A stretch of DNA of 35,163 nt from Verrucomicrobiales bacterium (lineage in GTDB: Bacteria; Verrucomicrobiota; Verrucomicrobiia; Limisphaerales; UBA1100), in assembly GCA_005809105.1 (NCBI GenBank), contig SYLI01000062.1, positions 1 through 35,163 of the forward strand, read 5' to 3'. A model generated the notes under the pieces. It made no database searches, was not told the origin of the DNA, and saw only the letters and a list, made by a program, of their open reading frames with translations. The translations under genes and the position numbers were made by a program. Position 1 is the stretch's first letter. Each line of letters starts with the position of its first letter. Below are positions 1-35,163 of the stretch, piece after piece.

Positions 1-1353
1 GACAAGACCACGCCGGCGCTGCTCATGGGCGCCATCTCCGCAGACCTTCCGGCGCTCTATTTCCCCTGCGGACCGATGCTCACGGCGCGTTGGGGCCGGG
101 AAACGCTGGGCAGCGGCCACGCGGTGTGGAAGTACTGGGCCGAACGCTGCGCGGGCAACCTGTGCGAGGGAACCTGGGGCGAACTGGAAAACGCCATCGC
201 CCGGTCGCCGGGCCATTGCATGACCATGGGCACGGCCTCCACCATGACGGCCATCGCCGAGGCGCTGGGCTTCTGTCTGCCGGGCGCCTCCTCCATTCCC
301 GCCATGGTGAGCGAGCACATGCGCATGGCAGTCGACTGCGGCCGGCGCTCGGTGGAGATGGCCTGGGAAAACCTCACGCCTTCGCGCCTGCTGACGCGCC
401 ATTCCTTTGAGAATGCCATCACGGTGGACATGGCCATCGGCGGTTCCACCAACGCCATCGTCCACCTGCTGGCGCTGGCCCGGCGCGCGCGCGTGCCCCT
501 CTCGCTCGATGACTTCGATCGGCTCTCCCGCACCACGCCCGTGCTGGCCAACGTGCGCCCCAACGGCGAGCCCTATCTCATGGAGGACTTTTACAACGCC
601 GGGGGACTGCGCGGGCTCATGGCGCAACTGGGCCCACGGCTTCACGGGCACTGTCTGACGGCCACGGGCCGGACGCTCGCCGAGGGTCTCGAGGGCGTCA
701 CCGTGACCGATGCCGACGTCATCCGCACGCCCGGCAACCCCGTCGCTGCCGAGGGCGGCACTTTCATCCTGCGGGGCAACCTCGCGCCCCAAGGATGCGT
801 GGTCAAACCCACCGCGGCCGACCCCAGACTTTTCCGCCACCGCGGCACGGCGGTGGTGTTCGAGGATTACGACGACCTTCGCGCGCGCCTGAACCGGGAC
901 GATCTGGAGGTGGGCGCCGACTCGGTGCTGGTGTTAAAGCACGCCGGGCCGCACGGCGGTCCGGGATTCCCCGAATGGGGGATGCTGCCCATCCCCGACA
1001 AGCTGCTCAAGGCCGGCGTGCGCGACATGGTGAGAATCTCCGACGCGCGAATGAGCGGCACGAGTTTTGGCATGTGCATCCTTCACGTGTCGCCCGAGGC
1101 GCACGTGGGCGGCCCGCTGGCGCTGGTTCAATCGGGTGACGTCATCGAGCTGGATGTGCCCGCCCGGCGCCTGCACCTCTGCGTGGAGGACGCGGAGCTC
1201 GCGCGCCGCCGCGCAGCCTGGCGCCCGCGCCCCTGCGGCTATGAACGCGGCTATGGGCGACTCTTCCTCGCGCACGTCACCCAGGCCCACGAGGGTTGCG
1301 ACTTCGACTTTTTACAGGGCGGCCCGGCCACTCCCGAGCCCTCCATCCACTGA
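1..1353 (+). CDS. IlvD/Edd-family sugar-acid (pentonate-type) dehydratase, 5' end missing
   Basis: The frame is open from the first base, so the start and roughly the first 120 residues lie outside the window; 450 codons are present. The first visible residues, DKTTPALLMGA, follow the family's second Fe-S cysteine, and PGHCMTMGTAST carries the third cluster cysteine. The C-terminal half has the family SGTSFG motif followed by LHVSPEAHVGGPLALV, and ends in HEGCDFDFL. These are features of the IlvD/Edd branch that contains L-arabonate and other pentonate dehydratases rather than housekeeping dihydroxyacid dehydratase. The reaction would be dehydration of an aldonic acid to a 2-keto-3-deoxy acid in the cytoplasm. 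A DHDPS-family gene follows 10 bases later, which supports a sugar-acid role over branched-chain amino acid synthesis. The exact substrate cannot be read from the sequence. Confidence 0.85.
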   Translation, partial: DKTTPALLMGAISADLPALYFPCGPMLTARWGRETLGSGHAVWKYWAERCAGNLCEGTWGELENAIARSPGHCMTMGTASTMTAIAEALGFCLPGASSIPAMVSEHMRMAVDCGRRSVEMAWENLTPSRLLTRHSFENAITVDMAIGGSTNAIVHLLALARRARVPLSLDDFDRLSRTTPVLANVRPNGEPYLMEDFYNAGGLRGLMAQLGPRLHGHCLTATGRTLAEGLEGVTVTDADVIRTPGNPVAAEGGTFILRGNLAPQGCVVKPTAADPRLFRHRGTAVVFEDYDDLRARLNRDDLEVGADSVLVLKHAGPHGGPGFPEWGMLPIPDKLLKAGVRDMVRISDARMSGTSFGMCILHVSPEAHVGGPLALVQSGDVIELDVPARRLHLCVEDAELARRRAAWRPRPCGYERGYGRLFLAHVTQAHEGCDFDFLQGGPATPEPSIH

Positions 1354-1363
1354 CATCACTGAC

Positions 1364-2287
1364 ATGAACCCAAACCCCATCACGCCTGCGCTTCTGGCCG
1401 GCTCGGTCATCGCCGTCCCGCCGCTGGCGCGCCATCCGGATCTGTCCCTCCACCGCGGGGCCAACGCGCTCCTCATCCGCCATCTGGAGGCGGGGGGCGT
1501 GCGCACGCTGCTCTACGGGGGCAACGCGGTGTTTTACCACATGGCTCCGTCCGAGTTCGCCGGGGCGCTGGAGATGCTGCGCGAGCTGGCCGGCGCGGAC
1601 TCCACCGTCATTCCCTCCGTGGGGCCGGCGTACGGGCTGTCGATGGATCAGGCGGCCATCCTGCGCGCGTTTGACTTTCCCACGGCGATGATGCTTCCAG
1701 CGCGCGACATCACAACGCCTGAGGGCGTCGCGGCCGGCATCCGGAAATTTGCGCACGCTTACGGCAAGCCGGTCGTCCTCTACATCAAGTTTGAAGGCTA
1801 CCTTGATCCCGAGCACGCGAAGGCCCTGGTGGACGAGGGCGTGGTGAGCTGGATCAAGTATGCCATCGTGCGCGCGGACCCGGCCCGTGACGAATATCTG
1901 CGCAAGCTGGTGGATCTGGTGGACCGCAAGATCATCGTGAGCGGCATCGGCGAGCAGCCCGCCGTGGTGCACCTGCGCGATTTTGGCGTGCAGGCGTTCA
2001 CCAGCGGCTGCGTGTGCGTGGCCCCGCGGCTGTCCATGGCGATGCTGCGGGCGATCAAGGCGGGCGACTTCGCAGCGGCCGAATCCATTCGCGCGGTGTT
2101 CCAGCCGCTGGAAGACCTGCGCAATGCCATCAACCCCATCCGCGTGCTGCACGAGGCCGTGGCGGCGGCGGGCATTGCTCCCACCGGACCCTTGCTCCCA
2201 CTCTTAAGCCCCGTGCCCGACTCGAAACGCGACGCCATTGCGTCCGCGGCCCAAGCCCTGCTCGCACGCAACGCCGCCGCCGCATGA
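1364..2287 (+). CDS. DHDPS/N-acetylneuraminate-lyase family aldolase or dehydratase
   Basis: This 307-residue protein is of normal length for the class I TIM-barrel DHDPS/NAL superfamily. Conserved points are GGNAVFYHM (about residues 52-60, substrate loop region), the Tyr in VVLYIKFEG (Y140) and the Schiff-base lysine in VSWIKYAIVR (K165), so the protein should be catalytically competent. The ATG at 1364 is chosen because it follows the preceding dehydratase stop by 10 bases and gives the family's usual N-terminus. With the upstream IlvD-type dehydratase it probably forms a two-step route: an aldonate becomes a 2-keto-3-deoxy acid, which is then cleaved or dehydrated as in the Dahms or Weimberg-type pathways. 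Whether it acts as aldolase or dehydratase is not decidable by eye. No signal peptide is seen, so it is cytoplasmic. Confidence 0.85.
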   Translation: MNPNPITPALLAGSVIAVPPLARHPDLSLHRGANALLIRHLEAGGVRTLLYGGNAVFYHMAPSEFAGALEMLRELAGADSTVIPSVGPAYGLSMDQAAILRAFDFPTAMMLPARDITTPEGVAAGIRKFAHAYGKPVVLYIKFEGYLDPEHAKALVDEGVVSWIKYAIVRADPARDEYLRKLVDLVDRKIIVSGIGEQPAVVHLRDFGVQAFTSGCVCVAPRLSMAMLRAIKAGDFAAAESIRAVFQPLEDLRNAINPIRVLHEAVAAAGIAPTGPLLPLLSPVPDSKRDAIASAAQALLARNAAAA

Positions 2288-2348
2288 CTCCCCATCCTCT
2301 CCAATCCGCCATTGCGCCGGCACCGTCTTCAATCTAGGCTTCGTTTCG

Positions 2349-5141
2349 ATGCGCCCGGCCCTTTCCATCCTCGCGATGGTGTTGTGGGCAGTCGCCTGCT
2401 CGCGCCCCGCGCAGCCGGCGGCGGCACCGACCGCGGTGGGGATTGAGGCCGTTCAAATAGGCAACGACGGACTGGCCTACCTGCGCGAAACCGGCAATCC
2501 CTTCACGGGCGTCGTGAGGGTGAATCACACGGAAGGCCCGCAGCAGGCGGAGCTGGCCTTTAAGGCGGGCCGGCAGCATGGGCGGCACCGGGAGTGGTTT
2601 CCTGATGGTAAGCCGTCGTTGGAAAAGGAGTGGGTGGACGGGCAGGAAGAGGGAACGCAGCGCACCTGGACGGCCGAGGGCCGATTGCATCGCGAAAGCC
2701 GCTGGGTGGCCGGCAAGCCGGTGAGTGGGCGCGAGTGGTCACCCGACGGCAAGAAGGAATGGGCCATCAGCTTCACCAACGGCGTGATGGTCGACCGCAA
2801 GATTGCGCGCAATGAGTCACTGACGCTGCCCGAGGAGGATCGCAAGTATCTTTGGAGCATTGAGCACCACGGCGGGCTGCTCATGAAACTTGGCTTTGGA
2901 CCGTGGAAGGCGGCGCTCAAGAAGCGCGAGCGCACTGCGATGAACCGCGCCTTGGCGGTGGACTTTCAGGCCGCCATCGCCCCGGTGGACGGGGGCCAAA
3001 ACTGGGTGCGCGACTACGGGGACGCCGCCCGCGCCGCGCGAACGGATTTCGCCGCGCAGGATCGCAGGGACACCGACGCCTCGGGCTTTCTGGAATGGCT
3101 GCTCGGACTGCGGGGCAACTTTGGCGACACACTCGACGTCGGCAACAGCCTGGCCTCGTTCGCGCCGGTGAAGCGTGACCAAGAGGTCGGACGCTGGGGA
3201 GGCTTGCTTCACATCCGCATGTGGGGCAAGAACACGCTGGGCGGCCCTGCTGAACTCGTGGTCTCGCTCAACATCGAGCTGGATTATCCAACTGAGGCCG
3301 CGTTGGAAAAAGGCGGCTGGCTGCGCCGCTGCTCGGTGGCCAGCATCAAGCGCTCGACATCGAAGGCACCGCTCATGGCCGAGCTGGCGCAGCAAATGGG
3401 ACTGCAGCCGGATCGGATGCACGACAACTGGAAGCATCCGCCCGCCAAAACGATCTCCAATACCGGCGGCGCCTTTAGTTGCGACTTCAACCTCGATGGG
3501 CGCATTGACCTGCTCATCACCGATCCGGGCCTGCCCCGTGGTTTTGAGTTCTACTTGGGCGAGCCCGGCGGGAAGTTCAAGGTGGCCACCACGGAGGTGG
3601 GGCTGCAGCCGGGCCCCAACGATCATTTCTTCTCGCAGGTCGCCTTCGCCGATTTGGATGGCGACGGCTGGGTGGATCTGGTGACCAACGGCGGATCGGT
3701 GTACCGCAACGTGGAGGGCCGCCGGTTTGAAAACGTCACGCGCCAGTCCAACCTGCCGCAGTTGGCGAACCTGCCCAAGCAGTGGGACGCCACCAATTTC
3801 AGCGTGACCGATTATGACCGCGACGGGCAGGTGGATCTCTACATCAACCACACTGATTCCAGCCCGATGGAAGGATCGTGGATCGACGGCAAGATTGGCT
3901 CGAAGGTCGCCAACCAGCTCTTGCGCAACGTGGGCGGATGGCATTTTGACGATGTCACCGCCGCGACGGGCACCGACGGCGGCCACCGGTCCACCTTCGC
4001 CGCCGTGTGGCTGGATGCCGACAACAACCGGTGGCCCGACCTCTACGTCATCAACGAATATGGCAACGGTGTGCTCCTGTTGAACGAGGGCCGTGGAAAA
4101 CCCTTCCGCTCGGTGAACCTCGCGGATTTTGCCTCCGACTTTGGTTCCATGGGACTCACGGCCGGCGACATCGACAACGACGGCCACATCGATCTCTACG
4201 TCGCCAGCATGTATTCCAAGGCCGGCACGCGCGTCTTTGGAAACCTGCGCGCCGACGCCTATCCGCCCGACGTGATGCAGAAGCTGCGCCGCATGGTGGC
4301 CGGCAGCCAGCTCTACCGCAATGCGGGCGGCCTCAAGTTCGAGCCGATGGGCGCGGCGTGGGACCTGCGATCTGTCGGCTGGGCCTACGCGCCCGCGCTG
4401 GTGGATCTGGACAACGACGGATTCCTGGATGTGCTCGCCACCGCGGGCTTCATCAGCCGCGACCGCAGCAAGCCCGACGGCTGACCCTGCCTCTGGCAGG
4501 CTGTCGTGTCACAGCCCTTTGACCGCGGATGCGAGGTGCCCGCGCCGGCCGGCGCCGGCGAACCCGATCCCACGCTCGGCGAACTCTGGGTGGGCAATCC
4601 GCTCATGATTTCCCAGCTGCACAACTTGAGCTGCTACGAGCGCAACCGCGCCTACCTCAATGTCGGCGGCAAAAACTTCGTGGATGCGAGCACCATCACC
4701 GGCACCGACAGCGACGGCGACGGCCGGGCGATTTTCGGGGCGGATCTCAACGACGATGGGCGCGAGGACATCGTGGTGCGCCAGGTGGGCGGTGGTCCGC
4801 TGCTGGTGTTCGAGAACCGCTTCCCCCAGAAAAGCTGGCTCAAGGTCAGCCTGCGAGGCAGGGAGAGCAACCGCCAGGGCATTGGCGCGCGGCTCATCGC
4901 ACACGTGGGCACCCAGCGCATCGTGCGCGAGCTCTGGCCCATCAACACCTTCCACTCGCAGGCTCCGGCCTACGTCCAGTTCGGGCTTGGCAGCCAAACG
5001 CAGGTGGACGAGCTCACCATCCAGTGGCCCTCCGGCAAGGAGCAAAAGCTGGGGCCCATCCCCGCCAACCGTCACGTCCGCATCCTCGAAAGCGCAGCCG
5101 AGTTTGAAACGGTGACGCCCGGCCAGCCCTTCAAGCCCTGA
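2349..5141 (+). CDS. Large MORN / FG-GAP / ASPIC-UnbV lipoprotein, probable selenoprotein (UGA at codon 712)
   Basis: Read through a single in-frame UGA (4482-4484), the product is 930 residues. The ATG at 2349 gives a lipoprotein signal with lipobox AVAC at residue 18. Residues 48-148 hold MORN_2/YwqK-like repeats. Residues 150-370 are a domain I do not recognise. Six FG-GAP-type calcium loops follow near residues 379, 434, 486, 554, 605 and 684 (for example DLDGDGWVD, DIDNDGHID). The UGA comes next, then a seventh loop near 796 (DLNDDGRED) and an ASPIC/UnbV domain at about 828-915. The stop splits one CRTAC1-like architecture and both halves share a frame, so I read it as U in DGUPCLWQ, a Sec-x-Cys pair. 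The alternatives are a nonsense mutation, or two polypeptides with a GTG restart at 4506. It is predicted to be surface-anchored; its function is unknown. It converges on selB with a 3-base gap. Confidence 0.78.
4482..4516 (+). promoter_or_regulatory. In-frame UGA with candidate bacterial SECIS hairpin in the FG-GAP gene
   Basis: The UGA at 4482-4484 is followed by the inverted repeat GGCTGT (4499-4504) / ACAGCC (4511-4516). The stem is six perfect pairs closing a six-base loop, CGTGTC. The loop GU lies 22-23 bases after the UGA. That falls within the spacing known for bacterial SECIS elements, whose apical loop typically has a G(U) recognised by the SelB C-terminal domain. A competing hairpin, CCTGCC (4486-4491) / GGCAGG (4495-4500), shares bases with it and sits too close to the UGA for a SECIS. 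The lower stem is weak, so this is a candidate only. Confidence 0.5.
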
Positions 5142-5144
5142 ACC

Positions 5145-7058
5145 CTAGCGGGCGGCTGCCAGACGCCGCAATTCCCCGACGCGCTCGGTCACGCGGTCGC
5201 GATCCAGCCGTTCCAAGAGTGGAATGATGACGCGTCGGCTGGTGCCCAGCGCCTCGCGCAGGTCGCTCGCCTTAGCCGGTCCGTGCGCGGCGAGAAACGC
5301 ACCCACACGCCGTGACGCCTCCGCGAACGCCTCCGCACTCATCACGAGGTCGGCGCCCACGTCCACCGCCTCGCCCGTCTCCAGCAGGAACCGCAACGCG
5401 CGTATCGCCGCCGGATTGGATTCCAAGTCCTTCCGCGCGGGCGGCTCCAGCGGCCGGGCCAGAAGCTGGTCGCGACAGGACTGGGCGGGCGCCATCAGAT
5501 CGGCCGGCAATGTTGGGCGGTGCGAAGAGCGCGCCAGCACCGTGCCCTGGCGTCTGAAGCCGCCGTCACGACAGAAGTCCTCCAGAAACGGCTCGGCCAG
5601 CTCCATTGCGGCAAAGTGGCGTCCCATAAGCTCGCGCACACGTCGCACGTCGAGCCCCGCCTCATCGGGATGCAAGCCGTGGTATTCATCCACCGCCCCC
5701 GCCACGGCCTGTGCGAGCGCCTGCAACCGTAGGGCATCGGCCCACCAATCGCCCAATGGCCGCACACGGCCCCCGGCCACCAGACACTCCACCGCACCCT
5801 TCACGGCCGCGTCAGAAAAAAGAGACTGCCGCAACAGCTGCGAGCGGTGCGCTGCGCCGTCGCGATCGAGAATCGCGGCCACCCACTGCGCTGGATCCTC
5901 TGGCGACTGCGCGCAGCGATCAAGACAACGCAGCCGCGCCGGCTCCCGGCAGCCGCGCCGTACGCCGGCGGGTTCGAGCACCAGCCCGCCGGCAAGCGTC
6001 GCGCTCTGCGATTGATTGCGAACCACAAACCGGTCACCGGCGAGCATGTACACCGGGTGTTCAAAGCGCAGCTGCGCCAGCGCGGTTTCCCCCGGCCCCA
6101 GCTTCGCCGATTGCAGCAGCACCAGCCGCGCGGGGTGACTGCCGCTGCCCTGATGCACCTGCACGCGGGTGTTGGTGTTGAGCACCCGCGTCCGGGGCGG
6201 CAGTCTTGGGGATCGCACCAGCAGCACTTCCACGATGTCGCTGGCCGCGCCCATCCCTGCGTGGACCAATTGGTCTCCCCGGTGCACATCATCGCAGGAC
6301 ACCTCGGACAGACCCAGCGCGGTGCGGGTGCCGGGCATCGCCTGGGACACCTCGCGGTTGTGCGACTGCAAAGATCGGATGCGCAGAGTGCGACCGGCGG
6401 GCTGCAGCACGACCGGCTCGCCCGTGCGCAGAGCGCCGCCAGCCAGCGTTCCGGTAACCACCGTGCCCATGCCGCGCACGGTGAACACGCGATCGACCGC
6501 CAGCCTCGGCCGGTCGGCTGACGACCGCGGGGGGAGCGCATCCAACACCCTCGCCAGTGCGCCCAGCAATTCCGGAAAACCCGCGCGCGTGACGGACGAG
6601 ACCGGCACCAATTCCGCCGCGCTCAAGGCCGAACCCTCGAGCCGTTCACGGACGTCCTCGGCCGCCAGCGCCACATCCGCGTCATGCAGGTCGGCCTTGG
6701 TGATCGCCACCACGCCGCGCCTCACGCCGAGGTATTCGAGAATCTGCAGGTGCTCCTCGGTCTGCGGCATCCAGCCGTCGTCCGCCGCCACCACCAGCAA
6801 GGCGCAATCCACCGCGCCCATGCCGGCCACCATGTTTTTAACAAAATCTTCGTGGCCGGGCACATCCACGATGCCCACGCTGCAGGATCCGCCGGGCGCC
6901 TCGATGGGCAGGTGTGCGAAGCCCAAATCAATCGTGATGCCCCTCGCCTTTTCCTCGGGCAGCCGGTCCGGATCGGTGCCGGTCAACGCGCGCACGAGCG
7001 AACTCTTGCCATGATCCACATGGCCGGCCGTCGCCACGATGAAGTGGCGCAGACTCAC
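5145..7058 (-). CDS. selB: Selenocysteine-specific elongation factor SelB
   Basis: This 637-residue protein is close to the usual SelB length. GTPase motifs are G1 GHVDHGKS (12-19), G3 DVPGHE (65-70) and G4 TKAD (120-123). EF-Tu-like beta-barrel domains follow, then winged-helix repeats. The C-terminus, GTSRRVIIPLLERLDRDRVT, matches the final winged helix that binds the SECIS hairpin. It delivers Sec-tRNA-Sec to the ribosome at UGA codons bearing a SECIS element. The start is GTG at 7058; its GTGA overlaps the stop of the upstream transglutaminase-like gene, implying translational coupling. It is the last gene of the sel cluster. The convergent FG-GAP selenoprotein gene ends 3 bases beyond its stop, and no terminator is visible between them. 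Confidence 0.97.
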   Translation of the reverse strand: MSLRHFIVATAGHVDHGKSSLVRALTGTDPDRLPEEKARGITIDLGFAHLPIEAPGGSCSVGIVDVPGHEDFVKNMVAGMGAVDCALLVVAADDGWMPQTEEHLQILEYLGVRRGVVAITKADLHDADVALAAEDVRERLEGSALSAAELVPVSSVTRAGFPELLGALARVLDALPPRSSADRPRLAVDRVFTVRGMGTVVTGTLAGGALRTGEPVVLQPAGRTLRIRSLQSHNREVSQAMPGTRTALGLSEVSCDDVHRGDQLVHAGMGAASDIVEVLLVRSPRLPPRTRVLNTNTRVQVHQGSGSHPARLVLLQSAKLGPGETALAQLRFEHPVYMLAGDRFVVRNQSQSATLAGGLVLEPAGVRRGCREPARLRCLDRCAQSPEDPAQWVAAILDRDGAAHRSQLLRQSLFSDAAVKGAVECLVAGGRVRPLGDWWADALRLQALAQAVAGAVDEYHGLHPDEAGLDVRRVRELMGRHFAAMELAEPFLEDFCRDGGFRRQGTVLARSSHRPTLPADLMAPAQSCRDQLLARPLEPPARKDLESNPAAIRALRFLLETGEAVDVGADLVMSAEAFAEASRRVGAFLAAHGPAKASDLREALGTSRRVIIPLLERLDRDRVTERVGELRRLAAAR

Positions 7059-8014
7059 GGCTCGCCAGCGGATTTCAGGCGGCGGAAGCGGAACTCCGCC
7101 TGAACTGGAACGGACTTGCCATCCACTTCCAGAAGCGGTGCGAAGAGGAAGTTGAAGGGGCCCGCGGCGGGGCTTGGCTGGATCTCAATGTCGCGGCCCG
7201 TGCTGATCTCGAACCGGTTGGCGGGGTGGTGCCCGAAGTAGTAGTCCGCCAGCGCGGGGAATCGGGCGGCCTCGCTGAGATCCACCGGCACCCAGTTGCC
7301 TCCGGCAAAGAATTCGGCCCAGCAATGATAGCCCTGAATGATGCCCTCGTCGCGGTCGGCGGGAATGGTGAGGCCAATGGCAAATCGCGCGGGGATTTCC
7401 AAGGCGCGGCACAGCGCGATAAAGTAGGCGTGAAAATCCGTGCAGTTGCCCGCGCAGACGCGCCGCGCGAAGACCGCGTCGCCGCGGCCCCAGCCCTCGC
7501 CGGACTTGTCGTAGCGCATCTGCTCCAGAACATGACGGTACAGTGCCCGCCCCCGGGCCAGATCGTCGCCCGCGCCCCGCGTGCATTCGCGCGCCAGCGT
7601 GATGAAGATCGCGTCGCGCGGAACCAACCGCTCCGGCCGCAGGTGCTCTTTCGCCAAGGCGGCGTCGCCGGCATGCGCCGCCTTCTCGCGGCGTTGCACC
7701 ACATAGCGCGCCTCCAGCACCTGTCCCGATTCGCGCGGGCCCGCGCGCATCACCAGCACCTCATTGCCGTGCGCCGCATCGCGAGCCTGCCGCCAGGGCG
7801 CTGGCGCGGTGACAAGCTTGGATTCAAACCGCTGGAACGCGTCGGTACCGGCCAGCGGCAGCCACAGGGTTCCGGCCTGTTCCAGCGCGGGCACCTTCAC
7901 ACGCTGCGTCACTTCAAAGCGGTCGTTGCCCTGCACGATGGCTTTTTCCGCGCCGCCCACGGAGGCCGCGGCCAATGCCAGCGTCGCCGCCAGTCCCATG
8001 ATGGAGTGGATCAT
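7055..8014 (-). CDS. Exported transglutaminase-like (papain-fold) protein inside the sel operon
   Basis: This is a 319-residue protein with a hydrophobic signal peptide (roughly residues 1-22, ending near ASVGGAEKA). It has a transglutaminase-core domain. The triad is visible as Cys191 in CAGNCTDFH, His230 in GYHCWAEFF and Asp245 in VPVDLSEA, so it should be an active thiol enzyme or protease outside the cytoplasm. The substrate is unknown. It overlaps selA upstream (ATGA) and selB downstream (GTGA) by four bases each, so it is co-translated with core selenocysteine machinery although nothing in its family requires selenium. It could act on a selenoprotein product such as the neighbouring lipoprotein, or be a passenger; the sequence does not decide. 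An alternative start is the ATG at 7999. Confidence 0.88.
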   Translation of the reverse strand: MIHSIMGLAATLALAAASVGGAEKAIVQGNDRFEVTQRVKVPALEQAGTLWLPLAGTDAFQRFESKLVTAPAPWRQARDAAHGNEVLVMRAGPRESGQVLEARYVVQRREKAAHAGDAALAKEHLRPERLVPRDAIFITLARECTRGAGDDLARGRALYRHVLEQMRYDKSGEGWGRGDAVFARRVCAGNCTDFHAYFIALCRALEIPARFAIGLTIPADRDEGIIQGYHCWAEFFAGGNWVPVDLSEAARFPALADYYFGHHPANRFEISTGRDIEIQPSPAAGPFNFLFAPLLEVDGKSVPVQAEFRFRRLKSAGEP

Positions 8015-9372
8015 AATTGGTTGGGTTCTGCCTCTGCTGTCACCGCGTGCCGAAACGCCGCGATGAGTTCGCGATCCTGCTCGGGAAGCACCGTGCGAAG
8101 GTCCACACGAAATCGTTGGCCCGCCACGTAGCCGATGATGGGTGTCGGAGCCTCGCGCATTCGCGCGGCCAGTTCCGCCGGCTCGCAGTCCACCGTCACC
8201 GATGGAATGCGCGCGCGCGGCAGTGTGCCTCCGCCCGCCTGCGCCGTGCCTTCGCCCACTCGCGCATGGAGGGGCAGCTCCCGCAGCGCCCGTACAATCC
8301 GTACCGCGCGACGCTTGAGCGACGCCAAGTCACAAGAGAGCATCGCCTGCACAGGGTTGGCAGCGTGATTTCCCGAAAGATGCTCCTCCACCGTGCCCTG
8401 CATCGCCGCCAGCACCAGCTTGTCGCAGCGAAGCGCGCGAAAAAAGGGCTCGCGCTTCAATGCGGCGACGTGCCGCGCCTTCCCGGCGATCACGCCTGCC
8501 TGCGGCCCGCCCAGCAGCTTGTCGCCGCTAAAACACACCAGCGCCGCGCCCTCTTTCAAAATTTCCGAAGGCGTGGGCTCGTGTTCACCCGCCCAAGAGT
8601 CGGTGGCGCAGGGCGCACCGCTGCCCAGATCGACCACCAGGGGCAGCCGCTTTCGGGCCGCCAGCGCCGCGAGTTCCCCCGCGCCGACCGATGCGACAAA
8701 TCCCTCCATGAAGAAATTGCTCCGGTGCACTTGGAGCAACAATCCCGTGCGCGGCCCGATGGCGCCCGTGTAGTCAGCGAGCGTCGTGCGGTTGGTGGTG
8801 CCCACCTCGCGCATCACCGCCCCGCTGGCCGCCAGAATCTCCGGCACTCGAAAGCCGCCGCCAATCTGCACCAGCTCCCCGCGCGAGATGAGCACCTCCG
8901 GCTTTGCAGCCGTGAAGTGTCGCAACGCCAGAACGAGCGCGGCAGCGCCATTGTTGGTGAGGGCGGCCGCCTCGGCGCCGCACAGCAGCGCCAGAGCGCG
9001 CTCGACGTACGCGGCGCGCCCGGCGCGTTTGCCCTCCGAAAGGTCCATCTCCAGATTGCAGTAGCCGGCCGCGTCCTGAATCCCCTTGAGCGCCCCGGGC
9101 GAAAGGGGTGCGCGGCCGAGGTTGGTGTGGATGACGATGCCGGTGCCGTTAATGACGGGACGAATCCTCGTGCGGGCCGCATCGCGCAGCGCGCGCCTTA
9201 CTCCGCGCACCGCATCTTCAAATTCAGGGACGGCGCGCAACAAACGAAGCCGCGCCAGTTCCCGGCGCACGATGTCCACGACCAAGGGCCGGGGCTGATC
9301 CAACGGGCCCAGCGCGCGGAGCACCTTGTCCACCGACGGCACGGCGCGGCGTTGGGTGGAGTCGGCTGTCAT
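8011..9372 (-). CDS. selA: L-seryl-tRNA(Sec) selenium transferase SelA
   Basis: This 453-residue PLP-dependent enzyme converts Ser-tRNA-Sec to Sec-tRNA-Sec using selenophosphate. Typical SelA signatures are present: an N-terminal helical domain that binds t[20 protein letters not shown] (about 75-91), VGTTNRT (about 190-196), VVDLGSGA (about 246-253) and the PLP lysine in [13 protein letters not shown] (K285). The length is normal. The ATG at 9372 overlaps the selD stop (ATGA), and the 3' end overlaps the next gene in the same way. A bacterial SelA, rather than the archaeal/eukaryal PSTK-SepSecS route, fits the rest of the cluster. Confidence 0.97.
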
Positions 9373-10406
9373 TGGACGAGGACGAGCGGATGTTGGGCCG
9401 GAACGATGCGGCCGATCGGTTCCAACTTAAGCCCGCAGGCCGACGCGGTCTTGAGAAAGGCGTTGACCTCGTGAGGCTCGACGGCGGCGAGGAGTCCGCC
9501 GCTGGTCTGGGGGTCGCACAGCAGCGCGCGCTGCGCGTCGGTGAGCGGCGAAATGTGGTGCCCGTAACTCTCCCAGTTGCGGTCCGCGCCACCCGGTGAG
9601 CAGTCGGCGGCGATGTAGCGGTCGGTGTTGGGCAGCCGCGGGACGCGCGCAAAATCCACGACGGCGCTGACACCACTGCCTTCGCACATCTCCACGAGAT
9701 GCCCTAGCAGCCCGAAACCGGTGACATCTGTGAGGGCGCGCACGCCGGGGAGTTTCCCAAACGCAGCGCCGGCGTCGTTGAGCGTGGTCATCTGCCGCAC
9801 AGCGCGGCCCACATCCTCGGGCTCGGCCAGTCCACGCTTCTGGGCGGTGGTGACCAGCCCGACGCCCAGCGGCTTGGTGAGGAACAACTGGCAGCCGGGC
9901 AGCGCGCGGTCGTTGCGCTTGAGGTGTTCGAGCGCGACGTCACCGGTGACCGCCAGGCCAAAAATGGGTTCGGGCGCATCGATGCTGTGGCCGCCGGCCA
10001 AGGGGATCCCGGCGTCGGCGCACGCAGCGCGGCTGCCATCCAGCACGCGCGCGGCCACCTCCGCGGGGAGTTTTGAGAGCGGCCAGCCCAGAATGGCGAT
10101 GGCCAGGAGCGGCGCGCCGCCCATGGCGTACACATCGCTGATGGCATTGACCGACGCGATGCGGCCAAAGTCGAACGGGTCATCCACGATCGGCATGAAA
10201 AAATCCGTGGTGCTGATCACGGCGCGACCGCCCCCCATGTCGAACACCGCGGCGTCGTCCTTGGATTGATAGCCCACCACCAGCCGCGGATGCGGGGCGT
10301 TCACGCCGCTGCCCAGAATGCTCTCGAGCACCTTCGGCGAGATTTTGCAGCCACAGCCCGCACCGTGGCTGTACTGCGTGAGGCGGATGGGAGGGGTGTC
10401 ACTCAC
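9369..10406 (-). CDS. selD: Selenide, water dikinase SelD (selenophosphate synthetase)
   Basis: The 345-residue protein makes selenophosphate from selenide and ATP, the selenium donor for SelA. The catalytic glycine-rich loop is HGAGCGCK, with Cys18 and Lys21 in the positions of the essential Cys and Lys of the family. Some bacteria carry selenocysteine at the first of these positions; here the codon is an ordinary cysteine codon. Further family motifs are [23 protein letters not shown] and [11 protein letters not shown]. The start is GTG at 10406, giving the correct N-terminus 15 bases after the tRNA-Sec CCA end; no strong Shine-Dalgarno sequence is seen. Its stop overlaps the selA start by four bases. 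Confidence 0.97.
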
Positions 10407-10421
10407 GCGATGAGGAGGGAA

Positions 10422-10518
10422 TGGCGGAGAGGGCAGGAATCGAACCTACCTCGGCCCGGCTAGCGGACCGACAACGGTTTTGAAGACCGCGGGGGCCACC
10501 AGGCACCCTCAACTCTCC
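10422..10518 (-). tRNA. selC: tRNA-Sec (anticodon UCA)
   Basis: This is a 97-base tRNA with encoded CCA. The anticodon arm is GCGGT-CTTCAAA-ACCGT with anticodon TCA. The long variable arm pairs TCGGTCC with GGGCCGA. The T arm is GTAGG-TTCGATT-CCTGC. The acceptor pairs GGAGAG with CTCTCC before discriminator G and CCA. The length, long extra arm, UCA anticodon and G73 resemble E. coli selC. Oddities: after six clear acceptor pairs the seventh would be T-C, and the D stem (GGTGCC/GGCCCC) has one mismatch. The rest of the fold is sound and the position next to selD-selA-selB leaves little doubt. It probably shares a transcript with selW and selD and would need RNase processing. Confidence 0.96.
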
Positions 10519-10570
10519 GTGAAAGGCACTCGGACAGCCGTGAAATCGGAATGAAACAACGCCCGCCGCC

Positions 10571-10807
10571 TCAACGCATGGCCTGCACGGCGCGCACGAC
10601 GGCATCCGGGTCGGGGAATCCGCCCGTGGCTTTCTTGGAATGGATCGATTGGCCATCCGCCGTGACCTCGAACACGCCGCCGCTGGAAGGAACCAGCCGG
10701 AGCGCGCCAAGGCGCAGCTTCAACTTCATGAGCTTCTCCGCCAAACTGGCGGCATGCGGCTCATAGTTTCAAGCAGCGCAGTATTCTATGGTGATTTCCT
10801 TGGGCAT
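10571..10807 (-). CDS. selW: SelW-like (Rdx family) selenoprotein with in-frame UGA at codon 13
   Basis: A standard ORF search misses this gene because codon 13 (10771-10769) is TGA. Read as selenocysteine it gives a 78-residue protein starting MPKEITIEYCAAUNYEP, with the redox motif C10-x-x-U13. The second half, GVFEVTADGQSIHSKK followed by GGFPD, matches the SelW/Rdx fold (vertebrate SelW has YCGAUGY and FEVTVAGKLVHSKK). The family is a thioredoxin-like fold thought to handle thiol redox reactions in the cytoplasm; bacterial partners are unclear. A SECIS-like hairpin follows the UGA directly. The ATG at 10807 is the only ATG after an upstream in-frame TAG; the ribosome site is weak. It lies 52 bases upstream of tRNA-Sec on the same strand, probably the first cistron of the sel operon. 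Confidence 0.93.
10722..10771 (-). promoter_or_regulatory. Sec UGA and bacterial SECIS element of selW
   Basis: Immediately after the UGA (10771-10769) the RNA can fold into a long hairpin. The lower stem pairs AACT (10768-10765) with AGTT (10725-10722). The middle stem pairs ATGAGC with GCTCAT, with a two-base GA bulge on the 3' side. An internal loop follows, and the apical stem pairs CCGCCA with TGGCGG around a GTT loop. The apical GU is 23-24 bases after the UGA, within the 16-37 base window known for bacterial SECIS elements. It is the element SelB should bind to decode UGA as selenocysteine. Confidence 0.88.
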
Positions 10808-10906
10808 GACTCGCTGCAGGCGTTGTTTATTGGATGGGTGATGCTGGCTCAGCTAGGACTCTTTGGCCAGCCCGATTTTCCCAATCAAAGCACGCCTTCA
10901 GTTTCC

Positions 10907-10931
10907 AAAAAAAGAGCCGCCCGAAGGCGGC
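10907..10931 (-). terminator. Rho-independent terminator with UUCG tetraloop
   Basis: On the minus strand GCCGCC-TTCG-GGCGGC is followed by TC and seven T residues. The six-pair GC stem, the very stable UUCG loop and the T-tract make a textbook intrinsic terminator. It lies 28 bases beyond the stop of the 38-residue lipoprotein gene and about 100 bases before selW on the same strand, so it isolates the sel cluster from upstream transcription. Confidence 0.9.
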
Positions 10932-10959
10932 CCCTAGATTCAGTGCAAAAAAGCCCGGC

Positions 10960-11076
10960 CTACTTTGACTTGGCGGGGGCGGTCTTGTTGGCGTCTCCAG
11001 CCTTGGTCGATGACTTGCATCCGACCACGAGGAGTGCCGCTGCCAAAACCAGTAGGTATGTCAATTTGATGTTCAT
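10960..11076 (-). CDS. Very small lipoprotein, 38 residues
   Basis: The ORF can be extended upstream, but the ATG at 11076 gives MNIKLTYLLVLAAALLVVGC, a compact signal peptide with lipobox VVGC (Cys20). The mature part is only about 19 residues, Lys/Ala-rich. The protein would be a small lipid-anchored envelope peptide of unknown function. No good ribosome site is visible. It ends just before a strong terminator. It shares strand and type with the glycine-zipper lipoprotein upstream, 177 bases away, and may be cotranscribed with it. Confidence 0.7.
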   Translation of the reverse strand: MNIKLTYLLVLAAALLVVGCKSSTKAGDANKTAPAKSK

Positions 11077-11253
11077 GGATATTCGCCCAACGGGTTGGTT
11101 GTTGAACGGCTTGGATTTAGACAGAAATGCGGGAGGCCTGTCAATAAGCTGTTTGCAACTTTGCTGCAGGCGAAATTCACGCCATCCACACCTCGCCTCC
11201 ACGCTGGAGGGCACTACCGGTGGCGGGCATGCAACCCAAGCCTCACAGATGTC

Positions 11254-11469
11254 TTATGGCTTCTTGGCCTTGTCGCGTTCGTTGCCGATGAGGCCTCCCA
11301 CTGCCGCGCCAGCTCCCGCGCCAAGCAGGGTGCTCTTGGTGTCCTTGCCAATAGCCTGGCCAGCCAAGGCGCCAATCCCTCCACCCAGCAACGCTCCCGT
11401 TCCCGTATCGGTTGCGCAACCCATGAACAAGCTAGAGGCCGTAAGAATCAACAGTGCGATTTTTTTCAT
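11254..11469 (-). CDS. Small glycine-zipper lipoprotein
   Basis: This is a 71-residue protein with lipoprotein signal MKKIALLILTASSLFMGC (lipobox FMGC, Cys18). It then has two Gly/Ala-rich hydrophobic stretches, GALLGGGIGALAGQAIG and LLGAGAGAAVGGLIGNE, of the glycine-zipper type found in OsmB/YMGG-like and SlyB-like outer-membrane lipoproteins. The C-terminus is basic. The start is supported by AAAGGAAGC directly upstream of the ATG. Such proteins usually associate with the outer membrane and are often stress-induced; that role is inferred from the family. A promoter-like pair of boxes lies 40-70 bases upstream. Confidence 0.88.
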   Translation of the reverse strand: MKKIALLILTASSLFMGCATDTGTGALLGGGIGALAGQAIGKDTKSTLLGAGAGAAVGGLIGNERDKAKKP

Positions 11470-11508
11470 GCTTCCTTTCGAATGACAATCCAGTCGAACG
11501 TTGGGCTG

Positions 11509-11537
11509 AGTGTAACGGCGAAGAACCGTTGCTTCAA
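11509..11537 (-). promoter_or_regulatory. Sigma-70-like promoter candidate for the glycine-zipper lipoprotein gene
   Basis: On the minus strand TTGAAG (11537-11532) and TACACT (11514-11509) are separated by 17 bases and lie about 40 bases upstream of the ATG at 11469. Both boxes are partial matches to the -35 and -10 consensus; the spacing is ideal. Promoter rules for this lineage are assumed to be standard. Confidence 0.4.
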
Positions 11538-11621
11538 GACCAAGTTTGGCCCGCGCTTAAAAAGGAACGAACCCCTTGGAAAACCTAGGCATCCCGCTGG
11601 CGTCAGGCTAGTCTGCCGCAC

Positions 11622-12542
11622 ATGCCATCCTCTCCCATGAACTCGTCACGCCGATCTTGGATCAAGGCCGCTGCGACGGCCGGGGCAACCGCAACGGCCA
11701 TGGCTGCCACGAACCTCGCCGCGCAAGTGCCCGCATCAAAGGCCGATCCCAAGTTTCGCGTCAAGCAGGGGCGCATCCGCCAGTCGATCATGGGCTGGAC
11801 CTACAACCCGATGCCGACACTGGAGCTGGCGCAGCACTGCAAGGACATCGGCCTCGTGGCGATGGAAGGGATCGCCGCCAAGGACTATCCGGCCGTGCGC
11901 AAGCTCGGGCTGGCGATCTCGCTCGTGAGCAGCCACGGTTTTGCGAAGGGGCCGTTCACGAATGCGAACCACGCGTTCTGCATCCAGAAGCTGCACGAGT
12001 CCATTGACCTTGCCGCCCAGGTGGGCTGTCCTGGCATCATCACCTTCACCGGAATGCGCGAGGCGGGCATCACCGACGCGCAGGGCGCGAAGAACTGTGT
12101 GGAGTGCTGGAAGCAGGTGATGGCACATGCCGAGGAGAAGAAGATCAATGTGTGCTTGGAACATCTGAACTCACGCGACGCCACGCACCCCATGAAGGGA
12201 CACCCGGGTTACTTTGGCGACGATGTGGATTTCTGCGTGGAGCTGATTCGCCGCGTGGATTCTCCCCGCATGAAACTTCTCTTCGACATCTACCACGTGC
12301 AAATCATGAACGGCAACGTGATTGACCGCATTCGCCGATACAAGGACGTGATTGGCCACTATCACACCGCGGGCAATCCCGGGCGGGGCGAGCTCGACGA
12401 GTCGCAGGAGATCAACTATCCAGCCGTGATGAGGGCCATTTTGGAAACGGGCTACACTGGATTTGTGGCGCAGGAATTCATCCCCACTTGGCCGGACAAA
12501 GTGCTGGCACTACGTCATGCCGCGATGGTGTGCGACGTCTAG
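11622..12542 (+). CDS. Tat-exported hydroxypyruvate-isomerase-like TIM-barrel protein
   Basis: This 306-residue protein begins with a Tat-type signal (SSRRSWIKAAATAG, cleavage likely near NLAAQ). A xylose-isomerase-like TIM barrel of the hydroxypyruvate isomerase branch follows. Likely metal and substrate residues appear in CLEHLNS, LLFDIYHVQ, GHYHTAGNPGR and FVAQEF, all at the ends of barrel strands as in Hyi/IolE-type enzymes. It probably isomerises or epimerises a keto-sugar or sugar acid outside the cytoplasm; the substrate is unknown. The nearer ATG at 11637 is an equally possible start. Its stop codon overlaps that of the convergent carbonic anhydrase gene. Confidence 0.82.
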   Translation: MPSSPMNSSRRSWIKAAATAGATATAMAATNLAAQVPASKADPKFRVKQGRIRQSIMGWTYNPMPTLELAQHCKDIGLVAMEGIAAKDYPAVRKLGLAISLVSSHGFAKGPFTNANHAFCIQKLHESIDLAAQVGCPGIITFTGMREAGITDAQGAKNCVECWKQVMAHAEEKKINVCLEHLNSRDATHPMKGHPGYFGDDVDFCVELIRRVDSPRMKLLFDIYHVQIMNGNVIDRIRRYKDVIGHYHTAGNPGRGELDESQEINYPAVMRAILETGYTGFVAQEFIPTWPDKVLALRHAAMVCDV

Positions 12543-13819
12543 GCGCGGCTGTAAAGGCCGCCCACCCGGCCGCGAATTTGACACTTGGATGCAATCGGCC
12601 GACGGCGGCGCTTGGGGGCGGGAGCGGGAATGGTGGCGGATGCCGCGCCAAACGGTGCGGACTTGAGGACGAACCTCCCCTTGAGCGCCTGCGGCGGCCG
12701 CGCGTTCAGGGGAAAGAGTTTTCGGAACGCGTCCACCTGCGCGGTCGAGCAATGCACCTGCTCGGTCATCACCGTCCAGAGAACGCCCTCCGTGCAAGGC
12801 GGCGTGGTGAGTGAACCGTTGTAGCGGAAGTATCCGCGCGCAACAGGCAGCAGCTGCGCGGGATTGAGCCCCGCCTCGGTCGCCTTTGCCTTGCCGTCCT
12901 TTTCCGCAGGCATCTTGCTCCACACCTTGGTGATCAGCGGGTGTTCCGTGTCCCCCTGTTCGATGAGCACACCCACCACCGCCAGCCTGCCGTCCAGCAC
13001 GTGCTTGTGCACCAAGTGCACTTCCAACGGCGCGAAGCGGCCCTTGATGGTGTGCTCGCTGGGCAGATGGAAATGGAACTGCAAAAGCTGGTAGGGTTGA
13101 TCGTCAATGGTGGCAAAGTTTCCGGGCGCGCAGTTGGCCTGAATGGTGTGGCCGTTGTTGACGATTTCCATCGGGCCATCACTGTAGTAGAACCTGATTT
13201 CCGGCAGGCTCTCGCTGGCCAGCGCCGTGTCGGGATTGATGTCGATGGGTGATTGACGCAAGCCCTTCTCCGCCAATTCCACTCCCAATGCGCCCCACTT
13301 GGCCGGGCCATTCTCGTGTTCATAACCCCAATGCGGTGCCGCGCCATGGCCAGCGGCGTGAGCATCGTGGCCTGCCTTGCCAGCAGATTTTTCGCCGTGC
13401 TTTTCCGGTGCATGAGCCGGTGCAAGGGCTGGCGGATGGGCCGGTGCATGCCCGGCCGGCGAGGGCAGTGCAGGTGGCGCCTTGGGTGCGCCCGGTGCGG
13501 CGGCTTCGTGTGGGGCAGCGTGGTCGTCTGTCTTCTGATGGCCCGGCAAGGCGGGCGCCGTGTGCGAGGGCTCTTTCGCCGCGGCGGATGGCGCAGGGGC
13601 GGCATGTCCGGCGTCATGGCCGACCGCTGGGTTGGCGGCCGCAGCCACCAGCGGCTGGGGCAGATGCGACGCGGGCGACACCTTGAGCGTGCGCTCCAGA
13701 AAAACGTACCACAACGCCGCGGTGGCCAGTGCCGCAAGAAGCGACGGCACCCCCACGGTCATCAGCATCGCCTTGACGGGCGAGGGCGCCGTCGTTTGCT
13801 TCGCATGGTCAGTAGCCAT
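12539..13819 (-). CDS. Membrane-anchored alpha-carbonic anhydrase with His/Ala/Pro-rich linker
   Basis: From the ATG at 13819 the product is 426 residues. A single membrane segment (about 17-41) is followed by a low-complexity His/Ala/Pro linker (about 50-160) and an alpha-carbonic anhydrase domain (about 162-400). The CA domain has RQSPIDI, the zinc ligands H249 and H251 in QFHFHLPSEH, H268 in EVHLVHKH, and SLTTPPCTEGVLW. All three zinc histidines are present, so it should hydrate CO2 in the periplasm. The linker contains about 17 histidines and could bind metal. The C-terminus has an extra basic stretch (KRRRR). The ORF extends upstream to 13984, but that part is not protein-like. The 3' end overlaps the convergent TIM-barrel gene by four bases. 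Confidence 0.9.
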   Translation of the reverse strand: MATDHAKQTTAPSPVKAMLMTVGVPSLLAALATAALWYVFLERTLKVSPASHLPQPLVAAAANPAVGHDAGHAAPAPSAAAKEPSHTAPALPGHQKTDDHAAPHEAAAPGAPKAPPALPSPAGHAPAHPPALAPAHAPEKHGEKSAGKAGHDAHAAGHGAAPHWGYEHENGPAKWGALGVELAEKGLRQSPIDINPDTALASESLPEIRFYYSDGPMEIVNNGHTIQANCAPGNFATIDDQPYQLLQFHFHLPSEHTIKGRFAPLEVHLVHKHVLDGRLAVVGVLIEQGDTEHPLITKVWSKMPAEKDGKAKATEAGLNPAQLLPVARGYFRYNGSLTTPPCTEGVLWTVMTEQVHCSTAQVDAFRKLFPLNARPPQALKGRFVLKSAPFGAASATIPAPAPKRRRRPIASKCQIRGRVGGLYSRA

Positions 13820-13955
13820 AGGTATGGTGTCGGATGAATTGGGCGCCCACTTGAGCGGAATGTGCAGCACTACCCTGCTCGTTCCCCCCACCGATGTCAA
13901 TGCGCCTGCCAAAACGGTTGCCAAAGCCCCACTCGCCGGGGAGACTGGCACGGTC

Positions 13956-14552
13956 TTGAGGACTCGATCCACCGGCAACTTCATCCTTCAACGAATCCCG
14001 TGCTGGTGCCTGGTGCTGGCGGTGCTGACGTCGGCTGGGGCGGCCGACGCGCGCAATCCCAAGTGGGCGCGGCCGCTCAAGCTGGAGGGTGCGCCGAACC
14101 TGCATCAGGTGACCGACGGCCTCTACCGCAGCGCGCAACCCACCGCCGAGGGTTTTCGCAACCTGAAGAAGCTGGGCGTGCGCACCGTGGTCAATTTGCG
14201 CGCCTTCCATTCCGACGTGGACGAGCTGGACAAGTCCGCGCTCAATTACGTGCCCATCCCCATGGTGGCGTGGTATCCGGAGGAGGAGGAGGTGATCCAG
14301 TTCCTGAAGCTGGCCACCAACCCCAAGCTTGCGCCCGTGGTGGTGCATTGCCAGCACGGGGCCGACCGCACGGGCACGCTCTGCGCTGTGTACCGCATCG
14401 TGGTGCAGGGATGGACCAAGGACGCCGCCATCGAGGAAATGCAGAAGGGCGGCTACGGTTTCCACGCGGTGTTCGTCAACCTGGAGCGGTACCTGCGCAA
14501 GCTGGATGTCGGGCGCATCCGCGCACGCGCCGGGTTGGCCCCGCCCCAATGA
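13956..14552 (+). CDS. Exported dual-specificity/tyrosine phosphatase-like protein
   Basis: The conserved part contains VTDGLYRSAQPT, VVNLR and the phosphatase loop VVHCQHGADRTG (C-x5-R), as in bacterial DSP/PTP-like phosphatases that lie close to inositol phosphatases. The TTG at 13956 is chosen because it gives a basic stretch followed by a hydrophobic signal (CWCLVLAVLTSAGAADA) with GGGGAG 12 bases upstream; the product would be 198 residues. The ATG at 13860 is an alternative start that adds 32 residues of little protein character. The enzyme would act in the periplasm; the substrate is unknown. It is divergent from the carbonic anhydrase gene. Confidence 0.82.
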   Translation: MRTRSTGNFILQRIPCWCLVLAVLTSAGAADARNPKWARPLKLEGAPNLHQVTDGLYRSAQPTAEGFRNLKKLGVRTVVNLRAFHSDVDELDKSALNYVPIPMVAWYPEEEEVIQFLKLATNPKLAPVVVHCQHGADRTGTLCAVYRIVVQGWTKDAAIEEMQKGGYGFHAVFVNLERYLRKLDVGRIRARAGLAPPQ

Positions 14553-14581
14553 AGACTGGCGCGCGGGGGCGATTGCCGGCA

Positions 14582-14609
14582 TTGTCCCTGCACAAGGGGA
14601 TGCGATAAT
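14582..14609 (+). promoter_or_regulatory. Sigma-70-like promoter candidate upstream of the rhomboid gene
   Basis: TTGTCC (14582-14587) and GATAAT (14604-14609) are separated by 16 bases and end 42 bases before the rhomboid ATG. GATAAT differs from the -10 consensus at one base. It lies in the 99-base gap after the phosphatase gene, which has no other clear signal. Confidence 0.4.
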
Positions 14610-14651
14610 CCGGCGAGGAATTTCCCCGCGCCTTGTCACACCCCGTTTTTT

Positions 14652-15626
14652 ATGCGCCCCATCGGTTCCATCGCCAATGAGCAGCACGCCCGCTGGTTTG
14701 GCGACTATCTCTACGTGCGCGGCATCGACAACGACATCGAGCCTGAGGAGGGCGCGTGGACCATCTGGATTCATGATGACCACCAGATTGAAGCCGGTGG
14801 AGCCGAGCTGGCCGCGTTCCTAAGAGAGCCTGACGCGCCGCGGTACCGCACCGAGGCCGCTCAGGCCGCCGCCCGGCGCCATGCCGCACAGGAAGATGAA
14901 GCCAAGGCTCGCGTGCGTCATGTGGATGTGCGCACGCAGCTCTTCACGGGCGCCTCTCACACGCCCTACGTCACCTACTTCCTGCTGGGAATCTGTGCGG
15001 TGATCAGCGTGCTCATCCTCACCGCAGAGCCCGAGCGTCAGGCCGAGGTGATGCGGCCCTTGCGCATCTCGGCGTACGATGTGCATTCCGCGCGCGACAT
15101 CGGCTTTGCCGAAACCCTCAAAGCGCGCATGGAACTGGGGCTGCCCGAAATTCTTGGCCGGGAGATCAGCAAGGCCGACGGCGGGCAAACCAGGCTGGCG
15201 GGCGGCCAGGTTTGGCGGCTCATCACCCCCATCTTCATCCATTTCAGCCTCGCTCACATCCTGTTCAATTTCCTCGCGCTGCGCCAGCTGGGCGCGCTCA
15301 TGGAGTGTCACACCGGCGCTGGGTTCATGATCGCCTTCGTCGGGGTCACCGCCCTCTTGAGCAATCTGGGCCAGTACATGGTTTCCGGCCCCGCCTTTGG
15401 CGGCATGTCCGGTGTCAACTACGCGCTCTTTGGCTACCTCTGGATCCGTGGCAGAAACGATCCGGGCTTTGGCGTCGAGCTTGATCAGGGAACGGTGTGG
15501 ATGATGCTGGTGTGGTTTGTCCTCTGCTTCACCGGGCTCTTGGGCAACATCGCCAACACCGCGCATGGGCTGGGGCTGGCGGCGGGTGCCGGCTGGGGCT
15601 GGCTCCAGGCCCTGCGCGCGCGCTGA
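14652..15626 (+). CDS. Rhomboid-family intramembrane serine protease
   Basis: This 324-residue protein has a soluble N-terminal domain of the GlpG rhomboid-N type (ARWFGDYLYVRGIDNDIE, AWTIWIHDDHQ) and a charged linker (about 60-95). A first membrane segment (about 105-124) comes next, then a roughly 65-residue extracytoplasmic loop. The catalytic core follows: HFSLAHILFNFLALRQLG, the GMSG motif with Ser253, and ANTAHGLGLAAG with His305. The Ser-His dyad is complete. It should cleave transmembrane helices of client membrane proteins; no client is evident nearby. The long loop before the core is larger than in minimal rhomboids. Confidence 0.92.
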   Translation: MRPIGSIANEQHARWFGDYLYVRGIDNDIEPEEGAWTIWIHDDHQIEAGGAELAAFLREPDAPRYRTEAAQAAARRHAAQEDEAKARVRHVDVRTQLFTGASHTPYVTYFLLGICAVISVLILTAEPERQAEVMRPLRISAYDVHSARDIGFAETLKARMELGLPEILGREISKADGGQTRLAGGQVWRLITPIFIHFSLAHILFNFLALRQLGALMECHTGAGFMIAFVGVTALLSNLGQYMVSGPAFGGMSGVNYALFGYLWIRGRNDPGFGVELDQGTVWMMLVWFVLCFTGLLGNIANTAHGLGLAAGAGWGWLQALRAR

Positions 15627-15653
15627 CACACGCCCCCTCCCCACCCTGTCCGG

Positions 15654-17270
15654 CTACCGCGTCGAAGGCGGAGAGTTTGCGGGTTTGGGCAGCACGCGTG
15701 TGCGCTTTGCCCATGCGGCCCACATCGCTTCCATCTCGCGCGCCTTGTCGGGGCGCTGGTCAATGAGGTTCACCTGTTCCGTCCTGTCGGCCGCCATGTT
15801 GTAGAGCTCCCAAGCGCCCTTGTCGTGGCGGACGTTGGACACGAGCTTCCAGTCGCCCGAGCGCACGCCGCGGTTTCCCACGTGTTCCCAGTAGAGGGCG
15901 TCGCGATCCACGGGATGATCCTCGAAGGCGGGCATCAGGCTCCGGCCCTCCATGGGAATGATGTCCTGACCCTGGAATTTCGCGGGATAGGTGGCGTTGG
16001 CGGCCTCGACCAACGTGGGCATGAGGTCGATGACATGGCCGGGCTGTTCGCGCAGCTGCCCACCCGCCTCGACGCGCGCGGGCCATTGCACGATGAGCGG
16101 CGAGGCGATGCCGCCCTCGTGGTGGTCCTTCTTGAAATAGCGGAAGGGCGTGTTGGAAGCGTTGGCCCAGCACGCGCCATAGCTGGCGAAAGATTCCGCC
16201 GTGCCCAGCCGGGCGCCGGGGTTTCGTTCAAAACCGAAAAGGCCGGTCTCGTCGCACCCGCCGTTGTCGGCGAGGAACACCACGAGGGAGTTGCCCCGCA
16301 GCCCGGTGCGTTCCAGTTCCGCCAGCACGCGGCCAACGGCCTGGTCCATCACGTCCACCATGGCGGCATAGATGGCCATGCGCTCGTCCATCTCCTTGCG
16401 CCGGGCTTCGGGCAGGCTCTCCCACGCGGGCGCAGCCGGATGCCGCGGGCTCAGCGGCCAGCGCGCGTCCACCAGTTTCATGGCAATCTGCCGCTTGTAG
16501 CGCGCCTCGCGCAGCTTGTCCCAGCCCTGCCGGTAACTCCCGCGATACTTGGCCACTTGCACCTCGGGCGCGTGCAGCGGCCAGTGGGGCGCGGTGAAGG
16601 CGAGGTAGAGGAAGAAGGGTGTCTTTGTGCGCGCAGGGTCGTCGTGATGTTCGCGGATGAATCCGGCAGCCTGCTCGCCCAGAGCCGTGGTGTAGTAGTA
16701 GTCCTTGGGCAGACTTGCCGCCGCAACCAAGGCGTTGTCCTTCACGAGGGTGTTGGGGCCAAAGTAATTGCCCCCGCCGGCAATGGTGCCGTAGAAGCGC
16801 TGGAAGCCGCGCTGCATCGGCCACGCGTCCTTCGTGCGATTGCCGTCCATGTCGCCCTCGCGCACCAGATGCCACTTGCCGGCCATGTACGTGGAGTAGC
16901 CCGAGCCACGCAGCACCTCGGCCATGGTCACGCACTGCCGGTGCAGCTGTCCCTGATATCCGGGCTGGGCCGTGCGCTGCGTCATCAGCCCGACGCCCGC
17001 CTGGTGCGGATAGAGGCCCGTCATGAGCGCGGCGCGCGTGGGGCAGCATCGCGCCGTGTTGTAGAACTGGGTGAACCGAAGGCCGTTGGTCGCCATCTGG
17101 TTGAGATGGGGCGTCCGGATTTCGCCTCCGTAGCAGCCGATGTCGGAGAAGCCCAGATCATCGGCCATGATGAGCACGATGTTGGGGCGCGCCACGGGCG
17201 CATCCTCTGCGGGCAATGAGAGCCCCATCCCGCAGAACAAAATCAGGCCGCGCAAAGTCCATCGGTTCAT
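15654..17270 (-). CDS. Exported arylsulfatase-type sulfatase
   Basis: From the ATG at 17270 the product is 538 residues with a signal peptide (LRGLILFCGMGLSLPAEDA). Sulfatase metal ligands lie in IVLIMADDLGFSDIGCYG. The formylglycine site is C75 in ARCCPTRAALMTGLYP, the C-x-P-x-R motif, so this is a type I sulfatase needing FGE-type maturation. Further matches are YMAGKWHL and the C-terminal YWEHVGNRGVRSGDWKLVS, typical of arylsulfatase A-like enzymes that are abundant in this phylum for sulfated polysaccharide use. The substrate is unknown. The gene converges with the rhomboid gene and is divergent from the propeller gene at 17368. Confidence 0.93.
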   Translation of the reverse strand: MNRWTLRGLILFCGMGLSLPAEDAPVARPNIVLIMADDLGFSDIGCYGGEIRTPHLNQMATNGLRFTQFYNTARCCPTRAALMTGLYPHQAGVGLMTQRTAQPGYQGQLHRQCVTMAEVLRGSGYSTYMAGKWHLVREGDMDGNRTKDAWPMQRGFQRFYGTIAGGGNYFGPNTLVKDNALVAAASLPKDYYYTTALGEQAAGFIREHHDDPARTKTPFFLYLAFTAPHWPLHAPEVQVAKYRGSYRQGWDKLREARYKRQIAMKLVDARWPLSPRHPAAPAWESLPEARRKEMDERMAIYAAMVDVMDQAVGRVLAELERTGLRGNSLVVFLADNGGCDETGLFGFERNPGARLGTAESFASYGACWANASNTPFRYFKKDHHEGGIASPLIVQWPARVEAGGQLREQPGHVIDLMPTLVEAANATYPAKFQGQDIIPMEGRSLMPAFEDHPVDRDALYWEHVGNRGVRSGDWKLVSNVRHDKGAWELYNMAADRTEQVNLIDQRPDKAREMEAMWAAWAKRTRVLPKPANSPPSTR

Positions 17271-17367
17271 GGAATGAATTGAACCAGCGCCCGCAGGCCG
17301 GCGCAAACCCGCAGTTGCTTTGGGGTTGACCCCGCCGGGCACCGGCGCAACCTTCGTAGGCATCCAC

Positions 17368-18270
17368 ATGAAAACCATCCCTTCCGTCCTGCTCTTCGTG
17401 CTTCTTGCGTGGCCCGCCGCCGCCGCACCCGTGAAAACCCTCAAGGTGGGCGAGAAGCCCGAGAGTGTCGCCAGAGGGTTTGGCGACAAGCTCTACATCA
17501 CCATGATCAACGCCGATGAACCCGGCGATGGAGCCATCAACGTGCTCGAGGGCGACGAGTCCAAGGTCTTTGCCAAGGGGTTTAATGCGCCCAAAGGCCT
17601 GGCCTTTGTCGGCGGCTTTCTCGTCACGGCCGATGAAAAGACCGTGTGGAAGGTGGATGCCCAAGGCAAGGCCACGGTGCTGGCGGCCGAGAAGGACTTT
17701 CCGCAGCCCATCGAGTTTCTCAATGACGTCGCCGCCAGCCTGGATGGCAAGAGTGTGTACGTCACGGAGATGAGCAGCCCCAAGCCCTGGTTTGATCCCT
17801 CCGGCGAACGCAAGCTGTGGGCGCTGGACAGCGAGCAGGCCAAGGCGCTTGACGCCAAGGGTTGTGTTTACAGGATCACCCTCGAAGGCAAAATCTCGCT
17901 GGCTGTGCCGCCGGGCGACCGGCGCATGCTCGGCCCCAACGGGGTCACCGTCACCCGCGCCAAGGGCAAGGAGATGCTGGTGATGGGCGACTTTTTCACC
18001 GGCAATATTGTGAGCTATCTCGATGGCAAGATGGACGTGCTGGCCACGGGCCTGCGCGGCGCCGACGCCGTCGAGGTGGGAGAGGAAACCCTCTACGTCT
18101 CGAGCTGGCCGCTGGGCAAGGTCTGGGCGGTGGATCGCAAGACCAAGAAAGCCACCGTGCTGCGCGAAGGCATGACCACGGCGGCCGACTTTTACTTCGA
18201 CCGCAAGGCGCGCCAACTCATCATCCCCGACATGCTCGAAGGCACGCTTACGTTTCTACCTCTCAAATAG
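17368..18270 (+). CDS. Exported SMP-30/gluconolactonase-like beta-propeller protein
   Basis: The ATG at 17368 gives a 300-residue protein with a clear signal peptide (MKTIPSVLLFVLLAWPAAAA). The remainder is built of propeller-blade repeats (KLYITMINADEPG, GLAFVGGFLVTADEKTVWKVD, PNGVTVTRAKGKEMLVMGD, LYVSSWPLGKVWAVD). This resembles the SMP-30/gluconolactonase/LRE group. An enzymatic lactonase role is possible but metal ligands cannot be assigned by eye. It lies 18 bases upstream of the sialidase-like gene, so the two likely form an operon. Confidence 0.75.
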   Translation: MKTIPSVLLFVLLAWPAAAAPVKTLKVGEKPESVARGFGDKLYITMINADEPGDGAINVLEGDESKVFAKGFNAPKGLAFVGGFLVTADEKTVWKVDAQGKATVLAAEKDFPQPIEFLNDVAASLDGKSVYVTEMSSPKPWFDPSGERKLWALDSEQAKALDAKGCVYRITLEGKISLAVPPGDRRMLGPNGVTVTRAKGKEMLVMGDFFTGNIVSYLDGKMDVLATGLRGADAVEVGEETLYVSSWPLGKVWAVDRKTKKATVLREGMTTAADFYFDRKARQLIIPDMLEGTLTFLPLK

Positions 18271-18288
18271 CCCCACGCTGCTGCGCCC

Positions 18289-19461
18289 ATGAAATCCAAT
18301 CACCTTGCCAGACTGGCCGCCCTGTGGCTGGTGGCCACAATGGGCGCATCGGCTGCAACCGCCATCAAGGCCGCCCCGCCCACCGTCACACTCACCCGCG
18401 TACCCCAGAATGGAGTCCAGCCGCAGACGGCGGTGGACACCAATGGCACCGTGCACCTGGTCTTTCTGGCGGGCAAGGAACGCGCAAGTGACGTGTACTA
18501 CGCCACGCGCCGCACGGCCGATCGGGAGTTCTCAAAGCCTGTACGCGTGAACCATCAGGCGGGCGGTGCCGTGGCGGCTGGCACCATTCGCGGCGCTCAA
18601 CTGGCGCTGGGTGGAGATGGCGGCGTGCATGTTTTGTGGAACGGGTCGCGATCGCCCGACGGCGGACACGAACATACGCCCCTGTGGTACTCGCGTCGTG
18701 AACCCGGCGGGCGGTTCGAGCCGGAACGAAATCTCATGACCCGCACCCGCATGCTCGACGGCGGCGGATCCATCGCCGCCGATGCCCGGGGCAATGTGTA
18801 CGCCGTGTGGCACGCGGCACCGGCCGCCGAACCCCCCGGCAAGGGGGGAGGCGAATCGGCGCGCGGCGTGTACGTCGCCGCCTCGGGCGATGGGGGCAGG
18901 ACGTTCGCGCGCGAGGAGCGCATCAGCTCGCTTCCCGGCACCTGCGGGTGCTGCGGGCTCAAGTCGTTTACGGACACGGACGGGCGCCTGCATACGCTCT
19001 ACCGCGGCGCCAGCACGCTGACTCAGCGCGACATGCTTCATCTGATTGGCACGCGCCCGGGCGAATCGGCCACGGCCAATGTCAGCGCGTGGCGCATCGG
19101 CACCTGTCCCATGAGCAGCGCGGCTTTTGTGCAGACGCCCTCGGGCGTCGTGGGCGCATGGGAGACGGAGAACCGCGTCAGCTTTGCCCGGCTGGGCACC
19201 GGCGGCAAGGCAGCGCCCAAACCCGTGTCGATGCCCGGCGCGGCGCGTCAACGGCATCCGGCATTGGCGACGAACGCCGGCGGCTGGGTGCTGGTGGTCT
19301 GGAGCGAGAACACGGGCTGGCAGCGCGGAGGCGAAGTCGCCTGGCAGGTGTTTGACAAGGACGGCGCGGCGGGCCCGTCGGGGCGCAAGCCCGGAGTGCC
19401 TGTGTGGGGATTTGCCGCGGCGCATGCGCTGCCGCAGGGCGGATTTGAAATCCTCTACTGA
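18289..19461 (+). CDS. Exported sialidase-like (BNR/Asp-box) propeller protein with CGCC motif
   Basis: This is a 390-residue protein with signal peptide (LARLAALWLVATMGASAATA) and repeated beta-propeller blades. An Asp-box-like motif, ASGDGGRTF, places it near the sialidase/neuraminidase superfamily fold. The classical arginine triad of true sialidases is not identifiable, so exo-sialidase activity should not be assumed. PGTCGCCGLKSFTDTDG contains a CGCC cluster that could bind metal or form disulfides. It is likely cotranscribed with the propeller gene 18 bases upstream. Its 3' end overlaps the convergent Tat-propeller gene by 7 bases. Confidence 0.72.
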   Translation: MKSNHLARLAALWLVATMGASAATAIKAAPPTVTLTRVPQNGVQPQTAVDTNGTVHLVFLAGKERASDVYYATRRTADREFSKPVRVNHQAGGAVAAGTIRGAQLALGGDGGVHVLWNGSRSPDGGHEHTPLWYSRREPGGRFEPERNLMTRTRMLDGGGSIAADARGNVYAVWHAAPAAEPPGKGGGESARGVYVAASGDGGRTFAREERISSLPGTCGCCGLKSFTDTDGRLHTLYRGASTLTQRDMLHLIGTRPGESATANVSAWRIGTCPMSSAAFVQTPSGVVGAWETENRVSFARLGTGGKAAPKPVSMPGAARQRHPALATNAGGWVLVVWSENTGWQRGGEVAWQVFDKDGAAGPSGRKPGVPVWGFAAAHALPQGGFEILY

Positions 19462-20426
19462 GGAAGCACGGGCGCATCCACCACCCGCGAGTTGGAGAGG
19501 GCGTTGCCGAAGCGCTCGAAGTCCTTAAAAGTCCAGACCACCTTCTTGGCGCGGGTGACCTCGATCATCTGCGGATGATCCGGCCCGGCGTGGCAGTTGC
19601 CCAACACCAGATTGCCCCCGGGCAGTTCCTGCAGGGTCGTGACCCACGCCAGAGTAATGCCGGGAAGATCACGCTGGCCCAGCTTCCAGACGATTTCCTT
19701 GGCCGGCGTGACTTCCAGCACGCTGTGCCCGTTGCCCGTGGCGATGAGCGTGTTGCCATTGGAACGGCGCAGCGCGCAGAAGGCCTGATTGCCAAACGCC
19801 TCGGGTCCGTGGCCGCCCTTGCGCGCCTGGCCAAAGAGCGGCACGTCGTACTCCCACACCACCTTGCCATCGGGGTCGTACTCGCGGATGGCGCCGTCGG
19901 CCTCGTGACTCACCAGATAGTGGCCGTTGTCCAGCTTGCGCGCCAGCCGCGTGTCACTGTGGGCATTGGGATGGTTGACCTTCAAGGCCACCTTCTTGAG
20001 CACGCGCCCCTCCCGGTCCACTTCCAGAATCCGCGCCGGCCCGCTCTCGACAATCATCGTCACCCCATCGGCCAGCCGCTGGAACGCGTGGACCTCGACG
20101 CGGCGGCCTGCGTTGCCATTGGCCTGCGCGGCATCGTAGCTCCAAACCACGGGCTTGTCGCCCGCGCGGGGATCCACCTCAACCAGCCGCGTCCACGAGG
20201 TCTGGAACAGGACATGGCCGTTGGGGAGCAGATGCAGATCGTGCAGATTGCCGATGGGATGCTCCCACTGCGTCCTGCCGTCCTCACCAATGAGGGCGAT
20301 GCGCCGCTTGGAGGCGTCTGCGGCGAGGATGCGATGGCGGATGGGCTCCGCCGCGGCGGCAGCAAGCATGGCCGCGCCCTGCCCCATCAGCGCGACGCCA
20401 GCTTTAAGAAAACGCCGCCGCGTCAT
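19455..20426 (-). CDS. Tat-exported PQQ-like beta-propeller protein
   Basis: The ATG at 20426 gives a 323-residue protein with a strong Tat signal (TRRRFLKAGVALMGQGAAM). The remainder is repeats of the type NLHDLHLLPNGHVLFQT, NGHYLVSHEADGAIREYD and GNTLIATGNGHSVLEV, with WxY/F strands as in PQQ-like or arylsulfotransferase-like propellers. A catalytic role is not evident. The start codon overlaps the stop of the DUF1501 gene (ATGA), so it is translationally coupled to DUF1501 and, through it, to the cytochrome/DUF1553 gene. The three probably act together in the periplasm. Confidence 0.78.
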   Translation of the reverse strand: MTRRRFLKAGVALMGQGAAMLAAAAAEPIRHRILAADASKRRIALIGEDGRTQWEHPIGNLHDLHLLPNGHVLFQTSWTRLVEVDPRAGDKPVVWSYDAAQANGNAGRRVEVHAFQRLADGVTMIVESGPARILEVDREGRVLKKVALKVNHPNAHSDTRLARKLDNGHYLVSHEADGAIREYDPDGKVVWEYDVPLFGQARKGGHGPEAFGNQAFCALRRSNGNTLIATGNGHSVLEVTPAKEIVWKLGQRDLPGITLAWVTTLQELPGGNLVLGNCHAGPDHPQMIEVTRAKKVVWTFKDFERFGNALSNSRVVDAPVLPQ

Positions 20427-21889
20427 GCAATGAGTTGGTCGATGGGTTCGGCGCCCTCCACTCCCACGAGGCGCTGGTCGAGGCCACCGTGGAAGAACGA
20501 GAGCTTGTTGGGATCCAGCCCCAGTTGGTGCAGCACCGTGGCGTGGATGCGTCGCACGTGCAGCCGGTCTTCCACCGCAAAGTTTCCCATCTCGTCGGTC
20601 TGGCCCAAGCTGACGCCTCCCGGAATGCCTCCACCGGCCAGCCACATGGTGAATCCGTAGGCGTTGTGGTCGCGCCCGGTGCCCTGCGCATATTCCGCCG
20701 TGGGCTGCCGACCAAACTCGCCGCCCCAGATGATGAGCGTGCTGTCCAAAAGTCCGCGCTGCTTGAGGTCGCGGATGAGCCCGGCAATGGGCTTGTCGGT
20801 GTTGCCGGCGTGCTTGGTGTGGTTCTTGACGATGTCGCTGTGGGCGTCCCAGTTGTCGTCGTTATGCGCGCCCCCGGAATAGATCTGAATGCAACGCACA
20901 CCCCGCTCTACCAGCCGCCGGGCAAGCAGGCACTTGCGGCCAAAGTCGGCCGTTTGCGGCTGGTCCAGCCCGTAGAGATCGCGGGTGGTGGGGCTCTCCT
21001 TGGACAGATCGACGGCCTCGGGCGCGTGCTGCTGCATGCGGTAGGCCAGTTCGTAGCTGGCGATGCGCGCCGCCAGCTCGGAGTTGTCCGAATGGCCCGC
21101 CATGTGCGCTTCATTCTTTTCGCGCAGCCTGTCCAGCAGCCCGCGCTGCGCCTCCCGTGACATTCCCGGCGGCAGATCCAGATCGTGAATCGGCGTGCCA
21201 TCCGCGCGGATCACCACGCCCTGATAGGCCGCAGGCATATAGCCGCACGACCAGTTCTTGGGGCCGTTGATGGGGCCGCCGGTCTTGTCCAGCATCACGA
21301 CGAAGCCGGGGAAATTCTCGTTCTCGCTGCCCAACCCGTAGGAAACCCACGAACCCAGACACGGGCTGCCGCTCAGCAGCCGGCCGCTGTTCATCATCAG
21401 CAGACCCGAGCCGTGGATGGGCGACTCGGCGTACATCGAATGGACAAAGGCGATGTCGTCGGCACAGCGGCCCAGATGCGGGAAGAGGTCGCTCACCATC
21501 TTGCCGCTCTGTCCATAGGGCTTGAACTGCCACTTGGGGCCCACCACACGCCCGACATTCTTATGGCCGCCGCGGCCAAAGGTTTTTACGGCGATGGTTT
21601 TGCCATCGAGCGGGTAGAGCTTGGGCTTGTGATCGAAGGTGTCCACCTGACTGGGGCCACCGTACATGAAGAGGTAAATGACGCTCCGGGCCTTGGGCAG
21701 GGTGTGAGGCTTGCGCGGGGTCATCGGATTGGCGTAGGCCGATTTCCCATCCGCCGCCACAGCCTGCCGCGCGAAAAACGCGTCGCCCAACAAAGCCGAC
21801 AGCCCCACGGCACCAAAGCCGCCGCCGGCTTCCCACAGAAATTCGCGGCGGGTGCGTCCGCAGAATGAGCCTGAGCCGTGGTGTTTCAT
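20423..21889 (-). CDS. DUF1501 family Tat-exported protein
   Basis: From the ATG at 21889 the product is 488 residues with a Tat signal (TRREFLWEAGGGFGAVGLSALLG). The DUF1501 pattern, distantly related to alkaline phosphatase/sulfatase folds, is plain: SVIYLFMYGGPSQVDTFDHKP, ESPIHGSGLLMMNSGRLLSG, GVRCIQIYSGGAHNDDNWD, WGGEFGRQPT and DHNAYGFTMWLAGGG. In Planctomycetota and Verrucomicrobiota it is almost always encoded next to a PSCyt1-DUF1549-DUF1553 protein, as here, 14 bases downstream of it. Biochemical function is not established; roles in polysaccharide use have been suggested. Confidence 0.95.
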   Translation of the reverse strand: MKHHGSGSFCGRTRREFLWEAGGGFGAVGLSALLGDAFFARQAVAADGKSAYANPMTPRKPHTLPKARSVIYLFMYGGPSQVDTFDHKPKLYPLDGKTIAVKTFGRGGHKNVGRVVGPKWQFKPYGQSGKMVSDLFPHLGRCADDIAFVHSMYAESPIHGSGLLMMNSGRLLSGSPCLGSWVSYGLGSENENFPGFVVMLDKTGGPINGPKNWSCGYMPAAYQGVVIRADGTPIHDLDLPPGMSREAQRGLLDRLREKNEAHMAGHSDNSELAARIASYELAYRMQQHAPEAVDLSKESPTTRDLYGLDQPQTADFGRKCLLARRLVERGVRCIQIYSGGAHNDDNWDAHSDIVKNHTKHAGNTDKPIAGLIRDLKQRGLLDSTLIIWGGEFGRQPTAEYAQGTGRDHNAYGFTMWLAGGGIPGGVSLGQTDEMGNFAVEDRLHVRRIHATVLHQLGLDPNKLSFFHGGLDQRLVGVEGAEPIDQLIA

Positions 21890-21903
21890 GAGTCCAAGCC
21901 GTC

Positions 21904-24459
21904 CTATTCGAGGTACACGAATTCGTTGGTGTTGAGTGTCAAGAGACAATACTGGCGCAGAGCTTCCAACGCCGAGGCCCCCGGCCGCCCCGTGGCCATT
22001 TCCAGAAAGGCCAAATCCTTTGACACCTCGCCGGGCGTTGGATCACGCCCCGTGGTGAGCCGGATGGCGCGCCGCACCTGACGGGCGATCTCGCCGGGAT
22101 GCTCGCGCTGCAACCGCTCGGCCATGGCGCGCGCCATCTCGTTGGCGAAGGTGCCATTGAGCATGCCCAGCGACTGCGTGGGCACCACCGTCGTGTAGCG
22201 CACCGCGCAGCTCGAATCAGTGTCGGCCATGTCGTGCTGGCTTAAAATCGGCACGAGCAAAGACCGCTTCACGTGCACGTACACACTGCGGCGGTCGGCT
22301 TCCGTGCCCGTCGTGGTGGGCCATCCCTGGCCGGGCACCGACTGCCCTGCCAGCACCTCCCTGGGAATCGGAGGATGAATGCTCGGCCCTCCAGCCTTGA
22401 GATTGAGCCTGCCCGACACCATCAGCAGCGAGTCGCGCAATTCCTCGGCCGTGAGCCGGCGCATCGGGAACCGGCTGAGCCATTGGTTGGAGGCATCCCG
22501 CGCAAGCGCGGCCGCATCGGCCTGCGCGGACATCCGGTAGACGCTGGAGAGCAGCAGCAGCCGGTGCATGCGCTTGGCGCGCCACGCTGCCGCATCGCGA
22601 TCCTGCGGGCCCACCCGCCATGTAGGTTGCACCAGCTCCGACGCCAGCCAGTCGAGCAACTCTGGATGCGTCGGCAGCGTGCCGAATTTTCCAAAGTCGT
22701 TCGCGCTGGCCACGATGCCGCGCCCAAAATGAAACTGCCAGAGCCGGTTGGCCCACACGCGGGGGGTGAGCGAGTGGGCCGGCGAACTCATCCAGTCGGC
22801 CAGCACCGTGCGACGGCCGCTGCTTTGCGCGCCGGGCCCTGCGGGCGTCAACACGGGCGCGGGCACGCCCAACACCTCCGGGTAGCCCGGCTGCACCGGC
22901 GCGCCCGGCGCATGCGCGTTGCCGCGAATGAGCACGTGCTGCTGTGGCGGATTCACCTCGCAACGGTTGACCGAGAGTGCGAGCTCGCGTTGGGGCGGGG
23001 CGGGCACCTTCCCCAAGGCTTCGCGCTCGGCCTTCAGCTTGGCGTAGGCGGCCGACTGCTCGGGTGTAAAAAACTTCCCCAGCTTGGCCACGACCTGCGG
23101 CCGGTCGATGCCCTCGGCGGCGCGCTGGTCCTCGGCGGGCATTTTTTTGATGGCAGCATCCTCTATCCTCTCCATCTCCCGTGCGACTTCCGCGGTGCGG
23201 CGTTCGCGCGCCTTGAGGGCGGCCTCGTACTGGGCGCGCAACGCGCGCGGCGAGATGTCGGTGAGGTTGCTGCCCGAGGAAACGTTGCGCGAATTGCTGT
23301 AGCGGGGCACGTCGCGAAAGAAGGCGACCAGCTTGTAGTAGTCGGCCTGGGTGATGGGGTCAATCTTGTGGTCGTGGCAGCGGGCGCAGTTCACCGTCAT
23401 GGCCAGGAACACCTGCGCGGTGGTGGCGACGATGTCATCATACTCTTCGTAGCGCGCCTGCAGGGGATCGGCGGGCTCGTCGTCCCACACACCCAGCCGC
23501 AGATAGCCCGTGGCGATGACGGCGTCGGCGAGTTCCGCGTCAGTCCGTTCACTGGAGGGCTCCCACTGGCGCGCCAGCTCGTCTCCGGCAAGCTGCTCGC
23601 GCAGGAAGCGGTCGAAGGGCTTGTCGGTGTTAAAGCTCTTGATGACGTAGTCGCGGTAGCGCCACGCAAAGGGCTTGGGCCCGTCCCGCTCGTAGCCGTT
23701 GGTTTCGGCATAGCGCACCAGATCCAGCCAGTGCCTGCCCCACTTCTCGCCGTAGTGGGGCGACAGGAGCAGGCGGTCCACCACCTTTTCGTAGGCGGCT
23801 GGATTCGCGTCGTTCACAAAGGCATCCACTTCCTCCGGCGAAGGCGGCAGCCCGGTGAGGTCGTAGGTGACACGGCGGATGAGCGCGAGTTTTGCGGCCG
23901 CCGGTGCAGGCGCCAACCCGGCGGCTTCGAGCTTGGAAAGGATGAACGCATCCACCGGCGTGCGAACCCATGCGGAGTTCCTTACCGGAGGAATCGGCGG
24001 CCGGCGCAGGGGCTGGTAGGCCCAGTACTGGCGCGACTCGGCCGTGACCTTGCCGCCCGTGGTGCGCGTGGTGGGGGCAGGCGCGGGCGGTTGGTCGCCC
24101 TCCGGCCACGGCGCCCCGGCCATGACCCACCGGGTGAGAATCTCGATCTGGCCTTGAGGCAGCTTGCCCGAGGGTGGCATCTGATGCCGGTCATCCCGGT
24201 ACGAAATCATGGCCAGAAGCTGGCTCTTTGCCGGCTCGGCGAGGTTCACGGCCGGCCCAGAGTCGCCGCCCTTAAGCAGCGCAGCACGGCTGGTAAGACG
24301 CAAACCTGCCTTGAGTTTTTCCCCTTCGCCGTGGCACTTGAAGCAGTGCTGCCGAAGCAGCGGTTGCACTTGCCCGATAAGCGCGTCCGGCGCCTCGGCC
24401 GCTGTCAGGCTCAAGGCGTTTCCCAGCGCAAGCGCAAGCGTTGTGGCGCGTAACCCCAT
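21904..24459 (-). CDS. PSCyt1-DUF1549-DUF1553 protein (c-type cytochrome domain)
   Basis: From the ATG at 24459 the product is 851 residues with a signal peptide (LRATTLALALGNALSLTAAEA). A single c-type heme site, CFKCH (C39, C42, H43), starts the planctomycete-type cytochrome domain, which ends with DRHQMPPSGKLPQGQIEIL. DUF1549 follows (DAFILSKLEAAGL, RVTYDLTGLPPSPEEVD), then DUF1553 (RTVLADWMSSPAHSLTPRVWANRLW, terminal LLTLNTNEFVYLE). All three domains are in the usual order and length. It is predicted to be periplasmic and to work with the DUF1501 partner; the reaction is unknown. ATGs at 24486 and 24522 are possible alternative starts; 24459 is chosen for its signal peptide. Confidence 0.94.
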   Translation of the reverse strand: MGLRATTLALALGNALSLTAAEAPDALIGQVQPLLRQHCFKCHGEGEKLKAGLRLTSRAALLKGGDSGPAVNLAEPAKSQLLAMISYRDDRHQMPPSGKLPQGQIEILTRWVMAGAPWPEGDQPPAPAPTTRTTGGKVTAESRQYWAYQPLRRPPIPPVRNSAWVRTPVDAFILSKLEAAGLAPAPAAAKLALIRRVTYDLTGLPPSPEEVDAFVNDANPAAYEKVVDRLLLSPHYGEKWGRHWLDLVRYAETNGYERDGPKPFAWRYRDYVIKSFNTDKPFDRFLREQLAGDELARQWEPSSERTDAELADAVIATGYLRLGVWDDEPADPLQARYEEYDDIVATTAQVFLAMTVNCARCHDHKIDPITQADYYKLVAFFRDVPRYSNSRNVSSGSNLTDISPRALRAQYEAALKARERRTAEVAREMERIEDAAIKKMPAEDQRAAEGIDRPQVVAKLGKFFTPEQSAAYAKLKAEREALGKVPAPPQRELALSVNRCEVNPPQQHVLIRGNAHAPGAPVQPGYPEVLGVPAPVLTPAGPGAQSSGRRTVLADWMSSPAHSLTPRVWANRLWQFHFGRGIVASANDFGKFGTLPTHPELLDWLASELVQPTWRVGPQDRDAAAWRAKRMHRLLLLSSVYRMSAQADAAALARDASNQWLSRFPMRRLTAEELRDSLLMVSGRLNLKAGGPSIHPPIPREVLAGQSVPGQGWPTTTGTEADRRSVYVHVKRSLLVPILSQHDMADTDSSCAVRYTTVVPTQSLGMLNGTFANEMARAMAERLQREHPGEIARQVRRAIRLTTGRDPTPGEVSKDLAFLEMATGRPGASALEALRQYCLLTLNTNEFVYLE

Positions 24460-24556
24460 GACTGGGGGCCAGTCTATCGCGTGCATGCCGCCGCTGCCAG
24501 CAAAAACACCGGCCGCTGGCATCGCGGCGCGGTGTCGGGTAGGCTCTCCCGCGCCA

Positions 24557-25033
24557 ATGAACGAACCCGGACTGGATTTGGTGAAGCTGCTCGCGCCCGA
24601 ATGCATCCATCTGAATCTCGAAGGCGCAGGGGCCGACGCGGTGTTGGAGGAACTGGTGGCGCGGGTGCCCGGTCTGGGCGCCCCGGAGCGCAGCCAACTG
24701 GTGGCGGCACTGCGGGCACGCGAGGCCATGCACAGCACGGGAGTGGGCGATGGCGTGGCCTTGCCGCACACACGAGACGCACTGAGTGATGCGTCCAGAG
24801 CGCTGATGGTGGTGATGGGGCGGCATCTGGCGGGGGTGGACTTCCGTGCCGTCGACTCAAGGCCGGTGCACCTTTTTTTCCTCATCCTTGCAACCAACCT
24901 CAAGGAGCACCTGGCGCTCTTGGCGCGACTAAGCCGGATGCTCCGCCGCCCGGCGGTGCGCAAGGCGCTGATGGCAGCGGCCGATCCTGCGGCGGTGGTC
25001 GAGGTGATCGCGCGCGCGCAGGCCCAGCGCTAG
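24557..25033 (+). CDS. PTS EIIA (fructose/Ntr-type) domain protein
   Basis: This 158-residue protein corresponds to a single EIIA domain of the fructose/mannitol/Ntr class. The phosphorylatable histidine is His71 in GVGDGVALPHTR. VHLFFLILATNLKEHLALLARLSRML matches the family C-terminal helices. No EIIB, EIIC, HPr or EI gene is nearby, so a regulatory role such as EIIA-Ntr or control of a neighbouring transporter is more likely than sugar transport. The ATG at 24557 is chosen because it matches the domain start. The gene is convergent with the permease gene 8 bases downstream. It is divergent from the cytochrome/DUF1553 gene. Confidence 0.88.
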   Translation: MNEPGLDLVKLLAPECIHLNLEGAGADAVLEELVARVPGLGAPERSQLVAALRAREAMHSTGVGDGVALPHTRDALSDASRALMVVMGRHLAGVDFRAVDSRPVHLFFLILATNLKEHLALLARLSRMLRRPAVRKALMAAADPAAVVEVIARAQAQR

Positions 25034-25041
25034 GCGGGCCC

Positions 25042-26925
25042 TCAGGAGGAGTAGATCACCAGGCGGATCCCCTCGGGCAGATTGCGCGCCACTTCATTGA
25101 CGACGTCGCCACGCAGCAGGTTGACCAGGCTGCTCCGCGAGGGGCTCCCCAGAATCAGCGTGTCGATGCCGTAGGTGGCGGCGACATCGAGGATGGTGCC
25201 GGCGGCATTCTCGCTCACGGCATAGAGCGGCAGCACCGGAACCTCGTTGCGTTTGCCGTTCTCGACCATGGTGGTCATGATCGCCACGGCGCGCGGGTCA
25301 TCCTCCCAACGCGGACGGCCCGGCTTGGCCAGCGTGCCGGGCAGGTTCACCTTGAGTTCCTTGATGTGCAGCACGAAGAGGGTGGCCTTGCGCAGGCGCG
25401 CCTCCTCCATGGCAAATTCCAGCACGGGCGTCACGCCGGTGGCGGCCACCAGCAGCGCCTTGCCTTCCTCCACGTTGAGGTTAAACGTGCGCGTCGGGTC
25501 GGGCGCCAAGACGGCCGCGACCGATTCGTCCACCGTGACGGTGCGCAGTCCCGCGGAGCGCTGCGACCACGCGCGCAGGGCGAATCCCAGACTGACGACG
25601 ATGAGGGTGAAATAAAGCGCGTCGGGCTTGGTCTTGGCGATGGTCAGTTCCACCGCAAAGAGCGTCACGAAGGTGAGGCCCATGATGCCGCGTTCCAGCG
25701 TGTTGATCTTCAGGTTGCGATTGAAGGTGCAGGAACCCAGATTCACCGCGATGGCCCCCACAACACCAATGGCGTAGAGGCCCGCCAGCATTTCCAGCCC
25801 GTGCTCAGCCTTGCCAAACAGTGTCAACACCAGCACTCCCACCGGCAGGACGATGGCTAAGATCATCGGCAGCCACGGCACGCCGAAGGAATTGAGGCGC
25901 GTGAAGGAGTGCGGCATCTCCTCATCGCGCGCCAGCATGTAGAAGAGGCCGATCAACGAGGCGATGGCGGTGTTGACGGCACTGACCAGCAAGAGCCCGA
26001 CGATGATGCCGACCACGATGCCGGCCCAGCGCGCGAGAAAGTCAATCCCCAGATGCAGGCGCGTATATTCCTCGGCCATCAGGCGCAGCACGTTTTCGTA
26101 GTTGGCCTTGATTTGCTCCATCAACTCCGGGTTCTTGGGCAAGGCCAGCAGGGCCAGCCCCAGAAGCGAGGTGCCCAGCACCACTTCCACCCCCACCGGA
26201 AAGATGGCCCTCAAAGTCGTCTGCCCAACCTTGGGTTTGTCGGGGGTGGATCCCGGATCGAGCTTCATCACGCCCGTCAGATTGGCAATGGCTTCCACGC
26301 CGCTCAGCGCAAGAATGGCGCCACAAAAAGCGATCCATGCATCCGAAAACGGGATTTGCCCCAAGGGCTCGGAATGCTTGATGCCATCGAGCAGGTAGGG
26401 CGCACTCATGGCCACGAGTGCCACCACCACAATCACCATCGGCACGGCCAGCATCACCGCCATGCTGCCCATGTGTTTGGGCCCAAAGAAATTGAGCCCG
26501 CCAATGAGCGCCATTAACCCCATCGTTGCGTAGGCCAGATGCCCCTTGGCCACGCCAAAATAGCTCATGGCAGACCAGCCGCTGAGCGCGGCCGTGACGG
26601 TGAAATTGGCCATCAAGAGGAGCGCGCCCAGGAGCGCGAAGAAGCGGCTTTGCTCACGCGCGGCAGAGTAAACGCCGCCGCCGTCGGGGAAGGCGCGGCA
26701 GACGATGAGGTAGTTGTACCCCACCAAGGCCGTCAACAAGCAGACCGCCAGAATGATGGGAAGGCACTTGTAGCCCCAGATTCCAGCACCCAGCGGCGCG
26801 GCAAAGGCCAGCCCGATGACGTAGGCTTTGCTGGTGCCCCAGTCGCCGTACAGCAAAGCTGCGGCCCGTTGCCAGTCCAGATTGCGGGGGCGATGAACCC
26901 CAGATCCGTCTGATCCCTCGATCAT
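25042..26925 (-). CDS. APC-family permease fused to a C-terminal UspA-like domain
   Basis: This is a 627-residue protein with about 12 membrane segments between residues 30 and 460 in the amino acid/polyamine/organocation arrangement (YGDWGTSKAYVIGLAFAAPLG, FPDGGGVYSAAREQSRF, FCGAILALSGVEAIANLTG). A cytoplasmic domain from about 480 to the end has the universal stress protein ATP-loop pattern LILGSPSRSSLVNLLRGDVV. GGGAGGATTGCG before the ATG at 26925 gives a good ribosome site. The substrate is probably an amino acid or another small organic cation or anion; it cannot be named. The UspA domain suggests nucleotide- or stress-responsive control. It is convergent with the EIIA gene, which may be a further regulator. 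Confidence 0.88.
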   Translation of the reverse strand: MIEGSDGSGVHRPRNLDWQRAAALLYGDWGTSKAYVIGLAFAAPLGAGIWGYKCLPIILAVCLLTALVGYNYLIVCRAFPDGGGVYSAAREQSRFFALLGALLLMANFTVTAALSGWSAMSYFGVAKGHLAYATMGLMALIGGLNFFGPKHMGSMAVMLAVPMVIVVVALVAMSAPYLLDGIKHSEPLGQIPFSDAWIAFCGAILALSGVEAIANLTGVMKLDPGSTPDKPKVGQTTLRAIFPVGVEVVLGTSLLGLALLALPKNPELMEQIKANYENVLRLMAEEYTRLHLGIDFLARWAGIVVGIIVGLLLVSAVNTAIASLIGLFYMLARDEEMPHSFTRLNSFGVPWLPMILAIVLPVGVLVLTLFGKAEHGLEMLAGLYAIGVVGAIAVNLGSCTFNRNLKINTLERGIMGLTFVTLFAVELTIAKTKPDALYFTLIVVSLGFALRAWSQRSAGLRTVTVDESVAAVLAPDPTRTFNLNVEEGKALLVAATGVTPVLEFAMEEARLRKATLFVLHIKELKVNLPGTLAKPGRPRWEDDPRAVAIMTTMVENGKRNEVPVLPLYAVSENAAGTILDVAATYGIDTLILGSPSRSSLVNLLRGDVVNEVARNLPEGIRLVIYSS

Positions 26926-26985
26926 CGCAATCCTCCCGGCCGCATTTGCCGATGAGCGTTAAGCCATCATGGGGTCGAAGTCAAC

Positions 26986-27000
26986 GTGCATTGGTTGCAC
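26986..27000. repeat. Short inverted repeat upstream of the permease gene, possible operator
   Basis: GTGCA-TTGGT-TGCAC is a perfect five-base inverted repeat with a five-base spacer. It lies 61 bases upstream of the permease start in the 135-base gap between the permease and the lactonase-like gene (same strand). It could be a regulator site, but a repeat this short can arise by chance. Confidence 0.25.
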
Positions 27001-27060
27001 ACCGATAGAACCAGTTAAAGACCAGAGAGTTGCCAAGATTGTGACCTAAGCCATCCGCCT

Positions 27061-28227
27061 TCAATCCTGCGCTTGGGGGATGGGAAAAGGCAGGAACTTC
27101 ACACAGACCGGCTGGGTAATCTTGATGGAATGCCCGGTGGGGGAAAGCTTGCCGGTCGCCGCGTTGATGCGAAAGGTGTGCATGTCGCCCGAAGATTGGT
27201 TTGCCGCGATCAAGTATTGGCCAGTGGGGTCCAGCCCGAAGTTACGCGGCGTCTTTCCCAAAGTGGGCTGGTTTTGCACGGCTGTCAGCTTGCCGGTTGC
27301 TTGGTCGATGGCAAAGACGGCAATGCTGTCGTGCCCCCGGTTGGAGCCATAAAGGAACTTGCCGCTGGGATGCACCTGCACCTCGGCGGTGGAATCTCCC
27401 GCCTGCTTGGGACGCGGGAGCGTGTCGATGGTCTGCAACGAGGTGAGCGTGCCCTTCTTTTCATCCCAGGCAAATGCCGTCACCGACATGGCGCTCTCGT
27501 TGATGACATAGGCAAATCGCCCGCCGGGATGGAATGCAAAATGCCGCGGAGCCGCGCCCACTGGCAACACGGCGGCACCGGCACTGGCAAGCCCGCCCTT
27601 AGCCACGTCCAGCGTGTAAACAAACACGCGATCCAGCCCCGCATCAGCCGCCGCCGCGAAGCCGCCACCGGGCGAGACATTGATGGAATGCGCCAGCGCG
27701 CGCCGCGGCTTGTCGGTGTCGCCGGGAAGCGCGTGCTTGGAGGACGCCGTGGCGGCCGAGAGCCGGCCGTCCTTGCCCAGAGGCAGGCAGGCGACATTGC
27801 CCCCGCCGTAGTTCGCCACGAGGACGTTCTTTCCGGCCTTGTCCACCACCAGATGGCAGGGCCCGGAGCCGGTGCTGGGCTGCTGATTGAGCAGCGTCAA
27901 CGCCCCGGTTTTGGGATCAATGGAATAGGCGCTGACGCCGCCCGCGGGCTTGCCTTCGAAATCGCTGATTTCATTGACCGAGTAGAGGAAGCGCAGGCTC
28001 GGATGCACCGCCAGAAAAGAGGGACTGCGGATGCCGCCCAGCACGCCCTTGGGCTCAAGCTTGCCCGTGGCCAAGTCGAGCGTAAGCCAGGGGATTCCCT
28101 GCTCGGGAGTCCGGGCGTACGTGCCCACATACACCAAGAGCTCCTTCGGGGGGGCCGCGTCGAGCCGGAGGGCCGCACAAGCTGCACCCAAGGCGAGCCA
28201 ACGCAAGAGAGGGAGGGGTCGTTGCAT
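27061..28227 (-). CDS. Exported lactonase (6-phosphogluconolactonase/YbhE-type) seven-bladed propeller
   Basis: The ATG at 28227 gives a 388-residue protein with a signal peptide (LPLLRWLALGAACAALRLDA). The body matches the lactonase family: LLVYVGTYARTPEQGI, SPSFLAVHPSLRFLYSVNEI, GPCHLVVDKAGKNVLVANYGGGNV, APRHFAFHPGGRFAYVINE, AEVQVHPSGKFLYGSNRGHDSIAVF and TPRNFGLDPTGQYLIAANQSS. These are the repeated blades of YbhE-like lactonases. The secreted form would act on a sugar lactone outside the cytoplasm rather than on 6-phosphogluconolactone; this is inference. It is divergent from the sigma factor gene across a 114-base gap. Confidence 0.9.
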   Translation of the reverse strand: MQRPLPLLRWLALGAACAALRLDAAPPKELLVYVGTYARTPEQGIPWLTLDLATGKLEPKGVLGGIRSPSFLAVHPSLRFLYSVNEISDFEGKPAGGVSAYSIDPKTGALTLLNQQPSTGSGPCHLVVDKAGKNVLVANYGGGNVACLPLGKDGRLSAATASSKHALPGDTDKPRRALAHSINVSPGGGFAAAADAGLDRVFVYTLDVAKGGLASAGAAVLPVGAAPRHFAFHPGGRFAYVINESAMSVTAFAWDEKKGTLTSLQTIDTLPRPKQAGDSTAEVQVHPSGKFLYGSNRGHDSIAVFAIDQATGKLTAVQNQPTLGKTPRNFGLDPTGQYLIAANQSSGDMHTFRINAATGKLSPTGHSIKITQPVCVKFLPFPIPQAQD

Positions 28228-28341
28228 GGTGGGGATTGTGCCGCACGCCCAAGCCTCTGGCAATTATTCCAGACAAAAAAACACCGCAGGGACGCTTCCC
28301 CCTGTGCAAGGCGGCCCGAGGTGGCATACTACTGGCCAGAC

Positions 28342-28854
28342 ATGGAAAGGGGAGAAAGGGTATCCAGCCAGCCCACATGGGCGCAGTGGCTGGAGGGGCG
28401 TGGGGCGCAATTGCTGCTCTTCGCCCGCACCCAAACCCGGAACGACGCCGATGCGGAGGATGTCGTGCAGGAAACCTTGGCGGAACTTTTCAGAAAATCA
28501 CCGGTGGCACCACCGCCGTTGCCGGTGGTGTACGCCACGGTGCGGCGGCGTGCCATCGATCTGGGCCGCTCCACCAACCGGCGACTGGCCCGCGAAGAGG
28601 CGGCCACCGAAGGCCAGAGCACCACTTGCTGGTTTGACGATTCTTTGGAGCAACGAGAACGCGCACAGCTTCTCGATGCCGCGCTGCGGCGATTGCCCGC
28701 AAATCAACGCGAGGTGGTGACGCTCAAGTTGTGGGGCGATCTCACCTTTGCGCAAATCGCCGAGACGCTCGACATTCCAATCAACACGGCCGCGTCGCGC
28801 TATCGCTACGGTCTGGCGTTTCTGCGACAACACGTGCCCCTGGAGCACCCATGA
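28342..28854 (+). CDS. ECF-type RNA polymerase sigma factor
   Basis: This 170-residue protein has a region 2 (ARTQTRNDADAEDVVQETLAELF, ATVRRRAIDL) and a region 4 (LLDAALRRLPANQREVVTLK and WGDLTFAQIAETLDIPINTA) of the sigma-70 extracytoplasmic-function class. No region 1.1 or 3 is present, and the size is typical. The ATG at 28342 fits the domain start. The stop overlaps the next start (ATGA). By context it controls, or is controlled with, the membrane protein and PDZ protein that follow. A target promoter motif cannot be deduced from this window alone. Confidence 0.92.
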   Translation: MERGERVSSQPTWAQWLEGRGAQLLLFARTQTRNDADAEDVVQETLAELFRKSPVAPPPLPVVYATVRRRAIDLGRSTNRRLAREEAATEGQSTTCWFDDSLEQRERAQLLDAALRRLPANQREVVTLKLWGDLTFAQIAETLDIPINTAASRYRYGLAFLRQHVPLEHP

Positions 28855-29336
28855 GCCACGACCCGGAGATGGATCCTGAGATGGAGCGCCTGCTGCGCGC
28901 CCTGCGGCCCGCGCCGCCAAGCCGCGAGATCCAGAGGCGCTGGGCGCGTGTCCTGGCGCATCCCCCGGCGCGTGCCATGGCTCGGTGGCCGCTGGTGCTC
29001 CCGGTGGTGGCCACGGCCCTCGTGGCAGCGCTGCTCATCCTCTGGCCAGAGCGCCCGGATAAACGCCCCGATGCCCTGCCCGTTCTTTCACGTGACGCGG
29101 GCGCCATCACGCCCCTCACCGCGCCCGACCGCACGCTTCACGCCACACAGATTGAAAATCGTGTTGTCGATGCGTACGAGGAAGGTCCTGTGCAGATGGT
29201 GGACGACGTTGCCTTCAGGCCCGTCCGCGTCCACCTCATTGACACCCTCACCTGGGAAGGCGCAGACGGCGTGACCCGCGCCAGTTACCTGGCTCCGCGC
29301 GAGGAACACTTGCTCTTGCCCATTCCCACCTACTAA
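28851..29336 (+). CDS. Single-pass membrane protein following sigma factor, possible anti-sigma factor
   Basis: This is a 161-residue protein. A charged cytoplasmic N-terminus (about 1-40, EMDPEMERLLRALRP) precedes one membrane segment (WPLVLPVVATALVAALLIL). An outer domain of about 100 residues ends in REEHLLLPIPTY. The layout (inside, one membrane helix, outside) and the four-base overlap with the ECF sigma gene fit a transmembrane anti-sigma factor. No zinc-binding anti-sigma HxxxCxxC motif is present, so this is inferred from topology and context. Confidence 0.7.
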   Translation: MSHDPEMDPEMERLLRALRPAPPSREIQRRWARVLAHPPARAMARWPLVLPVVATALVAALLILWPERPDKRPDALPVLSRDAGAITPLTAPDRTLHATQIENRVVDAYEEGPVQMVDDVAFRPVRVHLIDTLTWEGADGVTRASYLAPREEHLLLPIPTY

Positions 29337-29392
29337 CGCTCTCACAACCCTCAAACCCCTCCATCGAACCAAACACCATAAGGAGACCACTG

Positions 29393-30433
29393 ATGAAAAC
29401 CGCAAGTCGTAGATTGCTTCCCACCGTCGGCGCGTTGGCGCTGGCCTTGACGGCGTTGGCCGATGAGCCTGCACCCAAGGCCACGGACGAGTCCGCAACG
29501 GCGAAAGCCAAGCCCGCCAAGGAGTCTGCCTATCTTGGCGTGGGGTTGGCGGAGCTGCCTGAGCTTTTGCGCGAGCACCTGAACCTGCCAGAAGGCGTGG
29601 GAATCGCCATCACGCACGTCGCCAAGGGCAGTCCCGCGGAGGCGGCGGGCTTGCAGGCCAGGGACATCCTGACGGCGCTTGATGATCAGACCATCGTCAA
29701 TGCTGCACAACTGCGCACGCTCATCACCACCAAGGGGATCGGCAGGGAAATCACGCTGGGCCTGCTGCGAAAGGGCAAAGAGCAGAAGCTCAAGGCCACG
29801 CTCGCCAAGGGCACCGAGGAGTGGCAGCAAGCCCAGAACGCGCCCAAGCCACTGCAATTGCGCCAGGGTCAGTGGACTCCCCTGCCCGCCCCCAACCTGG
29901 GCGATGGCTTGGGCAGGGGGTTTGGATTCGGGGGGGCACTCAAGCCCGAGCAGCTTCAGGAGCTCTTACGCAATTTCAATGGCGAGGGACTGCCGGAGGA
30001 TCTGCAGAAGCAGCTGCGCGAAGGCAAGCTTGGTGGCGGGCTTTTCTTCTTCGGCGGCCCGGGCAAGGGATTGGACTTCCCATTCCCAGCCAAGGGTGGG
30101 ATTGAGGCGTACAGCATCCAGTCCAACACCTCCACACTCAGCGACAACACCGGCACCTACAAACTTTCGCAGAAGGAGGGCAAGCAACACTTCAATGCGA
30201 AGGACAAGGACGGCAATGAACTCTTTGATGGCATCGTGGACGAGAAATCGCGCAACCAGTTGCCCGAACCGCTGCTGAAGAAGCTCGAACAACTGGAGCG
30301 AATCGGCAAGTCGGGCGGCAAGCTCAAGTTTGGCGGTCTGGGCTTGGACATCGAGGGTGAGATCGACATCGCGCCAGCCAAGCCGAAGGCCGGAAAGAAC
30401 CCGGCTGAAAAAAACCTGCCCAAGAAAGAATAG
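29393..30433 (+). CDS. Exported PDZ-domain protein
   Basis: This is a 346-residue protein with signal peptide (SRRLLPTVGALALALTALADE). A PDZ domain lies at about 45-135 (AYLGVGLAELPELLREHL, VAKGSPAEAAGLQARDILTALDD). A Gly/Leu-rich region (DGLGRGFGFGGALK, LGGGLFFFGGPGKGL) and a C-terminal part rich in Lys and Asp follow. No protease domain is visible, so it probably binds C-termini or peptides in the periplasm. AAGGAGA 8 bases before the ATG is the best ribosome site in the neighbourhood. It follows the sigma and membrane-protein genes by 56 bases and may report envelope state to them. A hairpin terminator lies 35 bases after the stop. Confidence 0.85.
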   Translation: MKTASRRLLPTVGALALALTALADEPAPKATDESATAKAKPAKESAYLGVGLAELPELLREHLNLPEGVGIAITHVAKGSPAEAAGLQARDILTALDDQTIVNAAQLRTLITTKGIGREITLGLLRKGKEQKLKATLAKGTEEWQQAQNAPKPLQLRQGQWTPLPAPNLGDGLGRGFGFGGALKPEQLQELLRNFNGEGLPEDLQKQLREGKLGGGLFFFGGPGKGLDFPFPAKGGIEAYSIQSNTSTLSDNTGTYKLSQKEGKQHFNAKDKDGNELFDGIVDEKSRNQLPEPLLKKLEQLERIGKSGGKLKFGGLGLDIEGEIDIAPAKPKAGKNPAEKNLPKKE

Positions 30434-30467
30434 CCGGCGGAGTGTTCTGGCCCATCCATTCAAAACA

Positions 30468-30493
30468 GAAGCGGCGGGTTTCCCCGCCGCTTC
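30468..30493 (+). terminator. Hairpin terminator between convergent PDZ and CBM48 genes, probably bidirectional
   Basis: GAAGCGGCGGG (30468-30478) pairs perfectly with CCCGCCGCTTC (30483-30493) around a four-base TTTC loop, an 11-pair stem. On the plus strand it is followed by CTTATT, on the minus strand by TGTTTT. Both T-tracts are modest. Its place between two convergent stops fits termination from both sides. Confidence 0.78.
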
Positions 30494-30517
30494 CTTATTG
30501 GCACCAACAACAAACCC

Positions 30518-30799
30518 CTACTTCACAACCAAGACACAATTCTGGGATCCAAACGGGTTGCCCACGTGCGACTGGCACAGGGGGTCGTCCTCCCAATCGC
30601 CATCGACCCGGTAACGGTACTGGTACTGGTGCCCACCCGGCAGTGAGACCTTGGCACGCCACAAGCCTTCCTTGTTTTGGCGCAACTGAATGGGGTGGGC
30701 GTCCCACTCGGTGAAATCTCCAAGCAACAAGACCTCGCGCGGATGGGAGGCATGGGGACGGAATTCAAACGAGACCTGACACTTGCCGTTAGTTGTCAT
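30518..30799 (-). CDS. Stand-alone CBM48/AMPK-type glycogen-binding domain protein
   Basis: This is a 93-residue protein consisting of one immunoglobulin-like carbohydrate-binding module of the CBM48/isoamylase-N/AMPK-beta kind. Its signatures are VSFEFRPHASHPREVLLLGDF, TEWDAHPIQL, GLWRAKVSLPGGHQYQYRY and VDGDWEDDPLC, with the aromatic residues that line the glucan site. It has no signal peptide, so it should be cytoplasmic. It may bind glycogen or act as a small partner of a glycogen enzyme; none is nearby. Very similar single-domain proteins occur in other bacteria. Confidence 0.88.
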   Translation of the reverse strand: MTTNGKCQVSFEFRPHASHPREVLLLGDFTEWDAHPIQLRQNKEGLWRAKVSLPGGHQYQYRYRVDGDWEDDPLCQSHVGNPFGSQNCVLVVK

Positions 30800-30881
30800 A
30801 AGCCTGAGAGGGTCTGTATGAAACTAAACCATGTGCCCAAGGCTGGAATCAAAACTTGTCCACAAATTATTCGCTGACCCC

Positions 30882-32150
30882 CTATTCCAGCCTGGTCACG
30901 CCGGGGATGGCGATGGGCGCTTCGGGCGCCGCACCCCACTCGTATCTCTCCGGCCCCAGATGTTCCTTGGACTGGAGTGCCTGTTCCCAAGTCACCTGCT
31001 GGCCGGTGTACGTCGCCATACGACCCATGATAGCCAGCAGCGTACTCTTGGCCATGTACTCTCCGTTGTTGATCGGCCGCCCCGACCGGATGGCGGCAAA
31101 GAGCTCGTCATGTTCGGTCTGGTAGATGTTGTTGTCCGCGCCCTCGTACACCCATCGGGGCTTGCCGGCCGCGTCGATCGTCAGCCCTCCCTTGCGTTCA
31201 TTGAGGTTGGCGCGCCCCATGCTGCCCACGACCTGCGCGCTCATGTCGCTCTTGCACCCCTGCATCTGCCGCGTGTTGGACACCATCCGCGCACCATTCG
31301 CGTACTCGTACACCACGCTGTGGTGGTCAAAGATGTTGCCATACTGGGGGCCGGTGCGCACCTGGCGCCCGCCCATGCCGATGGCGCGCACCGGATAGCC
31401 GCGCATCACCCACGCGCCGACATCGAGGTAGTGCACGTGCTGCTCCACGTTGAAGTCGCCCGAGAGCCATGTGTAGTAGTACCAGTTGCGCATCTGGTCG
31501 TGCATGTCAGTCCATTCGGCCTGACGCGCCTTGTGCCAGATGGTGCCGCGATAATCGTTGGCAAAAAGCGTGTGTACCTCCCCCAACGCCCCGCCGTGGA
31601 TGCGTCCCACGAGTTCTCCAAACCCCTTGGAGAATCGCAGGCACAGGCCCGACACCACATTGAGCCTCTTTTTGGCTGCGGCCTCGCAGGTGGCCAGCAC
31701 CGATCGCACGCCCGGCCCGTCCACCGCCACGGGCTTCTCCGCAAACACATGCTTGCCCGCCTTCACCGCCGCGGCCAGCTGCGCCGGCCGGAAGTGCGGC
31801 GGCGTACATAGCAGCACCACATCCACGTCTGCCGCCAGGAGCTGGTCGCAAGCCTGCCATCCCACGAACTGCCGTTCGCGCGGCACGTCGATTTTCTGCG
31901 CCAGACCTTCGCCGGTCTGAAGGGTGCGCAGGCTGCTCTCCAGCCGGTCGCCAAACACATCGGCCATCGCCACCAGACGCGCGTGCGCGTCTGCGCGCAG
32001 GGCCTGCGATGCCGCGCCGGTACCACGCCCGCCGCAGCCCACCAAGCCCACGCGGATCACCTCGGGCCCGGCAGCATGCACGGCGAAGGGCAGCGTCGCA
32101 GCGGCTGCCGCGGTGTGGTGGAGAAAGGCTCTGCGGCTGGATGGTTTCAT
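30882..32150 (-). CDS. Tat-exported Gfo/Idh/MocA family oxidoreductase
   Basis: From the ATG at 32150 the product is 422 residues. It begins with a Tat signal (SSRRAFLHHTAAAAATLPFAVHA). A Rossmann domain (VIRVGLVGCGGRGTGAASQAL, GKHVFAEKPVAVD) and the Gfo/Idh/MocA C-terminal domain (DFNVEQHVHYLDVGAWVM, HHSVVYEYANGARMVSNTR) follow. EKP and HYLD are the family's conserved catalytic-lysine and histidine regions. Folded export through Tat would carry a bound NAD(P). It probably oxidises or reduces a sugar at C3 or another ring position. Its ATG overlaps the stop of the DUF1080 gene (ATGA). Confidence 0.9.
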   Translation of the reverse strand: MKPSSRRAFLHHTAAAAATLPFAVHAAGPEVIRVGLVGCGGRGTGAASQALRADAHARLVAMADVFGDRLESSLRTLQTGEGLAQKIDVPRERQFVGWQACDQLLAADVDVVLLCTPPHFRPAQLAAAVKAGKHVFAEKPVAVDGPGVRSVLATCEAAAKKRLNVVSGLCLRFSKGFGELVGRIHGGALGEVHTLFANDYRGTIWHKARQAEWTDMHDQMRNWYYYTWLSGDFNVEQHVHYLDVGAWVMRGYPVRAIGMGGRQVRTGPQYGNIFDHHSVVYEYANGARMVSNTRQMQGCKSDMSAQVVGSMGRANLNERKGGLTIDAAGKPRWVYEGADNNIYQTEHDELFAAIRSGRPINNGEYMAKSTLLAIMGRMATYTGQQVTWEQALQSKEHLGPERYEWGAAPEAPIAIPGVTRLE

Positions 32151-32923
32151 GGCGCCTTCAAGGGTTGGAGGGTCCAGTTTCTGAAAAACACTTCGTGCCC
32201 CTCGTTCTGCAAGAGCACCCTGCCGGCTGCCGGCGACACCTGCTCGGCCTCGTTCACCGTGTGCCCGTTGATTTTCACCGTGACGCGGCGGCCCAGACAA
32301 ATGCATTCCACACGCGTCCATTCACCCAGCGGGCTGGCCAGATCATCGCGACCGCGTGTGTCGAGCCACTCGGCGAAGAAGGGCTGGTGGCGCGACCACC
32401 AGAATTGCCTGCCTGAGTACGGCGTCAACGAACCCTGCGCGTCCCAGCGCGTGTGCCGGTCCTCAGCCATGCGCGTGCGGCAGGCGAAGTCGAGCTTGGG
32501 TTCCTTCGCGCCCCGGATGGCAATGAGGTCGCCTTCGCATCCCTGTGCCAGTTGCACTTCCAGAGACGCCATCCACACGCCGCCGACGGCTCCGTGGGCA
32601 CCAGCACCGTGCAAGAGCACGCCCGAATTGCGGACGTAGGGCCCACCGTCCGTGCGCGTCCCCCAGCGGTATTCCAGCGACAAGTGGTAATTGGAGAACG
32701 CCTGCCGCGTGGCGAGGTATCCGCGGTCTTCGCCGGAGATGTGCAGGACGCCCGATTCCATGCGGAACACGCCGCGCGGATCCGCTTCACCCGTTCCCTT
32801 AAGCCAGGTCTCGAATGCCGAGGCGTCGGCTGCCGGCAACAGGTGCAGAGGAGGGGCCGCCGGTTCTTGAGCCCACAGTCCGGGTGCCACGATTGCAAGC
32901 AGTATCCATGGCGCGGGCTTCAC
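32147..32923 (-). CDS. Exported DUF1080 (3-keto-disaccharide hydrolase-type) protein
   Basis: This is a 258-residue protein with signal peptide (APWILLAIVAPGLWAQEPA) and one DUF1080/LamG-like jellyroll: ADPRGVFRMESGVLHISGED, NYHLSLEYRWG, RNSGVLLHG, WMASLEVQLAQG, GEWTRVECICLGRRVTVKINGH and VNEAEQVSPAAGRVLLQNEGHEVFFRNWTLQPL. Members of this family are known to hydrolyse or eliminate 3-keto-glycosides. Coupling to a Gfo/Idh/MocA oxidoreductase fits that chemistry, with the oxidoreductase making the 3-keto sugar and DUF1080 cleaving it. The assignment to this substrate is inference. Confidence 0.9.
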   Translation of the reverse strand: MKPAPWILLAIVAPGLWAQEPAAPPLHLLPAADASAFETWLKGTGEADPRGVFRMESGVLHISGEDRGYLATRQAFSNYHLSLEYRWGTRTDGGPYVRNSGVLLHGAGAHGAVGGVWMASLEVQLAQGCEGDLIAIRGAKEPKLDFACRTRMAEDRHTRWDAQGSLTPYSGRQFWWSRHQPFFAEWLDTRGRDDLASPLGEWTRVECICLGRRVTVKINGHTVNEAEQVSPAAGRVLLQNEGHEVFFRNWTLQPLKAP

Positions 32924-33005
32924 GGTGCCATCCTGCGCCGTGCGGCGCGCCTGTCAAGGTTAGCCCGGACGTGACACACCGCGCACAGGGAGTAGTCTCC
33001 TTTTG

Positions 33006-33944
33006 ATGAATGCGTCCTTCCCATGCCGCCGCGAGTTCCTGGCCGCCGCAGCTTCGCTGCCCACCGCCATTCACGCCGCAGGATTGGCAGCCGCCGCCGG
33101 GCCTCCCAAAGCCGCCACGGCGTTTCAAATCGCCTGTATGACACTTCCCTACAGCGCATTTCCACTGCAACGCGCCCTGTCCGGCATCCGCCAGGCGGGC
33201 TATGACTTTGTCGCGTGGGGCACGACGCACCGCGAGGCGCCCAACGCGCAGTCCACCCCCGTCCTGTCGGCCGACGCGCCGCCGGCCAAGGCCAAGGAAC
33301 TGGCGATGAGCTGCCGCGACTTGGGCCTGCAGCCCGTGATGATGTTTAGCGGCGTGTATCCAGAACATCGGGACGGGCTTGAAATCCTCACCCAGCGGCT
33401 CAAACAGGCGTCGGCCGCGGGCATCGCGCAGGTGCTCACCTTTGGGCACACCAAAGGGGGCAACCACGCGCTCTGGCTGGAACGATTCAAGAAGCTCGGC
33501 CCCATCGCGCGCGACCTGGGCGTCCTGCTGGTTGTTAAACAGCACGGCGGCGAGACCGGCACAGGCGAGGCCTGCGCCAAGATTGTCCGCGAGGTCAACG
33601 ATGCGGGCGTGCGCGTGAACTATGACGCAGGCAACGTGATGGACTATCTGGATGTGGATCCCATTGCCGACATCCGCCGGTGCGCCGACGTGGTGCGCAG
33701 TTTCTGCATCAAGGATCATCGCAACTGGCCCAAGGACGAGGACTGCGGGCCCGGTCTGGGTGAGATCGACCATTTCCGCCTGCTGCATCCGGTGTCTCGC
33801 ACCGGCCTCGTGATGCCCCTGTGCTGCGAAAACATCGCTGCGCCGTTGCTGCCGCGGCCCCTCCAGCCCGAAGGCGTCGATGCGCTGGCTCGCCGCGCGC
33901 GCGAGTTTCTGGAGACGGTGATTGCCGGGCTGCGCACGCTCTGA
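33006..33944 (+). CDS. Tat/Sec-exported sugar phosphate isomerase/epimerase-type TIM barrel
   Basis: This is a 312-residue protein. Its N-terminus (CRREFLAAAASLPTAIHA) looks Tat-like. The barrel belongs to the xylose-isomerase-like superfamily (AP_endonuc_2): IRQAGYDFVAWG, VMMFSGVYPEH, QVLTFGHTKGG, VVKQHGGETGTG, VNYDAGNVMDY and SFCIKDHRN. It is divergent from the DUF1080-oxidoreductase pair across about 80 bases. With them it would form an exported set for sugar oxidation, cleavage and isomerisation. The ATG at 33006 is preceded directly by an in-frame TTG; no clear ribosome site is seen. Confidence 0.83.
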   Translation: MNASFPCRREFLAAAASLPTAIHAAGLAAAAGPPKAATAFQIACMTLPYSAFPLQRALSGIRQAGYDFVAWGTTHREAPNAQSTPVLSADAPPAKAKELAMSCRDLGLQPVMMFSGVYPEHRDGLEILTQRLKQASAAGIAQVLTFGHTKGGNHALWLERFKKLGPIARDLGVLLVVKQHGGETGTGEACAKIVREVNDAGVRVNYDAGNVMDYLDVDPIADIRRCADVVRSFCIKDHRNWPKDEDCGPGLGEIDHFRLLHPVSRTGLVMPLCCENIAAPLLPRPLQPEGVDALARRAREFLETVIAGLRTL

Positions 33945-34059
33945 GTTCCTTCCCGTGGGAAACAACTTGGCAGCGAGTGCGTGGCTTCTCATATTTTCCG
34001 CGCTTTGAAGCATTGGCCATGCTGCCCGACTCATCCGTCATCACCCGCCACCGGGAGGC

Positions 34060-35163
34060 ATGCGGACGCTTGATGCCATCGTCGCCGGCGGTGGCGCGGC
34101 GGGGTTGATGTGCGCCATCACCGCCGGGCGCCGGGGCCGGCGGGTGCTCGTGCTGGAACGCGCGCGCCGGCCGGGAAACAAGATTCTGATTTCCGGCGGC
34201 GGCCGCTGCAATTTCACCAACCTCAACGTTGGGCCCGAGCACTACCTCTCAGCCAATCCCGACTTCTGCCGGTCGGCACTGGCGGGCTTTACGCCCGACC
34301 GCTTTATTGAACTGGTGCGCCGCCACGGCATCGCGTTTCACGAGAAGACCCGTGGGCAGCTTTTTTGCGATGGCAGTTCGCGGCAGGTGCTGGATCTGCT
34401 GCGCACCGAATGCGACGCCGCCGGGGTGGAGGTGCGCGCCGATTGCGCCATCGAGAAGGTGACGCGCGCGCAGGGTTTTGAACTCCACACCCGCCCCGAA
34501 ATCCTCACCGCACCGGCGCTGGTGATCGCGACGGGCGCGCTTTCGTATCCAAAGCTGGGGGCGACCCACTTTGGCCACCGCGTCGCCACGCAGTTCGGGG
34601 TCAATGTCATTGCCCCGCGGCCCGGACTGGTGCCGCTCATCCCGCGCCTGGCAGACGGCGCGCCCTGGCCCTTTTCAGAATTGTCGGGCGTTTCGCTCGA
34701 TTGCATCGCCAGCACCGGCGGCCAGTCCTTCCGCGAGAACCTGCTCTTCACCCATCGCGGCCTGTCCGGCCCGGCAATTCTGCAGGTGTCCAATTACTGT
34801 CCGGTGGGAGAAGGCTTCATGTTAAACGTGCTGCCCGACCGCGATCCGGCGGCGCTGGCGGCGGATCTTGCGCAGGCCCGGGGCACGGCCGAACAGTGGC
34901 TTGCAGGGCTGCTTCCTCGGCGTGCGGCACAGGCCTTTGCTCGGGTGTTCGCGCCGGACAAGCCCCTGCCCCACTACACGGCCGCAGAACGCGGGCAGCT
35001 TGTTGGGCAGCTCACCCGCTGGCGGCTCACCGCTGCGGACACCGAAGGATACGACAAGGCCGAGGTGACTGTGGGCGGCGTGGACACCCGGGCGCTGTCC
35101 TCAAAGACGATGGAGTGCCGCGACGTGCCCGGGCTCTATTTCATCGGCGAGGTGGTGGACGTC
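34060..35163 (+). CDS. HI0933/BaiN-like NAD(P)/FAD-dependent flavoprotein, 3' end missing
   Basis: The frame is open to the window edge; 368 residues are present, most of the family's usual 390-420. The N-terminal FAD motif DAIVAGGGAAGLMCAITAG and GNKILISGGGRCNFTN are diagnostic of the HI0933-like (YhiN/BaiN) flavoproteins. VIATGALSYPKLGATHFG and the FTHRGLSGPAILQVS motif follow, and the visible end, GLYFIGEVVDV, is the second FAD-contacting stretch. Its role is uncertain; members include reductases of unsaturated substrates. GGGAGG lies unusually close (one base) to the ATG at 34060; no other in-frame start fits better. Confidence 0.92.
   Translation, partial: MRTLDAIVAGGGAAGLMCAITAGRRGRRVLVLERARRPGNKILISGGGRCNFTNLNVGPEHYLSANPDFCRSALAGFTPDRFIELVRRHGIAFHEKTRGQLFCDGSSRQVLDLLRTECDAAGVEVRADCAIEKVTRAQGFELHTRPEILTAPALVIATGALSYPKLGATHFGHRVATQFGVNVIAPRPGLVPLIPRLADGAPWPFSELSGVSLDCIASTGGQSFRENLLFTHRGLSGPAILQVSNYCPVGEGFMLNVLPDRDPAALAADLAQARGTAEQWLAGLLPRRAAQAFARVFAPDKPLPHYTAAERGQLVGQLTRWRLTAADTEGYDKAEVTVGGVDTRALSSKTMECRDVPGLYFIGEVVDV

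Follow-up and report, generated by a model that had tools for sequence, protein, structure and literature searches.

Among characterised selenoproteins, the thioredoxin-like fold is found in most, and for almost every one of them the Cys homologues are by far more numerous (PMC13188914). The TlpA-, Prx- and deiodinase-like selenoproteins (PMC13188914, Table 1) resemble the family presented here in their UGA-encoded selenocysteine (Sec), their bSECIS element and their likely thiol redox chemistry. However, these proteins build a thioredoxin-like fold around the Sec. In our family the inferred Sec lies in a beta-propeller, and any thioredoxin-like domain forms a module of its own at the C-terminus, with a CxxC. 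A like logic, in which a nucleophilic Sec is followed by a resolving thiol or thioredoxin step, is used by the MsrA selenoprotein and by Msr enzymes with thioredoxin, but we found no relation in sequence or fold and the likeness is one of analogy only. With respect to the fold, the described counterpart is murine CRTAC1, which has the FG-GAP_3 and UnbV_ASPIC domains in common with our protein and to which no redox role is assigned in the literature examined. Compared to CRTAC1, the bacterial group has an extra N-terminal part and a Sec placed in a loop-helix, together with either a UxC motif or a thioredoxin domain fused to the protein. With respect to the locus, the Sec operon of planctomycete P2 (PMC4807772, Fig. 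6) also has a transglut_core gene among its sel genes; FG-GAP or UnbV selenoproteins are not named in the main text of that paper.

The stretch of DNA that we analysed (35,163 nucleotides, hereafter the window) is the entire contig C46 of a 2.99 Mb genome that is 96% complete. Its features are the following, the last two lying elsewhere in the same genome:

2349-5141, + strand: predicted selenoprotein gene of the CRTAC1 (FG-GAP / ASPIC-UnbV) type, 930 residues with UGA counted as Sec
2349-2399, + strand: signal peptide with a probable lipobox AVAC and Cys17, recognised by eye and inferred
4482-4484, + strand: UGA, inferred to be read as selenocysteine 712
4488-4490, + strand: Cys714, second residue of the UxC motif
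4499-4516, + strand: predicted bSECIS hairpin, 6-bp stem GGCUGU/ACAGCC and 6-nt loop CGUGUC (4505-4510), 20 nt from UGA to loop
4878-5078, + strand: UnbV_ASPIC domain (Pfam), residues 844-910, wholly 3' of the UGA
5145-7058, - strand: selB, TIGR00475 above cut-off, convergent and 3 bp from the selenoprotein gene
7055-8014, - strand: transglutaminase-core protein (Pfam), inside the sel operon
8011-9372, - strand: selA
9369-10406, - strand: selD, Cys form (GAGCGCK)
10422-10518, - strand: tRNA-Sec (selC), anticodon UCA
G000:C2:33529-33954: deiodinase-like selenoprotein gene L179 (GSYTUPPF), one UGA, a known type
G000:C14:108684-109052: peroxiredoxin selenoprotein gene L180 (TGGUTAQC), one UGA, a known type

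The first-pass annotation had described the gene at 2349-5141 as a frame broken by nothing other than one UGA, with the ASPIC/UnbV domain continuing past it, lying 3 bases from selB in a locus with full Sec machinery. All of this was borne out: the only internal stop is the TGA at codon 712, within the residues KPDG-U-P-C-L-W-Q, there is no frameshift, UnbV_ASPIC follows in the same frame, and selA, selB, selD and tRNA-Sec are all in the window, selB being tail to tail with the gene. The terminal stop is also a TGA. The protein had been named MORN/FG-GAP/ASPIC-UnbV, a name that holds only in part, since Pfam recovers FG-GAP_3 (125.6 bits) and UnbV_ASPIC (55.1 bits) above cut-offs but MORN is not significant in the window protein at a threshold of E 0.001; MORN_2 is matched by 2 of the 25 aligned members. 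Judging from its N-terminus, the product is probably exported and lipid-anchored, although the lipobox was recognised by eye, as were the lipobox-like LTAC and LVSC of relatives. Regarding the sel operon, we observed that the transglutaminase-core gene is inserted between selB and selA and overlaps each of them by 4 bp.

The UGA is conserved. Every strong homologue among 58 relatives shares a single TGA at this codon, with an identity of 72% within the genus and about 50% elsewhere, and the first seven homologues share the motif KPDGU[PS]CLWQ[AV]VV[SA]QPFDR. When 320 genomes of the order were searched, three further copies were found. A scan of genome contigs with a single protein gave no match, but an alignment-based scan found 23 loci, all with TGA (some of them genes already counted), in Verrucomicrobiota, Planctomycetota, Acidobacteriota and one Chloroflexota MAG, and a clear gap in score separates them from generic CRTAC proteins. 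With the Planctomycetota sample included, UGA occupies this codon in 40/40 members of this group (subfamily I, PDGU motif), so that the outcome that would have refuted a Sec, an ordinary sense codon in close homologues, is absent from the alignment. P709, D710, G711, residue 712, C714, W716, Q722 and P723 are invariant in the 25 members aligned; in L107, one of the 40 and found later, Pro replaces Cys714. Between the window gene and its nearest relative L025, purifying selection is the same before (dN/dS 0.19) and after (0.20) the UGA. Four related copies (L109, L113, L124 and L053) have extra in-frame stops, TAG or TGA, including two TAG in L109 and three TGA in L124, and may be pseudogenes or assembly errors.

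By measuring synonymous constraint over 315 columns of the codon alignment, we found the strongest peak of the gene at codons 717-722, with z of 4.7-15.8 compared to an average of 0.7 over the gene. Ala718, for example, is GCT in 24/24 and Ser721 is TCA in 19/22, while the codons just past the peak are free of such constraint. A hairpin begins 14 nt past the UGA, and the apical G-U that had been placed 22-23 bases after the UGA on first inspection is indeed at that distance, in its loop. According to the published bSECIS model (PMC13188914), the loop has 3-9 nt with a G in its first two positions, the stem has 4-16 bp, the spacing is 16-37 nt and the MFE is at or below -7.5 kcal/mol. The window hairpin fits this model (spacing 20, loop 6 with G at position 2, stem 6, -7.8 kcal/mol); taken alone, it is only weakly unusual (p 0.04). 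Across the family, 64/83 Sec members meet the model (34/40 in subfamily I and 30/43 in subfamily II, described below), and synonymous resamples do so in 12% and 11% of cases, respectively; 4/14 non-Sec paralogues meet it, where 15% are expected. The subfamily I stem is paired in 98% of cells, with double changes from C-G to U-A and from U-A to C-G, and its covariation score is 0.134 compared to 0.088±0.010 in shuffles.

Then, we looked at the hosts. Among the genomes of the order, tRNA-Sec at 60 bits or more is found in 7/8 of those with the gene and in 70/312 of those without (Fisher p 0.00024, kinship uncorrected). Because tRNA-Sec by Rfam alone is too noisy, with matches near or under the cut-off in 13 or 14 of the 14 control genomes as well, selB was added as a marker. 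It is above the NCBIfam cut-off in 22/25 host genomes; of the three others (G063, G904 and G910, all draft), two show no selB and one a partial sub-threshold match. The window has its selB neighbourhood in common with G001 and, judged by coordinates, with G016. The window's genome encodes the two selenoproteins of known type listed above, and no CMD/AhpD-type selenoprotein was found when searching it.

A second group emerged from 294 sampled Planctomycetota genomes, 66 of which had profile matches, most of them with one TGA; members often occur in several copies per genome. This subfamily II has the motif D[LT]USxxW with the Sec at the aligned position and comprises 43 UGA members, mostly from Planctomycetota, which makes the family larger than the first-pass annotation supposed. 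Its hairpin has its own sequence and register (stem 15-20 with 26-31, the U of UGA being 1) and is supported by covariation, with 30 doubly changed cells versus 9.0±2.5 in shuffles and far lower values in slid controls. In the tree, subfamily I (39 rows, all Sec, support 100) is separate from subfamily II, within which the Sec label needs few changes.

Sec-less relatives mostly have N, E, A, R, Q or I at the Sec position. According to the first-pass annotation, related proteins can have a Cys followed by an aromatic residue there. This is partly right: a Cys is at the aligned position in one distant paralogue clade with the motif DYCTTFW (L002-L004 and L148), which includes paralogues from the window's own genome and stands apart in the tree. 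No close Cys homologues were found, which counts against a Sec, since selenoproteins usually have them. Three of these paralogues (L002-L004) adjoin each other on contig C64 of that genome, with DYCTT[FY]W.

Many subfamily II proteins carry a thioredoxin-like domain at their C-terminus. AhpC-TSA is matched by 18/32 subfamily II members and by 0/10 Sec-less relatives, and the WxxxCxxC motif of this domain is present in 24/31 complete subfamily II Sec proteins versus 0/9 non-Sec proteins (p 4e-5, kinship uncorrected). When corrected for kinship, 4-5 independent pairs go in the same direction or are tied, which is too few for significance. Six Sec-less relatives retain the domain without its CxxC, as in the change from WSTTCAAC to WSVEDRNS, and others have no domain. 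In these six (L136, L138, L143, L145, L146 and L147) the Sec is replaced by E, A or Q, and we see here a correlated decay of two redox sites. Subfamily I has no fused thioredoxin-like domain and has the UxC instead.

The AlphaFold model of the window protein (pLDDT 92, pTM 0.93) has as its best PDB match murine CRTAC1 (9etn; Z 37.1, 452 residues aligned, rmsd 2.7 Å, 18% identity), which is also first in Foldseek, so that the predicted model has a CRTAC1-type fold. Sec712 (model residue 563) would be the first residue of a predicted helix.

From sequence evidence, and without any experimental demonstration of selenium incorporation, we hold it to be nearly certain that UGA 712 is decoded as selenocysteine. 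SelB and tRNA-Sec, encoded next door, would decode it with the help of the SECIS hairpin. That the Sec moreover has a functional role, whatever the substrate, is in our opinion very likely. As to what this role may be, we infer that the Sec is a redox nucleophile and that it sits where a helix inserted into the propeller begins. Once oxidised, it may be resolved by Cys714, two residues on, in subfamily I, and by the fused TlpA-like thioredoxin domain in subfamily II. If Cys714 or the thioredoxin domain re-reduces the Sec in this way, the protein would act outside the cytoplasm as a thiol-dependent oxidoreductase, on a substrate that is not known and could for example be a peroxide, sulfoxide or disulfide. 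The redox-type pair suggested at the outset, a Sec with a Cys two residues on, gains support from the UxC, which is invariant in the 25 aligned members and lacks its Cys in L107, outside that set, and also from the thioredoxin-like domain that subfamily II keeps and loses together with the Sec. The distribution of the fused WxxxCxxC likewise suggests a redox enzyme that is coupled to thiols and works outside the cytoplasm. We consider a thiol-coupled redox role probable, as an inference, with the substrate not identified.

A real Sec could also be a ligand for a metal (e.g. copper, mercury or arsenic) and not a redox catalyst, in which case the thioredoxin domain would keep it reduced. The UxC and Cys728 are close together in the window protein, metal binding has been proposed for several Sec proteins, and the Glu, Asn and Gln at the Sec site of some paralogues could be ligands too. 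However, Cys728 is unconserved in the wider family, the subfamily II propeller has no second conserved Cys, and an electron-transfer pair accounts better for Sec and CxxC being lost together. Metal binding by the Sec remains possible, but as an explanation in place of catalysis we find it unlikely.

Even less survives of the idea that the UGA is read otherwise, being reassigned to Trp or another residue or subject to leaky readthrough giving two products. Bacteria are known to read through UGA, and export would not be lost in a 711-residue product that lacks the UnbV domain. On the other side, the window gene itself and other family members end with UGA, the distant paralogue clade has Cys and not Trp at the Sec position, a hairpin lies at SECIS distance, and the UGA-bearing genomes carry selB. 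Code reassignment is rejected on the alignments, and any such reading seems to us very improbable. A nonsense mutation, an assembly error or a pseudogene stop, which one lone stop in a contig of a draft genome and the extra stops of L109 and L124 could suggest, has practically no chance of being right and is rejected on the same alignments, the codon being UGA in 83 proteins of two subfamilies (40 + 43), with no TAA or TAG seen there among family members, and selection being maintained past it (dN/dS about 0.2 on both sides).

The proposal in the first-pass annotation that the type is undescribed holds for the 2026 inventory and for NCBIfam 20, and the gene belongs to what is apparently a large selenoprotein group of Verrucomicrobiota, Planctomycetota and Acidobacteriota, unreported so far. 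No FG-GAP, UnbV or CRTAC entry is among the 119 prokaryotic selenoprotein families of the 2026 inventory (PMC13188914, Table 1), no selenoprotein model of NCBIfam 20 reaches its cut-off and no model of that release covers the family, and the families of PMC12013261, to the extent that a 2026 review gives them, include none of FG-GAP/UnbV kind. Literature searches for such a selenoprotein returned nothing; because preprints, subscription journals and supplementary files were outside their scope, priority is provisional. The contrast with known selenoproteins lies in a Sec placed in a CRTAC1-type propeller and in the few Cys homologues. Going further, we lean, by a narrow margin, towards a widespread and unreported superfamily of beta-propeller selenoenzymes, in which the Sec would be ancestral in at least one branch and not an upgrade of a Cys enzyme. 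If true, the UxC or fused CxxC domain that accompanies the Sec, the latter being lost with it, would mean that a redox reaction not known so far takes place outside the cytoplasm and is common among PVC bacteria. An annotation taking the UGA as a stop would split such genes and miss the C-terminal domain, and the joint loss of Sec and CxxC is a direct and testable lead on the role of bacterial CRTAC-type proteins.

Regarding gene neighbourhoods, those of 20 subfamily I genes show no fixed operon, and the commonest neighbours are other FG-GAP/UnbV genes, TPR proteins and sulfatases. In two Planctomycetota, homologous two-CxxCH proteins, without a Pfam match, are encoded directly 3' of subfamily I genes (L030:3935-5626 and L033:12343-14007). 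In the window, a 281-residue ORF without a Pfam match (10640-11485, + strand) adjoins tRNA-Sec, and a protein with a eukaryotic-type (alpha) carbonic anhydrase domain is encoded near the sel operon (12539-13984, - strand).
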